Assembly: GCF_025144465.1 (NCBI RefSeq)
Contig: NZ_CP083553.1
Span: 1,982,001-2,046,000, forward strand
Source: Leisingera sp. S132
Lineage (GTDB): Bacteria > Pseudomonadota > Alphaproteobacteria > Rhodobacterales > Rhodobacteraceae
DNA: 64,000 nucleotides
Direction: 5' to 3'
A model generated the notes under the pieces. That model searched no databases. It saw nothing but the letters and a program-made list of their open reading frames with translations, and was not told the origin of the DNA. The translations under genes were made by a program, and so were the position numbers. Shown piece after piece: positions 1 to 64,000 of the stretch; within the stretch, counting starts at the first letter, position 1, and each line of letters starts with the position of its first letter.

Positions 1-1
1 A

Positions 2-121
2 CTGGAGTACGTCGCGGAAAGGCAGGAGGTGGCCATGAGGGCGGGCTTCGAAAGTGGTCGCCGCTCATTGCAATATGACCTGCGCAAGTTGTTGGGCGCA
101 GCGCCTAACCCTCAATCCTAA
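2..121 (+). CDS. C-terminal end of an unidentified protein, cut by the window edge
   Basis: An open frame enters from the left edge and ends with TAA at 119-121, giving 39 residues that finish in LRKLLGAAPNPQS. A strong bidirectional terminator follows 22 bases later. This is the arrangement expected for the end of a real gene converging on the prophage tail genes. The visible part is too short to recognise a family. It could be the last phage gene or the first host gene at the left border. Confidence 0.4.
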   Translation: MEYVAERQEVAMRAGFESGRRSLQYDLRKLLGAAPNPQS

Positions 122-143
122 AACCGCCGCCCCCGAAACGACA

Positions 144-169
144 AAAGCCCCGGCGCAAACCGGGGCTTT
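144..169. terminator. Bidirectional terminator between convergent genes
   Basis: Perfect 10-bp arms (AAAGCCCCGG / CCGGGGCTTT) flank a 6-base loop, with T-rich sequence on the right and A-rich sequence on the left. It can therefore end both the short plus-strand gene and the long minus-strand phage late operon. Confidence 0.85.
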
Positions 170-191
170 CCTTTTGTCCTGCAGTGCGGCT

Positions 192-566
192 TTAGGCGTC
201 AGGCTCGATCCGCTGCAGCCCATGCGCTGCAATCAGCGTGTCGAACTGCTCAGCCGGGTCTGTGCTGCTGGCCGGGCCGGTCACCACAACCAGGTGATCC
301 GCAACGGCCTGCCAGTCGCCCGGAGCCAAGCCGTCTGGCCACGCCATTCCGGGCGGCAGGCCAGGGGCAAAAGACAGCACATGCAGAAACGCGTCAGTTT
401 CCTTGGTTGAAGCCCCCTTGTGCGTGGCCTCCCCGGCCCCGTCGGGTGATAGCTCAACAATAAAGTTCTGCCCGCTGCGGCCAAGTGCATTTGCAGCCCG
501 GTTGCAGGCCTCCGCGTGCTCAATTGGCGCCAGGAAGGCGATGCGGTTGGTGTACAGGGTGGTCAT
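192..566 (-). CDS. Hypothetical phage protein, last gene of the late operon
   Basis: This encodes 124 residues starting MTTLYTNRIAFLAP. Its ATG overlaps the stop of the upstream gene by four bases (ATGA), so it is translationally coupled to the preceding tail-associated gene. I do not recognise a domain. There is no signal peptide or membrane segment. As the final gene before the terminator, downstream of spike and fibre genes, it is probably a tail-fibre accessory or assembly protein, but that is only positional inference. Confidence 0.7.
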   Translation of the reverse strand: MTTLYTNRIAFLAPIEHAEACNRAANALGRSGQNFIVELSPDGAGEATHKGASTKETDAFLHVLSFAPGLPPGMAWPDGLAPGDWQAVADHLVVVTGPASSTDPAEQFDTLIAAHGLQRIEPDA

Positions 567-1384
567 ACCGTTACCCCGAAGTATGCGGCCACCTGCTGCT
601 GCTGCGTTGCCGTAAGGGGGGCGGAAACGATCACGGCACCAACCATGTTGTTGCGCAGCACATCATAGTTGTCAGCCATTACCACGCCTTCATCCGCGAT
701 CAGCGCGCCATCCGCAGCGATGTAGGCGGAAAATGTTCCGGTCAGCGGTGCAATCAGGGAGTCGTCGCCATCGTCGGCCAGCGTCCTGTCGGCTTGGTAT
801 GTCGCGCGGGCAGCATCTGCGGGAGCAAGGCAGTGTTTACCCGCGACGGTGCGCAAAGAAAGGCCGCTCACTGTTCCGGTAAAGCTTGTCTTGTTCAGAT
901 TGAAAAGTTGCGGGCGGGCTGACCCTGACGCCTTGAAGATAGCCCTATGGCTCCCGTCCCCAGTGAAGCTGCCCAAGAAGTTATTGTCCCCATCGAACAA
1001 ATTCAGGCTATCCGCGCCTGACCCTGCAATGGTCAACTGAAGTTCCCCGAATTCCCCAGCAGATAGCCCCATGACGTTAAGGGTGCCGTTCAAGCCTTGG
1101 GCCGTGAAAGAGCCATCGCCGTTGTCTGTCCAGTTCACGGCAGTAACGGGGTTTTCTTCGAAGAAGTTGACGCCTCGGGCCAAGCCCCGCGATTTGTCCA
1201 GACCAAGCTTCACAAGGTCGCCAGAGGGGGCAGACGGCAGTATGCCCGCCGCGTCCTGAAACAACGTCGAGGTGTCGCGCCAGTCCAGAAACAGACCCTG
1301 CGCACCACCGGCGAACAGATCCACTGGCGTGAAGGGACGGCGGCACACCGCCGCCGTCATTACCGAAAGCCCATTGCCGAGCAT
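563..1384 (-). CDS. Putative tail fibre/spike-associated protein
   Basis: This encodes 273 residues from ATG at 1384, whose A overlaps the last base of the upstream stop (TGATG), with GGGTGG upstream. A GTG three codons earlier is possible but lacks such spacing. The middle (about residues 80-190) is rich in G, S, T, N and alternating hydrophobics, resembling a beta-sandwich carbohydrate-binding fold. The C-terminus (ALTATQQQQVAAYFGV) resembles a pattern common in phage head/tail-fibre proteins of Rhodobacterales. It lies next to the spike base protein, so a role in receptor binding is a reasonable guess. The family is not recognised with certainty. Confidence 0.65.
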   Translation of the reverse strand: MLGNGLSVMTAAVCRRPFTPVDLFAGGAQGLFLDWRDTSTLFQDAAGILPSAPSGDLVKLGLDKSRGLARGVNFFEENPVTAVNWTDNGDGSFTAQGLNGTLNVMGLSAGEFGELQLTIAGSGADSLNLFDGDNNFLGSFTGDGSHRAIFKASGSARPQLFNLNKTSFTGTVSGLSLRTVAGKHCLAPADAARATYQADRTLADDGDDSLIAPLTGTFSAYIAADGALIADEGVVMADNYDVLRNNMVGAVIVSAPLTATQQQQVAAYFGVTV

Positions 1385-1647
1385 CAGTACCACCCAACTA
1401 CGGTTGCCGTGGTGCCGGTTGCCTCCACCCCGACCGCAGAGAACCCGATGGTTTCGCCCGCCAGAACAGGGTAGACGATGACGGTCCCCCCCTCGTCACG
1501 CAAGGCAAGGTCGCCCGCGGTGAGAACACGCAGGACTCGCGGCCTGGGCGACAGGTCGGCACCGTCTTGCGGGGCGATTGAGAAATGATGCGTCGCCGGG
1601 CTTTCCAAGCCGCGCATCCAACCGTCAAAGGGGTCGCTTTGAGGCAT
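1384..1647 (-). CDS. Spike base protein, RCAP_rcc01079-like family
   Basis: This 87-residue protein has the layout of the small spike base protein known from the Rhodobacter capsulatus gene transfer agent and related phages: an N-terminal DPF segment, ...SIAPQDGADLSPRPRVLRV, AGDLALRDEGG, a central turn PVLAGETIGF, and a C-terminal ATGTTATVVGW. In the gene transfer agent, this protein seats the head spikes. Here it follows the lysis cassette and precedes two probable fibre genes. The assignment rests on remembered family pattern, not on a search. Confidence 0.7.
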   Translation of the reverse strand: MPQSDPFDGWMRGLESPATHHFSIAPQDGADLSPRPRVLRVLTAGDLALRDEGGTVIVYPVLAGETIGFSAVGVEATGTTATVVGWY

Positions 1648-1679
1648 TTTCGTTCCTTTCTTTGTTAAATTCGGAGGAA

Positions 1680-1928
1680 TTACTGCGGGCCTGCCGCGCT
1701 GAGAATTTCAGCAATTGCGGCAAGCTTGGCGTTGGCACAGGCCCGCCCCCGGGCCTCTGCTATCAGCGCGTCGGAATGGTGGCCCTCATTTTGCGGGAGA
1801 GGGCCAGTATAGCCAGCACAGAACTCCAGCAAATCGGCCGGCACAGGTGGCGGCTGTTTTGCAGGTTCAGGGTTGAACCAGGTACAGCCGCTCAGAAGTA
1901 GCGCGCAGCAAAGGTGACAAAGGCGCAT
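1680..1928 (-). CDS. Rz1-like outer-membrane spanin lipoprotein
   Basis: From MRLCHLCCALLLSGC at 1928 the 82-residue product has a lipoprotein signal with lipobox LLSGC, giving a lipidated Cys15 after processing. The next segment is proline-rich (PEPAKQPPPVP), as usual for o-spanins. The gene starts inside the Rz-like gene in another frame, the classic nested Rz/Rz1 arrangement. Together they would fuse inner and outer membranes in the last step of lysis. An upstream in-frame extension exists but would bury the lipobox, so the internal Met is preferred. Confidence 0.8.
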   Translation of the reverse strand: MRLCHLCCALLLSGCTWFNPEPAKQPPPVPADLLEFCAGYTGPLPQNEGHHSDALIAEARGRACANAKLAAIAEILSAAGPQ

Positions 1929-2220
1929 CGCGGCCCTCCATGGATTGCAAGTCACGGGAAAGCGCGTCCCAGCGGCGGTATTCCTCCGCCGCGCGCGCCA
2001 GGTGCGCACGGTGAACCCGGGCAGCCTCCTCAGCCCGGGCCAAGCTTGCTCTTGCTTGGCCGAGTTCTGCGCGCATTGCGGAAAGCTCAGAACGCAACAC
2101 CCTGCGGTCTGCCACTAGATCGGCCAACCACCAGACCGCCGCCGCAAACGCCGCAGCACCGGCGAGGTTCAGCACCGACCGCAGAGGCAGCACTACGCCG
2201 CCCCCAGAGCTTTCAGGCAC
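1867..2220 (-). CDS. Rz-like inner-membrane spanin
   Basis: This 117-residue protein has one N-terminal membrane segment (about residues 15-35, LNLAGAAAFAAAVWWLADLV). A long alpha-helical, charged Ala/Arg/Glu-rich region (about 40-95) follows, as expected for an i-spanin coiled coil. Its start overlaps the end of the lysozyme gene by 28 bases and its 3' end contains the Rz1-like lipoprotein gene. Location and architecture make the i-spanin assignment strong although i-spanin sequences are poorly conserved. Confidence 0.8.
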   Translation of the reverse strand: MPESSGGGVVLPLRSVLNLAGAAAFAAAVWWLADLVADRRVLRSELSAMRAELGQARASLARAEEAARVHRAHLARAAEEYRRWDALSRDLQSMEGRDAPLSPLLRATSERLYLVQP

Positions 2221-2918
2221 ATGATGCGCTCTGACTGGCGCCTGTTCACCAGCCCCCTGAGAACCCTGCCCCCCGCCAGGTTCCAGCGCGGCAGCTCATT
2301 GCAGGCAGCGTTGTAGCGGCGGGCGCGGAGGTGCTTAGCAAGAGTAGACCCGCAAGCGGCACCCGTTCCGACATTGTAGGCCCAGGACGTCACAGACGCC
2401 TGCACCCCTGCTGGGGCATCCGTGAAGCCATCGACGCAATCCGACATTCCGGCGTGAAACTCTGTCCACCGCTTCTTGAGCATGCTGGTGCATTCCGCGT
2501 CCGAGTAGCGGTCCCCCTGCTCCACCCCCCTGGTTTCACCAAAACAGACCGTCCAGACAGCTCCGTGACTGTCCCAGTAGGCCGTGTTTTCTTTGCCTTC
2601 CCACTGAGCCGTGAGCGGAATACCAAGAGCCAGGACGCCAGCGGCAACACCAATGTGTCGCTTGCGGATCGCCCCGCTTTCATCGCGCCAGAACTGCCGC
2701 CACAACCCGGATGACGGTTGAACCAGCACACGCGCAAAGATCGCCAGCATGTTCACCAACGCTGCAATGATTGCAAAAACCAGCGGGTCAAGCCCGAGCA
2801 TGGCCGGAGTCACCAGCGAGATGAACAAGGGCAGAACAGACACAAAGGCCGCTAACACCAGAAGGCGTACCGACCAGGCGCCAGACAAAGTTTCTTTCCA
2901 GTTCGGGATAAGTTTCAT
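2193..2918 (-). CDS. Endolysin: GH24 lysozyme with N-terminal holin-like membrane domain
   Basis: The start at 2918 (MKLIPNWKETLSGAW) has GGAG six bases upstream; the product is 241 residues. Residues about 1-75 carry two strong membrane segments typical of a small separate phage membrane protein (MKLIPNW... type, DUF7940-like). Residues about 90-115 form a weakly hydrophobic, Ala/Gly-rich segment (HIGVAAGVLALGIPL) like a SAR signal-anchor. The GH24 muramidase domain follows: catalytic Glu in QWEGKENTAYWD, then VCFGET with the conserved Thr. No stop or good internal start separates the two parts, so they are fused. The enzyme would cut peptidoglycan at lysis. Confidence 0.85.
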   Translation of the reverse strand: MKLIPNWKETLSGAWSVRLLVLAAFVSVLPLFISLVTPAMLGLDPLVFAIIAALVNMLAIFARVLVQPSSGLWRQFWRDESGAIRKRHIGVAAGVLALGIPLTAQWEGKENTAYWDSHGAVWTVCFGETRGVEQGDRYSDAECTSMLKKRWTEFHAGMSDCVDGFTDAPAGVQASVTSWAYNVGTGAACGSTLAKHLRARRYNAACNELPRWNLAGGRVLRGLVNRRQSERIMCLKALGAA

Positions 2919-2983
2919 GAAGATCTCCAAAAGAAAGGCCCCGCTGGATGCGGGGCCGGTTTCGGGGTTGAATTTTCGATGGA

Positions 2984-3274
2984 TCAGTCAGCGAGCTGCT
3001 TCAGGGCTTCCCGCTGTTCCGGGGTGAGTTGCGCTATCTCGATGTTCCGCCGCTCTCTGCGGTCGCGCTCTTCGATGCCGCGCAGGCAGCGATTGTGCCA
3101 AGCCCTCAAAGCCAGGCTGGCAACCGCCACAAAGACGCCGACACCGGCAGCAATTTCATGCGATCCCAGCCACCCAAAGAAGGAAGCGGCGGAACCGCCA
3201 ACCATGCCCCACCCCGCAAATGAAGACGTTACGCGGGCCTGAACTGCTGCCTCAAGGTTATCTGTCAAAGACAT
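2984..3274 (-). CDS. Holin-like small membrane protein
   Basis: This protein of 96 residues has two hydrophobic segments (FAGWGMVGGSAASFFGWLG and IAAGVGVFVAVASLAL), a charged helical C-terminus with many Arg/Glu, and ends EQREALKQLAD. It lies immediately upstream of the lysozyme gene. Two membrane spans plus a charged tail fit a class II holin. The ATG at 3274 was chosen because it lies just after the fibre gene stop; an in-frame ATG at 3298 inside the fibre gene is an alternative. Confidence 0.7.
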   Translation of the reverse strand: MSLTDNLEAAVQARVTSSFAGWGMVGGSAASFFGWLGSHEIAAGVGVFVAVASLALRAWHNRCLRGIEERDRRERRNIEIAQLTPEQREALKQLAD

Positions 3275-3282
3275 CTTCCGGA

Positions 3283-4524
3283 TTACCTCACCAGCCATTC
3301 CTCAACATCCGCAGAGATGTCCCGCATCTTGATCCACCGGCTGCCGACCGGCTGGCCTTTGCGGAGCCGCAGCTTACCCATCAGCCCCACCATGTCCCAT
3401 TCGGCACGATCAGCCCGCGGGATGTATTCCTGGGCGGGATCAAAATCAGGGTTTTCCTTTCGGCATTGCTGAGTGACGGTCTCCCCGGTTTCATCGTCGG
3501 TAACCTGGTAATCCTCCCAGACATACGCTCCGAAATCGTCGCGCATGTACTTGCCTTTCCAGCGCCCGATATCTCCGTCACCCACAACTGACGGATTGGC
3601 CGAGATCACGCCTATGGGATCCTCCCCGGTCAGCGCAGGGCGGATCTTGCCGCCATCCAGCACAACGGCCAGCCCGCGGCGGTCCTCGCTCGCCGGATTG
3701 CCGTCCAACCATTCGAAAAATTCCGCATAGTCCGCGCCGCCGCCAGTCCAGGAACCATCGCAAGTGCCGTTGCCATCACCTGAGAAATTGAATTCCAGGT
3801 CTCCGCCCGCTCCGCCCGAGACCATCTTTGCAAAAGTGTAGTCTGCAGTGCTGGCACGATCCGCCACCAGAACAGAAACCGTTCCTGTGAATGACGCGTG
3901 GGTGGCAACCATCCGGGCCTGCCAACTGGTCTGAACACCCATCTCGACCTGAAACTGCGACAAGGGCGCGTCGGTTCCGAAACCGACCTTTCCGTCACTC
4001 TTCAGAACCAGGCTGTTTGTTGGAGCGCCAGCCTCAAACAAGGCGACCACCCGGGCCGCAACCGCATCGTATATGGTGTAAGCGCCAGTGTTAGCGACAT
4101 GGCCGGCAGTCCACTTGGCAACGCCATCCTCCTTGTGGCGAACCCGGGAGCTGTTCCCGGCTGCACTGTCGATATCCACCACAGAAGCCCCTGCTCCTGC
4201 CGACACCAAGAGAGAAGTAAACGCACCGGCACCGCGTGTGGCCGCACCGATACCCACACCATCAAGGTCAGCCGCGGACAACTTCAAGCGCCCGCTGGAG
4301 GTGTCATAAGACAGCAGAAGAATATCAGTCGTGCCGTCGAAGATGTTGAACTCCCACACGTTGCCGTCCTGTTTGATCCAGAACGTGCCAGCCGCCGCAT
4401 AGGCGGGTCTTCCAGCTCCCATGTGACTGCTGTTAAGCGCATCCCTGAACCACCCCAGCAGCGCTGCCAAATCAGTGCCTCCGGTTGTTGAAGGGTTGAT
4501 CGTTCCGAAGTCATATTGCGACAT
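3283..4524 (-). CDS. Tail fibre with C-terminal self-cleaving chaperone (peptidase G2-like)
   Basis: The 413-residue product starts MSQYDFGTINP. The N-terminal two thirds are Gly/Ala/Ser/Thr-rich with repeated GAGA- and LKSDGKVGFGT-type motifs usual in trimeric fibres. From about residue 270 (GGADYAEFFEWLDGNP, RRGLAVVLDGGKIRPA, DPIGVISANPSVVGD) it matches the peptidase_G2 intramolecular chaperone pattern, which folds the trimer and then cleaves itself off. The gene sits between the tail-tip protein and the holin. It probably determines adsorption specificity. Confidence 0.8.
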   Translation of the reverse strand: MSQYDFGTINPSTTGGTDLAALLGWFRDALNSSHMGAGRPAYAAAGTFWIKQDGNVWEFNIFDGTTDILLLSYDTSSGRLKLSAADLDGVGIGAATRGAGAFTSLLVSAGAGASVVDIDSAAGNSSRVRHKEDGVAKWTAGHVANTGAYTIYDAVAARVVALFEAGAPTNSLVLKSDGKVGFGTDAPLSQFQVEMGVQTSWQARMVATHASFTGTVSVLVADRASTADYTFAKMVSGGAGGDLEFNFSGDGNGTCDGSWTGGGADYAEFFEWLDGNPASEDRRGLAVVLDGGKIRPALTGEDPIGVISANPSVVGDGDIGRWKGKYMRDDFGAYVWEDYQVTDDETGETVTQQCRKENPDFDPAQEYIPRADRAEWDMVGLMGKLRLRKGQPVGSRWIKMRDISADVEEWLVR

Positions 4525-4548
4525 AGATTTCTCCTGATTGCGGCGGCG

Positions 4549-7500
4549 CTACCGCGACCGCCCGTACCCCTTGGCGACCCAATCAAAGGAACAGGCTATG
4601 TCCGCCCCGGCTGAATCGACAAATTTCTGGTGAAAACCCTCACGGGTCACATTGGAACGCACACTGCGCGCACCGGTTGGAAGCCCCTGCCCGTCAACCG
4701 TGACAGCCGGGCGCACCCGGAAGGGTGAGGCAAAAGATACAGCGACCCCGCCAGCAGGGCACTGCACATCCGCGCCAGCTTCCACCCTGTCCGGCATATC
4801 AATCGTGACAGACACATGATCGACCTGGACCGCGACTTCTGGCGCACCACTGATTAGCTGCAGGCGAAAACGGAACGCACGAGCGCTGTAATCCCCAATT
4901 TGCAACGCTGCCCAATCGTCCCAGACAGCCCCAGCGTCCTGAGGATCGTTCAGAGTTGACGAAACCTGCAGCTCGATCCCCCAGGCGTCCGAGCTGGTTC
5001 CGGTCAGATCCTCGACATCCTCAAGGCTGCTCCAATTCGCCAAGCTATCATCCAGCCGGAAACCGAACCCGCGCACATCAGCGCTCAGGCGCGAGGTGTA
5101 AACCTCGCCGAGGTCAGTGACCCCCGCGAAATCATATGTGCCAGTCGGCTCCACCCCGCCGTGACCGCCGATACTCATCACCTCATCCAGAGCGGTCCAG
5201 TTGTCGATTGAAGCCCCGGACAAGAGCATGAGAGCATCCGAAACCACTGATAGCCCGTCAGTCTTCGCACCGGCAAAACCAGGATGCTCCTGAACCAGCT
5301 CCACCACGTTCAACGCGGAGATCCCGGCGCCCTCAACCGTGACTTCCGCCGCCACCGCACTTTCCCGGCCATACAGAGAAACAGCCTTGATCAGATAACG
5401 GCCATTCACTGCAGGGATTGCAATCTGGCTTCCTGACACCTCCGGCTCCACCAGAGACGCCTGCCGCCAGCCGCCTGTTGCGCCGGGCGCCAGATACCGC
5501 AGGCTATAATGCGAAACGATGGCCTCCCCCAAGCGCCAGGACAGGAAGAGCTGATCCCCGGCCACCCGGGACACAAACCCGGCAACCGCAGCAGGCGTCT
5601 CTCCAGAAACCGTGCGCTCGACATAAACCACCGCGGGGTCTGACCGGCCTGCGTCATTCACACCGAAGATCTCGAACCGGTAATTGCCAATCTCAGGCAG
5701 CAGATAGGTGCCGGAGGTGTTTTCGGTGTGCGTGATCCGGACCCGATCACCTTCCGGAGAGATCCGGTAAATTACAAACCTCTCCGCGCTGTAGGCCCCA
5801 CCAGGCTGCCATTCCAGCTCTGCGAAGGCCGCAGCGCTGCGCGCGCCCGACCGGTCCTCTTTCACAACGTTTTGCGCCACCGCGGAGATTATGCGGGGCG
5901 CCACAGGCTTCAGCGAACTGTTTGGTGCGACAGAGGTTATCGTCGGCACATAGTCAGGGATTTCCCCCTGGTCCGCATCGAGCACTTCCGGAGCCGCAGG
6001 TACGCCCTTCAGCGTGGCCTGCAGATCACCATCATGCAGAATGGCTGTGATCAGCAGCTCGACACTTTCCTGGGTCATCAGCTCAATTGAAACGAGATCC
6101 CCGGCGACCAGATCTGCGGCCGGCACAACTTCGGATGCAGTCCAGATCCCGTCATAGGAGTCGGGCGCAGCAGCGGAGAAAACCACCTCATCACCCAAGG
6201 CGGAGCGCCAGTTCACCCGGTAGTCACCAGCCTCAGGCGTCAGCAGCTCATCGAGGGTGAAGCTGACAAGATTTCCGCCGGGATCAGTCACAATGGACTT
6301 CACCCGGCCAGCACCTACGCCGATCATCGGCACGTCATGAACAAACCGCACCTTGTCGCCCATATTCACCCGCAGGTGATCTAAGTCGCTTTTCCAGGTG
6401 AACTCTTCATACCGCAACAAGGCCTGCGCCAGATGATAACGGCCCAGCCGCCAGGCGTTTCCGCCGTTTGCGTCATCCTTGGAAAGGACAACCCCGCGCA
6501 AATCTAGGGTTTCAAGCTCAGTGGCCGTGGCCGCATCATACCCGTCCGCGTAGACCGTGATTTCATCCTGCTGCCAGTCCAGCCTCTCGGAAAGGCAGCG
6601 CACACGAAAACCGTGGATCTCTTTCGGGAAGGTGATCGCGCCGCGAAAATCATAACTGTTGCGTGGGCTGAACTGCTGCACAACCGGCCCGGCGCCGCCA
6701 TCACGGATGATCGAGTATTTGAGATCCCGCAGGGTACGCCTGGCACGGCCAGCGCCGCAGATCATATCCAGAACCTCGGCAACCGTGGTGGTCTGGTCGA
6801 TCACTGCATCACAGGTCCAATGCGGCTCCTGATCTGCCCAATCAAGCAGATCCTGAAGCTGGATCCGGCTGTCTGCCAGCGGCTTGGCCAGCGTCGGCCC
6901 CATCAGGGACCGGGCATAGATCCAGGCCGGGTGGCGCACTGGCTGAAACGCCGTCCATGACGCACCATCCCAGACCGGCGCCATTTGCTGAACTATCACG
7001 CTCAGATCTTCAAGCTGGCCGTTCAATTGCTCGCTGGCCTTGATGCGAACCGCCACCTCGGCAATGCCGTCATGACTGGGCAGTTTTCCAGTGCGGATCG
7101 AGCGGATTGCACTCAAATAGGAATCGTCACGAACCGTTATGTGATCGCTATCTTCATAGATCCGCTTGATCTGAACCTCATATTCTCCAGGCTCAGGAAA
7201 CACGATCAGCTTTGTGAAACGCAAATTCGCGGTCGTGGCGCCGGTATGAAGCTCAGCACCCGCATCAATAAATTGAGAGTCTCCAACCTTCCGGTAGTAA
7301 AACGCCGTCAGGCGCGAGAGCGGCTGCTTATTGTTGTTCTCATCGAACCGGACCAAGCCCTGATAGAGAACATCAATCTCTGCCGCAGTTGACCTCTCCC
7401 GCGTGGTGCGGATCACAATGTCATTCTGGTTCAGACGAACAGAGTAACCGTCTTCAGCAATGTCGTCCGGATAAAGGTCAAGCGCCTCCGCACCGCTCCG

Positions 7501-8247
7501 CCAAGCCTTAACCAAAGGTGCAATCTGCGGAATGCGGGAGAGAGTTTCAGCACTATCCACATTGAGAAATTCCAGTTCGACTCCTGAAAACTCCCATATT
7601 GGCGTGGTGCCGATCTTCAGTTCCTCCAGTGCCACAGGCCCATGACCGAAAGTATACCGGCCCCGGAAATAGACCTCCTCCCCTCGCCCCTCTGTAAAGC
7701 CGCGAGCGGTCTTGGGAGGGAACATCTTGTGACGGCCCAGAACGCTCGGGTAGACGCCGTATTTCACCTCCGCATTGCCGGATCCGGTGATTGAAAAATT
7801 CGGATCATCCTGCTGGATGCTGCCCGGCCTGGCAGGCGGCGGAATCAGCGCATTGATCAACAGCGATCCAACAATGGTGACAGCGGCATAAACTGCAGCA
7901 TAAGCGAATGAGGTGGTTGCCAAAGCAAAGGTTGTACCTGCGATGTAACTCGCTGCGGAAGGCAAGACGGCAGCCAGGACAGCACCCGCAAGCGGCCCTT
8001 GCACCTTTGGGCCGATAAGCACATGGCTGCCTTCGCGCGGGCGCACCCGGTGCCACTTGTCCACCGGAACTACGGTGCTGTGCACGCCCTTGCTAATCAC
8101 GACCTGCACAGACATCAGCAGGCGGGGATCAATTTCCGCCTGCTGCACCAGGTCGGCAACCGTCACCCCTTCCGGCATGTGCCGGCACTGCGCCCGACCC
8201 TTTAGCGGGTGCTGATAAACGGCGGTTTCAAACAGCTTGGCGTCCAT
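4549..8247 (-). CDS. Tail tip attachment protein (host specificity protein J-like)
   Basis: The 1,232-residue protein starts at MDAKLFETAVYQHP, with GGAAGG 11 bases upstream, inside the end of the NlpC gene. A hydrophobic Ala-rich stretch (about 85-150) is followed by the NFSITGSGN..YGVYPSVLGRHKMFPP region common to J-like proteins, then a long hub region. Fibronectin-III-like repeats (about residues 760-960, SAERFVIYRI, SHYSLRYLAPG) and a C-terminal beta-rich end follow. The order NlpC-J-fibre matches lambda-like tail operons. It would form the tail tip and take part in receptor recognition and DNA ejection. Confidence 0.88.
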   Translation of the reverse strand: MDAKLFETAVYQHPLKGRAQCRHMPEGVTVADLVQQAEIDPRLLMSVQVVISKGVHSTVVPVDKWHRVRPREGSHVLIGPKVQGPLAGAVLAAVLPSAASYIAGTTFALATTSFAYAAVYAAVTIVGSLLINALIPPPARPGSIQQDDPNFSITGSGNAEVKYGVYPSVLGRHKMFPPKTARGFTEGRGEEVYFRGRYTFGHGPVALEELKIGTTPIWEFSGVELEFLNVDSAETLSRIPQIAPLVKAWRSGAEALDLYPDDIAEDGYSVRLNQNDIVIRTTRERSTAAEIDVLYQGLVRFDENNNKQPLSRLTAFYYRKVGDSQFIDAGAELHTGATTANLRFTKLIVFPEPGEYEVQIKRIYEDSDHITVRDDSYLSAIRSIRTGKLPSHDGIAEVAVRIKASEQLNGQLEDLSVIVQQMAPVWDGASWTAFQPVRHPAWIYARSLMGPTLAKPLADSRIQLQDLLDWADQEPHWTCDAVIDQTTTVAEVLDMICGAGRARRTLRDLKYSIIRDGGAGPVVQQFSPRNSYDFRGAITFPKEIHGFRVRCLSERLDWQQDEITVYADGYDAATATELETLDLRGVVLSKDDANGGNAWRLGRYHLAQALLRYEEFTWKSDLDHLRVNMGDKVRFVHDVPMIGVGAGRVKSIVTDPGGNLVSFTLDELLTPEAGDYRVNWRSALGDEVVFSAAAPDSYDGIWTASEVVPAADLVAGDLVSIELMTQESVELLITAILHDGDLQATLKGVPAAPEVLDADQGEIPDYVPTITSVAPNSSLKPVAPRIISAVAQNVVKEDRSGARSAAAFAELEWQPGGAYSAERFVIYRISPEGDRVRITHTENTSGTYLLPEIGNYRFEIFGVNDAGRSDPAVVYVERTVSGETPAAVAGFVSRVAGDQLFLSWRLGEAIVSHYSLRYLAPGATGGWRQASLVEPEVSGSQIAIPAVNGRYLIKAVSLYGRESAVAAEVTVEGAGISALNVVELVQEHPGFAGAKTDGLSVVSDALMLLSGASIDNWTALDEVMSIGGHGGVEPTGTYDFAGVTDLGEVYTSRLSADVRGFGFRLDDSLANWSSLEDVEDLTGTSSDAWGIELQVSSTLNDPQDAGAVWDDWAALQIGDYSARAFRFRLQLISGAPEVAVQVDHVSVTIDMPDRVEAGADVQCPAGGVAVSFASPFRVRPAVTVDGQGLPTGARSVRSNVTREGFHQKFVDSAGADIACSFDWVAKGYGRSR

Positions 8248-8617
8248 GAATGTAGATACCTTCCAGGCGGCGGGACATTGCACCCTGCCGAAAATCTTCA
8301 ATTACGCTCTCGCCCGCGTCTCCGCAGGCATGGAGCATTTGCCTGTTGTTCAGGGCGTAGCCCACATGCAGCTCCAGCCCGCGCACCCGGAACAGAAGTG
8401 CGGCCCCCTCCTCGGCAACCTTCACCTGCCGCCATTGGGGTCGCACCTGGTCTGCCAGCTTCATTCGCGCGGCGGCTGTCATTGAGCACAGCGGGTCAAA
8501 CAGCTCCCGCCCGTGCCGTTCCCGCTGCAGGGCCAGAAACAAGCCCAGGCAGTCAAATTCCTGCGGCCCCCGACCGAGTTCCCGGTAGGGCAAACCGACC
8601 CAGCGATCCGACCACAT
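8228..8617 (-). CDS. NlpC/P60 tail-assembly peptidase
   Basis: This 129-residue protein has the NlpC/P60 signature: catalytic Cys in QEFDCLGL, and His in LELHVGYAL with a second His in MLHACG. The family cleaves peptide crosslinks in murein. In lambda the equivalent is the C-terminal part of gpK, needed for tail tip assembly and local wall degradation. It sits between the DUF1833-like gene and the J-like gene, exactly where a gpK-type protein is expected. Confidence 0.88.
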   Translation of the reverse strand: MWSDRWVGLPYRELGRGPQEFDCLGLFLALQRERHGRELFDPLCSMTAAARMKLADQVRPQWRQVKVAEEGAALLFRVRGLELHVGYALNNRQMLHACGDAGESVIEDFRQGAMSRRLEGIYIHGRQAV

Positions 8618-9090
8618 CAGAAAATGCCGGGGGTATTGGCGGGGTTGAAAACCTTGGAGCCGAACTGCTGCTCCAAGATGGTTTCGACGCTCATAGTGCC
8701 ACTGATAGTAAGGGCGTCATACTCGGCAGCGCGCATTTCCACCTCCAATGGCGGCCACTCATCAATGTCCGGCGTCTCCGCCAGAACCCAGACGATGCTG
8801 GCCTGCACAACACCGCGCACCAGGCGCAGCGCCTGGACAAGCCGCCGGTCCACGTTGTCCGCGGTCCAGCCAACCACCGGAACACCTTCCGCCTCTTCGT
8901 CCGGAAGCGACACGTTGAACGCCAAGGGTTCAAACACCTTGCCCAAGCGGGTGACTGGCTCAGTGTTCGGGACCAGGCGGATTTCATCCTCCCAATCTTC
9001 CTGCGTCAGTGTGATCAGCGGCAGAATAACCGCGCCGGTCTCCTGCGCATGCATGGCCCGGCGCATGTTCTCGCTTAGCGTGGACCTCAT
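8617..9090 (-). CDS. Minor tail protein (DUF1833-like)
   Basis: The ATG at 9090 overlaps the upstream stop as ATGA, with GGAG nine bases before it; 157 residues. It starts MRSTLSENMRRAMHAQETGAVILPLITLTQEDW and contains VEMRAAEYDALTISGTMSVETILEQQFGSKVF near the end. This is the pattern of the DUF1833 tail proteins that occupy the gpL/gpK position in many alphaproteobacterial siphophages. It is probably a tail tip component. Confidence 0.75.
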   Translation of the reverse strand: MRSTLSENMRRAMHAQETGAVILPLITLTQEDWEDEIRLVPNTEPVTRLGKVFEPLAFNVSLPDEEAEGVPVVGWTADNVDRRLVQALRLVRGVVQASIVWVLAETPDIDEWPPLEVEMRAAEYDALTISGTMSVETILEQQFGSKVFNPANTPGIF

Positions 9091-9440
9091 GGCAGCCGCT
9101 CCGCTGGAACAGTGATCGACCACTTACCGCCGCCAATTGGGCGCAGTCGTGCCGCAGATAGCCGGAAAGGAGCCTCCAAGCCATCCAGCGGATCGACCAT
9201 CAGAACAGGCAAAGATCCTTGCGCAAGATCTACCCGCCAGAAGGCCCGGAATTCAGCCACCTGAACCCCTGTATAGGCAGGGTGAAAGAGGGTGTAGCTA
9301 TCGGGAACCGCCGTGAACCTGGGACGGACCTTTGCAGGCCCGTGTTCCATGGAAGTCCGCAAGGCGCCATCACCGAAGGCAACGCCCAACCCGCCCAGCC
9401 GGTCGAGGCTGGGCAGGCTGCCAGGAAAGGAAACCGCCAT
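9087..9440 (-). CDS. Minor tail protein, tail-tip module
   Basis: This 117-residue protein has the pattern FPGSLPSLDRLGG...RPRFTAVPDSYTLFHPAYTGVQVAEFRAFWRVDL, seen in small tail proteins encoded directly after the tape measure in alphaproteobacterial phages (gpM-like position). Its stop overlaps the next start. Its stop-start spacing with the tape-measure gene is zero bases. No enzymatic motif is seen. Confidence 0.72.
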   Translation of the reverse strand: MAVSFPGSLPSLDRLGGLGVAFGDGALRTSMEHGPAKVRPRFTAVPDSYTLFHPAYTGVQVAEFRAFWRVDLAQGSLPVLMVDPLDGLEAPFRLSAARLRPIGGGKWSITVPAERLP

Positions 9441-11627
9441 TTAAACCCCCTGCGCCTTGGGTCGAAGATTGAAACGCTGCCTCAGAGCGCGGTCAAACTT
9501 GCCCTCGCCAATGCCCTTTCTGACAGCATTCTCCAGAAATACATCGACCCGCCCCGGTGCGGTTTGCTCTGCCCGGACCTCCTCAGATCCGGACGAAGAA
9601 TGCACGACAACGGTCAAATCAATCACGGGGTCCGAAGCCTGCCCTTGTGAAACCTGAGCGCGGACGCCCAACTTGCCGCCCGGCCCGCGCGACAACGGCA
9701 TAATCGCCTCCGGGCCAGCCTCTCCCATCAGGCCAGTGCCGCCGCGCATCGGGAAGACCGTCGGCGCTGAAACGACACCGCCCTTGGCAAATGCCTGGAC
9801 GCGCCCCCCGGAAAAGACATTGCCATTTGCCGAGGCAACAACCGGCCCAAACAGATTTCCAATGCCAAGATGCCCGAACAAACTCGACAGCGAATTAGTC
9901 AGAACCTGATCCAACAGCTTGTCAGTCAGGCGATTCAGTGCATCACCAGCACTCTCCGATCCTCGAATGATTGAGGAAAACGTAGATGCAAAGGATTGCT
10001 CTGTGGACTTTGCGGCCGCCTCAACGCGGCGGGTCTTTTCCTCCGCCTCATCAAGCTCGTTGCCCAAACCTTTGACCTTACCCCCTGCCCCAGCAGAGGC
10101 CGCACCCAGGGCGTCAATCCCGTCGACTGTGATATCCAGTGTCCGGTTCAGGTTCTCAGTGTGGCGGACCATTGCGGTGTCGGAACGCATGACGCGGGTC
10201 GCCACCTCCTTGCGGCGGGACTCTGCAATCTCCAGCGCCCGGGTTGCCTCGGCCAGCTCTGCCCGCGCGGCGGCCAGATCGTCCTCGATCACGTTGTCGA
10301 CCATGTTACCCATGAGATATCCGGATCCCAGGCCTTCTTTCATCGACTGATGGCTGGACAATTCAGATTGAAGCATGGCGATATTCGCAGCAGCGGCTTC
10401 CCTGGCAGCTTTAGCCATGTCGTAATAGTCGTTTGCAGCGTCAATAGCTGCAGCACCGGCATTGGGCGCCGCCGTCGATTCAAAGACACCAAGGGAGGCG
10501 TTGAGCGCAGCTTGCGCCTCTTGAACCTGCTCCAGAGGTGTCTTCACCTTTCCGGCGTTCTCCCGGAATACCAGGAAGTATGCCGCCGCACCGCCGACCA
10601 GTGCCGCCAGAACCCCCCAGGGGCCTGTTGCAACCGCCATGGCCGCCGCCATCCTGGGGGCCAGTGTTATGATTGCCCCCATACCCTTGCCGACCCCGAC
10701 CAGCGCAGTAGCCGCAACCGGCAGGCTCAGCGACAGCAGGCCGATAGCGGCAATTGCAGGCCCGAGGGCAACAGCCAGCCCGCCAGCCAGGACAATGTTT
10801 TGCTTAACCTCCGGGGACAGTGCGGAAAACCACTGAATTGCCCCGCTGACATGCTCTTTCAAAGGCACAAGGAACGGGACAATTTCTTTGCCGAGTTCTT
10901 CTTTGACGTCGCCAATTGCGTTCGAAAGCTGGCGCCACTGACCCAGCGGCAGATCCGCCGCAGCAGCAGCCTGCCCCTGGAACTGCGTTTCCAGCTCTTT
11001 CAGGATCAAAGCCTGCGCGGCAGCAACATCGCCGGTTTCAACCAGCGACTTGATCACCTTTTTCTGATCATCGGAAAACTGAACACCGGAACGGCCCAGG
11101 GCCGAGATCCCTTTAATGGGATCATTCAGCGCCTTACCCACCAGTATGGATGCGCTTTTCAGGTCCATTTTCAGGAGCGTCGCCATGTCCAGGACATTGG
11201 TTTGCGCCCGTTCAAAAACATCTCCCTGGATCTTGGTGAACGTCAGCAGGGGCGCCGTCACATTGCGCAGGATATCCTCGTCTCCAAAGGTGGTGACACC
11301 CTGCAACGCGGCCGCCATACCTTTCAATTCCTGAGCCGACAGGCGGGCGGCGCCTCCGGTGGAGCGGATAGCCTGCTCTACCGTCCGTTCCGCCTCTGCC
11401 TGCTGGTCATAGAGCTGCACAGACTGCTTTCCGATATAAGCCAGCGGCGCAGTCAGGGCGGCGCTCAGCCCAGCCCCGACGTTGCGAATAGACCGGCCTG
11501 CGCGGCGGGCATAATCATTTACACCCGCCAGCGCGCCTTTCACCCCCTTCAGGTCATTCCGCGTCCGGTCGAAGGCCGAGGCGGTGCGTGACTGCGCCGT
11601 AATGTCGAATTTCAGCAGATCAAGCAT
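9441..11627 (-). CDS. Tail tape measure protein
   Basis: The 728-residue protein opens with coiled-coil-prone sequence (FDRTRNDLKGVKGALAGVNDYARRAGRSIRNVGAGLSA). It has a hydrophobic central region (about 275-355, LAGGLAVALGPAIAAIGLLSL and VLAALVGGAAAYFLVF) and a second helical region (about 420-560). The C-terminal part contains GGVVSAPTVFPMRGGTGLMGEAGPEAIMPLSRG, a hallmark of lambda/HK97 tape measures. Its length predicts a tail of roughly 100 nm by the usual scaling rule. It starts within the end of the frameshifted chaperone extension, overlapping by eight bases. Confidence 0.93.
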   Translation of the reverse strand: MLDLLKFDITAQSRTASAFDRTRNDLKGVKGALAGVNDYARRAGRSIRNVGAGLSAALTAPLAYIGKQSVQLYDQQAEAERTVEQAIRSTGGAARLSAQELKGMAAALQGVTTFGDEDILRNVTAPLLTFTKIQGDVFERAQTNVLDMATLLKMDLKSASILVGKALNDPIKGISALGRSGVQFSDDQKKVIKSLVETGDVAAAQALILKELETQFQGQAAAAADLPLGQWRQLSNAIGDVKEELGKEIVPFLVPLKEHVSGAIQWFSALSPEVKQNIVLAGGLAVALGPAIAAIGLLSLSLPVAATALVGVGKGMGAIITLAPRMAAAMAVATGPWGVLAALVGGAAAYFLVFRENAGKVKTPLEQVQEAQAALNASLGVFESTAAPNAGAAAIDAANDYYDMAKAAREAAAANIAMLQSELSSHQSMKEGLGSGYLMGNMVDNVIEDDLAAARAELAEATRALEIAESRRKEVATRVMRSDTAMVRHTENLNRTLDITVDGIDALGAASAGAGGKVKGLGNELDEAEEKTRRVEAAAKSTEQSFASTFSSIIRGSESAGDALNRLTDKLLDQVLTNSLSSLFGHLGIGNLFGPVVASANGNVFSGGRVQAFAKGGVVSAPTVFPMRGGTGLMGEAGPEAIMPLSRGPGGKLGVRAQVSQGQASDPVIDLTVVVHSSSGSEEVRAEQTAPGRVDVFLENAVRKGIGEGKFDRALRQRFNLRPKAQGV

Positions 11628-11772
11628 GCTGCGCCTCGTCTCTCAGATCCAGGTATGCATCCAGAAGATCCGCCTCAAAAGCGGGCAGATCCTTCATGAT
11701 TTGATGGGGGTACTTGCCCAGGGCGAGGGCGATCCGGCAGACAGCTTGCGCCCGCCGGTCGCCCTTCAGGCG
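11620..11772 (-). CDS. gpT-like extension of the tail assembly chaperone, read by -1 frameshift
   Basis: A 50-codon frame begins without its own start right after the slippery site and ends with TGA at 11620. It reads RLKGDRRAQAVCRIALALGKYPHQIM...DLRDEAQHA. Fused to the first 162 residues of the upstream protein it gives a 212-residue gpGT-type product. In lambda and related phages this longer form binds the tape measure during tail assembly. The extension ends eight bases inside the tape-measure gene. An internal ATG exists but would give only a 25-residue peptide. Confidence 0.82.
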   Translation of the reverse strand, partial: RLKGDRRAQAVCRIALALGKYPHQIMKDLPAFEADLLDAYLDLRDEAQHA

Positions 11773-12257
11773 TTTTTTAGGGGCTGCTTTGCCTCATGAG
11801 CGGCGGCGATCCGCTCCAGGTGATAGAGCAGCAAATGCGGCTTCGCGTCTTTGACGGCCGCGGTCAGTTCCGGGCAATCCTTCAGGACTGACAGCATCGC
11901 CTCGCGGAGCTGTTCACCATTCAGACCGGCCAGCTCACGGTTCGCCGTCTCACCAACCTCCCCGGCCGCCTCCCGCATAACCCGCGCCACGACCGCGAAC
12001 TCCATCCGGTGAAGTTCGGCCTTGACCGCAGGTTCATTCGGGAAGGCGGGCGTGCCATCGGCGTTTTTCGCCTGATGAATCAGCCCCGACACCATCAGAG
12101 CATGCTCATCATCCGGCCGGATACCCTTGCGGATCGCCTCATGATCTGCCAGCGACAGCGGCGGGAAAAACAGGTCGATACCATATTCCGGCACATGGAC
12201 CTTGACCATTTTGCGGTCGCTGTGGACCGATTTCAGCTTTGCCAGAATATCGCTCAT
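11766..12257 (-). CDS. Tail assembly chaperone, short form (gpG-like)
   Basis: This 163-residue protein (MSDILAKLKSVHSDRKMVKVHVPEYGIDLFF) has a beta-rich N-terminus and helical C-terminus, the size and place of gpG-type chaperones between tail tube and tape measure. It ends QPLKNA, directly after a slippery A AAA AAC site that allows a fraction of ribosomes to produce a longer form. The start overlaps the tail-tube stop. Its stop lies six bases upstream of the slippery site in coordinate terms. Confidence 0.85.
   Translation of the reverse strand: MSDILAKLKSVHSDRKMVKVHVPEYGIDLFFPPLSLADHEAIRKGIRPDDEHALMVSGLIHQAKNADGTPAFPNEPAVKAELHRMEFAVVARVMREAAGEVGETANRELAGLNGEQLREAMLSVLKDCPELTAAVKDAKPHLLLYHLERIAAAHEAKQPLKNA
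11772..11778 (-). other. Programmed -1 ribosomal frameshift site, A AAA AAC
   Basis: On the minus strand the end of the chaperone gene reads CTA AAA AAC GCC TGA. The heptamer A AAA AAC is in the correct X XXY YYZ phase for a -1 slip, and lies two codons before the zero-frame stop. After the slip the frame stays open for 50 codons. Position (between tail tube and tape measure) and phase match the conserved frameshift of long-tailed phages. Confidence 0.87.
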
Positions 12258-12646
12258 CAGGCCACCGCCGCGATGTTCAGGGCGCCCTTGCCCTTGGCCG
12301 AGTATTCACGGGTTGCCTCGCCGTCATGGCTGCCGCCGACCTTCTGCGACAGGATCGACACCGTGCCGGAGTAGTAGGTTTTTCCGCTGCCGTCGCCCTC
12401 GGTGTAACCTTCGAAGGTCACAACATCCCCGGCCCGCAGGGTCTGGTTCGCACCGGCGGCGTGGTCAGCCAGATAGCTGAGGCTCGCAGTCCAGCCCGGA
12501 ATGGTGGTGTCATGGTCCTGCCAGGTATCCCCGGCAGCCGTCAGATCCACATCCCCCACGGTTTCCTCGATATCGACCTGCCGGAGGCCGTCAATGACAT
12601 TCCCCCCGAGTTTGGTCACTGCGTTTTTCAGTGTATGCCGCGCCAT
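12257..12646 (-). CDS. Major tail tube protein
   Basis: This 129-residue protein (MARHTLKNAVTKLGGNVIDGLRQVDIEETVGDVDLTAAGDTWQDHDTTIPGWTASLSYL) is beta-rich. It lies between the tail completion gene and the tail chaperone. The W-x-A-S-L-x-Y-L region and the E-A-T-R-E-Y-S-A-K-G-K-G end fit small tail tube proteins of alphaproteobacterial siphophages. It would polymerise around the tape measure. The stop overlaps the start of the chaperone gene. Confidence 0.82.
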   Translation of the reverse strand: MARHTLKNAVTKLGGNVIDGLRQVDIEETVGDVDLTAAGDTWQDHDTTIPGWTASLSYLADHAAGANQTLRAGDVVTFEGYTEGDGSGKTYYSGTVSILSQKVGGSHDGEATREYSAKGKGALNIAAVA

Positions 12647-12670
12647 GAGCGGGTCCCTTTCTGCTGATGT

Positions 12671-13093
12671 TTACGCTGGCAGTCCTTCCGGGGTGAACCT
12701 CACCGCCCGGAATGTCATGTTCAGCTTTCCAATCCGGCGAGATCCCTCGCCGGACATGTCGATATCTGTGCTCTCAAGCTGGTGATCACCTTCGCCGTGA
12801 TCAGCCAGCACGGGCAGAACCAGCGCCTCGATAAGGGCGCTGACATCATCCAGATTGTCTTCCAGATCCTCAATGCCTTCGCATCGGTACTGCACGACAA
12901 CATCAGTTGCCCGCAGCACCTGTGTTGCGTCAGATTTCCGGCTTAGTTCGCGGGGCGTGAACACCCCGAAGGCAGGCAGAGCTTTAGGGTCAACATTGTT
13001 GACCCAAGCCTTCAGGACCGTGACACCGGAGAACTCAGGAGCTGCGGAAACCGCATCCCGCAATGCCTTCCGTAATACCGACCGCGGATGCAT
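12671..13093 (-). CDS. Tail completion protein (gpU-like)
   Basis: The true start is probably ATG at 13093 (MHPRSVLRKALRDAVSAAPEFSGVTV), overlapping the stop of the small upstream gene by one base. The frame extends further upstream but only by reading through that gene out of frame. The 140-residue product has the pattern ...VVVQYRCEGIEDLEDNLDDVSALIEALVLPVL... typical of gpU-like tail terminators, which cap the tail tube so it can join the head. Position before the tail tube agrees. Confidence 0.75.
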   Translation of the reverse strand: MHPRSVLRKALRDAVSAAPEFSGVTVLKAWVNNVDPKALPAFGVFTPRELSRKSDATQVLRATDVVVQYRCEGIEDLEDNLDDVSALIEALVLPVLADHGEGDHQLESTDIDMSGEGSRRIGKLNMTFRAVRFTPEGLPA

Positions 13094-13266
13094 CAGGCCT
13101 TGTCCTTGACCTTCCCGTCGGCCCGCTTGCCGAGACCGCGGCGCTCTTCTGCCCCGGCCGCTTGCTCGGGAACCTCGTAAGGGTCGCCGGGCCGCAGCGC
13201 CTTGCCGGTCGGGGATTGCGCAGCGGTGCGGCTCTGCAGCGCCACCATTTTCACACCCTGAGACAT
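13093..13266 (-). CDS. Small phage protein between head-tail connector genes
   Basis: A 57-codon gene runs MSQGVKMVALQSRTAAQSPTGKALRPGDPYEVPEQAAGAEERRGLGKRADGKVKDKA. Its ATG abuts the stop of the preceding connector gene and its stop overlaps the gpU-like start, so it is fully embedded in the coupled operon. It is polar, with a basic C-terminus. Such tiny genes are common between connector and tail completion genes, but no function is known to me. Confidence 0.65.
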   Translation of the reverse strand: MSQGVKMVALQSRTAAQSPTGKALRPGDPYEVPEQAAGAEERRGLGKRADGKVKDKA

Positions 13267-13586
13267 CAGAGTTCCTCCAGTTCATAGATAACAAAAGCAT
13301 CGACAGCCGGGCTGCCGCCAGGCTGTCCATTCAACACGCTGTAGGACTTGCCGTTGCCCGGCTCGATCACACTGCCGCGGACGATGCCGCCCGCATGATC
13401 GGCCGGCACTTTCAAAGTTGGCGAAAGGACAAGGGTGCTGCCGCCATCTTCGTCTGGGATCTCCATTGGATCCTCGCGGAAAACAGCATCCAGTATGTGT
13501 TTACCGCCCTCGGGTGGCGTATGGGAGACCGTGCTGCCAAGTACACTTGTCAGCAGCCCGGCCATCCCATCAAAGTATGACGACAT
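13266..13586 (-). CDS. Head-tail joining protein (gpFII-like, tentative)
   Basis: This 106-residue protein (MSSYFDGMAGLLTSVLGSTVSHTPPEGGKHILDAVFRE) has a predicted beta-rich body ending AVDAFVIYELEEL. It lies between the DUF2190-type head gene and the small gene leading to the tail completion gene. This matches the location and approximate size of lambda gpFII-like connectors (about 115 residues). The family call rests mainly on position and length. Confidence 0.65.
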   Translation of the reverse strand: MSSYFDGMAGLLTSVLGSTVSHTPPEGGKHILDAVFREDPMEIPDEDGGSTLVLSPTLKVPADHAGGIVRGSVIEPGNGKSYSVLNGQPGGSPAVDAFVIYELEEL

Positions 13587-13592
13587 CAGATC

Positions 13593-13925
13593 TTAGCGGA
13601 CTGCACCGTCCAGCAACACCGTGCCGGTGTCGGAAGGATCTGCCGCCGCCAGGGTCGCCGCACCAACCAGCGTGTTGCCGCTGGCAGCCGTAGTGGTGCG
13701 CTTGTTGGTATCGTCCCAGTAGATTTTCGCCCCCTGGGTCCAGGCCTGCGCACTGGTTTTGATCAAGTCAAAGACCCCGCGGCGTTTGATCTGCACCGGC
13801 TCACCTGCTAGCGCATCAATCGAGGCGATGCCGAAGATAGCACCCACCTTGCAGCCCTCTCCGGACTTGACGTCATAGGGGGCGGTAACGGTCAGGACTT
13901 CACCCTCCTGCAGTTGGTTTTTCAT
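13593..13925 (-). CDS. Capsid decoration/cement protein (DUF2190 family)
   Basis: This 110-residue protein starts MKNQLQEGEVLTVTAPYDVKSGEGCKVGAIFGIAS. It contains the DUF2190 pattern VFDLIKTSAQAWTQGAKIYWDDTNKRTTTAAS with a C-terminal GTVLLDG. These proteins follow the major capsid gene in many phages and are thought to decorate the capsid. GGAGGG upstream of the ATG, partly within the intergenic spacer after the capsid gene, fits a strongly translated gene. Confidence 0.85.
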   Translation of the reverse strand: MKNQLQEGEVLTVTAPYDVKSGEGCKVGAIFGIASIDALAGEPVQIKRRGVFDLIKTSAQAWTQGAKIYWDDTNKRTTTAASGNTLVGAATLAAADPSDTGTVLLDGAVR

Positions 13926-13973
13926 GGTTTCCCTTTCCGGCCGGATTTCATCAGGCCTTGCTCCAGAAAGACC

Positions 13974-13997
13974 AAGGGCAGCCGAATGGCCGCCCTT
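13974..13997 (-). terminator. Hairpin after the capsid gene, possible weak terminator or attenuator
   Basis: Arms AAGGGCaGCC / GGCcGCCCTT enclose a short GAAT loop between the capsid gene (ends 14028) and the decoration gene (starts 13925). On the minus strand it is followed by only a patchy T-rich stretch, so partial readthrough is likely. It may adjust the capsid to tail expression ratio or stabilise the capsid mRNA. Confidence 0.45.
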
Positions 13998-14027
13998 TGG
14001 TCACATCAGTTTTTCAGGCGAATTGAC

Positions 14028-16406
14028 TTACTGCCCGGGGTTTTTGTACATCCCGTGCCACGCCATCGGCGAAACGCCGGCATCCAGGCGAACCTTCATT
14101 TCGGTGCCGTCGACGGTCCAGCCTTCCTGCTGCTCGATGTAGGGTTCACGCTGGCCATCCAGGTAGGCGACTTCGATGGTGTCGTGGGCTTCCGGATCCG
14201 CCAGCAGGAACCAGGCATTGCCGCTGACACGCGCATCCAGAATCGGCTCCGCCGACTTGTAGACGGTGTTATAGGCCTGGGAACCCTTGCCACCCGAGGT
14301 GTCGGGAGCTTTTTCGGAATTCAGCGCGCGAAGAACGGCAGCCCGCTGCGTCGTGCGCGCCAGCAAGTATTTCGGCTGGATGTTCAGGACAGCGTTCTCG
14401 TCCTTGGTTTCACGCGGCTTCTGCTCCGCCATGGCCGTCAGACCCGCGTCAATCGTGCCCTCGGACGGCGCGGCGCCGCTTCCCGCAAGGTTGCCGTGGT
14501 CCGCATGGAACAGCGCTTTGCCATCAGACATTGCGGGATTGCTGTTCAGAACAGCAAAGACCATCGCGCCAACCGTCCGTTTGGAAGCCCGGCCCATCTT
14601 GCGCGGAATATCGGTGAAGGCGTCGAGATCGTCATTGATGATGGCCTGGCGGGAAATCTTGAACAGCTTGCCGTAGGTTGCCAGCATGATCTCCTCGCCG
14701 AAATCGCCGATGGTTGCATAGTTGAATTCGGCGTCTTCGCCGACTTCATCGAGCGCCGGGAACAGCCCCATGCCGACCCGCTTGGTTTTCTTGAAGTCGG
14801 TCAGGACGCCAGCCCGGGTGAACTGCTCAAAGCTCTCCGCAGCCTCCTGGTAGCCCAGCAGCATGGACTTGTGCGCCACATCAGCCAGGACGTGGCCAAA
14901 GTCGGCAGTGGTGTGCTGACCGCCCGCCATACTGGGAACAAAGGCCGCACCAACCATCTGCATTGCGCCGCCCACCGGCACAGCCAGACCGCGCGACGTC
15001 AGTGTGTAGCGGGCCATTTCGCGCAGAGACATGGAATAGAACTCATTGCGCTTGCCGCCATCCAGGCCAGCTTTTGCCGAAAGTGCCTCGACCATACCGG
15101 CGTGGGTCCTCTCAACGCTGTCCGATACGATCCGCACCGACGTATCAGCGTTGCGGATATCGCCGCCGTCCTGGGCGTTTGCCGCCACCTTGTCGATGAC
15201 CTTCATGCCAGCCGCCTCGACCGTGCAACCGCTCTCCACCAGCTCCTGCGCGAACGCAGCGGACAAGCCCGCCTTGGCAACCATGCCGGTGATCTTGCCC
15301 GCACGGGCAGTGGCCTCCGCAGCCGCATCAGGCGCGCCCGCACCCTGGGTTTCGGCGCCCTGTCCGGCCACCACCTTATCCTTGACCTCACCACTCATGT
15401 GGCTCTCCTTTTGCTTCTGGGGAACCTCTGCCCCGGTTTCGCAGCCGGGGCTGCACAGAGAAACGGCGCCCGCATCCGGGATGCTGCCATCCCATGCGCC
15501 GGTTTCATTCACCGACGCGACCATCGCGTCGAATGCCTTTTTCGGATCGGCCATGCGGTCAGCGAGGCCGAGACGAACCGCCTCGGGACCATCGAAACAC
15601 CGGGCCTCTGATTTCAGGGCCGCGGCCATGTCGAACCGGTCTCCGCGCCCCTCGCCGACTAGCTGCGCGAAGGACACCCGCATTTTCTCGCATTGCTCCT
15701 GCCATTCCTGCAGCAGCGCCTCAGGCAGCGGCTCAATGGAGTTGCCTTCAGCCTTGCGCTCGCCCGCCCGGATCACAGTGACCGTGATCCCCTCCTGGTC
15801 CAGCTTGCGGGATTGCTCCGCATGCATGGCAATGACGCCGATGGAACCGCAGCCGCCGAACTCCGGCACCGTGATAAGGTCTGCCTGGCTCGCCAAGGCA
15901 TAGCCTGCGGAATAGGCGCTTTCGGCGCAGAAGGCATAAACCGGCTTGGACTTCCGCACTTCGCGGATCATTGCTGCCAGTTCAAAAGCCCCGGCGGCCT
16001 CGCCGCCCGGCGTGTCCAGTTCGAGGGCGATAGCCTTGATATCAGGATCCGAGGCCGCGGCCGAGATCTGCGCCCGCAGCCCCTCATAGCTGGTCATACC
16101 CGAAGACTGCCCTAGCCAGGATCCGCGCCGCACCAGCGAGCCGACCACCTCGATCACAGCCACCCCGCCGTGCTTGATATAGCCACGGCGCTCCTGCGTC
16201 AGGTATGTGGACATGCCGTCATGCAGGATTGACCCCGCCCGCGGCCCGGTAAAGCCGCCGGCATGTTCGCCCATTGTCGCACCCAGTTCGATCTGAACAC
16301 CCAGAACCCGCGGACTGAAAGCCTCAGCAATCACGCGCGCCTTCCGCTCCTCGATCATCAGCGGAACGCCAAACATCCGCTGCGCGATTTGGGTCATGCT
16401 ACTCAT
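14028..16406 (-). CDS. Fused S49 prohead protease and major capsid protein
   Basis: From ATG at 16406 (GGAGAGG five bases upstream, overlapping the portal stop) the product has 792 residues. Residues about 60-290 are an S49/SppA-like protease: ALELDTPGGEA, the catalytic Ser in AYSAGYALASQAD, then GCGSIGVIAMH. Residues about 340-430 are a linker rich in Ala/Gly, like a scaffold. The rest (FYSMSLREMARYTL, AFVPSMAGGQHTTADF, ISRQAIINDDLDAF, FHADHGNLAGSG) matches the Mu gpT-like/HK97-type capsid domain. The protease would process the scaffold part and release the mature capsid subunit. The usual separate capsid gene is absent, so this fusion supplies it. Confidence 0.9.
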   Translation of the reverse strand: MSSMTQIAQRMFGVPLMIEERKARVIAEAFSPRVLGVQIELGATMGEHAGGFTGPRAGSILHDGMSTYLTQERRGYIKHGGVAVIEVVGSLVRRGSWLGQSSGMTSYEGLRAQISAAASDPDIKAIALELDTPGGEAAGAFELAAMIREVRKSKPVYAFCAESAYSAGYALASQADLITVPEFGGCGSIGVIAMHAEQSRKLDQEGITVTVIRAGERKAEGNSIEPLPEALLQEWQEQCEKMRVSFAQLVGEGRGDRFDMAAALKSEARCFDGPEAVRLGLADRMADPKKAFDAMVASVNETGAWDGSIPDAGAVSLCSPGCETGAEVPQKQKESHMSGEVKDKVVAGQGAETQGAGAPDAAAEATARAGKITGMVAKAGLSAAFAQELVESGCTVEAAGMKVIDKVAANAQDGGDIRNADTSVRIVSDSVERTHAGMVEALSAKAGLDGGKRNEFYSMSLREMARYTLTSRGLAVPVGGAMQMVGAAFVPSMAGGQHTTADFGHVLADVAHKSMLLGYQEAAESFEQFTRAGVLTDFKKTKRVGMGLFPALDEVGEDAEFNYATIGDFGEEIMLATYGKLFKISRQAIINDDLDAFTDIPRKMGRASKRTVGAMVFAVLNSNPAMSDGKALFHADHGNLAGSGAAPSEGTIDAGLTAMAEQKPRETKDENAVLNIQPKYLLARTTQRAAVLRALNSEKAPDTSGGKGSQAYNTVYKSAEPILDARVSGNAWFLLADPEAHDTIEVAYLDGQREPYIEQQEGWTVDGTEMKVRLDAGVSPMAWHGMYKNPGQ

Positions 16407-17895
16407 CACCCTCTCCTTTGCTGTCTTTGTTGGCATGCTGGCCACCGCTGGCCGTGGTGTTGCGCGGGTCGCTGTCGAAGACGGCGCCCGTTTTATCCGC
16501 GCGCTTGTTGTCATCTTCGATTTCCCGCATCACGCGGTCCGGATCCTCTCCCGCTTCGCGGATGACGCTGGAACGGGACGCCAGGCCCGCCCGGATCTTC
16601 TTGTTCAGCGCCGGGTAATCCTTGGTTGGATCGACCACCGGGCGCCGCGGCGCCGTCCATTTCAGCCGGTATTCATCCGGGGCAATACCCGTCTTGAAAT
16701 ACACGGCCTCCTTGAACCAACCGCCCACCTTGTTCATTTGCTTGGCGATCATCAGCTCTTGCTGCCAAAAGCTCACAATCGGGTCCTGATCCATCCGCGC
16801 CATACGTCCGGAGGCGTAGTGCGTGCGGTTGTAGTCGCCGGTGAACCCCTCATAGGTCAGCATCAGACCCGTGGCGATCACCCGGTCGATCAGCCGCACA
16901 ACCGGCTCAGCATCCATAGCACTGGGCGGGTCGTTCCACTCAAGCTGGTCATTCTGATCAAGCTCCAGAATGCCGCCAGCCTCGACCTCAGCGAGGAAAT
17001 CAGCACTGTCCCCGTCCGGGTCGTCATCGCCAACACGCTTAAGGATCCCCGCGAACATGGCGGCAACTTCCTGCCGCTTCAGGGTCCCTTGCATGAACTT
17101 ATGAATATCCATCAGCTCCGGCATGACTGGCGTGTACCAGCTCACCCCGCGCCGCTGGCCAGGCCGGTCAACCATGAAGGCATGCGCGATATGCTCGGCA
17201 GACACCCGCCGCACATCACCGCCACCATAGATTGATCCAGGGTGCGACGTATGGAGATGATAGAATTCCGGCCGTCCGGTGGGGCCGTACTCGATCCCCT
17301 CCTCAATCAGACGGCCATTAGCCCCCTGGCCGGTGTCCCGGTTCTGCGCCAGAAAGTCCGTTTCCAAGCACTGGATCTGGAATGGCAGCGGCAATCCATC
17401 TGCTGCGCGGCGCATCCGTCGGCGCATCAAAACCTCCCCCGAAGTGGGAATGGTTTTCATGTTCAAAGACTGCAGACCGAACAGCGTTGAATTGCCATCC
17501 GCATCAATTGCCGTGGTCAGCAAGTGATCCTCGATCAGGCCCTCAATGCGCTTCTTGTCCTGGTCAGCCTCACTGCTGACCATTTCCACAACCGGCCGGA
17601 TCCCGGCGCCAATGGTATAACCGGCAAACAGATTGTTGGCCCGCACCACTCGGGGGTTATTGCGCAGCATGTCGCGGGCGATATGGGCCAGCGGCATCCG
17701 CGCGCCCCGCATGGCGCCCTGCGCATCCCGGCTGTTGCGGTAAAACTCCCGCGACCGGCGTCCGCCGCCGACCGGCGCATAGCTGCCAGCCGAAGCCGAT
17801 TTTTCAGCTCGCCGCTGCTTAAGAATCTCAAGCTGAGTGCGGGCAATTTCCCGGCGCAGAGCGAAACGCGGCGCAACGCGTGAAAGGAAGCTCAT
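16399..17895 (-). CDS. Portal protein (lambda gpB family)
   Basis: The 498-residue protein starts MSFLSRVAPRFALRREIARTQ. It contains family features such as RSREFYRNSRDAQGAMRGARMPLAHIARDMLRNNPRVVRANNLF, then DFLAQN, EYGPTGRPEFYHLH and GDYNRTHYASGRMARM. It forms the dodecameric ring at one capsid vertex through which DNA is packaged. Its stop overlaps the start of the capsid fusion. Its start coincides with the stop of the gpW gene. Confidence 0.93.
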   Translation of the reverse strand: MSFLSRVAPRFALRREIARTQLEILKQRRAEKSASAGSYAPVGGGRRSREFYRNSRDAQGAMRGARMPLAHIARDMLRNNPRVVRANNLFAGYTIGAGIRPVVEMVSSEADQDKKRIEGLIEDHLLTTAIDADGNSTLFGLQSLNMKTIPTSGEVLMRRRMRRAADGLPLPFQIQCLETDFLAQNRDTGQGANGRLIEEGIEYGPTGRPEFYHLHTSHPGSIYGGGDVRRVSAEHIAHAFMVDRPGQRRGVSWYTPVMPELMDIHKFMQGTLKRQEVAAMFAGILKRVGDDDPDGDSADFLAEVEAGGILELDQNDQLEWNDPPSAMDAEPVVRLIDRVIATGLMLTYEGFTGDYNRTHYASGRMARMDQDPIVSFWQQELMIAKQMNKVGGWFKEAVYFKTGIAPDEYRLKWTAPRRPVVDPTKDYPALNKKIRAGLASRSSVIREAGEDPDRVMREIEDDNKRADKTGAVFDSDPRNTTASGGQHANKDSKGEGDE

Positions 17896-18104
17896 CAGCG
17901 GAACCCCGTACTGGTCAGCGGATTGTGAACACGCCGCGACCCCGTGGACTTCCCAAGGGCGGTTTTGATCTTGCGCTCAAGCCGCAGCATTTCGTCCAGG
18001 CTACGGAATTTCACCTTTTCCCCGTTCATCTCGACCTCAGAGGCGCCTTTCACCATTGCCGATTGGAGCCTGTCGAGATCCGCCTGGGTATATGCCATTG
18101 TCAC
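17895..18104 (-). CDS. Head-tail joining protein gpW
   Basis: This 69-residue protein (MTMAYTQADLDRLQSAMVKGASEVEMNGEKVKFRSLDEMLRLERKI) matches the gpW fold pattern: helix, beta-hairpin (EVEMNGEKVKFRS), helix. The family is 60-80 residues long and encoded between terminase and portal, as here. It fills the portal exit after DNA packaging. The overlaps with the neighbouring genes show tight translational coupling. Confidence 0.9.
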   Translation of the reverse strand: MTMAYTQADLDRLQSAMVKGASEVEMNGEKVKFRSLDEMLRLERKIKTALGKSTGSRRVHNPLTSTGFR

Positions 18105-20236
18105 ACTCTCATTTTGCCAACGCGCCGCTTGCGCCGCTTGGGTTTCGGGGCCGGTTGATCCGGGGTTTCAGGTACATGTGCGCCAGCAACCCAATGCGGA
18201 TTACCTTCGCCGAGGGTCGCCCAATTCGGCGGCGCCTCCTGGTTGATCCGGCGCAGGCCTTTGTGCTCCGCCATCGCTTGCGCCTGGACGGACAAGTCAA
18301 AACTTTCGTTTCGCTTCTGGCCCTTTTTCAGCGCCCAGCCCTTTTCCAGCCGCTCCTCGGCGCAGAACTCGCCCAGGTGGTCCTCACTCAAGAATTCCGG
18401 CAGCGGAAAGCTGCGCCGGTCACCAAGCGGACGCCCAAGTGCTGCGGCCACCGAATCCTTCAACCGGTCTGTTGCCATGTTCAGCAGCTTGATCCGGCGG
18501 CCTTTGTTGTTCTTGTTCGAACGCTCCGGCGCCTCATGCCAAACACGGTCACGCTGATTGAAACCGCCATGACCACGGGTAAGGAACCATCGGCTGCCCT
18601 GCCCTGCTTTGGACCGCTTACGCCAGAACTCTTCGGCATTATCACTCACACCGGGCGCGCCCTGGAAGTCGACGCCCAGGGTCACAGCACGCAACGCGCA
18701 GTCCGCACCCTCGACCTGCCAAAGCTGGTGATCCAGGGGCGCAAGGACATCCCAATCGCCCGGGTACTTGCCAGGATCCAGCTTTCTTTTCGGGGCCGCG
18801 CCATCGGCATCAACCGGCGGCTGCGTCAGGTCGAAACGATCCAGAACGGTGCGGGAACCATCAATCCCCCAACCTGTCACCTGGACCGTGAAATAGGTGC
18901 CCTGCACGTCGATGGACACGGTAATGAACCGCACCCAGGCAGGAGCCACACCGCGCGGGCGTTCCTGCCGCTTTGCCTTCAGCGATTTGACGGTAAGGTC
19001 CCCGTCCTCCTCATCTCCGGAACGGGAGTAAGGCAGGCCAACCTCTGTGTACATGAACCGGCCCAATGCCAGATCATCGTCCATTTCCTCGGCTTCACGC
19101 TGCGCGTCCAGATAACGGGTCACCATACTGGACCAGCTCGAAAAGGTCGCCGCTGCGCCGTTCAAAGCCCAGCTTGCGATCTCGGATCCTCGGATCCGCG
19201 CATCCCCCAGCGGCACGATGCCGCCACCGGTTTCAGCCTCATGAAACCACCCGCCCCGACCCTTCAGACCGGCGCGGTTAAATTCATTGCGGTGCTGCGA
19301 ACCGATCAGGCTGCCGCAATGCGGGCATGCCATCTCGGCAGCTTCCCCCGCCTCGACCGGCGGCAGATCCGGGTCAAAATGCAGACGGTCAAACCGAGGC
19401 TCAAACAGTTCTCCGCAGTCCCGGCATTCCCAATACCAGCGCCCCCGTGTCCCGCGGTTGTAAAGGGGCACGATACCGTAACGCACGGGCGGCAACTCAT
19501 GCGGTGCATCCTTCCGGCGCGACCAGTCCGGTTTGATCACCGGCCAGGCTGGCGTGCTTTCAGCGAACAGAAAGCCGCGAGACATAAACGACTTGATGCG
19601 CTGCAGGCCCATATCGAAGGCAGACCCCTCCGGCGCATCTTTGCGCACACCCAGTTCCGGCGGAAAGTGGTCATAGTCTGTCATTCCAACAAACCGGTAT
19701 TTGGCCGAGGACAGCCACTGCGGCGTCGGATAGCCCAGCATCAGACGCATACCGCGGAACCGTTTCCGCATGAATGTGTCATCATCCCGGCCACGGCCTA
19801 GCCGGTCCCGCACATCCGGGCTGTTTTGAATGACCGGGTTTAGCGATTCCTCGACCCAGCGGTCCCGGCTTGGCCGGTCCATATGGACCACTAGCGCAGG
19901 AGCCGGATCACACGTCACCGGGTGAAGTGCGGTTGTGATCAGAGCCATTGTCTTGCCGGACTGAGACGGGCCGACAAAGGCGCCCGCCTTGTAGATCCGC
20001 GATTTAGTCGTATCGACCGGCTCGACCATGTAGGGCGTAACCTCAGGATCATAATTCTGCCAGACACCGCGGGTCTCAACCCGCACATAACGCTGCGCCG
20101 CTTCTGTCGGCGTCATCCGGCTGGGCGCATCCAGCAAGGGCAGCGCATCGGTCAGCAGCTCTTGCGCCGAGGCAAAGGGCGGCAAGGGCGGCAGGTCGTA
20201 AACCTGGCCCAAGGCACGATCAGACATGTGAACCAT
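18101..20236 (-). CDS. Terminase large subunit (GpA family)
   Basis: The 711-residue protein has a Walker A-like GPSQSGKT (about residue 88), the adjacent VVHMDRPSRDRWVEES, and a Walker B/DD-like FVGMTDYDHFPPE region. A zinc-finger-like CRDCG...CPHCG and the C-terminal nuclease domain (TVSIDVQGTYFTVQVTGWG) follow. This is the lambda gpA type that cuts cos and packages DNA. ATG at 20227 (MSDRAL) is an alternative start. It follows the small subunit by two bases. Confidence 0.93.
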   Translation of the reverse strand: MVHMSDRALGQVYDLPPLPPFASAQELLTDALPLLDAPSRMTPTEAAQRYVRVETRGVWQNYDPEVTPYMVEPVDTTKSRIYKAGAFVGPSQSGKTMALITTALHPVTCDPAPALVVHMDRPSRDRWVEESLNPVIQNSPDVRDRLGRGRDDDTFMRKRFRGMRLMLGYPTPQWLSSAKYRFVGMTDYDHFPPELGVRKDAPEGSAFDMGLQRIKSFMSRGFLFAESTPAWPVIKPDWSRRKDAPHELPPVRYGIVPLYNRGTRGRWYWECRDCGELFEPRFDRLHFDPDLPPVEAGEAAEMACPHCGSLIGSQHRNEFNRAGLKGRGGWFHEAETGGGIVPLGDARIRGSEIASWALNGAAATFSSWSSMVTRYLDAQREAEEMDDDLALGRFMYTEVGLPYSRSGDEEDGDLTVKSLKAKRQERPRGVAPAWVRFITVSIDVQGTYFTVQVTGWGIDGSRTVLDRFDLTQPPVDADGAAPKRKLDPGKYPGDWDVLAPLDHQLWQVEGADCALRAVTLGVDFQGAPGVSDNAEEFWRKRSKAGQGSRWFLTRGHGGFNQRDRVWHEAPERSNKNNKGRRIKLLNMATDRLKDSVAAALGRPLGDRRSFPLPEFLSEDHLGEFCAEERLEKGWALKKGQKRNESFDLSVQAQAMAEHKGLRRINQEAPPNWATLGEGNPHWVAGAHVPETPDQPAPKPKRRKRRVGKMRV

Positions 20237-20238
20237 TT

Positions 20239-20892
20239 TCAGCCGTTACCCTCTGCCCGGCCTTCCGAAAGGCGAACAACATCCGCAGGGCTGAAACCTG
20301 CCTCTCGGATATTGTGCCGCGTATCCTCCAGGATCCCGTCACAGAAGGATTGCGCCTTGTCGACCTGAAGCGGACTCAAGCCAAATTCCTGCTCCAGCCA
20401 ATCCGGCAAATTCATCATCGCATTGCGGAAGCTGATGAGGACATGATCCAGAACGCTCTCGACTTGCGCCCGGCGTACAAGCTCGCCGCGCTGCTCAGCA
20501 GCCTTGTTTCGGATCAGTTCTGCCTCAGACCACTCCCGTACCTCCTTGGGCGATAGCGCCGGACGGTCGTCTTCCTCAGCGTCGTTGATAAACAGCATGG
20601 CCTTTTGTGCCGCGCTGTCCAACTTTGCTTTGCGCTCTTGCGCCTCGCCCGCCTCGCGCCACTTCCGCCAAGCATAGCAGTGGCTGAACAGGAATTCGTA
20701 ACTGGTGCCGTTGCCGCCCATGGACAGAACCGGCATCCCGGCATCTATCCACTTGGTAATTGTGACCACCGAGACCGCCATGGCACGGGCAAGCTGTTCC
20801 CGGTTGAAAGTCTCGTCTTCGATCCCCTCAGGCAGCGGATAGAGCGACAGGTCGATAACCTGCCCGCTTTCCAATGTGAGCAACTCAGACAT
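20239..20892 (-). CDS. Terminase small subunit (Nu1/DUF1441-like)
   Basis: The 217-residue protein has an N-terminal winged helix-turn-helix (FNREQLARAMAVSVVTITKWIDAGMPVLSMGGNGTSYEF), the DNA-binding part of Nu1-type small subunits. A helical C-terminal segment (REWSEAELIRNKAAEQRGELVRRAQVESVLDHVLISFRNAMMNLPDWL) probably contacts the large subunit. It lies directly before terL. It would recognise the packaging site (cos), expected within or near the 130 bases upstream. Confidence 0.87.
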   Translation of the reverse strand: MSELLTLESGQVIDLSLYPLPEGIEDETFNREQLARAMAVSVVTITKWIDAGMPVLSMGGNGTSYEFLFSHCYAWRKWREAGEAQERKAKLDSAAQKAMLFINDAEEDDRPALSPKEVREWSEAELIRNKAAEQRGELVRRAQVESVLDHVLISFRNAMMNLPDWLEQEFGLSPLQVDKAQSFCDGILEDTRHNIREAGFSPADVVRLSEGRAEGNG

Positions 20893-20952
20893 GACCTATC
20901 CTTCATTCTCCCAGGTCGTGAACAACAACAACCGAAACCATAACCCCCCAAC

Positions 20953-20977
20953 AAAAAATCCGGCTCAAATGAACCGG
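20953..20977 (-). terminator. Rho-independent terminator before the terminase operon
   Basis: On the minus strand, CCGGTTC-ATTT-GAGCCGG (7-bp stem with one G-U pair) is followed by six T residues. It lies between the gpZ-like gene (ends 21025) and the terminase start (20892). This separates the upstream gene from packaging genes, so the terminase operon should have its own promoter or need antitermination. Confidence 0.75.
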
Positions 20978-21024
20978 GGCGCGAATTACCCCCGTGCGAC
21001 CAGGGGCTGGAGAGGACCCAGAGC

Positions 21025-21681
21025 TTACCTTGCCGTGGCCAGGGCTTTGCGCATCCCGTTCACGAACGCAGTTTCGAAGCGGTTTCTCGCAACACGAAGA
21101 GCCAACGGCCCGTAACCGTAACGCTTGCGGTAGCTAGCCCGCGGCTCAAAGGCGACGAGCATCTTCAGCTTGCTGGAACCCTTCCGCCCGGACCTTTGAT
21201 AGATCCCTGCAGGGAGGTGCTTGCCCTTCAACCCGCTGCGGCTGGCGGTGAACACCCCCTTGCGCTTCTTCAGACGGGACAGGCCGCCCTTTGGCAGGTT
21301 CCCGTGCTTGTTCAGCCTTGCACCGACCGGAACAACCAGCGCCTGCCCCCTTGGCCTGCGCACCCCGCCGGTCACTTGCATCTTGAGGTATTCAGACTGC
21401 ACACGCTTGACACCGACCGTTGCGGTCAGCCTGATCTTTGTCGCCCTGCGCAGAAACAGCCCCCGCTTGGTGAAGCGGGTAGGCCTATCGAAAACATTCT
21501 CGATCTCACGCTCCTCAGCCTCCCTCACCTCTTGGGCAGTCTCATTGAGCGCCAGCGAGGTTGCATAGGGAAGCTGCTTGCGGGCCAGATCCGACAGCAG
21601 CCTTTCAGCCTCATCGAAATTGGCAGAGATATTCAGCACAGCAGCCCCCTTTGCGTCCGGGCTTTCCCCGGCCGATAACAT
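21025..21681 (-). CDS. Minor tail protein Z-like protein
   Basis: From ATG at 21681 (GGAGG six bases upstream) the product is 218 residues. The pattern NFDEAERLLSDLARKQLPYATSLALNETAQEVREAEEREIENVFDRPTRFTKRGLF is that of lambda gpZ-like tail proteins, which help tail completion. The remainder is very basic (LSRLKKRKGVFTASRSGLKGKHLP). The location, alone between two terminators upstream of terminase, is unusual because gpZ-like genes normally precede gpU in the tail operon. Confidence 0.7.
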   Translation of the reverse strand: MLSAGESPDAKGAAVLNISANFDEAERLLSDLARKQLPYATSLALNETAQEVREAEEREIENVFDRPTRFTKRGLFLRRATKIRLTATVGVKRVQSEYLKMQVTGGVRRPRGQALVVPVGARLNKHGNLPKGGLSRLKKRKGVFTASRSGLKGKHLPAGIYQRSGRKGSSKLKMLVAFEPRASYRKRYGYGPLALRVARNRFETAFVNGMRKALATAR

Positions 21682-21712
21682 GACAACCTCCGATGTTCGA
21701 AAGCACCAAAGC

Positions 21713-21741
21713 AAAAGCGCCCGGCAGTTTCCTGCGGGCGC
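21713..21741 (-). terminator. Rho-independent terminator upstream of the gpZ-like gene
   Basis: Perfect GCGCCCG / CGGGCGC arms, extended inward by further pairing, are followed on the minus strand by TTTTGCTTT. It lies 60 bases after the end of the previous operon (21800) and isolates the gpZ-like gene as its own transcription unit. Confidence 0.75.
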
Positions 21742-21799
21742 ATTTAGTGATGATGCATATTCTGTGGCACGCAGATGATGTAAGCGTCAAGCCCATTTC

Positions 21800-22564
21800 T
21801 CACAGAGCGAGTATTTGACCGCCCTTCACCGGCCCAGCCATCGCATCCAGCACACCGGCCAGCGCCCGCGTCACAGCCTTCACATTGTCGCCGTTGACCG
21901 ACCAATGATGCTTGCGCAGCACGTCGCTGATTGTCTTGTCATGCAGGCAGACCATATCCACCAGGACACGGTTGTTGATGGCGCCGCGCGTGCCGCGCTT
22001 GGACGGACGCACCCGCCGCACCTCCATCGCCACCCCGTTGCCAATGCGGCGGCGCAGCCGTTCAATCTCTTCCCGGTCGCGCAGCACTGCGTCAATGAAT
22101 TCGCCGCCCTGCCCGCTGCCGCCCGTGCGGATCGCCTCAACGGAAGAACAGCGCACGCCCGCACTTTCGTACCGCTCCAGCAGATCCCGGTAATGACGCC
22201 CCATCGCTACCTGACCGGGCGAGAACGGCGCCGGCTTTTTCTTCCGCGCCGCACTGGCCGCCATTACGTCAAAGGCATCAGCCATCTGCATCGCCTTGCG
22301 GCCTTCAAAGCCAGCGGGTTTCGCCTCATAGTCTTTTTCGCCTGATGGATAGAACTGCACTGGCTCAAACACCCGGAAGGCACCGCGCGCCGGAGCATCC
22401 GGTATCCGGTCTCCGCATTCCGCCGGCACATTCCCGCGGGCCTTCACCGCCTCGATCCGCGCCGCCTCTTCCTCTTCGCGAAGCCTGCGCGCCGCCAGGT
22501 ATTCCTGTACGGGCGTCATGACCGCCTCACCATCTGCAGCCACTACTGCTACCTGCTCGCTCAC
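21800..22564 (-). CDS. Conserved phage protein of unknown function, possible late regulator
   Basis: GTG at 22564 overlaps the upstream stop by four bases and has AAAGGG upstream, giving 254 residues. The N-terminal half is rich in Ala, Arg and Glu. The C-terminal half (FSPGQVAMGRHYRDLLERYESAGVRCSSVEAIRTGGSGQGGEFIDAVL, then GAINNRVLVDMVCLHDKTISDVLRKHHW) contains a region that could be a helix-turn-helix. I have seen similar sequences in Rhodobacterales phages but know no function. Placement at the end of the middle operon, just before packaging and head genes, would suit a late gene activator; this is only inference. Confidence 0.7.
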   Translation of the reverse strand: MSEQVAVVAADGEAVMTPVQEYLAARRLREEEEAARIEAVKARGNVPAECGDRIPDAPARGAFRVFEPVQFYPSGEKDYEAKPAGFEGRKAMQMADAFDVMAASAARKKKPAPFSPGQVAMGRHYRDLLERYESAGVRCSSVEAIRTGGSGQGGEFIDAVLRDREEIERLRRRIGNGVAMEVRRVRPSKRGTRGAINNRVLVDMVCLHDKTISDVLRKHHWSVNGDNVKAVTRALAGVLDAMAGPVKGGQILAL

Positions 22565-23175
22565 GCTTGCACCCTTTCTTTCGCTCCAGTCCCATTTCGG
22601 GCCGCCTTGCCTTCCATCACCCACGCCTCGCACTTCTTCAGCGTGCGTTCATACCAGCGGACGAATTCCCCCTGGTCGTGGATATCCGGGAACCCGCGCG
22701 CGCGCCGTTCCATGATCTTCTGATATTCGCTGTTGAACTCGGCAGCCTGCCGCCGCACCCGGTCTTTCTCAGGCCCCTTTGCAGGGGGCCGCTTGTTGTC
22801 ACGCCAGAACAGGTATTCCGCCAGCAGCACCCCGTCCTGCATTGCCTCCGCCCCGGCACGGGACCGGAACCAACCCAGCAGCTCAGGCAGCTCATCAAGC
22901 GGGCGGTATTCCAGCGCCTCGGCCCAGCCCATCACTGTTGCACGGCACGGCCAGAAGCATTTCGCCGATCCTTCGCCCTTGGTCTGCAGCGACTGCTGCA
23001 GGGCTATCAGCCCCTTGTCGCTCATGTAGGTGATGGAGTCGGCCAGCCGGTCCAGCAATGCCCGCTGCCTGTCTTCCGGCGTTCCCTTCGGAAACCTGAA
23101 GCCCAAATCTTGCAGCGGATGTATCACCAGCCTCCGCACCCGGGCGCGCTTGCTTTCGGTTTGGTCATTGCACAT
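22561..23175 (-). CDS. Hypothetical phage protein downstream of the putative origin
   Basis: This 204-residue, charged protein starts MCNDQTESKRARVRRLVIHPL and contains GWAEALEYRPLDELPELLGWFRSRAGAEAMQDGVLLAEYLFWRDNKRPP. It is predicted helical without membrane segments. It is coupled to the next gene by a 4-base overlap. It is the first gene after a 250-base noncoding region with origin-like features, so a role in replication or its control is possible, but no family was recognised. Confidence 0.7.
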   Translation of the reverse strand: MCNDQTESKRARVRRLVIHPLQDLGFRFPKGTPEDRQRALLDRLADSITYMSDKGLIALQQSLQTKGEGSAKCFWPCRATVMGWAEALEYRPLDELPELLGWFRSRAGAEAMQDGVLLAEYLFWRDNKRPPAKGPEKDRVRRQAAEFNSEYQKIMERRARGFPDIHDQGEFVRWYERTLKKCEAWVMEGKAARNGTGAKERVQA

Positions 23176-23424
23176 CTGCCTTCACCGCTCCTTTTTCTAA
23201 GCCTGTCCGACCTATCCACAGGCAGCCCACTCCCGACGTTGCGACCTGTGAATATCTTTTCGTTTAATTTCGTTTCTTCTCTTTTCGGCGGTCACAGAAA
23301 CCGCGCAAAAAAAGGGACAACCGGAACAGAACACAGGAAATTCCGTGTTTTTCCGGGCAGGTTCTATAACTTTCCCGGAATATTCTGTGACCGTCACAGA
23401 ATGCACAGATTGCACCAGAGCCGA
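23176..23424. other. Putative phage replication origin and promoter region
   Basis: This 249-base gene-free stretch contains CTATCCACA at 23212-23220, one base from the DnaA box TTATCCACA, and a T-rich run at about 23249-23288 suitable for unwinding. It also has CGGTCACAGAA at 23289-23299 and a 21-base perfect palindrome at 23382-23402 with arms ATTCTGTGAC / GTCACAGAAT. The GTCACAGAA element therefore occurs three times (one direct, two in the palindrome). A second imperfect hairpin with AACAC/GTGTT arms lies at about 23330-23349. A DnaA domain IV-like protein is encoded just upstream. It may also hold the promoter for the genes to its left. Confidence 0.5.
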
Positions 23425-24045
23425 TCACGGGGCGCACTCCGTCTGGAATTCATCCAAGGCAGAGCGCACGAATGCCTCGCGCCGCTGCACGTCGGGATAG
23501 CGATCCTCAATCCAGTCATTGAAACGGTCCAAGAAGCCGGGCGCCCGCAGAAGCTGGCCCGCCCCGATCCGGCTTTCGATCATGTCCTGCAGATCCTTGA
23601 GCCGCTTGGCGCGCTTGCGTTCCTCCTGATTGCTCTTGTTCTTCCGGTTCGATTTGAGCGCCTCCGCGGCCACTTCCATCACAACCGGATGCGCCCAGCG
23701 GATTTCCCCGTTATCGCACCGCACCCGATGCCAATTGTGCAGCGGCGATATCTTGCGCTCAGTCAGCGCCTGCCACTTCTCCAGCGGCAACCGCAGCTCG
23801 TAGGCCAGTTGCTCATCATCGCAGGGCAGCGTGCCAATGGGCGTTTCATCCTGCGCAATGAAAAAGAGCTGCATGCCGTACCAGCCAACATCAGGATCGG
23901 CCTTCCGGCGGAACTCGCTGGCCCGCCAACGCTTGAGGTTCCATTGCAGGAAGTAGTGCGAGTCCAGCCGGTCACTGGCTGAAATCGGGTACTCCTCCAA
24001 ATCCTCGGCATCGACCGGCTGCAGATGCCTTGCGTATGCATTCAT
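23425..24045 (-). CDS. Hypothetical phage protein, likely replication-associated
   Basis: The 206-residue protein starts MNAYARHLQPVDAEDLEEYPISASDRLDSHYFLQWNLKRWRASEFRRKADPDVGWYGMQLFFIAQDETPIGTLP. This resembles a conserved Rhodobacterales protein whose N-terminal half recalls the DUF1376/replisome-organiser winged-helix pattern (YELRLPLEKWQAL). A basic region (KSNRKNKSNQEERKRAKRLKD) follows. It lies between the DnaA-like gene and the origin-like region, which supports but does not prove a role in replication initiation. Confidence 0.65.
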   Translation of the reverse strand: MNAYARHLQPVDAEDLEEYPISASDRLDSHYFLQWNLKRWRASEFRRKADPDVGWYGMQLFFIAQDETPIGTLPCDDEQLAYELRLPLEKWQALTERKISPLHNWHRVRCDNGEIRWAHPVVMEVAAEALKSNRKNKSNQEERKRAKRLKDLQDMIESRIGAGQLLRAPGFLDRFNDWIEDRYPDVQRREAFVRSALDEFQTECAP

Positions 24046-24105
24046 TGCCCTGCCCTTCCTCTTATTGTTGTTCCAGCCCGCCCTGCAGCAGGCCGCTAGT
24101 TCCTG

Positions 24106-24534
24106 TCAGCCTCGCCCCGCGCGCACCGTCGAAAACGAGCGCCCATGTGCATGCTCATGCCGGATGAAATCTGCGCTGCCCGCGCGCTCAGCCAACTGCC
24201 GCCGCAGCTCGTCGTAATCCGCCTTGATTTCCGGGATTGCCCTGCAGCGCGCCTGCACCTGCTTCAGGCCGTACATCACGGTGGTGTGGTGCTGCAGACC
24301 GAGGGCACCAGCGATATCCGTGGTGCTCAGCAGCGTGCGGTTCCTGATCATCGCCATTGCCATTTGCCGAGGCCAGGAAACCCGACGTTCGCGGCTGGGG
24401 CCGGTCAGCTCACCCTTACGGAGCTGATAGTAGACCCGCACCACCTCGATAATCTCCGACACACACAGCTTCCGCTTGGGCGACGGCATTTCCTGCTGCG
24501 AGCCTGATTTCTCGATAATCAAAGGATCAGACAT
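24106..24534 (-). CDS. DnaA domain IV-like DNA-binding protein
   Basis: The 142-residue protein contains RQMAMAMIRNRTLLSTTDIAGALGLQHHTTVMYGLKQVQARC (about residues 55-95), matching the DnaA C-terminal DNA-binding domain. The HHTTVMYG segment corresponds to the DHTTVLHA signature that contacts the DnaA box. There is no AAA+ ATPase domain, so it cannot act as a full initiator. It may recruit or block host DnaA at the nearby origin-like region. Its start overlaps the methylase gene. Confidence 0.83.
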   Translation of the reverse strand: MSDPLIIEKSGSQQEMPSPKRKLCVSEIIEVVRVYYQLRKGELTGPSRERRVSWPRQMAMAMIRNRTLLSTTDIAGALGLQHHTTVMYGLKQVQARCRAIPEIKADYDELRRQLAERAGSADFIRHEHAHGRSFSTVRAGRG

Positions 24535-25198
24535 TGATCAGCACTCCCCGATCAAATTCAGCAAGCCCAAACCCGCCATCCGGGTAATCGCCCTCCCGCT
24601 CCAGAAGCGCGCGGCACGGCGGCACCCAATGAAGCTCCGTCACACCGGAACGGTAATCCGCCAGGAACACCACCCAGCAATAGGCCGTGGCCGTGCTGCC
24701 TTTCGGAGCCAACCGCCCCTTGTGCATCACGACGCGCTCAGCGAATTGCAGAACGAAGGCTGGCGAGCGCCGGGAAAACAGATCCTCATACCGCCGCTGC
24801 CCCTCAAGGAAGGCACTGCGTACCAGAAAGGCGCACCCTTCGCGGCTTGTCCGCAAGGCGCGCTCTATGAACTGCTCAGCCAGCTTGAACGGCGGGTTCG
24901 AAAACGTCCAATCAACCGCCTCCGGATCAGCCCCAAACAGGTAATCCCGCACCGGGAAGCCAGCGCCGTAATCGTGAACGTCCGCTGCCTCTACCGTGTC
25001 AAAGATTTCAGTCAGGACGCGCACCATGTGCCCCCGATTGGCCGCAGGTTCACGCGCCACTCCGCCAGCAGTGAAACCTTGCGACACTAGGAACCGCCAC
25101 AGCGCCCGCGTGGCCCAAGGCGGAGTTGGGAAATCGTCAAGACTGCTGTGCGGTTCGCTCCGCTGCTGCATAACGGCACTGGAAAGGTTCTGGCCCAT
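24527..25198 (-). CDS. Phage DNA adenine methyltransferase
   Basis: The 223-residue protein has the catalytic motif IV in TFSNPPFKLAEQF (NPPF, N6-adenine or N4-cytosine class). A motif I-like REPAANRGHMVRVLTEIF, corresponding to EPxxGxG with the Gly pattern altered, precedes it. There is no restriction partner nearby, so it is an orphan methylase. It probably protects the phage genome from host restriction. The start coincides with the stop of the preceding gene. Confidence 0.8.
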   Translation of the reverse strand: MGQNLSSAVMQQRSEPHSSLDDFPTPPWATRALWRFLVSQGFTAGGVAREPAANRGHMVRVLTEIFDTVEAADVHDYGAGFPVRDYLFGADPEAVDWTFSNPPFKLAEQFIERALRTSREGCAFLVRSAFLEGQRRYEDLFSRRSPAFVLQFAERVVMHKGRLAPKGSTATAYCWVVFLADYRSGVTELHWVPPCRALLEREGDYPDGGFGLAEFDRGVLINV

Positions 25199-25635
25199 CA
25201 GGCACCCTCCCCATCCAGAAGATAAACCGGCTTGTGATCAGCCAACGCGCAGCATGCCGCCCGCCAAACACAGGCAGACGAATGCCAGCCCGGCACCGGC
25301 GGAATAATCACCAGGTCCGCATAGCGCAGAACACTTTCCGGCCTGGCCTCTTCCAACCCGCATTCATATGCCAGATAGGCCGGAGTAATCGGCAGCACAC
25401 CGGAACTGGCAAGCTGCCCCATCCACTCCAGCGCAATATCGGCCGCCAGGACTGGCCCGCCATCATATCGCGCATAAGGAGAGGCCAGGCACGCCAGTTT
25501 TCCGGCGGCATCAGCGGCAGCATCCTGCAGCATCAGTTTATCCCGGAACAGGCCAACAGGCCGCCAGAACCAGCCCAACCACACCCAATCCGGCTGGTTC
25601 GGAAATTCCAGCGCCGTTTCGGAAAGATCACGCAT
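25198..25635 (-). CDS. DUF1937-like protein (nucleoside deoxyribosyltransferase-like fold)
   Basis: This 145-residue protein contains LACLASPYARYDGGPVLAADIALEWMGQL, then ITPAYLAYECGL and YADLVIIPPVPGWHSSACVWRAACCALADHKPVYLL. The SPY...A.....G.......PI..........D.v.v....GW..S.G...E...A...g.pv pattern belongs to the DUF1937/DUF4406 group related to nucleoside 2-deoxyribosyltransferases. Note that the usual GWxxSxGxxxE glutamate is not seen here. It is the first gene of the minus-strand operon, with its promoter in 25,636-25,861. Confidence 0.6.
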   Translation of the reverse strand: MRDLSETALEFPNQPDWVWLGWFWRPVGLFRDKLMLQDAAADAAGKLACLASPYARYDGGPVLAADIALEWMGQLASSGVLPITPAYLAYECGLEEARPESVLRYADLVIIPPVPGWHSSACVWRAACCALADHKPVYLLDGEGA

Positions 25636-25861
25636 CAGCCACCCCCGCGGAAAAAGGGGCGCGCAGCGAGGTAGTCGTTGCGCGCCCTAGTCCAACAGGG
25701 AGGTATTCGGGGGCTTTCTGCAGGAACGCCTGCCCCTGGTCAGCGTGCATAACGGGGACAGATGCCCGCCCTGCAGAAATTCCGCAGACAACCGAGGCTT
25801 GTCCGCCACGCCGATTGCCTGCACCCTTCGCGGGATCAATTTGAACGACGAAAGGATTCTC
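25636..25861. other. Divergent intergenic region between minus-strand operon and the secreted-protein gene
   Basis: No supported gene lies here. It must hold the leftward promoter for the DUF1937-methylase-DnaA-like operon and the rightward promoter for the Cys-repeat protein. I see no copy of the 20-base operator palindrome here, so these units are probably outside direct control of the HTH switch. Confidence 0.45.
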
Positions 25862-26329
25862 ATGAAACCCGCCAGACATTTCTTGACGGCAGCCGCTGTG
25901 CTGGTCATTAGCGCCAGCCCCCAAGTCGCATTGGCGAAAGTCCCGGAACCGGTTTACGATGAAACCGCTGCCCGCGCGGACTGCACCAAGGAATGGGGCA
26001 GCGACTTTCAGATGATCGAGTATTGCTTGAACAAACGGCACAAAGGATTTCGAACGTTTGAAGCCATTGCAAACGACGCACCAGACAGCCTCGATCCCGC
26101 TCTCACGCTCTGCACCGAGGAGTGGGGCAATGAATGGGAAATGGTCGCGCACTGCGCAAGAAAGCAGTTGCGCGCGATAAGCAGCATGCTTGAACACACC
26201 CAAGACCTCCCGAAGGATGTTGGGGACGTGATCCTTTCGGATTGCGCCAACGAATGGGAACCCGACTGGAAGATGGTTGAGTACTGCATGGGAAAGCAAG
26301 CACGTGCCTGGCGATCCCTGAACAACTGA
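25862..26329 (+). CDS. Secreted protein with three C-x13-C repeats, probable lysogenic cargo gene
   Basis: Start at 25862 with GAAAGGA upstream; 155 residues. Residues 1-24 (MKPARHFLTAAAVLVISASPQVALA) form a clear Sec signal peptide with ALA cleavage site. The mature part has three copies of one unit: CTKEWGSDFQMIEYC, CTEEWGNEWEMVAHC and CANEWEPDWKMVEYC. Each is C-x13-C with a conserved EW and M, followed by a K/R-rich helix. Each unit probably forms a disulfide-clasped helical hairpin in the periplasm or outside. It stands alone on the plus strand between the late operon and the regulators, the usual place of a moron. No function is known to me. Confidence 0.82.
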   Translation: MKPARHFLTAAAVLVISASPQVALAKVPEPVYDETAARADCTKEWGSDFQMIEYCLNKRHKGFRTFEAIANDAPDSLDPALTLCTEEWGNEWEMVAHCARKQLRAISSMLEHTQDLPKDVGDVILSDCANEWEPDWKMVEYCMGKQARAWRSLNN

Positions 26330-26367
26330 GGCCGACTGGTAAGGGGCGATTTCTGGACGGACGTCAG

Positions 26368-26658
26368 TCATTCGCCGCCCTCTTGATCTTTGGCAAAATG
26401 GTCCAGAGGGGGAAGCTCAACATCTTTTTCGGATGCCATAGCTAGAGCGGTGCGGTAGATCTTGGCGGCCGTTGAAAGGTGGATTTCGCGCGACTTGACG
26501 CGCTCATCCTCAAACTTCCCCAATGTATTTGGAGCAACGCCAGCCGCCACGCTTAGCGTCGAGGGTTTGATACCTAGCCTTTGCCTGGCTACCCTAAGCC
26601 AAGACCTGAACTCATCCGAGTCAGGCAGGAAGGTCTCTTTTTCGCCCTCTGGCTTCAC
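26368..26658 (-). CDS. Small XRE-type HTH regulator (first of divergent switch pair)
   Basis: The 96-residue protein has a helix-turn-helix at about residues 20-55 (WLRVARQRLGIKPSTLSVAAGVAPNTLGKFEDE). The recognition helix APNTLGKF is almost identical to that of the divergent regulator. There is no LexA-like S24 peptidase domain. A good promoter (TTTACA - 17 bases - TATAAC on the minus strand, 26,724 to 26,696) precedes it, and its -10 box lies inside the operator at 26,682-26,701. It is therefore likely repressed by whichever HTH protein binds there. It is either the repressor or the Cro-like partner. Confidence 0.82.
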   Translation of the reverse strand: MKPEGEKETFLPDSDEFRSWLRVARQRLGIKPSTLSVAAGVAPNTLGKFEDERVKSREIHLSTAAKIYRTALAMASEKDVELPPLDHFAKDQEGGE

Positions 26659-26681
26659 GGCGCAACCTCAAAATGTTGTTT

Positions 26682-26701
26682 TATCACCTTTTGAGGTTAT
26701 A
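26682..26701. promoter_or_regulatory. Phage switch operator O1
   Basis: TATCACCTTTTGAGGTTATA is an imperfect palindrome with arms TATcACC / GGTtATA and a 6-base spacer. It overlaps the -10 box (TATAAC on the minus strand) of the promoter for the 96-residue HTH gene, so binding should block that promoter. Confidence 0.75.
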
Positions 26702-26724
26702 TGTAGCATTGCGAGGTGTGTAAA
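26696..26724 (-). promoter_or_regulatory. Sigma-70 type promoter for the leftward HTH gene
   Basis: On the minus strand TTTACA (26,724-26,719) and TATAAC (26,701-26,696) are separated by exactly 17 bases. Transcription would start about 30 bases before the ATG at 26,658. The -10 box is inside operator O1. Confidence 0.6.
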
Positions 26725-26745
26725 CAACCTTTTTGGTATATTCAT

Positions 26746-26765
26746 TTTCACCCCAAAAGGTGAAA
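26746..26765. promoter_or_regulatory. Phage switch operator O2
   Basis: TTTCACCCCAAAAGGTGAAA has perfect 7-bp arms (TTTCACC / GGTGAAA) around CCAAAA. It lies 34 bases upstream of the rightward HTH gene start, downstream of a TATATT element at 26,737-26,742, where binding would hinder rightward transcription. Confidence 0.8.
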
Positions 26766-26798
26766 GTATGCCGCAATAGCAAAAAGCGGATCGCCGGT

Positions 26799-27128
26799 AT
26801 GGATAATATTTGGGAGAAAAGACGCGCCAACCTGGGCGCCTTGATGGGGTCTAAGCGCATGAAGGCAGCGCAGGTCTGCCAGGCTGCAAAGGTTTCCCCA
26901 AACACCTTGGGGAAGTTCATGCGAGGGGAAAGCAAAACCCTGTCTCAGAAAAGCCTAGAGGCAATTCTGGCAGTACTCGGTTCGAACTTGATGGCGATAG
27001 ACTCCAACAACCCTTTGTCGAACACTAAGACCGAGCTTTTCAAGCTTATCGAGGGAATGTCAGAAGAAGAAGCTATGCGAGAACTTGAGAGAATCTCTAG
27101 TTCTGCGGCTGATCGGTCCGCTTCTTGA
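26799..27128 (+). CDS. Small XRE-type HTH regulator (second of divergent switch pair)
   Basis: From MDNIWEKRRANLGALMG at 26799 the product is 109 residues. The HTH spans about residues 8-55 (MKAAQVCQAAKVSPNTLGKFMRGESKTLSQKSLEAILAVL) with recognition helix SPNTLGKF, shared with the opposing regulator. The C-terminus is a short acidic helix (TELFKLIEGMSEEEAMRELERI), possibly for dimerisation. Like its partner it lacks an S24 autoprotease domain, so RecA-driven self-cleavage is not expected. Which of the two maintains lysogeny cannot be told from sequence. Upstream in-frame codons exist but the shared HTH start favours this Met. Confidence 0.82.
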   Translation: MDNIWEKRRANLGALMGSKRMKAAQVCQAAKVSPNTLGKFMRGESKTLSQKSLEAILAVLGSNLMAIDSNNPLSNTKTELFKLIEGMSEEEAMRELERISSSAADRSAS

Positions 27129-27219
27129 GTTCTTCCAGGTACTTAGCCGCCTGGGCGTCGCTCATCTTCTCCACGAGAGCTTTCAAATCTTCTTTCGCCG
27201 AAGGCACTATGTCACGCAT
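27097..27219 (-). CDS. Very small antisense ORF resembling the C-terminal helix of the HTH regulator
   Basis: A 40-codon frame (MRDIVPSAKEDLKALVEKMSDAQAAKYLEEL...) starts at 27219 and ends inside the 3' end of the rightward HTH gene on the opposite strand. Its DLKALVEKMSDAQAAKYLEEL resembles the ELFKLIEGMSEEEAMRELERI tail of that regulator. This suggests a protein that could pair with it, or a remnant of a duplicated repressor. The ribosome-binding site is weak and no promoter was identified. Confidence 0.35.
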   Translation of the reverse strand: MRDIVPSAKEDLKALVEKMSDAQAAKYLEELKKRTDQPQN

Positions 27220-27267
27220 CTCAAATATCCAGTAACGTTATGCGCGGCCAAGCTGCACAACTTACGC

Positions 27268-27296
27268 TTGTGGTTCAATACCCAAAATGGTAAATT
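27268..27296 (+). promoter_or_regulatory. Promoter of the luxR-type gene
   Basis: TTGTGG (27,268-27,273) and TAAATT (27,291-27,296) are separated by 17 bases. Transcription would start near 27,302, about 26 bases before the luxR start. Both tandem operators overlap this promoter, one over the spacer and -10, the other over the start point. Confidence 0.5.
27276..27295. promoter_or_regulatory. Phage switch operator O3, weaker half of tandem site at luxR
   Basis: CAATACCCAAAATGGTAAAT keeps the core TACC-N6-GGTA and the CAAAA spacer of the other operators but has diverged outer bases. It abuts O4, giving two sites about 20 bases apart on the same face of the helix, suitable for cooperative binding. 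Confidence 0.5.
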
Positions 27297-27314
27297 TCAC
27301 CCCAAAAGGTGATA
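27295..27314. promoter_or_regulatory. Phage switch operator O4 at the luxR promoter
   Basis: TTTCACCCCAAAAGGTGATA differs from O2 at only one base (position 19). It lies 14 bases upstream of the luxR-type start codon and over the predicted transcription start. Binding of an HTH regulator here should repress the quorum-sensing receptor gene. Confidence 0.8.
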
Positions 27315-27327
27315 CCGCGAGATTTTC

Positions 27328-27945
27328 ATGCAGTTTTTTTCCGACGTACCCGCAGACCTGTCCGACATTGCACCCCACGGCCTCGCACTTGGAATTGGCT
27401 CGTTTCGCACCGGGCAGATTGACGTACACACCACATATTCGAACGAATGGCAGGGCCTTTACCATGAGCGAGGCTGGTTGACCCAGGACCCCGCAGTGAC
27501 CAGCGGCCTTAGCGGCCCCGGTATTCACCAATGGGACGCTGAATCCATCCAGGACGCGGACTTCAAGGACGCCTGCTTCGGTTATGGGCTAAAGTCTGGA
27601 ACTTCGATCACAGACACAATCGCAGGGAGTTCTTGCCTGGTCGGCCTCACTATCAATAAAGCCCCTTCTGAAGCCGCAACCGAAGCCGCAACACGGGCAG
27701 TGCGGGAGGCCCACATGGGATATCTGACCACCAAGGCCCAACTGCTTCTCCCCCAACACATCGACGTAGTTTACCTTGCGGCGAAGGGATACCGCGCCAA
27801 GGAAATCTCTGCGAAACTCGACATTTCCGAAGAAACGGTGAAGCAAAGAAAGACAGCCGTGCAAAGCAAGATCGGGGTCAACAACTTCACCGCCGCGGTA
27901 AACATCTGCGCCATCGCAGGTTTAACCCTTCACCCCATAAAGTAG
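27328..27945 (+). CDS. luxR: LuxR-family acyl-homoserine-lactone receptor/transcription factor
   Basis: The 205-residue protein has the autoinducer-binding domain (about residues 15-130) and a LuxR-type HTH (about 140-200). Ligand-pocket residues are W41, Y45, D54, P55 and W69; spacings W-4-Y, W-13-D and W-28-W equal those of TraR (W57, Y61, D70, W85). The FGYGLKSG segment matches the conserved glycine region. The HTH reads VVYLAAKGYRAKEISAKLDISEETVKQRKTAVQSKIGV, with typical LuxR features. It is shorter than the usual 230-250 residues, mainly at the N-terminus. The start is 13 bases after operator O4, with only a weak GCGAG ribosome-binding site, so expression is probably low and repressed in the lysogen. 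The AHL synthase gene follows 60 bases later. Confidence 0.93.
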   Translation: MQFFSDVPADLSDIAPHGLALGIGSFRTGQIDVHTTYSNEWQGLYHERGWLTQDPAVTSGLSGPGIHQWDAESIQDADFKDACFGYGLKSGTSITDTIAGSSCLVGLTINKAPSEAATEAATRAVREAHMGYLTTKAQLLLPQHIDVVYLAAKGYRAKEISAKLDISEETVKQRKTAVQSKIGVNNFTAAVNICAIAGLTLHPIK

Positions 27946-27966
27946 AGGAAACCCCCGCCTAGGCAG

Positions 27967-27990
27967 TGCAAGTCTTTCTCCTAGTTTGCA
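27967..27990. promoter_or_regulatory. Possible lux-box-like inverted repeat before luxI
   Basis: Arms TGCAA (27,967-27,971) and TTGCA (27,986-27,990) are separated by 14 bases in the 60-base luxR-luxI gap. Inverted repeats of about 20 bases at this place are typical LuxR targets. The arms are short and the match to known lux boxes is loose, so this is only a candidate. Confidence 0.3.
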
Positions 27991-28005
27991 ACTTGGAGAA
28001 TAGAC

Positions 28006-28578
28006 ATGCAGCACAGCGTTGTTTCCTGGAAAACAATCCACGAGCACGGCCAGCTTTGGTGGCTACACCTAAAAATGCGGAAACAGCTCTTTGTTGACGA
28101 AATGCAATGGGCCATTCCTCACACAGAGGAGGCTGAGGCCGACCAGTACGACACCCCCCAAACGCATTATGTCATCAGCCACGCCAACGGCGCTCCGCTG
28201 GCCGCTTCACGCCTCAACCCGACATACGGAAACTTTGGCGATTGGTCCTACATGATCAACGACGCCTGCGAAGGAAAACTTCCAGGCATCCCTGATACGC
28301 TCATGGAAACCCCACCCCGGGAACGCGGAGTTTGGGAGGCAACACGCTTTACTGTTGACCCCAGCATCCCCCAAGCGGAGCGCAATTCAATACTGGCCGA
28401 AAACGCCCTGGCACTTACCGGAGCGGCCAGAACTCTGGGAGCATCAAAACTGATCGCCCTGATGCCGCCGGCATATGTCCGCTGGCTCACCTCGATTGGC
28501 CTGCCAACCACAAAGGCGGGGCCAACAGTTAAGGACGGTCAGGGCAAGAGAATCTGCGTTATGGAAATGGCACTCTAA
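28006..28578 (+). CDS. luxI: LuxI-family acyl-homoserine-lactone synthase
   Basis: The 190-residue protein has all core LuxI residues in canonical spacing: R25, F29, W35, D46, D49 and R69 (equal to R24, F28, W34, D45, D48 and R68 of EsaI), then E111 and R114 in WEATRFTV. The residue usually Ser in E-x-S-R is Thr113. The RLNPT motif is present. The enzyme joins S-adenosylmethionine to an acyl-ACP to form an acyl-homoserine lactone in the cytoplasm. Thr in place of Ser, and other pocket details, do not allow the acyl chain to be predicted. GGAG lies eight bases before the ATG. The gene is flanked by the LuxR-type gene and a phage operator with terminator, inside the prophage control region. Confidence 0.95.
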   Translation: MQHSVVSWKTIHEHGQLWWLHLKMRKQLFVDEMQWAIPHTEEAEADQYDTPQTHYVISHANGAPLAASRLNPTYGNFGDWSYMINDACEGKLPGIPDTLMETPPRERGVWEATRFTVDPSIPQAERNSILAENALALTGAARTLGASKLIALMPPAYVRWLTSIGLPTTKAGPTVKDGQGKRICVMEMAL

Positions 28579-28585
28579 TCACGCG

Positions 28586-28624
28586 ACAACCCCGAAGGGA
28601 TTAATTTGACCCTTTCGGGGTTGT
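28586..28624 (+). terminator. Terminator-like hairpin after luxI
   Basis: ACAACCCCGAA-GGG and CCCTTTCGGGGTTGT form a long stem with one bulge and an 11-base loop. It is followed by TTT and then the operator instead of a long T-run. It probably ends or reduces luxRI transcription into the early operon. Confidence 0.7.
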
Positions 28625-28625
28625 T

Positions 28626-28645
28626 TATCACCTTTTAAGGTGATA
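28626..28645. promoter_or_regulatory. Phage switch operator O5 before the early operon
   Basis: TATCACCTTTTAAGGTGATA has perfect 7-bp arms (TATCACC / GGTGATA) and a TTTTAA spacer, the best-formed of all copies. It lies 31 bases upstream of the first early gene, so it should control the plus-strand early operon. A clear -35/-10 pair could not be chosen; TTGACC lies at 28,606 and TTGTTT at 28,621. Confidence 0.8.
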
Positions 28646-28676
28646 CAGCTTTCTCCAAACACGGAGAAGGCAGACC

Positions 28677-28928
28677 ATGACACAGCATACCCAGCAGACC
28701 GCACCCGGCAAGGCAGGCGCTTGCCAGGTTCTCCACCTCGGAAATTCGCCCCGCTTTGCCGCCCTGCCGGATGGCGCCCTGCACGATCCCGCGAATGGCG
28801 TTACTGAAATCGCGCGCCGCCGGGCAGAACGTGCCGCCGCCCTTTCCGCCCGCATCCAGCGCCGTATCGCGGAAATGGGATACTCCACCCGGCCGCCGGC
28901 ACTCATCGCACCGGGGGCGCTGGCATGA
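28677..28928 (+). CDS. Early phage protein of unknown function
   Basis: The 83-residue product starts MTQHTQQTAPGKAGACQVLHLGNSPRFAALPDGALHD, with GGAGAAGG seven bases before the ATG. The middle is an Ala/Arg-rich helix (VTEIARRRAERAAALSARIQRRIAEMG). It is the first gene downstream of operator O5 and its stop overlaps the next start (ATGA), so it opens the early operon. No family recognised. Confidence 0.65.
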   Translation: MTQHTQQTAPGKAGACQVLHLGNSPRFAALPDGALHDPANGVTEIARRRAERAAALSARIQRRIAEMGYSTRPPALIAPGALA

Positions 28929-29266
28929 CCCGCCCCACCCCGCAGGAGGTTTACGCAACCGCGCAGCATATGGCGGTTGCCAGTGATATCTGCCGCGCTG
29001 TGATCTTTTCCGGTCTCGGCGGCACGCTGATCCCGAATGAATCGCAGCCCATGACCCCTGACGAGGCGTTCTATAAGGTCACCCTTTACGGTGTCACCGG
29101 GTCTGGCCTCGATCAGGTCCAGGCGCTGGCCGACTGGATCCGCCAAGCCAAGGATTTGCCACGCGACACCCGCACCGCCCGCGCCACCGACGGCCGCCCG
29201 GACTGCCCGTACAACGGCGCAGCCCCACTGCCGCCCGCCCGCACACGAGTTGCCGAGGCCGCTTGA
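28925..29266 (+). CDS. Early phage protein of unknown function
   Basis: The 113-residue product (MTRPTPQEVYATAQHMAVASDICRAVIFSGLGG) begins within the stop of the preceding gene by a 4-base overlap. It has a helical pattern with DEAFYKVTLYGVTGSGLDQVQALADWIRQAKD in the middle and a Pro/Ala/Arg-rich tail. No enzymatic motif or membrane segment is seen. The following 120 bases before the next gene hold no other supported gene. Confidence 0.6.
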   Translation: MTRPTPQEVYATAQHMAVASDICRAVIFSGLGGTLIPNESQPMTPDEAFYKVTLYGVTGSGLDQVQALADWIRQAKDLPRDTRTARATDGRPDCPYNGAAPLPPARTRVAEAA

Positions 29267-29389
29267 AACCTGCGCCTTAGCACACTGGCCGGGGGCACGT
29301 CCCGAAACGCCCCGCCAAATCCGCCGGGCGCGGCAAAGTCCACCACTCACGCCACCGCGCCGCGCCCAGCAATGCACAAAGGCAAGCCT

Positions 29390-29668
29390 ATGACCACAGA
29401 ACCCAAACAGCGCTTTGACGATCTGCCGCCATCGACCCAGGCAGGCATCCTCTGCAATGACCCGCGGTTTCAGACCTTCGCAGCCAAACGCTGCGGATAC
29501 CCCGGCGGCCAGTTCACCCAGGGCGCTGCAGCGGAATACGTCCGCCAGGTCTGCCTGGTCAGCAGCCGCTGCGACCTGCTGCACGACCAAGCAGCCGCCG
29601 AACGCTTCCAGGCCCTGCGCACCGAGTTCGACGCATGGACCGGCAAACTCGCAACCCCACGCCCCTAA
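29390..29668 (+). CDS. Early phage protein of unknown function
   Basis: From ATG at 29390 (AAAGG ten bases upstream) the product is 92 residues, MTTEPKQRFDDLPPSTQAGILCNDPRFQTFAAKRCGYPGGQFTQGAAAEYVRQVCLVSSRCDLLHD. The pattern DLPPSTQAGILCNDPRF...A.RCG.PGGQFTQ..AAEYVR..C.V.SR is familiar from early genes in Rhodobacterales phages but has no known role. Four cysteines are present without a clear metal site. Confidence 0.65.
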   Translation: MTTEPKQRFDDLPPSTQAGILCNDPRFQTFAAKRCGYPGGQFTQGAAAEYVRQVCLVSSRCDLLHDQAAAERFQALRTEFDAWTGKLATPRP

Positions 29669-29689
29669 CCCACCAACAGAGGACACGAC

Positions 29690-30025
29690 ATGCCCCTGCC
29701 CAATCACACAATCAACTTCCTCGAATTTCTTCAGTCATTCCGCCGCGGCCAGCTCCTGCATGAAGCTGACGACCACCTTGAAAAGGTGATCAGCGCTATG
29801 GCCGAAACCGGTGGCGATGGTGAAATCACAATCAAACTGCCCTTCAAGCGGAACAAGGCAGGACAGATCGAATGCACGCCCAAGATCAGCTCCAAAACAC
29901 CGCAACGGCAAATGGGCACCGGCATCTATTTCGCTGACGACGATGGCCGCCTCAGCCGCCGCGACCCGAACCAAATGGACATTGAAGACGAAATTGAGCG
30001 GCGACGCCCTGCCGCCACTGAATGA
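29690..30025 (+). CDS. Early phage protein of unknown function, upstream of the DUF2303 gene
   Basis: The 111-residue product starts MPLPNHTINFLEFLQSFRRGQLLHEADDHLEKVISAMAETGGDGEITIKLPFKRNKAGQIECTPKI, with AGAGGA before the ATG. An N-terminal helical part is followed by a beta-rich part. In many phages a gene of this type lies directly before the DUF2303 gene, which suggests that the two act together. No function known. Confidence 0.65.
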   Translation: MPLPNHTINFLEFLQSFRRGQLLHEADDHLEKVISAMAETGGDGEITIKLPFKRNKAGQIECTPKISSKTPQRQMGTGIYFADDDGRLSRRDPNQMDIEDEIERRRPAATE

Positions 30026-30051
30026 TCACCCTGCAACCAAAGGAATAGACA

Positions 30052-30870
30052 ATGCAGAACACCGACGCCAACCTGCCCAAACAAGCAATGGACACAGCAA
30101 TTGAAGCTGCCCGGCTGGCAAACCCAGTAATCACCGGACCGGACGGACGGCAGCACGCTTTCATTCCTGAAGGCTTTGACCTCAAGGATATTTCCGACCC
30201 GAACCTCCTGCCCGAGCACATCAGACAGGCCGTTATCCTCGACGACCGGGAATCCCTGACCAACTATGTCAACCGCTTCAGCGACGGCCGATCAATCCTG
30301 ATCGCCGACTATGACGCCGGGCTGATCCGCGCGCACCTGGACTGGCACAACGACAACAGCACCGACCTGCAGCGCCAGCACGCATCCCACACGGCAACCC
30401 TAAAACTGCGCAACAGTGAGGAATACGACCGCTGGAACAAGATGGAAGGCGAAATGCACTCGCAGGAGGCATTCGCCCTGTTCATCGAAGAGAACGTTGC
30501 GGATATCAGCGACCCGGATCACTCGGTGATGCTAGAAATCTGCCGCGACCTCGAAGCCACCCAGGACGTCTCTTTCAAGAGCGGCATCCGGCTGGAAAAC
30601 GGCGACCGCACCTTTGTCTTTGAGGATGAAACCAAGGTCAAAGGCGACATGACTGTGCCAACGGAAATCGGCCTCTGCATCCCGCTCTATCAAGGCGAGG
30701 AACCGGCCGATATCCGCGCCAAGTTCCGCTTCCGACCCACCGCCAACGGCCTGATGCTCGGCTTCCGCTGGCATCGTGTCGAATACATGCGCCAGGCCAC
30801 ATTTGCGGCGATGGCACATCAGACAGCCGAAGACACCGGCCGCCCCTACTTCTTTGGCCGCACGTCCTAA
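30052..30870 (+). CDS. DUF2303 family phage protein
   Basis: The 272-residue protein matches the DUF2303 pattern: a beginning with VITGPDGRQHAFIPEGFDLKDIS, then SLTNYVNRFSDGRSILIADYDAGLIRAHLDWHND, YDRWNKMEGEMHSQEAFALFIEENVADI, and a beta-rich C-terminus (IGLCIPLYQGEEPADIRAKFRFRPTANGLMLGFRWHRVEYM). The family is common in early regions of phages of alphaproteobacteria. Its biochemical role is not established. GGAAT(AG)A upstream of the ATG gives a modest ribosome-binding site. Confidence 0.85.
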   Translation: MQNTDANLPKQAMDTAIEAARLANPVITGPDGRQHAFIPEGFDLKDISDPNLLPEHIRQAVILDDRESLTNYVNRFSDGRSILIADYDAGLIRAHLDWHNDNSTDLQRQHASHTATLKLRNSEEYDRWNKMEGEMHSQEAFALFIEENVADISDPDHSVMLEICRDLEATQDVSFKSGIRLENGDRTFVFEDETKVKGDMTVPTEIGLCIPLYQGEEPADIRAKFRFRPTANGLMLGFRWHRVEYMRQATFAAMAHQTAEDTGRPYFFGRTS

Positions 30871-30886
30871 CCCTATCGGGTTTCTC
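30869..30886 (+). terminator. Short terminator-like hairpin after the DUF2303 gene
   Basis: AACCC-TATC-GGGTT followed by TCTCTTTCT. A second hairpin with perfect 8-bp arms (GCCCCCTC / GAGGGGGC) lies at 30,892-30,914 without a T-run. Together they may reduce transcription into the ASCH and PrtN-like genes. Confidence 0.45.
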
Positions 30887-30938
30887 TTTCTGCCCCCTCA
30901 TCGATCGAGGGGGCATCGACGGAAACCAGGAGGTTCAA

Positions 30939-31280
30939 ATGCCCCGCAACATGTCATTCGCACTGACCACGGAACAGATGCGCAACCGCACCAAGACGGT
31001 CACCCGCCGCTTTGGCTGGTGGTTCCTGCAGCCCGGCGACGTGGTGAATGCCTGCGTGAAGTGCATGGGCCTCAAGCCAGGTGAGAAGGTGCAGCGCATC
31101 TGCCAGATTCGCATCACCAGCACCCGCCGCGAACCCCTCAACGCCATCACAGTAGAGGACTGCACCCGCGAAGGCTTCCCCGAATATGCGCCGACCGATT
31201 TCATCAACATGCTCGCCGCCCACCGCGGCTGCCCACCTGACGAACCCGTGAACCGCATCGAATTCGAATTTCTGGACTGA
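30939..31280 (+). CDS. ASCH-domain protein
   Basis: The 113-residue protein (MPRNMSFALTTEQMRNRTKTVTRRFGWWFLQPGDVVNACVKCMGLKPGEKVQRICQIRITSTRREPL) matches small phage ASCH-type proteins. K-x-VTRR near the N-terminus, GD, and a beta-barrel core with the R-I-T pattern are visible. ASCH domains are PUA-like and thought to bind RNA or modified nucleotides. AGGAGG upstream of the ATG gives a strong ribosome-binding site. Confidence 0.78.
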   Translation: MPRNMSFALTTEQMRNRTKTVTRRFGWWFLQPGDVVNACVKCMGLKPGEKVQRICQIRITSTRREPLNAITVEDCTREGFPEYAPTDFINMLAAHRGCPPDEPVNRIEFEFLD

Positions 31281-31296
31281 TCAGGAGGCCAGACGG

Positions 31297-31557
31297 ATGA
31301 ACACAGCCTTTTTGCTTATGGCACAATACAACGGCCGCGCAGTCATTCCTGCGGATGTTGTGGTGCAAGACTATTTCCAGCACCTGACCCTGCCGAAGTT
31401 TCTTCGCAAGGTGAATGAAGGCCAGATCGCGCTGCCGCTTGTCTCGATCGAGGCAAGCCAAAAGAGCGCAAAGGGAGTTCACCTGCAGGATCTGGCCGAG
31501 TACCTGGACAGAAGGCGGGAGGAAGCCCAACGGGCATTCCGCCAGATGCACAGCTAG
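31297..31557 (+). CDS. PrtN-family (pyocin activator-like) regulator
   Basis: The 86-residue protein MNTAFLLMAQYNGRAVIPADVVVQDYFQHLTLPKFLRKVNEGQIALPLVSIEASQKSAKGVHLQDLAEYLDRRREEA matches the PrtN family throughout: N-terminal FLLMAQY, the F..L....F..KV..G.I.LP core and L..L..Y.D..R. In Pseudomonas PrtN activates R/F-pyocin (defective phage tail) genes. Here it ends the early operon under operator O5, 17 bases after the ASCH gene. It could act as the phage's activator or excisionase-like protein; the homology supports regulation but not the exact target. Confidence 0.85.
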   Translation: MNTAFLLMAQYNGRAVIPADVVVQDYFQHLTLPKFLRKVNEGQIALPLVSIEASQKSAKGVHLQDLAEYLDRRREEAQRAFRQMHS

Positions 31558-31587
31558 GACAAGCCAACCCCAGCCAACTTGTAAAAG

Positions 31588-31611
31588 CGCCGCCATTGAG
31601 CGGCGTTTTTT
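31588..31611 (+). terminator. Terminator of the early operon
   Basis: CGCCGC-CATTGA-GCGGCG is followed by six T residues. It is the last phage-like feature before the host TRAP operon. Confidence 0.9.
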
Positions 31612-31865
31612 GCAGTTCCGGGCAGGGAACAACTAGACTCGGAACAACTTTCGGGACAACACACACAATTAAACACCAGCAAGATACTGATTTATTGTGT
31701 ATTTTTCCAGAAACCCGCCCCATCCATCATCGGTGCCACGCTCAACCGCGCGGCCTGGTGCAGGGGGGCGAAATCAGTCATGCCGCGCCATATAGGCCCT
31801 GCACGCCCGCCTGCCAAGCCGGTCTGCTTTGGTGAGCCCTGAACACGCTTCCCCTTCTGTACAGC
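31612..31865. other. Gene-free prophage/host junction with repeated GGAACAACT element
   Basis: No supported gene lies in these 254 bases. GGAACAACT occurs directly repeated at about 31,627 and 31,642, and GGGACAAC follows at about 31,655, a pattern that could be integrase arm-type sites near attR. The composition changes from AT-richer (to about 31,705) to GC-rich host-like sequence after it. No tRNA remnant was recognised. The exact attachment core cannot be set without the other end. Confidence 0.4.
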
Positions 31866-33269
31866 CTACCCGGCCAAGGAAGGCAGCCACAGCACAATCC
31901 CCGGGAACGCCACCAGCAGCGCGATAGTCACTGCATCGGCGATGAAGAACGGCGTTACGCCCCGAAACACATCCTGCACGCTCAGGTCATCGCGCACGCC
32001 AGCCACGACAAAGCAGTTGAGGCCGATGGGCGGGGTTATCAGGCAGAACTCGGCCATTTTCACCACCAGGATGCCGAACCAGATTGCACACATTGTGCCG
32101 CTCATGCCAAAGGCACTGTCCGCCGCGGCAACGCTCTCACCGCCGTTCAGCGCCATCACTGCCGGATAGACCACCGGCAGGGTCAAGAGCAGCATCCCGA
32201 TTGCGTCCATGAACATGCCCAGCACCGCATAGGCCAAGAGGATGCAGATCAGGATCAGCATCGGCGACATCTCCAGCGAGGTGATCCAGTCGGAAAACGC
32301 CCCCGGCAGATCTGCAAAGCCAAGGAAACGCACATAGATCAGCACCCCCCAAATGATGGTGAAGATCATCACCGTCAGCTTGGCGGTTTCCAAGAGCGCC
32401 GATTTCAGCTCCGCCCATTTCATCCCCTCCTTCAACGCATAAAGGAACACGATGAAGGCACCGATAGCGCCGCCTTCGGTCGGAGTGCCCCAGGCATCGC
32501 CGCCAAAGGGGTTGTAGACAAAGCAGATGATGATCACGACCACCAGCACGATGGGCAGTGCACCGGGCAGCGCGGCGAACCGCTGACCCCAGGTAAAGCC
32601 CCCGACCGGCGGGCCGACGGATTTGAAGACCACCGCAATGCCCACAATCAACAGGCCATAGATCACCGCCGAAAAAGCGCCCGGGATGAAACCCGCCAGC
32701 AGCAGCTTGCCTACATCCTGCTCAACGATGATGGCGTATATCACCAGAATGGCCGAGGGCGGGATCAGCGACGCCAGCGTGCCGCCCGCCGCCACCACAC
32801 CGGCGGCAAAACGCTTGTCATAGCCGATTGCCAGCATCTCCGGGATGGCGATGCGGGCAAAGACGGCGGAGGTCGCCACGGAGGCGCCGGATACTGCGGC
32901 AAACCCCGCGGTGGCAAACACGGTGGAGACCGCCAGCCCGCCCGGCAGCCAGGCGATCCATCGCTTGGCGGCCACGAACAGCGCGCGGGTCAGCCCTGCG
33001 TAATAGGCGAGATAGCCGATCAGGATGAAGGTCGGAATGAGGCTGAGCGCCTGGCTGGAAACCTTGGAATGCGGCACCTGGCCTGCGGTCTTGACCGCGA
33101 TGGTCAGCGCTTTGCCGAACCGGGCCGGGTCATAGCCGAACTTGGCCCAGAAGATCCAGATGAGGCCGGCAAGGCCCGCAAGGCCGGCGGCAAAGGCGAC
33201 CCGCATTCCCAGGACCACCATGGCCAGCAGGCCGCCCGTGACCCACAGGCCGATTTCAATCGGTTCCAT
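31866..33269 (-). CDS. dctM: TRAP transporter large permease (DctM)
   Basis: The 467-residue protein has about 12 membrane segments and typical DctM features: GMRVAFAAGLAGLAGLI near the start, GYLAYYAGLTRALF, GGTLASLIPPSAILVIYAI (the conserved LIPPS motif), and a C-terminal LITPPIGLNCFVVAG. It is the ion-coupled permease of a tripartite ATP-independent periplasmic transporter that imports organic acids with sodium. It follows dctQ by five bases, in the operon dctP-dctQ-dctM. Confidence 0.95.
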   Translation of the reverse strand: MEPIEIGLWVTGGLLAMVVLGMRVAFAAGLAGLAGLIWIFWAKFGYDPARFGKALTIAVKTAGQVPHSKVSSQALSLIPTFILIGYLAYYAGLTRALFVAAKRWIAWLPGGLAVSTVFATAGFAAVSGASVATSAVFARIAIPEMLAIGYDKRFAAGVVAAGGTLASLIPPSAILVIYAIIVEQDVGKLLLAGFIPGAFSAVIYGLLIVGIAVVFKSVGPPVGGFTWGQRFAALPGALPIVLVVVIIICFVYNPFGGDAWGTPTEGGAIGAFIVFLYALKEGMKWAELKSALLETAKLTVMIFTIIWGVLIYVRFLGFADLPGAFSDWITSLEMSPMLILICILLAYAVLGMFMDAIGMLLLTLPVVYPAVMALNGGESVAAADSAFGMSGTMCAIWFGILVVKMAEFCLITPPIGLNCFVVAGVRDDLSVQDVFRGVTPFFIADAVTIALLVAFPGIVLWLPSLAG

Positions 33270-33274
33270 CTGCC

Positions 33275-33925
33275 TTACCCTTGCCCGCTGCCACTTGTGT
33301 CATGGCCTTGCATCTGGTCTGCTTCAGCCGCCGCCTGCTCTGCCGCGCTCTGGATCAGCGGCACCGCCACCGGCGCTTCCAGTCCCAGCACGAGAGCCCG
33401 CCCGTAGCCCCAGGCCTGCAGCAGCAGACGCAGTGCCAGCACCGCAAAGGCCACCGGTGCCAGCAGCTTGGCGGGCCAGATCGGCAGGCCGATGTCGATG
33501 GAGCTGTCGCGGCTCCACCAAGGTGCGGCAAAATCGAAGGAACGCAGGAAATGAGACCAGCTGCCCCAGACCAGCGCCAGGATCAGCAAGAGGATCAGCA
33601 CGACCGAGACCAGCTCGAACAGCCACAACGCGCGGCCCTTCAGGGCACCGATGAAGATGTCCATGCGGATGTGGCCGCCCTGGCGCTGCACATAGGCGAT
33701 GCCCATGAAGGCAATCAGCGGCATGATCTGTTCGATCCAGTCGACATAACCGGGCAAGGGCGCATTGGCCGCGTTGCGCCCGCCGACTGAAACGACCGCC
33801 AGGATCATCAATGAGAACACCGCCAAACCGCTGAGCAGCGCCAGCAGCTGCTCTGCCTTCAGCAATCCCCGGTCCAGCCTGCTGATCAGGCTGCCATCCT
33901 CCAGCACCGCCGCGCTGCCTGCCAT
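33275..33925 (-). CDS. dctQ: TRAP transporter small permease (DctQ)
   Basis: The 216-residue protein has four membrane segments, with the DctQ signature region LMILAVVSVGGRNAANAPLPGYVDWIEQIMPLIAFMGIAYVQRQGGHIRMDIFIG (V..R......P...E........G.a...r...Hi.vd). A C-terminal tail follows a last hydrophobic segment. It forms the membrane complex with DctM. It lies between dctP and dctM, separated from dctP by a hairpin terminator that probably keeps permease levels below those of the binding protein. Confidence 0.93.
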   Translation of the reverse strand: MAGSAAVLEDGSLISRLDRGLLKAEQLLALLSGLAVFSLMILAVVSVGGRNAANAPLPGYVDWIEQIMPLIAFMGIAYVQRQGGHIRMDIFIGALKGRALWLFELVSVVLILLLILALVWGSWSHFLRSFDFAAPWWSRDSSIDIGLPIWPAKLLAPVAFAVLALRLLLQAWGYGRALVLGLEAPVAVPLIQSAAEQAAAEADQMQGHDTSGSGQG

Positions 33926-33958
33926 GCCCTGCCCCCGTCATTTCCGTATCGTCAAAGA

Positions 33959-33990
33959 CAAAAGGGGCCGGTGCTGTTCTGCCCGGCCCC
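33959..33990 (-). terminator. Intercistronic hairpin after dctP
   Basis: GGGGCCGG and CCGGCCCC arms with an 11-base loop, followed on the minus strand by TTTTG. Placed between dctP and dctQ it would act as a partial terminator or mRNA stabiliser. Confidence 0.75.
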
Positions 33991-34007
33991 TTCCCGTTCT
34001 GTCAGCC

Positions 34008-35024
34008 TCAGCTGCCCGAGCGCACGTCGCTCAAGGTTTTCTGCACCAGGTCATAAAGCTCCTGCGCCGGCAGGCCCTGGGCGCTCATGTCCTCGATCCA
34101 CTTGGCGCGGATCGGGTCGGCGGCCACCTTGCGGAACTCGGCCAGCTGGTCGTCGGAGATCATCACCTTCTCGACGCCCTTCTCGGCCAGCACACCGTCC
34201 CATTTGGTCAGCAGCGCACCGTAGTTCTCCAGGTAATGGGCAATCGCCTCCTCTACTGAGCTGTCCAGCGCCTCGCGTTCGGCGTCGCTCAGGGCGTCAT
34301 AGGCATCGGTATTGACCACCACCGGGCAGTTCACGGTGCCAGGGTTCAGGTTGGCGGTCCACCAGTCAGCCTTGTTGATGGTGCCAAAGCTGAGATGCGC
34401 GTGCTGGGCAAAGGCGACAGTGTCGACGACACCCGATTCCATTGCGTTATAGGCTTCGGTTGCGGTTACCGAGGTCGGCACCGCACCCACGGCAGAGAAC
34501 GCCTGACCGATGCCGCCGGTGGCGCGCACCCGCATGTCCTTGAACTCAGCCAGCTCATCGCGCGGCTCGCCGGTGCCGACGATATTGTACTGCGGCATCG
34601 GCGAGGTCATCAGCAGCTTGGCGTTCCAACGCGCCAGATCCGCCTGCACCGCCGGATGGGCATAGACCGCATGGCTGACCGCCACTTCCTCCTCCAGCGT
34701 GTTCACACCCAGGAACGGCAGTTCCAGAACGGTGATGGTCGGGTTCTTGTCGCGGTGGTAGCCGGCGCAGAACTGCGCCATTTCAAAGGCCCCGATGGAA
34801 ATCCCGTCGAGGTTTTCCTTGTTCTTAGACAGCCCGCCATAGCTGATGTTCAGGGTGAATTCGCCGCCGGTCTTTTCGCTGACCAGCTCCGCCAGCTTCT
34901 CCACATGCTCTGTAAAGGCGCGGCGTTTGCCCCACAGGGACACGTTCCATTCGGTGGCAGCAGCCTCCCCGGCGATGGCAAAACCCGCAGCAGCCGCCAC
35001 GGCGGCAGTCAGAAATCTGTTCAT
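34008..35024 (-). CDS. dctP: TRAP transporter substrate-binding protein (DctP)
   Basis: The 338-residue protein has a signal peptide (MNRFLTAAVAAAAGFAIAGEAAA). The DctP fold follows with family features: HVEKLAELVSEKTGGEFTLNI, GISIGAFEMAQF, RDELAEFKDMRVRATGGIGQAFSAVGAVPTSVTATEAYNAMESGVVDTVAF (substrate-anchoring Arg in the KGMKVR-like segment). It captures an organic acid in the periplasm and delivers it to DctQM. The exact ligand cannot be read from sequence. It is divergently oriented from acs, with 490 bases between them. Confidence 0.93.
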   Translation of the reverse strand: MNRFLTAAVAAAAGFAIAGEAAATEWNVSLWGKRRAFTEHVEKLAELVSEKTGGEFTLNISYGGLSKNKENLDGISIGAFEMAQFCAGYHRDKNPTITVLELPFLGVNTLEEEVAVSHAVYAHPAVQADLARWNAKLLMTSPMPQYNIVGTGEPRDELAEFKDMRVRATGGIGQAFSAVGAVPTSVTATEAYNAMESGVVDTVAFAQHAHLSFGTINKADWWTANLNPGTVNCPVVVNTDAYDALSDAEREALDSSVEEAIAHYLENYGALLTKWDGVLAEKGVEKVMISDDQLAEFRKVAADPIRAKWIEDMSAQGLPAQELYDLVQKTLSDVRSGS

Positions 35025-35517
35025 GATGTAACTCTCCCGAATTGCGCCCTTGTGACTGCCGGCAAAAGGAAATCCGGCCTGGACGCTTGCCCGTCAGGCT
35101 AGCGGCAGGGATGCGCCCTGCCAAGCCCCCCGGCAGCAAAGGTGACGCAGCGACTCGCACATCCCTCGCGGCCCGCATTTTGCAGCGGCGGCACAATATG
35201 CCGCAGGCGGCGGCCCGGTCCTGCCTGCGGCAGGTCGCCGCTCCCGGGCTGTTGCGCCACCATGAGAGCGCAAACGCCGCCCCTCTCAATTTACAGAAAA
35301 AACCATAAAAACAAGAAGCGGTATGCGCCCGCATGCAAATTTATTTTCAACTCCGGCAGGAGTCCTGAAATTCATTTACAGATAAATCCTTTGATACCCG
35401 CATTTTATTCACAAATTTTCAGACTGCGGTATTATCTGCCCCCAGGAGGAAACGGTTTGACAGCCACGGCACAGCGTTGTCGTTTGTCTTGCCAATAAAT
35501 TTCTGGGAGGAACCCGA
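35025..35517. promoter_or_regulatory. Divergent regulatory region between dctP and acs
   Basis: No gene is supported in these 493 bases. A sigma-70 type pair TTCACA (35,408-35,413) and TATTAT (35,430-35,435) with a 16-base spacer faces acs, leaving a leader of about 75 bases. The half nearest acs is AT-rich against the surrounding GC-rich DNA. GGGAGG at nine bases is the acs ribosome-binding site. The dctP promoter was not located. Confidence 0.45.
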
Positions 35518-37479
<1,962 letters not shown>

Positions 37480-37486
37480 TTGACCG

Positions 37487-38170
37487 ATGAATATGGCAGT
37501 AATGACCCGCCCCGCCGTTCTGATCCTGCTGGGGCCTCCGGGCGCCGGCAAGGGCACCCAGGCGCGGATGCTGGAAGAAAAATTCGGCTATGTGCAGCTT
37601 TCGACCGGCGACCTGCTGCGCGAAGCGGTTGCCGCGGGCACACCTGCGGGCCTCGCCGCCAAGGCAGTGATGGAAGCAGGCCAGCTGGTCAGCGACGAGA
37701 TCGTGATCAACATCCTGCGCGACCGCCTGGCAGAGCCGGATTGCACCAAGGGCGTGATCCTCGACGGTTTCCCGCGCACCACCGTGCAGGCTGAGGCGCT
37801 GGACAGTCTGCTGGCGGAGACAAACCAGAAGATCAACGCCGCGATCAGCCTCGAGGTGGACGACGCGGCCATGGTCGACCGCATCTCCGGCCGTTACACC
37901 TGCGGCGGCTGCGGCGAAGGTTACCACGACAGCTTCAAGCAGCCTGCCGTCGCTGGAAAATGCGACAAATGCGGCGGTACCGAGATGAAACGCCGCGCCG
38001 ATGACAATGCGGAAACCGTTGCCAGCCGGCTGGAGGCCTATCACGCGCAGACCGCGCCGCTGATTGCGTACTACGGCGGCAAGGACGTTCTGAAGACCAC
38101 AGATGCCATGGGCGGTATCGACGACATCGCCCGGGACATGGCGGCCATCGTGACCGAGGCCACCAGCTAA
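37487..38170 (+). CDS. adk: Adenylate kinase, long form with zinc LID
   Basis: The 227-residue protein has the P-loop GPPGAGKGTQA (about 17-27), LSTGDLLREAV, LDGFPRT and the LID with RYTCGGCGEGYHD...CDKCGG, four Cys for a zinc ion. It interconverts ATP, AMP and ADP. It follows acs by seven bases. Acs makes AMP, so co-transcribing a kinase that recycles AMP is biochemically sensible. The usual housekeeping adk of alphaproteobacteria lies in the ribosomal protein cluster, so this is probably a second copy. The alternative starts at 37,493 or 37,502 would shorten the N-terminus slightly. Confidence 0.93.
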   Translation: MNMAVMTRPAVLILLGPPGAGKGTQARMLEEKFGYVQLSTGDLLREAVAAGTPAGLAAKAVMEAGQLVSDEIVINILRDRLAEPDCTKGVILDGFPRTTVQAEALDSLLAETNQKINAAISLEVDDAAMVDRISGRYTCGGCGEGYHDSFKQPAVAGKCDKCGGTEMKRRADDNAETVASRLEAYHAQTAPLIAYYGGKDVLKTTDAMGGIDDIARDMAAIVTEATS

Positions 38171-38180
38171 CAACCAAGAA

Positions 38181-38212
38181 ACGGGGCCTGCCCTGACCCG
38201 GCAGGACCCCGT
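38181..38212 (+). terminator. Hairpin after adk
   Basis: ACGGGG-c-CTGCC and GGCAG-ga-CCCCGT form a bulged stem without a T-run, 10 bases after the adk stop. It is probably an attenuator or mRNA-stabilising hairpin ahead of the symporter genes. Confidence 0.5.
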
Positions 38213-38358
38213 CCCCGGACATTGGAATACCCATCGGCACCGCCTTGGCGGTCCGGAGGAGTCATGCCTGCACGCCCGTAGATCCGGCGGCAGGCAAACA
38301 GAGGAGGTCTGCCCGGCGCACCCGCCCGGCAGGCATGGAGGAAGAAGGAGGAGCCGCC

Positions 38359-38643
38359 ATGGCGGATCAAACCACAAACGCCGCAAAGGCCGCCGAAGCC
38401 GACAAGGGCTATTGGGCGGCCAACGTGCGCATCATCATCGTCAGCCTGATCATATGGGCTGTTGTTTCATTCGGCTTCGGCATTCTGCTGCGCCCGATGC
38501 TGGCAGGCATCAAGGTCGGCGGCAGCGATCTGGGCTTCTGGTTCGCCCAGCAAGGCTCGATCCTGGTATTCCTGGGGCTGATCTTTTTCTACGCGTTCCG
38601 GATGAACAAGCTGGACCGCGAATTCGGCGTGGAGGAAGAATAA
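38359..38643 (+). CDS. DUF4212 sodium/substrate symporter small subunit
   Basis: From ATG at 38359 (AGGAGGAGCCGCC upstream) the product is 94 residues with two membrane segments (IIIVSLIIWAVVSFGFGILL and SILVFLGLIFFYAFRM). The YWAANVRIIIVSLIIWAVVSFGFG start and MNKLDREFGVEEE end are typical of DUF4212. Such subunits are always encoded directly before an ActP-like symporter, as here with a one-base gap. It probably helps assemble or regulate the acetate symporter in the inner membrane. Confidence 0.93.
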   Translation: MADQTTNAAKAAEADKGYWAANVRIIIVSLIIWAVVSFGFGILLRPMLAGIKVGGSDLGFWFAQQGSILVFLGLIFFYAFRMNKLDREFGVEEE

Positions 38644-38644
38644 G

Positions 38645-40429
38645 ATGGACCAGTTTACCATCAACCTGCTGTTTGTGGGCGCTTCTTTCGCGCTTTACAT
38701 CGGCATCGCGATCTGGGCCCGCGCGGGTTCCACATCTGAATTCTATGCCGCGGGCCGGGGTGTTCACCCCGTCACCAACGGCATGGCCACCGCAGCCGAC
38801 TGGATGTCGGCGGCCTCCTTCATCTCGATGGCGGGTCTCATTGCCTTCACCGGCTATGACAACTCCACCTTCCTGATGGGCTGGACCGGCGGCTACGTGC
38901 TGCTGGCGCTGCTGCTGGCCCCCTACCTGCGCAAGTTCGGCAAGTTCACCGTCTCCGAGTTCATCGGCGACCGGTTCTACTCCCCGACCGCGCGCGTGGT
39001 GGCGGTGATCTGCCTGATCGTGGCCTCGACCACCTACGTGATCGGCCAGATGACCGGCGTCGGCGTGGCCTTTGGCCGCTTCCTGGAAGTTTCCAACACC
39101 ACCGGCCTGCTGATCGGCGCCTGTGTGGTCTTCGCCTACGCCGTGTTCGGCGGCATGAAAGGCGTGACCTACACCCAGGTGGCGCAGTATTGCGTGCTGA
39201 TCATGGCCTACACTATCCCGGCCATCTTCATCTCGCTGCAGCTGACCGGCAACCCGATCCCGGCCCTGGGCCTGTTCGGCGACCACGCCGCTTCGGGTGA
39301 GCCGCTGCTGGCCAAGCTGGACGCCATCGTGACCGAACTGGGATTCAACGAGTACACCGCGCATCACGCCGACACCTTCAACATGGTGCTGTTTACGCTC
39401 TCGCTGATGATCGGCACCGCGGGCTTGCCGCACGTGATCATGCGCTTCTTCACCGTGCCGAAAGTGGCGGATGCCCGCTGGTCGGCCGGCTGGGCGCTGG
39501 TGTTCATTGCGCTGCTCTATCTGACCGCTCCGGCAGTCGGCGCCATGGCCCGCCTGAACATCACCGAAATGATGTGGCCGAACGGCGGCATTGAAGGCGG
39601 CGCCGTCACCGTGCAGCAGATCGAAGAAGATCCCAAGTACGACTGGATGGCGACCTGGCAGCAAACCGGCCTCCTTGGCTGGGAAGACAAGAACGGCGAC
39701 GGTGCGATCCAGTACTACAACGACAAGAACGCCGATCTGCAGGCCACCGCCGAAGCCAACGGCTGGGCCGGAAATGAACTGACCAACTTCAACCGCGATA
39801 TCCTGGTTCTGGCCAATCCTGAGATTGCCAACCTGCCGGGCTGGGTGATCGGTCTGGTGGCCGCAGGCGGCCTGGCGGCTGCTCTGTCCACCGCGGCGGG
39901 CTTGCTGCTTGCGATCTCCTCGGCTGTGTCGCACGACCTGATCAAGGGCTCGATCAACCCGAACATCTCGGAAAAAGGCGAGCTGCTGTCGGCCCGTATC
40001 GCCATGGCCGTGGCCATCGCGGTGGCAACATACCTGGGTCTGAACCCGCCGGGCTTTGCCGCGCAGACCGTGGCGCTGGCCTTTGGCCTGGCCGCTGCCT
40101 CGATCTTCCCTGCGCTGATGATGGGCATCTTCACCAAGGTGAACAACAAAGGCGCCGTGGCCGGCATGCTGGCAGGCCTGATCGTAACCCTGGTCTACAT
40201 CTTCCTGCACAAGGGCTGGCTGTTCATTCCGGACACCAACTCCTTCACCGATGCGGACCCGCTGCTGGGCACCATCAAATCCACCTCCTTCGGTGCGATC
40301 GGGGCGATGGTGAACTTCGCAGTTGCCTTCATCGTCTCCAAGTCGAGCGAGGCCATCCCGGCCGAGATCGAAGAGCTGGTGGAAAGCGTCCGCATCCCGC
40401 GCGGCGCAGGTGCCGCACAGGACCACTGA
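38645..40429 (+). CDS. actP: Sodium:solute symporter of the ActP/VC_2705 type, probable acetate importer
   Basis: The 594-residue protein has about 13 membrane segments. It shows SSS family features: GRGVHPVTNGMATAADWMSAASFISMAG, a sodium-site region at about 30-55; GLPHVIMRFFTVP; and WVIGLVAAGGLAAALSTAAGLLLAISSAVSHDL. A soluble insertion at about 320-375 (EGGAVTVQQIEEDPKYDWMATWQQTGL) distinguishes the VC_2705 subgroup linked to DUF4212. The neighbourhood (acs, adk, DUF294) points to acetate or a similar short monocarboxylate. Confidence 0.93.
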   Translation: MDQFTINLLFVGASFALYIGIAIWARAGSTSEFYAAGRGVHPVTNGMATAADWMSAASFISMAGLIAFTGYDNSTFLMGWTGGYVLLALLLAPYLRKFGKFTVSEFIGDRFYSPTARVVAVICLIVASTTYVIGQMTGVGVAFGRFLEVSNTTGLLIGACVVFAYAVFGGMKGVTYTQVAQYCVLIMAYTIPAIFISLQLTGNPIPALGLFGDHAASGEPLLAKLDAIVTELGFNEYTAHHADTFNMVLFTLSLMIGTAGLPHVIMRFFTVPKVADARWSAGWALVFIALLYLTAPAVGAMARLNITEMMWPNGGIEGGAVTVQQIEEDPKYDWMATWQQTGLLGWEDKNGDGAIQYYNDKNADLQATAEANGWAGNELTNFNRDILVLANPEIANLPGWVIGLVAAGGLAAALSTAAGLLLAISSAVSHDLIKGSINPNISEKGELLSARIAMAVAIAVATYLGLNPPGFAAQTVALAFGLAAASIFPALMMGIFTKVNNKGAVAGMLAGLIVTLVYIFLHKGWLFIPDTNSFTDADPLLGTIKSTSFGAIGAMVNFAVAFIVSKSSEAIPAEIEELVESVRIPRGAGAAQDH

Positions 40430-40438
40430 CCTCCCCTG

Positions 40439-40512
40439 GGCGGGCTGCCTCCCAGCGGCCCGCCTCTTTCCTCATGGTCCCGTCTGGTGTTTCACTGACG
40501 GGGCCATTTTTT
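40439..40512 (+). terminator. Two consecutive terminators after the symporter gene
   Basis: The first has arms GGCGGGC / GCCCGCC (40,439-40,464) followed by TCTTT. The second has arms GGTCCCGTC / GACGGGGCC (40,476-40,505, one G-U pair) followed by ATTTTTT. They end the acs-adk-DUF4212-actP transcription unit. Confidence 0.85.
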
Positions 40513-40634
40513 CCTTAAGACGCCCGGGATAGCGGTCATTAGAAAACACTAAGAATTGCCCCCGCCCTGGGGGGCGGGTCGGGGGCAATCCGGGCCTGCG
40601 GCCCGGGAAAGACAGTTCAAGAGGACACAAGCGA

Positions 40635-42458
40635 ATGCCCCTTTCCGAAACCGCCCTGCTCCGCTTCCTGTCCTCGGTTCACCCCTACGACAGCCTGGAA
40701 CCCGCGCTGCTGCAGGACCTCGCCCCAAAGTTCCGCCAGATCGACGCCACCGCCGGCAATCCCGTCTATGCGCTGAACGAGGCGCTGGATGGTCTCTACC
40801 TTGTCCACACCGGCGAGGTGGAAGTGACTGACGAAAACGGCATCCCCGTTTCCATCCTCGGCCCCCGCAATTCCTTCGGCGAGCGCGGCCTGACCCGCGG
40901 CGGCAAAGCGGTAACCTCTGCCCGGACTACCACGGACTCGATCCTGCTGCTGCTGCCCAAGGCAGACTTCCACGCCCTGATGGCAAGCCAGCCCAAAGTG
41001 GCCAAATTCTTCGACCGCCGCCGCCCCGGCAGCCGCGAGGGCAGCAGCCTCGCCACCACTCGGGTAGAGACCATCATGGCCCGCGATCCCGTCACCTGCT
41101 CCAGCGGCCTCACCTGCCAGGGCGCGGCACAGCTGATGCGCGACCGCCGTATTTCGTCGGTCTGCGTTACCGATGGGCACCGCTTGCAAGGCATCCTCAC
41201 CACCCGCGACCTGACCGCCAAAATCCTGGCTGCGGGCAAACCCATCTCCACCCCGGTTAGCACGGTGATGACCCCGGATCCGCTGACCCTGGCGCCCTCC
41301 GCCATCGGCTCCGACGTGCTGCACATGATGATGGAGCACGGCATCGGCCACATTCCGGTGGTCGAGGGCGGGAAGCTGGTGGGCATCGTCACCCAGACCG
41401 ACCTTACCCGGTTCCAGGCTGTCAGCTCGGGCGAAATGGTCTCCAGCATCGCCCGCGCAGGATCCGCTGACGAGATGGCAAAAGTCACTGCCGAAATTCC
41501 CCGCCTGCTGGTGCAGCTGGTGGCGGGCGGCAACCGGCATGAGGTGGTGACGCGGCTGATTACCGATATCGCCGACACCGCAACCCGCCGCCTGCTGGCC
41601 CTGGCCGAGGAGCAGCTGGGCGCGCCGCCCGTCCCCTACCTGTGGCTGGCCTGCGGCTCGCAAGGAAGGCGGGAGCAGACCGGCGTCTCCGATCAGGACA
41701 ACTGCCTGATCCTCTCCGACGGCCTGGCGCCCGAAGACGACGCCTATTTCGAACAGCTTGCGGCGTTTGTCTGCGACGGCCTCAACGCCTGCGGCTATGT
41801 CTATTGCCCCGGTGACATGATGGCCTCCAATCCGCGCTGGCGTCAGCCGCTGCATGTCTGGCGCGACTATTTCCGGGGCTGGATCGCCAAGCCGAACCCG
41901 GAGGCGCAGATGCTGGCCTCGGTGATGTTCGACCTGCGCCCCATCGGCGGTGACACCGCGCTGTTTGCGAACCTGCAGCAGGAAACCCTGAAGGCCGCCA
42001 GCGCCAACTCGATCTTCACCGCCCATATGACCGCCAACTCGCTGAAACACACGCCGCCCCTGGGCCTGCTGCGCGGGCTGGCCACGATCCGCTCAGGCGA
42101 GCACCGCAATACGCTGGACATGAAACACAACGGCGTCGTGCCGGTGGTGGACCTGGGCCGCATCTACGCGCTGCAGGGGCAGCTGGCTGAGGTCAACACC
42201 CGCGCCCGCCTGGAAGCGGCAGAGGCCGCAGGCGTGCTCAGCCCCTCCGGCGCGCGCGACCTCATGGACGCCTATGACCTGATCGCCCAGACCCGGCTGG
42301 AGCATCAGGCGGCGCAGATCCGAAGCGCCCAGGCACCGGACAACTATCTGGCGCCCTCGGATCTTTCAGATTTTGAACGAAGTCATCTGCGCGACGCCTT
42401 TGTTGTTGTAAAGACGATGCAATCGGCAGCCGGGCACGGCAAAGGCATGTTAAGCTGA
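40635..42458 (+). CDS. cNMP-binding/CBS/DUF294 nucleotidyltransferase-like regulator
   Basis: The 607-residue protein has, in order, a cyclic-nucleotide-binding-like domain (about 10-125), two CBS domains (about 145-265, PVTCSSGLTCQGAAQLMRDRRISSVCVTDGHRLQGILTTRDL and the second ending GIVTQTDLTRF), a DUF294 nucleotidyltransferase domain with GSQGRREQTGVSDQDNCLI (about 335-355, D residues for metal), and DUF294_C (to the end). Such proteins are adjacent to DUF4212/ActP genes in many proteobacteria. They are thought to sense adenylate levels and regulate acetate uptake by nucleotidylation. The biochemical target here is not shown. Confidence 0.92.
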   Translation: MPLSETALLRFLSSVHPYDSLEPALLQDLAPKFRQIDATAGNPVYALNEALDGLYLVHTGEVEVTDENGIPVSILGPRNSFGERGLTRGGKAVTSARTTTDSILLLLPKADFHALMASQPKVAKFFDRRRPGSREGSSLATTRVETIMARDPVTCSSGLTCQGAAQLMRDRRISSVCVTDGHRLQGILTTRDLTAKILAAGKPISTPVSTVMTPDPLTLAPSAIGSDVLHMMMEHGIGHIPVVEGGKLVGIVTQTDLTRFQAVSSGEMVSSIARAGSADEMAKVTAEIPRLLVQLVAGGNRHEVVTRLITDIADTATRRLLALAEEQLGAPPVPYLWLACGSQGRREQTGVSDQDNCLILSDGLAPEDDAYFEQLAAFVCDGLNACGYVYCPGDMMASNPRWRQPLHVWRDYFRGWIAKPNPEAQMLASVMFDLRPIGGDTALFANLQQETLKAASANSIFTAHMTANSLKHTPPLGLLRGLATIRSGEHRNTLDMKHNGVVPVVDLGRIYALQGQLAEVNTRARLEAAEAAGVLSPSGARDLMDAYDLIAQTRLEHQAAQIRSAQAPDNYLAPSDLSDFERSHLRDAFVVVKTMQSAAGHGKGMLS

Positions 42459-42544
42459 CACCTGCGTTTTGCCGTTGGCGCCGGAGCCTGCGGCGCTAGT
42501 ACATGAGCAAAGAAGAATAGGCCTTGGGCCTTCGGGGAGATCGG

Positions 42545-43063
42545 ATGTTTCTAGAACTTATTGCGGTGATTTTTGCGGGTATTGCCGCGGCCGGCGTGGT
42601 GATGCTGCTGAACCGAACACTCAAGGGCCGCCTGCCGCGCTGGATGGCGCCCGTGGCAGCAGGGCTGGCAATGATCGGCGTGACCATCGCCTCGGAATAT
42701 GGCTGGTACAGCCGCACCAAGGCCGCCCTGCCTGAAGGCGTGACCGTGGCGGAAACCGTCGAGAACCGCAGCCTTTACCGCCCTTGGACACAGGTGGTGC
42801 CCTACGTGGACCGTTTCGCTGCAGTGGATACCGCCACGATGAAAAGCCACAGCGCGCACCCGCAGATGTTTCTGGCGGACCTCTACTTCTTCGGCCGCTG
42901 GGCGCCGGTCAGCAAACAGGCTGCAGTTCTGGACTGCGGCAAGTGGCGCCGCGCGCTGGCCGGAGGCACAGCCGCCTTTTCCGGAGACGGGCTGCTCAAG
43001 GGGCTGGACTGGGTCGCGGCAGAGGCCGATGATGCCATTCTTACCACCGCCTGCGGAGGATAG
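42545..43063 (+). CDS. Membrane protein of unknown function in the acetate cluster
   Basis: From ATG at 42545 (GGGGAG upstream) the product is 172 residues. It has two hydrophobic segments at the start (LIAVIFAGIAAAGVVMLL and WMAPVAAGLAMIGVTIA). A soluble part with LYRPWTQVVPYVDRFAAVDTATMKSHSAHPQMFLADLYFFGRWAP and one conserved Cys pair-like arrangement (LDCGKWRRAL, TTACGG) follows. It is found next to the exonuclease gene, two bases apart, so they are likely co-translated. The role is unknown. Confidence 0.8.
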   Translation: MFLELIAVIFAGIAAAGVVMLLNRTLKGRLPRWMAPVAAGLAMIGVTIASEYGWYSRTKAALPEGVTVAETVENRSLYRPWTQVVPYVDRFAAVDTATMKSHSAHPQMFLADLYFFGRWAPVSKQAAVLDCGKWRRALAGGTAAFSGDGLLKGLDWVAAEADDAILTTACGG

Positions 43064-43065
43064 CC

Positions 43066-44475
43066 ATGCATACACGCCTGTCACTGCGGCTGCGGATCTT
43101 CCTGTTTTTCTGCCTGCTGGCGTTTGGCGGCATCACCGTCACCGGCGGCGCGCTCTGGGCCGGCTACAGCCGCGCCGGCCAGCCGGGGCTGTCGGATGCC
43201 TTCATCTTTTCCGGCCTCCTCAGCACCTTCGCCTTCCTTGGCCTCTGCGCCGGGGTCTGGCTGCTGTTCGACGAGAACGTCGCCAAACCGATCGAGCGGC
43301 TGGCGGCTGGCATGCGCGCCCGTGCCCACGCGGGTGTGAGCAAGGACCTGAACACCCATGGCGCCCGTTATCTGGGCGACCTTGCCGCCGCTGCCGAGGG
43401 CCTGGCCGGCCAGCTGGGCGCCTCCGCCCTGAACGCCGCAGAAGCCATTGCCCGCGAAACCGAGCATTTGGAAGCCGAGAAGACCCGGCTGGCGGCGTTG
43501 CTGACCGACATCCCCATTGCCACCGTGATGGCCAGCCCGGCGCATCAGATCGTGCTTTATGACGGCCAGGCCGCGGCAGTGCTGGCGCAAGAGGCACCGC
43601 CGCGCCTGAACGCACCGCTGTCCGACTATCTGGACCTGACCGGGCTGGAGGCCGCTTACGGCCGCCTGGTGCGCAGCGGCATGGAGGTTCAGGCCGATGT
43701 AAAAAGCGCCAGCGGAAGCCAGGTGTTCGACCTGCGCCTGAAGCCTCTGGGCGGCGCTCCGGGCTATATCATCCTGTTCGAGGGCGCCCATGCGGGCCTC
43801 GCACCTGAGGACCCGCGGCCGCTGACCTATGATTTCGCGCTGCTCGACACAGAGCACGCGGACCTGGACACCCGCAGGCTCAGCTCCCTCAGCTATGTGG
43901 TGTTCGATACCGAGACCACCGGCCTGCTGCCGCACAAGGACGAGATCGTTCAGATCGGCGCCCTGCGCGTGGTGCGCAGCCGGATTATCGAAGGCGAAAC
44001 CTTTGAGACCCTGGTGAACCCCGGCCGCCCTATCCCCGCGGCCTCCTCCAAGGTGCATGGCATCACCGATACCATGGTGCGCGGACGCCCCGGCATTGCC
44101 AGCGCGGCCCGCCAGTTCTACCGCTTTGCCTCTGACGCGGTGATCGTGGCCCACAACGCCCCCTTCGACATGGCCTTTTTGCACCGCCACGCCAAACGCA
44201 CCGGCGTGACCTGGGACCAGCCGGTTCTGGATACTGTGCTGCTGAGCGCGGTTCTGTTCGGCGCGTCGCAGGAACACACGCTGGATGCCTTGTGCGACCG
44301 GCTGGATGTCACCATACCGCCGGCCCTGCGCCATACCGCCATGGGCGACGCCCGCGCCACCGCAGAGGTCTTTTGCAAGATGCTGCCGATGCTGGAGGCG
44401 CGCGGGCTCAATACCTTTGGTGCGGTGCTTGAGGAAACCCGCAGGCACGGCCGCCTCATTGAGGACATGAACTAG
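43066..44475 (+). CDS. Membrane-tethered DEDDh 3'-5' exonuclease (DNA polymerase III epsilon-like)
   Basis: The 469-residue protein has two N-terminal membrane segments (about 8-30 and 45-68) and a HAMP/PAS-like linker region to about residue 260. The DnaQ-type exonuclease then has VVFDTETTGLLPHKDEIVQIGALRV (D and E), VAHNAPFDMAFL (D) and HTAMGDARATAEV (H and D). It would degrade nucleic acid in the cytoplasm close to the membrane. Genes of this type accompany the DUF294 protein in acetate clusters of Rhodobacterales. It is not the replicative DnaQ, which lacks membrane segments. Confidence 0.9.
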   Translation: MHTRLSLRLRIFLFFCLLAFGGITVTGGALWAGYSRAGQPGLSDAFIFSGLLSTFAFLGLCAGVWLLFDENVAKPIERLAAGMRARAHAGVSKDLNTHGARYLGDLAAAAEGLAGQLGASALNAAEAIARETEHLEAEKTRLAALLTDIPIATVMASPAHQIVLYDGQAAAVLAQEAPPRLNAPLSDYLDLTGLEAAYGRLVRSGMEVQADVKSASGSQVFDLRLKPLGGAPGYIILFEGAHAGLAPEDPRPLTYDFALLDTEHADLDTRRLSSLSYVVFDTETTGLLPHKDEIVQIGALRVVRSRIIEGETFETLVNPGRPIPAASSKVHGITDTMVRGRPGIASAARQFYRFASDAVIVAHNAPFDMAFLHRHAKRTGVTWDQPVLDTVLLSAVLFGASQEHTLDALCDRLDVTIPPALRHTAMGDARATAEVFCKMLPMLEARGLNTFGAVLEETRRHGRLIEDMN

Positions 44476-44535
44476 GTAGACAATCGCGGCCATGCGTGGC
44501 AGGTCACTGCCCGGAACGAACAAAAGGCGCGCGAG

Positions 44536-45036
44536 ATGGCCGACACCAGCTTTATTCCCGGGCCGGACACCGCCCGGGCTTACCGCGATGCGCTCGGCTG
44601 CTTTGGCACCGGGGTGACAGTTGTCACCACACAGACCCCGCGCGGGCCGCTGGCCATCACCGTCAACAGCTTCACCTCAGTCTCACTGGAGCCGCCTCTG
44701 ATGCTGTGGTGCCCGGCCAAGGCCTCGCTGCGCCACGATGCCTTTGTCGCAGCAGAAAACTTTGCGATCCATGTGATGGCAGAGGATCAGCTGCCGCTGG
44801 CCAAGCACTTTGCCGCCTTTGGCGAGGATTTCTCCGCGGCGGACTGGCAGCCCAGCGAGCTGGGCGCACCCGCGCTGGACGGGGTGATCGCCCGTTTCGA
44901 TTGCCGCCGCCATGCCGCCCATCCGGCCGGCGACCACACCATTGTCATCGGCGAAGTGGCCCGTGTCACCACCCGCCCCGGCAAGGGGCTGATCTTCAAA
45001 CGCGGCCAGTATGGCGGGTTTCTGGAACAGGGGTGA
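44536..45036 (+). CDS. Flavin reductase domain protein
   Basis: The 166-residue protein shows the flavin reductase-like split barrel: DALGCFGTGVTVVTTQTPRGPLAITVNSFTSVSLEPPLMLWCPAK (FMN-binding loop with TVNSF and S.SL.PP), FAIHVMAEDQ and a C-terminal HTIVIGEVARV...GLIFKRGQYGGF. These enzymes reduce flavin with NAD(P)H for a partner monooxygenase. No monooxygenase gene is adjacent. Its last 41 bases overlap the end of the ferredoxin-like gene on the other strand. Confidence 0.9.
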   Translation: MADTSFIPGPDTARAYRDALGCFGTGVTVVTTQTPRGPLAITVNSFTSVSLEPPLMLWCPAKASLRHDAFVAAENFAIHVMAEDQLPLAKHFAAFGEDFSAADWQPSELGAPALDGVIARFDCRRHAAHPAGDHTIVIGEVARVTTRPGKGLIFKRGQYGGFLEQG

Positions 45037-46015
45037 GTGATACTTCGGCAAATGGCAAACCTGTCTCCGCAGGCGGGGGCTCCATTGCGGCAGGGTCCTC
45101 CGCCGCGGCTCCGCCTGCGTCAGTGGGCTCCATCTGCCCGCCCTCTCCGGCAAGCAGATGCGGCAGCACGGCATAGGCGGTCAGGTCCATGCCCGGCATC
45201 ATGCTCAGCGCCCGCTGCGGGCAGATCGAGACGCACAAACCGCATTGCGTGCACAGCGATTCCACGAAGCTCAGCGCGCCGCCGCTCTCCGTCAGGCTCA
45301 GCGCATCTGACGGGCAAACCCAGACACAGCTGTTGCAGCTGTTGCACAGGTCCTCATCCAGGCTGACAGAGCCGTAAGGCGCCTGATCCGGCAGCTCTGC
45401 GTGGCCGGTGCTGGCAGGCAGCAGCGCAGCGGCACTGGCCCGCGCCGTATCCCGGCGGCTGCCCACCGCCAGCACTTCCGGGGCAACCGACGGAAACGGC
45501 AGCAGCCGCGCCGCCAGCCGCCGGTCCAGCCCCGCGGCACCGTTGAACAGCAGGATCCGGCCCAAACCGCCCAGAGCGCGCACCAGATCCACCTCCAGCC
45601 GCTGCGGATCCTTCCCTTGCGGCGCCGAACAGGCCTGCAGGTAAATCACATCAAAACCCGAGGCCAGCCCATGCAGCAGATCGGCATGGGTGATCTTTTC
45701 CAGCTTGCAGACAGAAACCGGCACAATATCGCTGTGCACGGTGCCAGCCTCGTCCAGTCCCGGAGGTTCCAGCTCATACAGCACAAGGATCTGCGCCCGG
45801 CCTGTCGCCAGTTTCCGCCCATGCGCCTCCTGGCACAGTGACATCAGGGGCAAGGCTGTGCTCCGGCAGCCCACATCCAGCAGGGCAAACCGCCCCTTGA
45901 CGGTATACTTGGACCGGCATTCGGCGGCATCGGACCGGGAACAAAGACACAGGTGCTGCTGCGCCTTGCCAGCAGGCCTCCCCCGTTCAGAGATACGTCC
46001 GCACATCTCTCCCAT
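44996..46015 (-). CDS. 4Fe-4S ferredoxin-like protein
   Basis: The 339-residue protein has a central part of a cobalamin-independent, unclassified fold, then two 4Fe-4S motifs near residues 222-270: LCNSCNSCVWVCPSDAL and LCTQCGLCVSICPQRAL. The N-terminal 70 residues include several Cys (MCGRISERG, HLCLCSRSDAAEC) unlike a typical start, so the gene may be shortened. Related proteins in other Rhodobacterales are about twice as long as I remember them. A short C-terminal Pro-rich tail follows. Substrate and partner are unknown; a redox role near the flavin reductase is plausible. Confidence 0.75.
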   Translation of the reverse strand: MGEMCGRISERGRPAGKAQQHLCLCSRSDAAECRSKYTVKGRFALLDVGCRSTALPLMSLCQEAHGRKLATGRAQILVLYELEPPGLDEAGTVHSDIVPVSVCKLEKITHADLLHGLASGFDVIYLQACSAPQGKDPQRLEVDLVRALGGLGRILLFNGAAGLDRRLAARLLPFPSVAPEVLAVGSRRDTARASAAALLPASTGHAELPDQAPYGSVSLDEDLCNSCNSCVWVCPSDALSLTESGGALSFVESLCTQCGLCVSICPQRALSMMPGMDLTAYAVLPHLLAGEGGQMEPTDAGGAAAEDPAAMEPPPAETGLPFAEVSLTPVPETRHTGRV

Positions 46016-46111
46016 GAGGTCACGCTAACACAAATTTGAACAACTCTAGGGTGTATTTTTGCCAAGCGGCAATTTTGTTGCAAATTTAACCAATTCAGGC
46101 GCAACGAATGC

Positions 46112-46140
46112 AAAACCCCGCCGGAGCGGATCCGGCGGGG
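46112..46140 (-). terminator. Terminator of the ABC substrate-binding protein gene
   Basis: Arms CCCCGCCGG / CCGGCGGGG with a 7-base loop are followed on the minus strand by TTTTG, 28 bases after the stop codon. Confidence 0.85.
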
Positions 46141-46167
46141 CCCGTAGTGCTTGTCTGCTGCCGCGGC

Positions 46168-47154
46168 TTACTTCAGTGCAGCGTCAGTGATCGCATGGGT
46201 CCAGGCCCCTTCGGGTGCCTTGGTGATCACCGGATCCGAACCGCCGCCCATCAGGGTCGACACGGTCCGCTCATAGTCGGCCGGGTCCAGCGCGCCGTTG
46301 CTGCCCGCGGTCAGCTTGGCAATCTCGCCCATCATACGCTTTTGGTGGGTCTCTGTCTGGGCACCGGAGGCGTCATTGTCCAGCACGATCTCTGCTGCCT
46401 CGTCCGGGTTTTCCTCGGCGTATTTCCAGCCCTTCATCGAGGCCCGCACAAAACGCTCCATCTTGCCGGCAAAGGCTTCATCGCTCAGGTTCTCCTCAAG
46501 CACATACAGGCCATCTTCCAGCGTCGCCACGCCCTGGTCCTCATACTTGAAGGTGATCAGTTCATCCGGCGAAACGCCCGCATCGATGACCTGCCAGTAT
46601 TCATTATAGGTCATGGTCGAGATGCAGTCCGCCTGGCGCTGCAGCAGCGGATCGACGTTAAAGCCCTGCTTCAGCACTTCCACACCGCTCTCGCCTTTGC
46701 CTTCGGTGGAAATGCCCAGCTGGCTCATCCAGCTCATGAAGGGGAATTCATTCCCAAAGAACCAGACACCCAGAGTGCGGTTGGCCAGATCAGCAGGCGC
46801 GGCAATGCCGGTGTCCTTCCAGCAGGTCAGCATCATGCCGGAGGACTTGAACGGCTGCGCGATATTGACCAGCGGCAGGCCCTTTTCCCGCGCGGCCAGT
46901 GCCGCAGGCATCCATTCCACCGTCACATCCGCGCCGCCGCCGGCAATCACCTGGGTCGGTGCAATGTCGGGGCCGCCTGGCAGGATGGTGACACTCAGGT
47001 CCTCTTCTTCATAGAACCCCTTGTCCAGCGCCACGTAATAACCTGCGAACTGCGCCTGGGTCACCCACTTCAGCTGCAGCGTGACGTCATCCGCCGCCTG
47101 CGCCGCCCCCGCGGCCCCCATCATCAGCGCTGCCGCCGTCATCAGATGTTTCAT
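46168..47154 (-). CDS. ABC transporter substrate-binding protein, NMT1/ThiY-like, probable pyrimidine uptake
   Basis: From ATG at 47154 (GGAG upstream) the product has 328 residues. It has a signal peptide (MKHLMTAAALMMGAAGAAQA) and an NMT1/THI5-like fold: LQLKWVTQAQFAGYYVALDKGFYEEEDLSVTILPGGPDIAPTQVIAGGGADVTVEWMPAAL. Such proteins bind pyrimidines or precursors. A RutR-like operator lies 43 bases upstream, and the permease and ATPase genes for pyrimidine uptake follow in the same cluster. The exact ligand (uracil, thymine or a relative) is inferred. Confidence 0.88.
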   Translation of the reverse strand: MKHLMTAAALMMGAAGAAQAADDVTLQLKWVTQAQFAGYYVALDKGFYEEEDLSVTILPGGPDIAPTQVIAGGGADVTVEWMPAALAAREKGLPLVNIAQPFKSSGMMLTCWKDTGIAAPADLANRTLGVWFFGNEFPFMSWMSQLGISTEGKGESGVEVLKQGFNVDPLLQRQADCISTMTYNEYWQVIDAGVSPDELITFKYEDQGVATLEDGLYVLEENLSDEAFAGKMERFVRASMKGWKYAEENPDEAAEIVLDNDASGAQTETHQKRMMGEIAKLTAGSNGALDPADYERTVSTLMGGGSDPVITKAPEGAWTHAITDAALK

Positions 47155-47196
47155 GTCTCGTTCTCCCTGTTGATTATGATGTGAAGCTTGCCCGGG

Positions 47197-47214
47197 TTTG
47201 ACCATTCGTTCAAA
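47197..47214. promoter_or_regulatory. RutR-like operator upstream of the substrate-binding protein gene
   Basis: TTTGACCATTCGTTCAAA resembles the RutR consensus TTGACCANNTGGTCAA; outer arms TTTGA / TCAAA are perfect, the inner bases less so. It sits 43 bases before the start codon. Confidence 0.5.
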
Positions 47215-47266
47215 GTTTTTTCTTTATGAGGCCAGCCTTTGCCGGCACCCCGCGCAAGATTTCCGC

Positions 47267-47297
47267 AAAAAACCGCCCCGCAGGCGGCGGGACGGTT
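47267..47297 (-). terminator. Terminator after the permease operon
   Basis: AACCGtCCCGC / GCGGGgCGGTT arms (47,271-47,281 and 47,287-47,297) are followed on the minus strand by TTTTTTGC. It ends the hydrolase-hydA-ABC transcript before the separately promoted substrate-binding gene. Confidence 0.82.
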
Positions 47298-47303
47298 CAA
47301 CTT

Positions 47304-48149
47304 TCAGCCCCGCTGTGACGGGTGCCAGAAGGTAAAGCTCTTCTCGATCAGCGCCACCAGTCCATAGAAGGCCGACCCGGCCAGCGCCGCCACCACAATC
47401 TCTGCCCAGACCATGTCCAGTGCCAGCTGGCCGACGCTGGTGGAAATGCGGAACCCCATGCCGACGGTGGGCGAGCCGAAGAACTCCGCAACAATCGCTC
47501 CGATCAGCGCCAGGGTGGTGGAAATTTTCAGCCCGTTAAACACAAACGGCAGCGCCGCTGGCAGACGCAGCTTGAAAAACGCTTGCCAGTAGGTCGCCGC
47601 ATAGGTTTGCATCAGATCGCGCTGCATGGCCGAGGTCTCGCGCAGCCCCGCCACGGTGTTCACCAGCATCGGAAAGAACACCATGACCACGACCACCGCG
47701 GCCTTGGAATGCCAGTCAAACCCGAACCACATCACCAGGATCGGCGCGGTGCCGACAATCGGCAGCGCCGCCACAAAGTTGCCGACCGGCAAGAGGCCCC
47801 GGCGCAGGAAATCGCTGCGGTCCACCAGGATCGCGGTCAGAAACGCCGCGCCGCAGCCGATCACATAGCCGCCAAGCGCGCCTTTCAGGATGGTTTGGGC
47901 AAAGTCCTCCCACAGGATCGGCAGGCTGGAGGCAAAGCGCGCCGCAATGACTGTCGGCGCCGGTAGGATTACCAGCGACACCTCCAGCCCCCTGACCAGC
48001 AGCTCCCAGACCACCAGCACGGTGATGCCGAAGATCGCAGGCACCAGCAGCTGCACCGCCCGGGTTTTAGAGGCCGGGCTGTTCGCCAGCCGGCTGTTCA
48101 GCCACCACCCCAGACACCAGACGAGGATTGCAAGGATCACCAGTATCAT
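47304..48149 (-). CDS. ABC transporter permease (SsuC/TauC/ThiX type)
   Basis: The 281-residue protein has about six membrane segments and the binding-protein-dependent transport system pattern with the EAA loop at about residues 180-205 (LMQTYAATYWQAFFKLRLPAALPFVFNGLKISTT). It is one of two paralogous permeases in this operon, overlapping the other by four bases. They would form the pyrimidine ABC transporter with the ATPase at 49,163-50,002 and the binding protein at 46,168. Confidence 0.92.
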   Translation of the reverse strand: MILVILAILVWCLGWWLNSRLANSPASKTRAVQLLVPAIFGITVLVVWELLVRGLEVSLVILPAPTVIAARFASSLPILWEDFAQTILKGALGGYVIGCGAAFLTAILVDRSDFLRRGLLPVGNFVAALPIVGTAPILVMWFGFDWHSKAAVVVVMVFFPMLVNTVAGLRETSAMQRDLMQTYAATYWQAFFKLRLPAALPFVFNGLKISTTLALIGAIVAEFFGSPTVGMGFRISTSVGQLALDMVWAEIVVAALAGSAFYGLVALIEKSFTFWHPSQRG

Positions 48150-49063
48150 GCCCGCACCCCCATCCGGTTCAAGACAACCTTCTCGATCAGCCCCAGCAGC
48201 GCCACCAGCGCCGCCGCCAGGATCGCTGCGGCAAACAGCGCCGACCAGATCTGAACGGTCTGGCCATAGTAGCTGCCCGCCAAGAGCCGCGCGCCAAGGC
48301 CCGCAACCGCACCGGTTGGCAGCTCACCGACGATGGCCCCCACCAGCGAAGCGGCGATGCCGATCTTCAGCGACGCAAACAGATAGGGCATCGAGGACGG
48401 CAGCCGCAGCTTCCAGAACCCTTGGTTCGTGTTGGCGTTATAGGTTTTCAGCAAGTCCAGCTGCATCGCATCCGGCGCCCGAAGGCCCTTCACCATGCCG
48501 ACAACCACCGGGAAGAAGCTGAGGTAGGCCGAGATCACCGCCTTGGGGATGATCCCCTGCACCCCGATGGAATAGAGCACCACAATGATCATCGGCGCCA
48601 GCGCGATGATCGGGATGGTCTGGCTGACAATCGCCCAGGGCATCACGGACATATCCATGACGCGGCTGTGAACAATTCCCACCGCAAGCAGAATGCCCAG
48701 CCCGGTGCCGATGGCAAACCCCAGCAGCGTTGCACTCAGCGTTACCTGCGCATGATAGATCAGGCTGCGCTTTGAGGTGATTTTCTTCTCCACCGTGGTC
48801 TCCCACAGCTCCACCGCCACCTGATGCGGCGCGGGCAGACGGGGGCGTTCCTGCACCCAGGTGTCGCCGATGGCAAATGTGTTCTTCACCACCAGCCCGA
48901 TCTCACCCCTGTCCCGGCGTTCCTTTGCGGTGGCGGGGGTGACTTCCACCCCTGCCCGCTCCGCCTGATCCAGCACGCCCTTGATGTTCATCGGCACGCA
49001 GGCCGCGTACCAGAAGGCGATGATGGCGGCGAGCACGGTGAGGACGGCAACGAGGCTTTTCAT
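48146..49063 (-). CDS. ABC transporter permease (second subunit)
   Basis: From ATG at 49063 (GGGAGG upstream, in preference to an upstream extension) the product is 305 residues. It has an N-terminal membrane segment, then a soluble insertion at about 30-90. The permease domain includes the EAA loop LLKTYNANTNQGFWKLRLPSSMPYLFASLKIGIAAS. The extra N-terminal part distinguishes it from the partner. It lies 100 bases downstream of the ATPase gene, after three 11-base repeats. Confidence 0.9.
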   Translation of the reverse strand: MKSLVAVLTVLAAIIAFWYAACVPMNIKGVLDQAERAGVEVTPATAKERRDRGEIGLVVKNTFAIGDTWVQERPRLPAPHQVAVELWETTVEKKITSKRSLIYHAQVTLSATLLGFAIGTGLGILLAVGIVHSRVMDMSVMPWAIVSQTIPIIALAPMIIVVLYSIGVQGIIPKAVISAYLSFFPVVVGMVKGLRAPDAMQLDLLKTYNANTNQGFWKLRLPSSMPYLFASLKIGIAASLVGAIVGELPTGAVAGLGARLLAGSYYGQTVQIWSALFAAAILAAALVALLGLIEKVVLNRMGVRA

Positions 49064-49093
49064 GACCGCGCCCTCCCCATTTGGCTGCCGCCC

Positions 49094-49124
49094 GGTGCAC
49101 AGGCGGTGCACAGGGGGTGCACAG
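49094..49124. repeat. Three tandem 11-base repeats
   Basis: GGTGCACAG occurs three times at exactly 11-base spacing (49,094, 49,105 and 49,116) in the short gap between the ATPase and permease genes. The core GTGCAC is itself palindromic. A period of one helical turn would suit protein binding, but no protein or function is suggested by the sequence. Confidence 0.6.
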
Positions 49125-49162
49125 ATGCCACCCCCCAATTCCGGCGGGTCCGGCTGACGAAC

Positions 49163-50002
49163 TCAGTCATCGCCATGCCCCGCCCGCAGGCCCTCGCGCA
49201 CCCGGTGGGCGATCTCGATGAACTCCGGGCTGTCGCGGATATCCAGCGGCCGTTCCTTGGGCAAGGTGCTGTCAATCACATCATGGATCCGCCCCGGCCG
49301 CGGCGACATCACCACGATCTTGGTGGACAGGTACACCGCCTCAGGGATCGAGTGGGTGACAAAGCCGATGGTCTTGTTGGTCCGCGCCCACAGCTTCAAC
49401 AGCTGCTCGTTCAAATGGTCGCGCACGATCTCATCCAGCGCCCCGAAAGGCTCGTCCATCAATAGAATGTCGGCATCAAACGCCAGCGCCCGCGCGATGC
49501 TGGCCCGCTGCTGCATGCCGCCGGACAGCTGCCAGGGAAACTTGCCGCCAAAGCTTGACAATTCAACAAGTTCAAGGACTTGCTGAACACGTTTCTCCTG
49601 TTCTGCCTTGGAATATCCCATGATCTCCAGCGGCAGCTTGATGTTCTTGGCAATAGTGCGCCAGGGGTAAAGCCCCGCTGCCTGAAACACATAGCCATAG
49701 GCCCGGTTCCGCCGTGCCTCATCCGGGGTCATGCCGTTCACGGACAGGCTGCCGCCGGTTGGTGTTTCCAGCGCCGCGATACAGCGCAGAAAGGTGGTCT
49801 TGCCGCAGCCCGACGGGCCGATGAAGGAGACAAAGTCGCCCTTGTTGATCTCCAGGCTCACATCCTTCAACGCGTGCACCGGGCCATCATTTGTCTGGAA
49901 TGTCAGGTCCAGGTTCCGGGCCTCGATCACGCAGTTCGCAGGAGCTGGAGCGGAAGCGGCGGCCTCGGGATGAATTGCCTGGGTGGTCGTTTCCATATTC
50001 AT
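49163..50002 (-). CDS. ABC transporter ATP-binding protein
   Basis: The 279-residue protein has Walker A GPSGCGKTTFL (about 57-67), Q-loop region YVFQAAGLYPWRT, signature LSGGMQQRASIARALAFD and Walker B ILLMDEPFGALD with H-loop VTHS. It drives uptake of the ligand of the nearby binding protein, presumably pyrimidines. It is cotranscribed with hydA upstream and the two permease genes downstream. Confidence 0.94.
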   Translation of the reverse strand: MNMETTTQAIHPEAAASAPAPANCVIEARNLDLTFQTNDGPVHALKDVSLEINKGDFVSFIGPSGCGKTTFLRCIAALETPTGGSLSVNGMTPDEARRNRAYGYVFQAAGLYPWRTIAKNIKLPLEIMGYSKAEQEKRVQQVLELVELSSFGGKFPWQLSGGMQQRASIARALAFDADILLMDEPFGALDEIVRDHLNEQLLKLWARTNKTIGFVTHSIPEAVYLSTKIVVMSPRPGRIHDVIDSTLPKERPLDIRDSPEFIEIAHRVREGLRAGHGDD

Positions 50003-50062
50003 ATCTTCGCCTTGATTTCACACAGGAAAACGGGCCGCCGGTACCGGCAGCCCGTTCCTGAA

Positions 50063-51517
50063 TTACACGCCTGTCGCCGGGATGCCGGTGCGCTCAACCG
50101 GGCGCGGCGCGGTCAGCTCTTTCCAGGTCGACAGCGCCTTGTTCACCGTGGTGTTGGCCTCCCGCGAGACGAACTTGCCGTGGCCCTCCTGGCAGCGAAT
50201 CTCTCCGTCATGCACCGCCACATGGCCGCGAGTCAGGGTAAAGCGCGGCAGGCCCTTCACTTCATGCCCTTCGAACACATTGTAGTCGATCGAGGACTGC
50301 TGAGTACCTGCCGAGATGGTCTTGCGCTTCTCGGGGTCCCAGACCACCAGATCGGCATCAGCGCCAACCAGAACCGCACCCTTTTTCGGGTAGCAATTCA
50401 GTATCTTGGCGATATTTGTCGAAGTGACTGCCACAAATTCATTCGGCGTGATCCGACCTGTTTCCACACCATGGGTCCACAGCATCGGCATCCGGTCCTC
50501 AAGACCGCCGGTGCCGTTCGGGATCTTGGTGAAATCACCAACCCCATAACGCTTCTGCTCAGTGGTAAAGGCGCAATGGTCCGTCGCCACCACCGACAGC
50601 GAACCCGATTGCAGCCCGGCCCAAAGGCTGTCCTGATGCTGCTTGTTGCGGAACGGCGGCGACATCACCCGGCGGGCGGCGTGGTCCCAGTCCTTGTTGA
50701 AATACTCGCTCTCATCGAGCGTCAGATGCTGGATCAGCGGTTCGCCCCAGACGCGCTTGCCCTGCATGCGGGCACGGCGGATGGCCTCGTGGCTGTCCTC
50801 GCAGGAGGTGTGCACCACATACAGCGGCACACCGGCCATATCGGCAATCATGATGGCGCGGTTGGTGGCCTCACCCTCCACCTGCGGCGGACGGGAATAG
50901 GCGTGCGCTTCGGGGCCGGTGTTGCCTTCTGCCAGCAGCTTGGCCGACAGTTCCGCCACCACATCGCCGTTTTCGGCATGCACCATGGCGATGCCGCCCA
51001 GTTCCGCCAGCCGCTGGAAAGAGGCATAAAGCTCATCATCATTCACCATCAAGGCGCCCTTATAGGCCATGAAATGCTTGAAGGTGTTGATGCCGCGTTC
51101 CTGAATCACGGTCTTGATGTCGTCAAAGACCTGCTCGCCCCACCAGGTGACTGCCATGTGGAAAGAGTAATCGCAGTTGGCGCGGGTCGATTTGTTGTCC
51201 CAGCGCTTCAGCGCATCCAGCAGGCTCTCACCCGGGTTTGGCAGCGCAAAATCCACCACCATGGTGGTGCCGCCTGCCAGGCCGGCGCGGGTGCCGCTCT
51301 CGAAATCGTCCGAACTGTAAGTGCCCATGAAAGGCATCTCCAGGTGGGTGTGCGGATCAATCCCGCCCGGCATCACGTAGCAGCCGGTGGCGTCCAACTC
51401 CTCATCGCCTGTCAGGTTCGGACCGATCTGTGTGATGACTCCGTTTTCGATCAGCACATCGGCCTTGTAGGTCAGATCGGCGGTCACGATGGTACCGTTC
51501 CGGATGACTTTACTCAT
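50063..51517 (-). CDS. hydA: Dihydropyrimidinase
   Basis: The 484-residue enzyme opens the ring of 5,6-dihydrouracil or dihydrothymine to N-carbamoyl-beta-alanine (or its methyl form). Metal ligands are visible: IDPHTHLEMPF, the carboxylated Lys in FKHFMAYKGALM, VHAENGD, VHTSCEDS and ATDHCAF. The length is typical. It is the second gene in the degradation operon, after the amidohydrolase gene and before the transporter genes. Confidence 0.95.
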   Translation of the reverse strand: MSKVIRNGTIVTADLTYKADVLIENGVITQIGPNLTGDEELDATGCYVMPGGIDPHTHLEMPFMGTYSSDDFESGTRAGLAGGTTMVVDFALPNPGESLLDALKRWDNKSTRANCDYSFHMAVTWWGEQVFDDIKTVIQERGINTFKHFMAYKGALMVNDDELYASFQRLAELGGIAMVHAENGDVVAELSAKLLAEGNTGPEAHAYSRPPQVEGEATNRAIMIADMAGVPLYVVHTSCEDSHEAIRRARMQGKRVWGEPLIQHLTLDESEYFNKDWDHAARRVMSPPFRNKQHQDSLWAGLQSGSLSVVATDHCAFTTEQKRYGVGDFTKIPNGTGGLEDRMPMLWTHGVETGRITPNEFVAVTSTNIAKILNCYPKKGAVLVGADADLVVWDPEKRKTISAGTQQSSIDYNVFEGHEVKGLPRFTLTRGHVAVHDGEIRCQEGHGKFVSREANTTVNKALSTWKELTAPRPVERTGIPATGV

Positions 51518-51673
51518 GGTTGCAACTCCCTGAATTGGGGCGTATTTTCACGCCTCCGCTTGTCTCTTCCGCTGTCTGGCGCAGCGCATTTCAACTTTCC
51601 CGAAATACTCCGGGGGAGCGGCCCCACTGGGCCGCGGGGGCAGCGCTCCTAGAGATCCGCCCGTTCGCGGGCG

Positions 51674-51694
51674 AAACGCTCCACAGGAGCGTTT
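51674..51694 (-). terminator. Hairpin between amidohydrolase and hydA
   Basis: Perfect AAACGCTCC / GGAGCGTTT arms with a 3-base loop in the 190-base gap between the two genes. There is no long T-run, so it is likely a partial terminator or processing signal. The rest of this gap holds no supported gene. Confidence 0.5.
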
Positions 51695-51707
51695 CCGGGA
51701 AGCCTCC

Positions 51708-52961
51708 TCACTCAACAATCTCCGCTGTCTCGACCACCGCATGAAACAGCACATTGGCGCCCGCCTCGGCCCATTCCTTGCTGATTTCCTCGGCCTCATT
51801 GTGGCTGAGGCCATCGACACAGGGGCACATCACCATGGCGGTGGGTGCTACCCTGTTGATCCAGCAGGCGTCATGGCCTGCGCCGGAAATGATATCGAGA
51901 TGCGAATACCCCAGCCTCTCTGCCGCGCCGCGCACCGCGCTAACACAGCCCTCGTCAAAGGCCACCGGGTCAAAGCCGCCGACTTTTTCAAACTCGATAC
52001 CGACGCCCATCGCCTCAGCGATTTCGCTGGCCTTCGCGCGCAAGCGGTTCTCCATGTCGGTGATCACGTCCAGTTCCGGACTGCGGAAATCGACGGTGAA
52101 GACCACCTTGCCCGGGATCACGTTACGCGAGTTCGGGTAGACGTCGATATGGCCGGCCGCCCCGACCGCGTGCGGCGCGTGGCTCCAGGCGATCTCGTCC
52201 ACGGTCTCCAGAATACGCGCCATGGCGAGGCCGGCATTGCGCCGCATCGGCATCGGGGTGGAGCCGGTATGGGCATCCTTGCCGATGATCGTCACCTGCG
52301 TCCAGCTAAGGCCCTGTCCATGGGTCACCACGCCGATGTCCTTGCCCTCGGCCTCCAGGATCGGCCCCTGTTCGATGTGCAGCTCAAAGAAAGCGTGCAT
52401 CTTGCGCGCACCGGTTTCTTCCTCGCCGCGCCAGCCGATGCGCTTCAGCTCATCGCCGAATTTCTTTCCCTCCGCGTCTTCACGCTCATAGGCCCAGTCC
52501 TGGGTGTGAACGCCTGCAAACACGCCTGACGACAGCATTGCCGGCGCATAGCGGGTGCCTTCCTCATTGGTGAAGTTGGTGGCCACAATCGGGTGCTTGG
52601 TCTTGATGTTCATATCGTTGAGCGAGCGGATCAGCTCCAGCCCCGCCAGCACGCCCAGTACACCGTCATATTTACCGCCGGTGGGCTGCGTATCCAGATG
52701 CGAGCCGACATAGACCGGCAGCGCGTCCGGGTCGGTGCCAGCCCGGACCGCAAACATGTTGCCCATCTGATCGAGCCCCATAGTGCAGCCTGCGTCCTCG
52801 CACCATTTCTTGAACAGCGCGCGGCCTTCGGCGTCCTCGTCGGTCAGGGTCTGGCGGTTGTTGCCGCCCGCCACGCCAGGGCCAATCCTGGCCATCTCCA
52901 TCAGGCTGTCCCACAGCCTGTCACCATCGATTTTCAGATTCTGTCCAAGCGACGTCATCAA
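51708..52961 (-). CDS. Zn-dependent amidase/hydrolase (M20 family), probable N-carbamoyl-beta-alanine amidohydrolase
   Basis: The 417-residue protein has the M20 motifs VGSHLDTQPTGGKYDGVLGVLAGLE (His and Asp), NEEGTRYAPAML (Glu), ELHIEQGPILEAEG and a final His in DGLSHNEAEE. The family includes allantoate amidohydrolase and beta-ureidopropionase. Directly before hydA it should release CO2 and NH3 from the carbamoyl product, giving beta-alanine. It starts about 116 bases from the RutR-type operator. Because the M20 family is broad, the precise substrate is inferred from context. Confidence 0.92.
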   Translation of the reverse strand: MMTSLGQNLKIDGDRLWDSLMEMARIGPGVAGGNNRQTLTDEDAEGRALFKKWCEDAGCTMGLDQMGNMFAVRAGTDPDALPVYVGSHLDTQPTGGKYDGVLGVLAGLELIRSLNDMNIKTKHPIVATNFTNEEGTRYAPAMLSSGVFAGVHTQDWAYEREDAEGKKFGDELKRIGWRGEEETGARKMHAFFELHIEQGPILEAEGKDIGVVTHGQGLSWTQVTIIGKDAHTGSTPMPMRRNAGLAMARILETVDEIAWSHAPHAVGAAGHIDVYPNSRNVIPGKVVFTVDFRSPELDVITDMENRLRAKASEIAEAMGVGIEFEKVGGFDPVAFDEGCVSAVRGAAERLGYSHLDIISGAGHDACWINRVAPTAMVMCPCVDGLSHNEAEEISKEWAEAGANVLFHAVVETAEIVE

Positions 52962-53076
52962 GAGCTTCCTTCCCTGTGCGCCCGTCTGTGCAGGCTCTTC
53001 CGGCTTGGCGCCGTGTTAGGTGGCTTATGCGTGCTAGTCTCATCAAAGCTCTGCCTGTTGCATGCCAAGCCTTGAT

Positions 53077-53092
53077 TTGACCAACTGGTCAA
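53077..53092. promoter_or_regulatory. RutR operator between the amidohydrolase and rutR
   Basis: TTGACCAACTGGTCAA is an exact match to the E. coli RutR consensus TTGACCANNTGGTCAA. It lies in the divergent region between the amidohydrolase gene (52,961) and rutR (53,227). Pyrimidines such as uracil release RutR from this sequence. Confidence 0.92.
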
Positions 53093-53226
53093 ACTCACGC
53101 TATCACGGGTTCACCACCAGTCAAGAAATTGCCGCGTGGCTCTTGAAAAAATCGGTGCTTTTGCCGGAAATAGGTGAAATTCCGCGCTTCCGCTGGCGGC
53201 TGCGGCAAAAACAGACAAGGACGGCC

Positions 53227-53841
53227 ATGCCCGCAGACCGCGCGCCCACCCGCATTCAGAAAAAGAATCGCGCCGCCATACTGGAGGCCGCGCTCGATGT
53301 TTTCTCCAGCCACGGCTTCCGCGGCTCCACCGTGGACCAGATCGCAAAGGCGGCCGGTCTCAGCAAGCCGAACCTGCTCTATTATTTTCCCTCCAAGGAA
53401 GCGATCTTCAATGAGCTGATGGCGGGGCTGCTGGACACTTGGCTGGATCCGCTCAGGGCACTGGACCCGGAAGGAGAGCCACTGGAGGAAATCCTCGCCT
53501 ATGTGCAGCGCAAGCTGCAGATGAGCCGCGATTTTCCGCGGGAAAGCCGGCTGTATGCCAATGAAATCGTCCAGGGCGCACCGCGTCTGCATGACGTCAT
53601 CGCGGCGGATTTGAATGTGCTGGTCGAGGAAAAGGCGCAATTGCTGCAGGCGTGGATGGATGCCGGCCGGATCAACCGCGCGCACCCCAAGCATCTTTTG
53701 TTTTCGATCTGGTCGCTGACCCAGCACTATGCAGATTTTGACGCACAGGTCCGGACGCTGATGGGAAACGAAGACCCCTTTGACGCCGCGCCTCAGTACT
53801 TGGAAACCCTGTACCGGCGGATGCTTACCCCCAAAAGCTGA
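53227..53841 (+). CDS. rutR: TetR-family regulator RutR
   Basis: From MPADRAPTRIQKKNRAAIL at 53227 the product is 204 residues. The N-terminal HTH (ILEAALDVFSSHGFRGSTVDQIAKAAGLSKPNLLYYFPSKEAI) and the C-terminal ligand domain with LYANEIVQGAPRLHDVI and LFSIWSLTQHYADFDAQVRTLM match RutR. It senses uracil/thymine and controls pyrimidine catabolism. An exact RutR site lies 135 bases upstream and two more sites lie at 47.2 and 56.8 kb. Confidence 0.93.
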   Translation: MPADRAPTRIQKKNRAAILEAALDVFSSHGFRGSTVDQIAKAAGLSKPNLLYYFPSKEAIFNELMAGLLDTWLDPLRALDPEGEPLEEILAYVQRKLQMSRDFPRESRLYANEIVQGAPRLHDVIAADLNVLVEEKAQLLQAWMDAGRINRAHPKHLLFSIWSLTQHYADFDAQVRTLMGNEDPFDAAPQYLETLYRRMLTPKS

Positions 53842-53885
53842 ACCAACTCTGCCCCCCCCGAGACACTCCCGTGCCCGCAAGGCCC

Positions 53886-53985
53886 ATCAGCAAGGCTGAT
53901 GCCCCCTGAACGGCCTTGGGCCGGGCACCGCGCCTTGCGCGGTGCCCGGCCCAACGGGAGATGGCCTCCTCCTGCAAAGGAGGCC
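53886..53985. repeat. Three consecutive perfect hairpins between convergent genes
   Basis: Three inverted repeats follow rutR: ATCAGC / GCTGAT (53,886-53,900), a 15-bp perfect stem (53,918-53,932 with 53,938-53,952, loop of five), and GGCCTCCT / AGGAGGCC (53,963-53,985). They lie between rutR and the convergent preA end. They are probably bidirectional terminators or a small repeat cluster; the large GC-rich stem has no T-run. Confidence 0.75.
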
Positions 53986-54031
53986 GGCGACGGGCGGGAG
54001 AGGCCCGAAGCCAGCCATCCCGGCCGGCGGT

Positions 54032-55336
54032 TTATTCCGCCGCTGTTGCTGACGGGTTGTTCGGGTGGGTGGTCCAGTTGGCATAGTCGCCGGACACCAC
54101 CTCACCGGTGCGCTCGTCGATCTGGCCAGCGGGGACCTCGACCATGGTGATGCAGTTTTCGACCGGGCAGACGTTCACACAGAGATTGCAGGCGACGCAT
54201 TCGTCGTCTTTCACCGTGAACACGCGGTCCTCGCTCATCGCGATCGCCTGATGCGAAGTGTCCTCGCACGCCGCATAGCAGCGGCCGCATTTGATGCAGT
54301 CGTCCTGGCTGATCTTGGCCTTGGTCACATAGTTCAGGTCCAGATACTGCCAGTCAGTCACATTCGGCACTGCCATGCCGATGAAGTCCTGGGTAGAAGT
54401 ATAGCCTTTCTCGTCCATCCAGTTGGAAAGACCGGAGATCATTTCCTTCACCACGTTGAAACCATAGGTCATCGCTGCCGTGCAGACCTGCACGTTGCCT
54501 GCGCCCATTGCCATGAATTCTGCCGCGTCGCGCCAGGTAGTCACGCCGCCGATGGCGGAAATCGGCAAGCCGCGGGTCTGCGGATCGCGGGCAATTTCCG
54601 CGACCATGTTGAGCGCAATCGGCTTCACCGCCGGGCCGCAATAACCGCCGTGGGTGCCCTTGCCGCCGATGGTCGGCTCCGGCGCCATGCTGTCGAGGTC
54701 CACCGAAGTGATGGAGTTGATGGTGTTGATCAGGCTGACCGCATCCGCATTGCCGGCATTTGCGGCGCGCGCCGGGTGGCGGATGTCGGTGATGTTCGGG
54801 GTCAGCTTCACGATCACCGGCTTGGAATAGTATTTCTTGCACCACTCGGTGACCATCTGGATATATTCCGGCACCTGCCCCACAGCGGAGCCCATGCCGC
54901 GCTCTGCCATGCCATGCGGGCAGCCGAAGTTCAGCTCGATCCCGTCGGCACCGGTCGCCTCCACCTGTGGCAGGATGTCTTTCCAGGCCTGCTCCTCACA
55001 AGGAACCATGATCGAGACGATCACGGCACGGTCCGGGTAGTCCTTCTTGACCCGGGTGATTTCCTCAAGGTTGGTCTGCAGCGGGCGGTCGGTGATGAGC
55101 TCGATGTTGTTCAAACCCAGAAGGCGGCGGTCAGCGCCCCAGATTGCGCCGTAACGCGGGCCGTTCACGTTTACCACCGGCGGGCCTTCGGAGCCCAGAG
55201 TCTTCCAGACCACGCCCCCCCAGCCTGCCTCAAAGGCGCGGCGGACGTTGTATTCCTTGTCGGTCGGCGGCGCGGAGGCCAGCCAGAACGGGTTGGGGGA
55301 TTTGATCCCCAGAAATTCTGTTGTCAGATCAGCCAT
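54032..55336 (-). CDS. preA: NAD-dependent dihydropyrimidine dehydrogenase, subunit PreA
   Basis: The 434-residue protein has an FMN TIM-barrel (about 1-310, with the family's NPFWLASAPPTDKEYNVRRAFEAGWGG) and two C-terminal 4Fe-4S motifs: CIKCGRCYAAC and CVACNLCVNVCPVENC. It reduces uracil or thymine to the 5,6-dihydro form using electrons from PreT, starting the reductive pathway that HydA and the amidohydrolase continue. It follows preT by 55 bases in one operon. Confidence 0.96.
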   Translation of the reverse strand: MADLTTEFLGIKSPNPFWLASAPPTDKEYNVRRAFEAGWGGVVWKTLGSEGPPVVNVNGPRYGAIWGADRRLLGLNNIELITDRPLQTNLEEITRVKKDYPDRAVIVSIMVPCEEQAWKDILPQVEATGADGIELNFGCPHGMAERGMGSAVGQVPEYIQMVTEWCKKYYSKPVIVKLTPNITDIRHPARAANAGNADAVSLINTINSITSVDLDSMAPEPTIGGKGTHGGYCGPAVKPIALNMVAEIARDPQTRGLPISAIGGVTTWRDAAEFMAMGAGNVQVCTAAMTYGFNVVKEMISGLSNWMDEKGYTSTQDFIGMAVPNVTDWQYLDLNYVTKAKISQDDCIKCGRCYAACEDTSHQAIAMSEDRVFTVKDDECVACNLCVNVCPVENCITMVEVPAGQIDERTGEVVSGDYANWTTHPNNPSATAAE

Positions 55337-55391
55337 TTGATCTCTCCTCTTAAGGCTAGCTTAGGCGCAGTGGACCTGCCCCCGAACTGGC

Positions 55392-56726
55392 TCAGCCCAT
55401 CAGGCTGGAGTGAATGTCCATTGCAGCATCGCGGCCTTCGGCCACGGCGGTCACGGTGAGGTCCTCGCCGCCAGAGGCGCAGTCGCCGCCGGCCCAGACA
55501 CCAGCCATTGAGGTGCGGCCCGTGTCATTGACCTTGATCTTGCGCCCCTCAAGCTCCAGTGCAGCCGGCTCGCCCTCCAGTGTCTGGCCGATGGCCTTGA
55601 ACACCTGATCCGCGGCCAAACGCACGGTTTCGCCAGTGCCGGACACCTTGCCGTCCGCGACCTGAGTATACTCGAGTTCGATCTCCGACGCTGCGCCATT
55701 GCCAAGCACGGCCTTGGGCATGACGTTGAACATTAGCTTGACGCCCTTGGAGGCTGCCAGATCCTGTTCAAAGCGGCTAGCGCCCATGTCCTCGCGGCCA
55801 CGGCGGTAGGCGATGGTGACGTTTTCGGCGCCCAGCAGCTTGGACTGCACCGCGGCGTCCACCGCGGTCATGCCGCCGCCGATCACCACCACATTGCGGC
55901 CAACCGGCAGTGCGGTCAGATCCTCGGCCTGGCGCAGCTCAGCAATGAACTCCACAGCATCGCGCACGCCGTCCTTGTCTTCGCCCGGCGCACGCAGCGC
56001 GTTGACGCCGGCAAGCCCGATGGACAGGAACACCGCGTCATAGCCGGAGGTCAAACCGTCCAGAGACAGCTCCGCGCCGAGTTTCTTGCCGTAATCCATT
56101 GTAATGCCGCCGATTTGCAGCAGCCAATCGACCTCTCGCGCGGCAAAGTCATTGGTGGATTTATAGGCGGCGATGCCAAATTCATTGAGGCCGCCCGCCT
56201 TGGACTTGGCATCGTATACCACCACGTCGTGGCCCAGCATCGCCAGACGGTGCGCAGCAGCCAGGCCCGCAGGACCAGCGCCAACCACGGCGATCTTCTT
56301 GCCGGTGGTAGCCGCGCGGGTGAAGGGATGCGCGCCCTTCTCCATCAGCGTGTCGGTGGCATAGCGCTGCAGGCGGCCGATCTCGACGGGCTTGCCTTCG
56401 GCGGTTTCACGCACGCAGGCCTCCTCGCACAGGGTTTCGGTCGGACAGACCCGGGCGCACATGCCGCCGAGGATGTTCTGCTCCAGAATGGTCCTGGCCG
56501 CGCTTTCGGGGTGGCCCGCCTGGATCTCCCGGATGAACTGGGGAATGTCGATGCTGGTCGGACAAGCTGTCATGCAGGGCGCGTCATAGCAGAAATAGCA
56601 GCGGTCCGCCGCCACGGCTGCTTCATGCGCGTCATAGGCTGGATGCAGGTCCGAGAAATTCTCGGCAATGCCGGCAGCGTCAAGCCGCGCTGCCTGAATG
56701 CCGGATGCCTGATGGCTGGTCGCCAT
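55392..56726 (-). CDS. preT: NAD-dependent dihydropyrimidine dehydrogenase, subunit PreT
   Basis: The 444-residue protein has an N-terminal Fe-S region (CYFCYDAPCMTACPTSIDIPQFI, CARVCPTETLCEEACV), an FAD site VVGAGPAGLAAAHRL (about 150) and an NADH site VVIGGGMTAVDAAV (about 283), and an AGGDCASGGE end. This is the flavoprotein subunit passing electrons from NADH to PreA. A RutR-like operator lies 57 bases upstream of its start. The usual length of the family is about 410-450. Confidence 0.96.
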   Translation of the reverse strand: MATSHQASGIQAARLDAAGIAENFSDLHPAYDAHEAAVAADRCYFCYDAPCMTACPTSIDIPQFIREIQAGHPESAARTILEQNILGGMCARVCPTETLCEEACVRETAEGKPVEIGRLQRYATDTLMEKGAHPFTRAATTGKKIAVVGAGPAGLAAAHRLAMLGHDVVVYDAKSKAGGLNEFGIAAYKSTNDFAAREVDWLLQIGGITMDYGKKLGAELSLDGLTSGYDAVFLSIGLAGVNALRAPGEDKDGVRDAVEFIAELRQAEDLTALPVGRNVVVIGGGMTAVDAAVQSKLLGAENVTIAYRRGREDMGASRFEQDLAASKGVKLMFNVMPKAVLGNGAASEIELEYTQVADGKVSGTGETVRLAADQVFKAIGQTLEGEPAALELEGRKIKVNDTGRTSMAGVWAGGDCASGGEDLTVTAVAEGRDAAMDIHSSLMG

Positions 56727-56782
56727 TGGGTGTCTCCCTGATTTTCTGTTGTTCTTGATATCAGAGTGCCACAGTCTGATTT

Positions 56783-56798
56783 TTTATCAACTGGTAAA
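56783..56798. promoter_or_regulatory. RutR-like operator upstream of preT
   Basis: TTTATCAACTGGTAAA keeps the CAACTGG core and the flanking symmetry of TTGACCANNTGGTCAA (AC replaced by AT, TC by TA). It lies 57-72 bases before the preT start, in an AT-rich segment suited to a promoter. Confidence 0.6.
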
Positions 56799-56811
56799 AT
56801 TTTGCTGCAGG

Positions 56812-56841
56812 CAAAAAAAATGCCGTCCCCGGAGGAACGGC
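56812..56841 (-). terminator. Terminator downstream of the RidA-like gene
   Basis: GCCGTTCC / GGGGACGGC-type arms with a short loop are followed on the minus strand by eight T residues. The 175 bases between this and the RidA gene end (57,017) hold no supported gene. Confidence 0.85.
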
Positions 56842-57016
56842 CTGCAACAGTTTGAAAAATCGAATTTTTAACAGGAGGGATTTCGGCCAGAATGCGCCTG
56901 AAGCCATTCCAGAACATGCCAAAACTGCGTCTTTCACCCCGAAATGACGCCACTTCCCCGTCCCTGAGGCGGCCCTTCAGCTCCCTGAAAGTACGCGCCC
57001 GCCTCCCCGCGAAGCC

Positions 57017-57415
57017 TCAGGATTGCAGCACAGCGGTGGCTTCGATTTCCACCTTGGCCTCATCCTCGACCAAGGCGGACACCACCACCATGGTCATGGC
57101 CGGGAAGTGATAGCCCATCACATTTCGGTAGGCTTTCCCGACCTCCGCCTGGCGTGCCAGGTACTCTGCCTTGTCCGTCACATACCAGGTGAGCCTGGTG
57201 ATATCTTCAGCTGTGCCGCCCGCCGTTTCGACGACGTCCAGGATGTTGCGCAGGGCCTGGCTCATCTGCCCGATGAAATCCTGAGCCTCAAACACCTGAT
57301 CTGCGGTCCAGCCGATCTGGCCGCCGACAAACAGCTGCCGGCCTTCCGCCACCATGCCGTTGGCATAGCCTTTTGCGGGCTTCCACCCTTCGGGATGCAC
57401 GCTGATGGCCGGCAT
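57017..57415 (-). CDS. RidA-family (YjgF/UK114) protein lacking the catalytic arginine
   Basis: From ATG at 57415 (GGAG upstream) the product is 132 residues with the RidA fold pattern MVAEGRQLFVGGQIGW...EDFIGQMSQALRNILDVVETAGGT...DITRLTWYV and the end ALVEDEAKVEIEATAV. In enamine/imine deaminases the segment is P-A-R-S-x-V-E-V; here it reads PAMTMVVV, without the Arg. A standard RidA activity is therefore unlikely. The closeness to pyrimidine degradation (as with RutC in the Rut pathway) suggests a role in handling a pathway intermediate, but this is inference. Confidence 0.85.
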   Translation of the reverse strand: MPAISVHPEGWKPAKGYANGMVAEGRQLFVGGQIGWTADQVFEAQDFIGQMSQALRNILDVVETAGGTAEDITRLTWYVTDKAEYLARQAEVGKAYRNVMGYHFPAMTMVVVSALVEDEAKVEIEATAVLQS

Positions 57416-57506
57416 GGCGGGACTCCTTTGCTGATCACTGCCTGGGCCGACCATAGCGCCGCCGCACCATTTATTTCAAGCTTAAAATTTCTTGCAACAA
57501 CCCCGG

Positions 57507-57543
57507 AAAAACAAAAGCCGTGCAGGCCAAGGGCCTGCACGGC
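57507..57543 (-). terminator. Terminator after the DUF2312 gene
   Basis: Perfect GCCGTGCAGGCC / GGCCTGCACGGC arms with a 3-base loop (57,517-57,543) are followed on the minus strand by TTTTGTTTTT. It is a strong terminator. Confidence 0.92.
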
Positions 57544-57569
57544 TTCGTTTGCCGGAACGGCAGCGCGGC

Positions 57570-57833
57570 TTACATTCCAAGCGCTTCCTTGTACATTTCC
57601 AGTACCGCCTCTTCTTCGGCGATATCGTTTTCGTCACGCTTGCGCAGGGCAATGATCTTACGCATCACCTTGGTGTCATAGCCGCGGCCCTTGGCCTCGG
57701 CCATCACCTCTTTCTGCTGCTCGGCGATGGTTTTCTTCTCTTCATCGAGCCGCTCGAACCGCTCGATAAACTGGCGCAGCTCGCCAGCGGTCACGCGGTA
57801 GTTTTCGCTCTTTTCGTCTTCTGTGATATCCAT
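57570..57833 (-). CDS. DUF2312 family protein
   Basis: From ATG at 57833 (GGAG upstream) the product is 87 residues with the DUF2312/GapR-like core YRVTAGELRQFIERFERLDEEKKTIAEQQKEVMAEAKGRGYDTKVMRKIIALRKRDENDIAEEEAVLEMYKEALGM. Family members in alphaproteobacteria are nucleoid-associated, AT-DNA-binding proteins (GapR of Caulobacter), acting at overtwisted DNA. A single-copy gene like this is almost universal in the class. Confidence 0.93.
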   Translation of the reverse strand: MDITEDEKSENYRVTAGELRQFIERFERLDEEKKTIAEQQKEVMAEAKGRGYDTKVMRKIIALRKRDENDIAEEEAVLEMYKEALGM

Positions 57834-58040
57834 CTGCGGCTCCGTCGGCAAAGACTGTCAGTTGCTGTCGGAGCAAGGGGATAGCGCCCAGCCCGCCGCG
57901 CTGCAAGCCGGGAAAGCGGCAGAGGTGCACTGAGCGGCGGAAACCGGCAACGGTTCCGGTCAAACAAAGCCGAACCGCTTGCACGCGCACATCGCATCGG
58001 CTAGGCGCATCGCAGCACGACCCCCCTCAGGAGCACGCTT

Positions 58041-58259
58041 ATGTTTGATATGATCGTCTGGACAGGAGCCGCCGTATCCGTTGCCGGCCTGCTGGGGCTG
58101 ATCTGGTGCATCCTCAAGGTCGCGCGCGCAAGGCGCCAGAAACTGGACGATGAGGCGCTGCGCGCCGTGGTGCAATCAGTGCTGCCCTACAATCTGGGCG
58201 CCCTGCTTCTGTCGGTGCTTGGGCTGATGCTGGTGATGGTGGGCATCTTCCTGGGCTGA
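58041..58259 (+). CDS. Small two-span membrane protein
   Basis: The 72-residue protein has two hydrophobic segments (VWTGAAVSVAGLLGLIWCILKV and NLGALLLSVLGLMLVMVGIFLG) separated by a basic loop (ARARRQKLDDEALR). The start MFDMIVWTG has AGGAGC upstream. Conserved in Rhodobacterales as far as I recall; function unknown. Confidence 0.8.
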   Translation: MFDMIVWTGAAVSVAGLLGLIWCILKVARARRQKLDDEALRAVVQSVLPYNLGALLLSVLGLMLVMVGIFLG

Positions 58260-58288
58260 CGCCCGGACGCCCCTGCCCCTTCGCCCGG

Positions 58289-58504
58289 TCAGACCGGCAC
58301 GTTGTCAAACATATCCTCAACCGCCTCCTCGCACAGGGTCGCCTCCAGGCGGCGCAGGCGGCCTGGAACCTCTGCGCCGGTCTTGCGCATGTAATCCAGC
58401 AGACGGATGAATTCCGGCCGCATGGCCAGCCGGGCAGCGCCGCTTTCCTTGCGGATCCGGGTTTCCAGGCTCTCGACGGTGCTGAGCAGATCTTCACGTG
58501 TCAT
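58289..58504 (-). CDS. Small conserved hypothetical protein
   Basis: The 71-residue, helical protein MTREDLLSTVESLETRIRKESGAARLAMRPEFIRLLDYMRKTGAEVPGRLRRLEATLCEEAVEDMFDNVPV ends just before the small membrane protein on the other strand, so the two converge. AGGGAGGAC upstream of the ATG is a good ribosome-binding site. Function unknown. Confidence 0.78.
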   Translation of the reverse strand: MTREDLLSTVESLETRIRKESGAARLAMRPEFIRLLDYMRKTGAEVPGRLRRLEATLCEEAVEDMFDNVPV

Positions 58505-58794
58505 AGCAGTCCTCCCTGTGTCATGATGAGGTTATCCCGGTATTTCACAACAGGCATATGAATACCCGTGCCATTTGAGCGTGCTGCCGCTTATTTGCGC
58601 AGATTTACCGGTCCTCTGGCGGTTTTTACGGCCTCCCGGCAGCGCAGCCAGCCTACCGCAGTGCAGCATCCCGGCGCCTTGACTTGAATCAGATGCAAGC
58701 GATGATTCAGCAGCCTTTCAATCCCGCCCGCCGGCAGGCTTGAAACACATTCTTAAATCGCTATATGAATTGCAAACCCAAGGGAGACCGCCTG
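58505..58794. other. Intergenic region upstream of the sulfide module
   Basis: No supported gene lies in these 290 bases. It contains the promoter region of the MBL gene; the last 50 bases include ATTC (58,749-58,752) and GAAT (58,767-58,770) as the outer arms of an imperfect 22-base palindrome, which resembles the AT-rich operators of ArsR-type sulfide regulators such as BigR. Confidence 0.35.
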
Positions 58795-59658
58795 ATGACC
58801 CCCGCCGTCAAAGCCTTTTTCGACGAAGCCACCAACACTGTCTCTTACGTGGTGCGTGAACCGGAAGGATCCGCCTGTGCTATCATCGATTCGGTGCTGG
58901 ACTACGACCAGGCCGCGGGGCGCACCTGCACCGCATCCGCAGATGCTGTCATCGCCTGGATCAAGTCTGAGAACCTGCGAGTCGAGTGGATCCTGGAAAG
59001 CCATGTGCACGCCGATCACCTGTCCGCGGCACCCTATTTGCAGGATCACCTGGGCGGCAAGATCGGCATTGGCGCGCAGATTACCGTTGTGCAGGACACG
59101 TTTGGCAAAGTGTTCAACGAAGGCACTGCGTTCCAGCGGGACGGCAGCCAGTTCGACCAGCTGTTCCGCGAGGGCGACAGTTTCATGATCGGGCAGATGC
59201 GCGGCGAGGTGCTGCACACGCCCGGCCATACTCCCGCCTGCCTCACCTATGTGATCGGCGATGCGGCCTTTGTCGGTGACACCTTGTTCATGCCGGATTT
59301 TGGCACCGCGCGCTGCGATTTTCCCGGCGGCTCCTCTGCCGATCTTTTTAACTCGATCCAGAAGATCCTGGCGCTGCCCGATGAAACCCGCGTGTTTGTC
59401 GGCCACGACTACAAGGCACCGGGCCGGGATGACTATGCCTGGGAGACCACAGTGGGCGAGCAGAAGGCGCTGAACGTGCATGTGGGCGCGGGCCGCAGCA
59501 TCGAGGAGTTTGTCGAGATGCGCGACGCCCGGGACGCAACGCTGGGCATGCCGCGCCTGATCCTGCCGTCGCTGCAGGTCAATATGCGAGCCGGCCAGAT
59601 GCCGGAACCGGACGAACAGGGCGACGTGTTCCTGAAGATCCCGGTCAACAAGATTTAG
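58795..59658 (+). CDS. MBL-fold hydrolase/persulfide dioxygenase-like (Blh/ETHE1 type)
   Basis: From ATG at 58795 (GGGAG upstream) the product is 287 residues with the metallo-beta-lactamase signature WILESHVHADHLSAAPYL (about residue 65), HTPGHTPAC, GDTLFMPDFGTARCDFPGG and FVGHDYK. The closest family is the ETHE1/Blh group oxidising glutathione persulfide, or the BigR-linked Blh. It opens a module with two YeeE/YedE halves and a TIGR01244 protein, as in sulfide-responsive operons of alphaproteobacteria. Confidence 0.88.
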   Translation: MTPAVKAFFDEATNTVSYVVREPEGSACAIIDSVLDYDQAAGRTCTASADAVIAWIKSENLRVEWILESHVHADHLSAAPYLQDHLGGKIGIGAQITVVQDTFGKVFNEGTAFQRDGSQFDQLFREGDSFMIGQMRGEVLHTPGHTPACLTYVIGDAAFVGDTLFMPDFGTARCDFPGGSSADLFNSIQKILALPDETRVFVGHDYKAPGRDDYAWETTVGEQKALNVHVGAGRSIEEFVEMRDARDATLGMPRLILPSLQVNMRAGQMPEPDEQGDVFLKIPVNKI

Positions 59659-59684
59659 AAAGACAGACGAGGCGGAGCGGAAAG

Positions 59685-60113
59685 ATGGAAGCGGATTGGA
59701 TCTGGGGACTGGGCGGCGGGCTGCTGATTGGCCTTGCCGGTGCCGTGTTCCTTCTGGGCAACGGACGCATCATGGGCGCCAGCGGCATCCTGGCCGGACT
59801 GCTGGATGGCAGCGGGCGGTCCAATGCAGCTGAGCGCATCGCCTTCATTGGCGGCGTCGTTCTGGTGCCGCTACTGATCGCATTTGTGACAGGACATGCA
59901 CCGGACACCCATGTCACGAGCAATGCAGCGGTGCTGACTGGCGCAGGGCTGCTGGTGGGCATCGGCACACGCATTGCCAACGGCTGCACCTCCGGCCACG
60001 GGGTCTGCGGAATTTCCCGTTTGTCCCTGCGCGGCATTGCGGCAACTGCTGTCTTCATGCTGGCCGGCATTCTGACGCTGGCGGTCCTGCGCCAGATGCT
60101 GGGGGTAATCTGA
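59685..60113 (+). CDS. YeeE/YedE family membrane protein, N-terminal half type
   Basis: The 142-residue protein has four membrane segments and the YeeE/YedE motif NGCTSGHGVCGISRLSLRG with the conserved Cys. Homologues transport thiosulfate or sulfur species. In this version the transporter is split in two: the second half (60,113-60,547) overlaps by one base. GGAGC lies upstream of the ATG. Confidence 0.9.
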   Translation: MEADWIWGLGGGLLIGLAGAVFLLGNGRIMGASGILAGLLDGSGRSNAAERIAFIGGVVLVPLLIAFVTGHAPDTHVTSNAAVLTGAGLLVGIGTRIANGCTSGHGVCGISRLSLRGIAATAVFMLAGILTLAVLRQMLGVI

Positions 60114-60547
60114 TGCTGCGTATTCTTCTGGCACTTTCCGCAGGCGGGCTGTTCGGCACAGGGTTGATGCTGTCAGGGATGACCGACACCGCCAAAGTGC
60201 AGGGCTGGCTGGATATCTTCGGCAACTGGGATCCAACGCTGGCCTTCGTGATGGGCGGCGCGCTCATACCAATGACCATGGCCTGGCGGCTGACTGCCGG
60301 GCGCAGGCCTGCGGCGGGCGGCAGCTTCCCTGCCGCGCCGCACAAGGAGCTGGACCGGCGGCTGGTTCTGGGGTCTGTGCTGTTCGGAGCCGGCTGGGGC
60401 CTTGCAGGCCTCTGCCCTGGTCCCGCCATGGCTTCGCTCAGCTACAACGGCTGGCAGGGCGTGCTGTTCTTTGCCGCAATGGCCTGCGGCATGATGGCCG
60501 CGCCGTGGTTCAGCCGGCATCTGGACCGTGCGGCTGCAAACGCGTAA
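60113..60547 (+). CDS. YeeE/YedE family membrane protein, second half (DUF6691 type)
   Basis: The 144-residue protein has four membrane segments with LMLSGMTDTAKVQGWLDIFGNWDPTLAFVMGGAL and a Cys motif GAGWGLAGLCPGPAMASL. It pairs with the preceding half to form a sulfur-compound permease. The start codon shares one base with the stop of the preceding gene (TGATG), giving tight coupling. Confidence 0.9.
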   Translation: MLRILLALSAGGLFGTGLMLSGMTDTAKVQGWLDIFGNWDPTLAFVMGGALIPMTMAWRLTAGRRPAAGGSFPAAPHKELDRRLVLGSVLFGAGWGLAGLCPGPAMASLSYNGWQGVLFFAAMACGMMAAPWFSRHLDRAAANA

Positions 60548-60558
60548 AGACTCGGGCC

Positions 60559-60984
60559 ATGGATGCACGCGTAATCACCCCCCGCTATTCGGTCTCGCCG
60601 CAGATCTCGGCTGAGGACCTCCCCGCCATTGCTGATGCCGGTTACAAGACGGTGATCTGCAACCGCCCGGACGAGGAAGTCCCGCCCAGCCATCAGGCGG
60701 AAGCGATCCGCGCAGCCGCCGAGGCCGCCGGGCTGCGGTTCGAGGTGCTGCCGCTGACCCATCAGACCATGACCCCGGAAAATATTGCGCTTCAGCGTGA
60801 ACTCTATGAAAGCTGCGACGGCCCGGTTCTGGCCTACTGCGCCTCCGGCACGCGCTGTTCCGTGGTTTGGGCGCTGGGTCAGGCCTGCGATATGGCAGCC
60901 GACGAGATCCTGCAGAAAACACAAGCCGCAGGGTATCAGCTGGACGGGCTGCGCCCCGCTCTGGAGTCTTTGGCAGACAGCTAA
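60559..60984 (+). CDS. TIGR01244 family (DUF442) sulfur metabolism protein
   Basis: From ATG at 60559 the product is 141 residues: MDARVITPRYSVSPQISAEDLPAIADAGYKTVICNRPDEEVPPSHQAEAI, and the active-site loop YCASGTRCSVVWAL (Cys-x5-Arg). The fold is that of tyrosine phosphatases, but the family is linked to sulfide oxidation and fuses with rhodanese and persulfide dioxygenase in some proteins. It is the last gene of the sulfide operon. Confidence 0.88.
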   Translation: MDARVITPRYSVSPQISAEDLPAIADAGYKTVICNRPDEEVPPSHQAEAIRAAAEAAGLRFEVLPLTHQTMTPENIALQRELYESCDGPVLAYCASGTRCSVVWALGQACDMAADEILQKTQAAGYQLDGLRPALESLADS

Positions 60985-61251
60985 GGAAGTGCCGGGGCAA
61001 AAGCACAGACCGCGCTGCAGAGCGGCTCTACTTTAGAAATAAGGGCTGCCGGCCGCTTGCCAGCCGTTTCTTTGCAGCCGTCCCCGGCCGCAGGTTACGC
61101 CATCGCGGGCCAGGATGGTGCGTCATGCAGCCTGGCGCGGCTATCGCCACTGTCATCGCAGCCTCAGGCGCGTTTTACCATTCAGACCGGACTGACCAGC
61201 CCTGCCGGGAACTGAAATGTGGCGTTCGCGGGGACCGCTGCACCGTCGGCC
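60985..61251. other. Intergenic region between sulfide operon and FliM/FliN-like gene
   Basis: No supported gene, promoter or hairpin with a clear T-run was found in these 267 bases between convergent genes. The composition is host-like. Confidence 0.4.
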
Positions 61252-62586
61252 TCAGCCTTCCGGCAGTGCGCTTTCCAGGCCTGCAAGCTGGGAAATTTCC
61301 TCTGCATCGCCAGCGCTGAAGTCATCCAGATCACCCGCAGGCAGGTCCGGCAGATCGGACAGATCAGGAAGATCCGGAAAGCCGCCCTCCAGTCCATCCA
61401 TGCTCAACCCGCCGTCACCCTCAAGCGCAGGCAGGCCCATTGAGTCCATGTCCCCGCTGAGGCCGCCCCCAAGCGCGTCATCCAGCCCCCCGCCGCCAAG
61501 CGCGGGCAACCCGTCGCCGCCTGCATCCAGCGCCCCGCCATCCAGCGCAGGGAGACCCATGTCATCCATCGGGTCCTGCAATCCTTGCGCGGCGATTCCC
61601 ATATCCAGATCGAGCGCGGGCGGCGTGTCCGGCAAGGCTTGCATGCCGCCGCCTTCGGAAAACGCCGCTGCGTCCGCGCCGCGGTCTGCGGGCCGGCTGT
61701 TCCTGGGCGGGTTCAGGCGCACCGCGCGCGATCCGTTCATCTGGCCGAGACGCCCCTGCGCCACCGGCTTGCCGCCGATAGTCAGCAGATCGGTTTCATA
61801 CAGAAACGCCGAATCCAGAGGAATGGTATCGCCGATCTGGAGGCTGGCGAATTTCTGAACCGGCACCCGCATCCTGCAAAGGACAGCAGTCAGCTCCGCC
61901 CGGATCGAATCGAGGCTGGCGCCGAGAGACGGGCCACTGGCGCTGTTCTGGCCGCCTTGCAGTTCTTCTGCCGTGGGTTCGGGCAGGATCAGCTTCATCA
62001 CCCCCTGCATGGCGCCGCAGGACAGGTCCAGGTTCAGCTCAATCACCCGGTAATCATCGGCTTCCATGCCCAGCACCAGACTGCGCACATTTTCGACCTG
62101 GGCGCCGAATCTGTATCCGGAGAACAGGGATTCGTCCGCCTGGCCGTCCAGCATCGCCACAACCTTGGCAAAGCAGCGTTCCAGGAAGTCCGCGGTCATT
62201 GCGGCGTCCGTCGGAGTGTAGTGGCGTTCAGACGGCGCCTTGCCGATAACCGCCCCGATGGTCTGCTGCTGAATCAGCGCCGTGACAGTGGCAGCATCCA
62301 TGCTGGCGGCGCCAAGCCGCCCGTGCGGGCAGTCCAGCACCACCAGGAGATCCTTGTCCGACAGCTGGTCCGCCAGATCTTCGGAGGCACGGTTGGACTG
62401 ACGCGCCGCCAGAACCGCCATCGGCAGATTGCACAGATCCGCAGCCGCGCGCGCGACCGAACGGCGCAACGCCTTCAGGGTCAGGGAACTGGTCAGCCCC
62501 CCGGCACCTTCCCTGGTCGCCGCCAGCTTGCGTGCAAGCACATTCTGCCTGCCGCTGCCCGCCTCTGCTGCTTCTGTTTCAGACAT
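61252..62586 (-). CDS. FliM/FliN-family C-ring-like protein with long low-complexity tail
   Basis: The 444-residue protein has an N-terminal FliM-like half (about 30-215, LTLKALRRSVARAAADL, LVVLDCPHGRLG) and a C-terminal SpoA/FliN-type domain at about 235-300 (RVPVQKFASLQIGDTIPLDSAFLYETDLLTIGGKPVAQGRLGQMNGSRAVRL). Residues from about 310 to the end are Gly/Asp/Leu/Pro-rich with repeated GLPAL-DG units. It is not in a flagellar operon. Rhodobacterales carry such proteins outside flagellar clusters as far as I remember. The link to the motor switch is suggested by the domain. Confidence 0.85.
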   Translation of the reverse strand: MSETEAAEAGSGRQNVLARKLAATREGAGGLTSSLTLKALRRSVARAAADLCNLPMAVLAARQSNRASEDLADQLSDKDLLVVLDCPHGRLGAASMDAATVTALIQQQTIGAVIGKAPSERHYTPTDAAMTADFLERCFAKVVAMLDGQADESLFSGYRFGAQVENVRSLVLGMEADDYRVIELNLDLSCGAMQGVMKLILPEPTAEELQGGQNSASGPSLGASLDSIRAELTAVLCRMRVPVQKFASLQIGDTIPLDSAFLYETDLLTIGGKPVAQGRLGQMNGSRAVRLNPPRNSRPADRGADAAAFSEGGGMQALPDTPPALDLDMGIAAQGLQDPMDDMGLPALDGGALDAGGDGLPALGGGGLDDALGGGLSGDMDSMGLPALEGDGGLSMDGLEGGFPDLPDLSDLPDLPAGDLDDFSAGDAEEISQLAGLESALPEG

Positions 62587-62670
62587 AGGCTGTTTAACCT
62601 GCCCCTTGCGCGTCCCGTTTCTCCGGTTTTAACCGAAAGGGGGTTAACAACTTCTGTATTCCTGCACGTC

Positions 62671-64000
62671 TTATGCAGCCTTTTCACCTGCGGCAGGTAG
62701 GGAAACCCGAAAGGCGCCGCCACTGCGGTCCGGCAGATAGGACACATCGCCGCCCAACCGCTGCATGACCTCGCGGCAGATCGCCAAACCCAGACCGGCG
62801 CCGCCTGCCCGCTCCGGGCTAACGCGCGCAAATTTTTCAAAAATCATCTGCTGGGCGTCTGCTGGCACGCCGCGGCCGTTGTCGGTGAAATCGACATGCA
62901 GCCGCCCCCCGGACACAGAGGCGGAGACCGTCAGTTCAGGCTGCTCTGCATCGCAGTATTTCTGGGCATTGCTGATCAGATTGATGAACACCTGCGCCAG
63001 CCGGTCCAGATCAGAGGACAGACGGAACCGTTCCGCTTCCGGGCGGCGCCGGACCGTCAGCGGCGTCTCTGACCCGGCCAGCGCGGCTGCGACGGCGTGG
63101 TCCAGCACTTCGGACAATGTGCCCGCCGTGATGTTGAGGCTGACCTGGCCGCTTTCCAGCACGCTGAGGTCAAGAAGGTCATTCAGCAGCCGGGTCAGGC
63201 GCAATGTTTCGTCATGGATGATTCCGGCGTAGCGCCGCTGCTCTTGCGGGCTGAGCTGCCCGGCATCCCGCAAGATCTCGGAAAAGGCCCGGATCGACGT
63301 CATCGGGGTCCGAAGCTCGTGGCTGACCTGGCTCAGGAAGGCATCCTTCTGCTCGGATATCTGCGTGAGTTTCTCGTTTGTTTCCCTTAACTTGCGCGCC
63401 GTCGCTGACAGTTCTGCCGATTGCGCCTCCAGGCGGCTGGAGTACTCAAGCATCTGCGCGGTTTCATCGGCCACCGCCAGCAGGTCGGCCACCGAAACCG
63501 ACGAGCCGCCAGCAATCTGGCCAATCATTGCATGCGCCGCAGCCGCGCCGATGGAGGCGCTGAGTTCCCGCTCCAGCCGCTCAAGGAACGCAGGCGTCGG
63601 CTCCGGCAGCGCGCCGCGGCCGCCCTGCCGCATCCGCTCGCGCTGGAAGAACGCTTGCGCTTCCGATGCCCCCAGGATCCGCTGCGACATGATCATCAGA
63701 TCCTCGCATTGCGCCACCGATCCGGTCCAGCCGCGCGGCCCCGCAGAGTGCTCGAAAACGTTGACAAATTGCGCGCCCTGCAGACGTTCCAGCGGACTGG
63801 GGAAGCTCAACAGCGAGACCAGGCAGAACACCAGCGCATTCAGGCTCATCGACCACATCACAGCGTGGACCGTCGGATCAAGGCCTTCGATCCCGAACAG
63901 CGCTTCGGGCCGCAGCCAGCTGAGACCGAACAAGCCGTGACGCAGGATGTGCTCCGGCAGCAGCCCGCCGCCCAGGGCCGGCAGCAGCATGGTGTAAAGC
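62671..64000 (-). CDS. Sensor histidine kinase, C-terminal part (CbrA/CrbS-like, 5' end outside window)
   Basis: The frame is open to the right edge. The visible 443 residues hold the end of a membrane region with an SSS-symporter-type last part (LFGLSWLRPEALFGIEGLDPTVHAVMWSMSLNALVFCLVSLLSFPSPLERLQGAQFVNVF). A PAS-like segment and a coiled coil (about 190-230) follow, then the kinase core: SHELRTPMTS (H-box), NLISNAQKY (N-box), DNGRGVP and GAGLGLAIC. This arrangement is that of CbrA/CrbS sensors with a sodium-symporter domain. CrbS controls acs in Vibrio, which would suit the acetate cluster 22 kb away, but no direct link is visible. Confidence 0.85.
   Translation of the reverse strand, partial: LYTMLLPALGGGLLPEHILRHGLFGLSWLRPEALFGIEGLDPTVHAVMWSMSLNALVFCLVSLLSFPSPLERLQGAQFVNVFEHSAGPRGWTGSVAQCEDLMIMSQRILGASEAQAFFQRERMRQGGRGALPEPTPAFLERLERELSASIGAAAAHAMIGQIAGGSSVSVADLLAVADETAQMLEYSSRLEAQSAELSATARKLRETNEKLTQISEQKDAFLSQVSHELRTPMTSIRAFSEILRDAGQLSPQEQRRYAGIIHDETLRLTRLLNDLLDLSVLESGQVSLNITAGTLSEVLDHAVAAALAGSETPLTVRRRPEAERFRLSSDLDRLAQVFINLISNAQKYCDAEQPELTVSASVSGGRLHVDFTDNGRGVPADAQQMIFEKFARVSPERAGGAGLGLAICREVMQRLGGDVSYLPDRSGGAFRVSLPAAGEKAA

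Follow-up and report, generated by a model that had tools for sequence, protein, structure and literature searches.

The luxR and luxI genes of Leisingera sp. S132 that were examined here lie inside a 38.5-kb prophage at dusA, the name used for the dihydrouridine synthase gene at the left end of the element. Together with hth, xre and a convergent open reading frame (ORF) of 40 codons, they form a five-gene module that is accompanied by four near-identical palindromes, and the integration site is empty in relatives. On balance it is likely that the module makes and senses an acyl-homoserine lactone (AHL) which would hold lysogeny when lysogens are common, and the convergent ORF is predicted to encode a SinI-like anti-XRE microprotein that would release the switch. 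Modules of this kind have been known since 2013 and were explained in 2026; by analogy, the present example is another such module that likely works. Positions are those of the window, the whole 64,000-nucleotide stretch of DNA that was analyzed.

The luxR-luxI pair resides in a prophage control region

The two ORFs of the pair were found where originally predicted, at 27328-27945 (LuxR-type) and 28006-28578 (LuxI-type), between phage helix-turn-helix (HTH) regulators, of which two lie to the left, and early genes to the right that include phrog_204, DUF2303 and excisionase matches. The features of the region, other than the palindromes, are:

26368..26658, minus strand: hth, transcribed divergently from xre and encoding a small helix-turn-helix protein (phrog_2328, HTH_31)
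26696..26724, minus strand: promoter-like TTTACA-17-TATAAC before hth, found by eye, with the second hexamer within palindrome 1
26799..27128, plus strand: xre, XRE-type regulator of 109 amino acids with a predicted C-terminal helical hairpin (PF13443, AlphaFold model)
27097..27219, minus strand: 40-codon ORF, convergent to xre and between xre and luxR, predicted anti-XRE microprotein
27268..27296, plus strand: promoter-like TTGTGG-17-TAAATT before luxR, found by eye and not listed by the consensus scan
27328..27945, plus strand: luxR, LuxR-type receptor-regulator of 205 amino acids (ORF, Pfam)
28006..28578, plus strand: luxI, LuxI-type acyl-homoserine-lactone synthase of 190 amino acids (ORF, PF00765, phrog_31881, solved relatives)
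28587..28623, plus strand: strong hairpin after luxI, likely terminator (folding energy)
28677..31280, plus strand: rightward early genes, among them phrog_204 (29690-30025) and DUF2303/phrog_210 (30052-30870)
31297..31557, plus strand: excisionase (phrog_1300, E 4e-30)
31720..31741, no strand: candidate attachment site, which repeats the 5′ end of dusA imperfectly over 22 columns with a longest exact run of 11 bp

The DNA outside the pair also is phage in character. Minus-strand genes from 2.2 to 20.9 kb gave matches to families of lysozyme, tail fiber J, tape measure, head decoration, protease/head, portal and terminase proteins; a match to holin falls below its cut-off. The phage is likely a siphovirus, because the tail genes are of the lambda J type and there is no sheath among the proteins scanned. 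The integrase gene lies beyond the left end of the window (L036:13379-14542, equivalent to C1:1975379-1976542), where it adjoins the 5′ end of dusA. No exact repeat of at least 13 bp linking the prophage ends was found. The distance from dusA to the DctM gene (start 31866) is 38,516 bp in this genome and 75-265 bp in 8 of 21 genomes of the same genus (G001, G004, G005, G015, G016, G017, G019 and G020), in which the site is empty. The other 12 have the two genes 2 to 60 kb or more apart or on different contigs, except G008, in which the search detected no DctM gene at the threshold applied. As the interval is empty in 8 of the 21 and varied in length in others, dusA looks like an integration hot spot. 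Gene content and empty sites in relatives bear out the original claim that a genuine prophage carries a complete synthase-receptor pair within its control region.

The hth product matched phrog_2328 (transcriptional repressor) with an E value of 6e-4 and HTH_31 with an E value of 0.043, the latter below cut-off, and is 81% and 70% identical to its counterparts in the related modules L034 and L033, respectively. By analogy with the modules of Phaeobacter inhibens T5, hth would be the lysis-side gene. The xre product, searched with a query from 26742, upstream of the preferred ATG, scored 29 bits against PF13443 (cut-off 22; E 1.2e-6). No cI-type repressor was detected among the prophage genes scanned, which were a subset of the ORFs. 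A consensus promoter scan returned one promoter where 1.2 were expected, and listed neither of the by-eye sequences before hth and luxR. With respect to a three-gene xre-luxR-luxI operon served by one promoter, as in the Roseobacter prophage modules (PMC13345283), a promoter-like sequence and a palindrome precede luxR in the window, at which point the scan lists no promoter. The hairpin at 28587-28623 has a folding energy of -25.6 kcal/mol (z -5.0) that was equaled by 1 of 200 shuffles; its loop is too long for the scan.

Two neighboring genes also were noted. The plus strand at 25862-26329, opposite to the phage genes and adjoining hth, is predicted to encode a small protein in which a motif of the type EWG/EWE...MxxxC recurs in three repeats; a distant relative (28%) is present in L081. 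The phage gene at 24106-24534 on the minus strand has the DnaA C-terminal DNA-binding domain PF08299 as its sole Pfam match (E 2.3e-18).

The synthase and the receptor

The luxI product satisfied the family threshold of PF00765 (34.8 bits; cut-off 24), matched phrog_31881 with an E value of 2.9e-36, and has as its nearest solved structures the AHL synthases 3p2f/3p2h (E 3.1e-9) and 6wns (E 2.7e-5). Residues R25, F29, W35, D46, D49, R69, E111 and R114, which had been singled out originally, all are present in the window protein and are invariant across the 25 sequences of alignment A3. We presume that these conserved residues have the catalytic role generally assigned to them, and we take the gap between R69 and E111 to be longer in this protein than in LuxI/EsaI. 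The window produced no match among named phage records when searched as DNA or with the LuxI protein, and scans of genome contigs with LuxI and with the LuxR alignment yielded no relative. The host genome carries another PF00765 gene (C1:927458) to which the phage LuxI showed no match at an E value of 1e-3. A host duplication as the source of the pair is ruled out on this basis, and no matching host copies, an outcome that would have undermined the original prediction, were found. Of the LuxI relatives, P0004 of P. inhibens and the L033 protein are 77% and 78% identical, both slightly below the 80% limit by which LuxI types A-J are delimited (PMC13345283).

The C-terminal GerE HTH domain of the luxR product (PF00196) scored 38.1 bits, above the cut-off of 23.5, whereas the autoinducer-binding domain (PF03472) scored 17.8 bits, below the cut-off of 23. 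Residues W41, Y45, D54, P55 and W69, which along with the HTH were the grounds on which the receptor was recognized originally, are present and are conserved in the three close relatives that were aligned. Inspection of the module DNA by eye for a LuxR binding site revealed nothing convincing.

Related modules

Nineteen xre-luxR-luxI modules, found by similarity to LuxI or XRE and not amounting to a census, were compared; 14 were used for a cross-match matrix and five, L095-L099, were held out. Their small ORFs were selected by visual inspection of ORF lists. Among the loci that were dropped, no xre was seen with the luxI of L078, L040, L042 and L043 or with the Paracoccus-type luxR-luxI of L046-L048 and L051; L045/L083 have a luxI that is not preceded by luxR; a readable luxI ORF was lacking in L050; and L092, L100 and L101 have an XRE but no luxR-luxI. 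Duplicates were L072 (of L033), L044/L082/L094 (which hold the L076 module), and L089, L090, L091 and L093 (the window, L034, L038 and L039, respectively). Alignment A8 omits L095 and L097, and A9 omits L095 and L038.

The L034 module of L. caerulea G004, a species that we take to be the same as P. caeruleus, is 81% (hth), 93% (xre), 95% (small ORF), 85% (luxR) and 84% (luxI) identical to that of the window, and the portal proteins are 21% identical. In L033/L088, luxR and luxI are 78%, xre 79% and the small ORF 60% identical, and the phage possesses sheath and baseplate genes. These comparisons indicate that the module and some small flanking genes are kept beside different structural genes. 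L. caerulea G004 has two different modules, L034:14960-17290 in the group of the window (group 1) and L039:8499-10748 in group 2. Locus L083 (G115:C1:639152) has a LuxI of the phage group with no luxR upstream in the ORF list, and perhaps is a remnant.

A small ORF convergent to xre

The 40-codon ORF runs opposite to xre, with which it shares the final 32 bases of that gene, and is conserved in L034 and L033. When the 30 codons outside the xre overlap were compared, the window and L034 differed at six sites, all of which are third positions and synonymous (pS 0.33, pN 0.00); the values with L033 were pS 0.69 and pN 0.21. The ratios for other pairs were 0.39 (L080-L037), 0.47 (L077-L079) and 0.64 (L038-L039). 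The codon pattern indicates that the small ORF is under purifying selection in the group to which the window belongs, and a chance ORF is rejected there. The frequency of the ORF in the xre-luxR slot rejects chance less strictly. A convergent small ORF occupied this slot in all 19 modules examined if TTG and GTG starts were allowed. Under a strict rule (ATG start, at least 38 codons, set positions) it was present in 15 of the 19 where 3.7 were expected, a nominal P of 2e-8 which derives from mononucleotide shuffles of the spacer and treats related modules as independent. L076 fails the strict rule because of its start position, and L079, L080 and L081 fail because of TTG starts. The L097 ORF does not overlap xre.

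A profile of seven small ORFs retrieved eight database proteins at E values of 0.01 or less. One, P0109 of P. inhibens, is labeled 'Transcriptional regulator' and is identical to the L033 small-ORF product; other matches were from Pseudovibrio and Pelagimonas. None of ten small ORFs reached a Pfam cut-off, the best match for the window being ParE_toxin (18.4 bits; cut-off 23). Paracoccus-type luxR-luxI pairs in L046 (560-748, minus strand) and L047 (reverse complement, minus strand) have a small ORF divergent from luxR with similar helical end motifs; these pairs are beside an rplQ-like gene, without xre in the stretch examined, and the small ORF was not seen in L048 or L051.

Four palindromes flank the module genes

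Four near-identical palindromes of 20 bp, the sequence of each occurring once in the window, are located at the following places:

26682..26701, no strand: palindrome 1, TATCACCTTTTGAGGTTATA, candidate operator on the hth side
26746..26765, no strand: palindrome 2, TTTCACCCCAAAAGGTGAAA, candidate operator before xre
27295..27314, no strand: palindrome 3, TTTCACCCCAAAAGGTGATA, between the small ORF and luxR
28626..28645, no strand: palindrome 4, TATCACCTTTTAAGGTGATA, before the rightward early operon

The palindrome class has eight matches in the window compared to 0.79 expected, a number attained in none of 100 shuffles, and five of the eight are inside the module at four places. In a scan with a fixed rule, L034, L033, L074 and L075 each had members of the class at the four positions seen in the window, L073 had them at three and L076 had none; L038 and L039 of group 2 had one site each. 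Palindromes 1 and 2 are 64-65 bp apart in all six group-1 modules that have both. Different palindromes occupy some of these positions in the modules of group 2 (L077, L079) and group 3 (L037, L080, L081). By eye, palindrome 1 of the window overlaps the promoter-like sequence of hth and palindrome 3 adjoins that of luxR. Groups 1 and 2 have similar recognition helices in XRE despite their different palindromes; hth and LuxR differ between groups. As hth covaries better with the palindromes, XRE may not be the protein that binds them.

Resemblance of the small protein to the XRE C-terminus

Alignment of the small protein of the window with the XRE C-terminus gave a score of 43 compared to a shuffle mean of 20.7, and none of 2000 shuffles reached it; the L034 protein aligned with its own XRE C-terminus yielded the same outcome in 2000 shuffles. 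Numbers reaching the score in 1000 shuffles were three for L033, one each for L073, L074 and L075, five for L076, 18 for L080, 23 for L081, 468 for L077 and 772 for L079. Values of z with the cognate XRE were 5.2 (L037), 2.8 (L039), 0.7 (L038), 0.0 (L077) and -0.5 (L079), so that mimicry by this measure is absent in L077, L079 and L038. Comparison of group-1 profiles placed residues 6-36 of the small protein on residues 74-104 of XRE (P 2.4e-6, probability 89%); those of group 2 aligned in the same region with a P of 0.005 and a probability of 7%. In the five held-out modules the score was reached by 32 (L098), 168 (L095), 437 (L099), 1727 (L097) and 1956 (L096) of 2000 shuffles, a combined P of 0.085, and only L098 stood out. 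Overall, most group-2 modules and four of the five held out show a weak resemblance or none.

The mean z of small ORFs on XRE C-termini was 3.4 for the cognate protein, 3.1 within the same group and 1.1 for other groups, and the excess of same-group over cross-group pairs was reached by 5 of 5000 label permutations. On the DNA-binding region of the cognate XRE the mean z was -0.02, with a value of 3.3 in L081. Matching to the cognate XRE holds at group level only, as single cross-group pairs scored as high as cognate pairs or higher: L037 on L075 (5.8; cognate 5.2), L079 on L034 (4.6; -0.5), L038 on L076 (4.8; 0.7), L080 on L033 (4.8; 2.8) and L081 on L073 (4.2; 2.2). Part of the resemblance could reflect general amphipathic-helix composition.

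AlphaFold modeled the small protein as a helical hairpin (helices 8-17 and 21-36; mean pLDDT 81) and the XRE C-terminus also as a helical hairpin (helices 72-85 and 89-108) at a pLDDT of only 58-73. Foldseek gave no match at an E value of 0.001, and its weak matches include SinR DNA-binding domains. The SinR-SinI structure 1b0n, at rank 25, had an rmsd of 13.9, and a like placement of the hairpin is not supported by this match.

Comparison with described systems

The synthase-receptor arrangement had been thought rare or undescribed, which does not stand. The pairs on P. inhibens T5 prophages were noted in 2013 as quorum-sensing systems II and III, with a homolog of one in P. caeruleus (PMC4062626), and their mechanism was set out in a preprint of July 2026 (PMC13345283). 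According to the latter, hth and a divergent xre-luxR-luxI set are present in two T5 prophages, whose LuxI enzymes both produce AHLs (signals of the C12:2 and C12:1 types) that maintain lysogeny; the lysogeny promoter requires LuxI and LuxR; and the phages are induced when the systems are blocked. Activation in Phage A depends on XRE, which in Phage B is mildly repressing. Roseobacter prophages exchange modules, and luxI was present in 53 of 93 predicted prophages (PMC13345283). The original suggestion that the phage could both emit and sense a signal, and thereby count lysogens, fits these experiments on two other prophages.

The window has the divergent hth and the xre-luxR-luxI order of the Roseobacter prophage modules, and resembles T5 Phages A and B in the placement of these genes, the last three on one strand, in the control region of a prophage of a Roseobacter host, as well as in having no cI-type repressor among the genes scanned. 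It differs in that Phage A is Mu-like and Phage B myovirus-like, whereas the window has lambda-J-type tail genes. The convergent ORF, the separate promoter-like sequence before luxR and the four palindromes are described here for the window; neither the fifth gene nor the four palindromes was found in the accessible portion of PMC13345283. In Aeromonas phages the control of prophage lysis likewise involves XRE, LuxR and a small gene of opposite orientation, and the XRE-LuxR pairs activate this smORF, which inactivates the cI repressor; in contrast to the window, there is no luxI, the smORF is upstream of xre, and AHL promotes lysis (PMC10432266). The accessible text of PMC8224337 and PMC11288001 reports no luxI gene. 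SinI of Bacillus subtilis is a small protein that shares the heterodimer surface of the SinR repressor and disables it (PMC3163267). In the window and group 1 the small protein similarly resembles the C-terminal hairpin of an HTH regulator, but its gene is convergent and in a phage, there is no Pfam homology, and binding is predicted; it is not filed as SinI, as it has no Pfam SinI match. The arbitrium system of SPbeta phages also has a lysogen-made signal that would favor lysogeny, but the signal is a peptide and the proteins are unrelated (arbitrium is mentioned in PMC13345283).

Proposed mechanism and alternatives

LuxI would make an AHL, and LuxR-AHL would drive the xre-side promoter, as the T5 modules suggest. 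By the same analogy, the xre-luxR-luxI side would be on in lysogens and kept on by lysogen AHL, and hth would open the lytic side. The positions of the palindromes suggest operators that serve hth, xre, luxR and the rightward early operon and to which XRE, hth or both may bind. The microprotein is predicted to fold like the XRE C-terminus and to pair with the XRE hairpin as a SinI-SinR-like heterodimer; produced from the xre-luxR interval, it would tie up XRE and the palindromes would be released.

Less probable, yet credible, is an ordinary four-gene module in which the ORF is translated for another role, such as binding hth, LuxR or RNA polymerase, or acting in the manner of the Aeromonas phage smORFs that inactivate cI. 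The module of the window has the published T5 architecture (PMC13345283), a counter-oriented smORF that inactivates cI is known in Aeromonas (PMC10432266), and the mimicry breaks down in several modules of group 2 and of the held-out set. Against these points are set the strong XRE resemblance in group 1 and L037 (z 5.2) and the failure to find a cI-type repressor among the genes scanned, a subset of the ORFs. It is improbable that the microprotein stabilizes or co-activates XRE, as co-repressor or co-activator, and does not disable it: a like hairpin could complete an oligomer, and XRE is required for activation in Phage A (PMC13345283), but SinI-SinR, the closest precedent, is inhibitory (PMC3163267).

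The convergent stretch also might act as an antisense RNA or as the terminator region of xre, with the ORF incidental. The opposed overlap with the end of xre agrees with this reading, which we consider very improbable in view of the third-position synonymous changes and the excess of ORFs in the slot. Host quorum-sensing genes inserted into the prophage and unrelated to lysogeny control are scarcely conceivable: the host does carry a LuxI-type gene, but the phage LuxI does not match it, the same class of palindrome marks luxR-luxI, hth, xre and the early operon, and luxR-luxI travel with hth and xre. The reading that we favor remains a probable AHL-dependent lysogeny switch with a predicted anti-XRE microprotein.

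Implications

Prophage LuxI-LuxR switches have been worked out just now, in one strain, as four-gene modules (PMC13345283). A tentative proposal, which we would rate at rather under even, is that the quorum-sensing switches of Roseobacter prophages are five-gene devices, each with a microprotein convergent to xre and divergent from luxR that is derived from or co-evolves with the XRE hairpin, a viral counterpart of SinI-SinR that converts a density signal into all-or-none lysis and travels with the swapped cassette. The palindromes offer a concrete list of candidate operators. Should the fifth gene encode an anti-XRE microprotein, it may already be included in the xre-luxR-luxI reporter constructs that have been published, and the differing roles of XRE, needed in Phage A and mildly repressing in Phage B, might depend on it. 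The module would then provide SinI-SinR-like control with a second example, in a virus whose host is Gram-negative.
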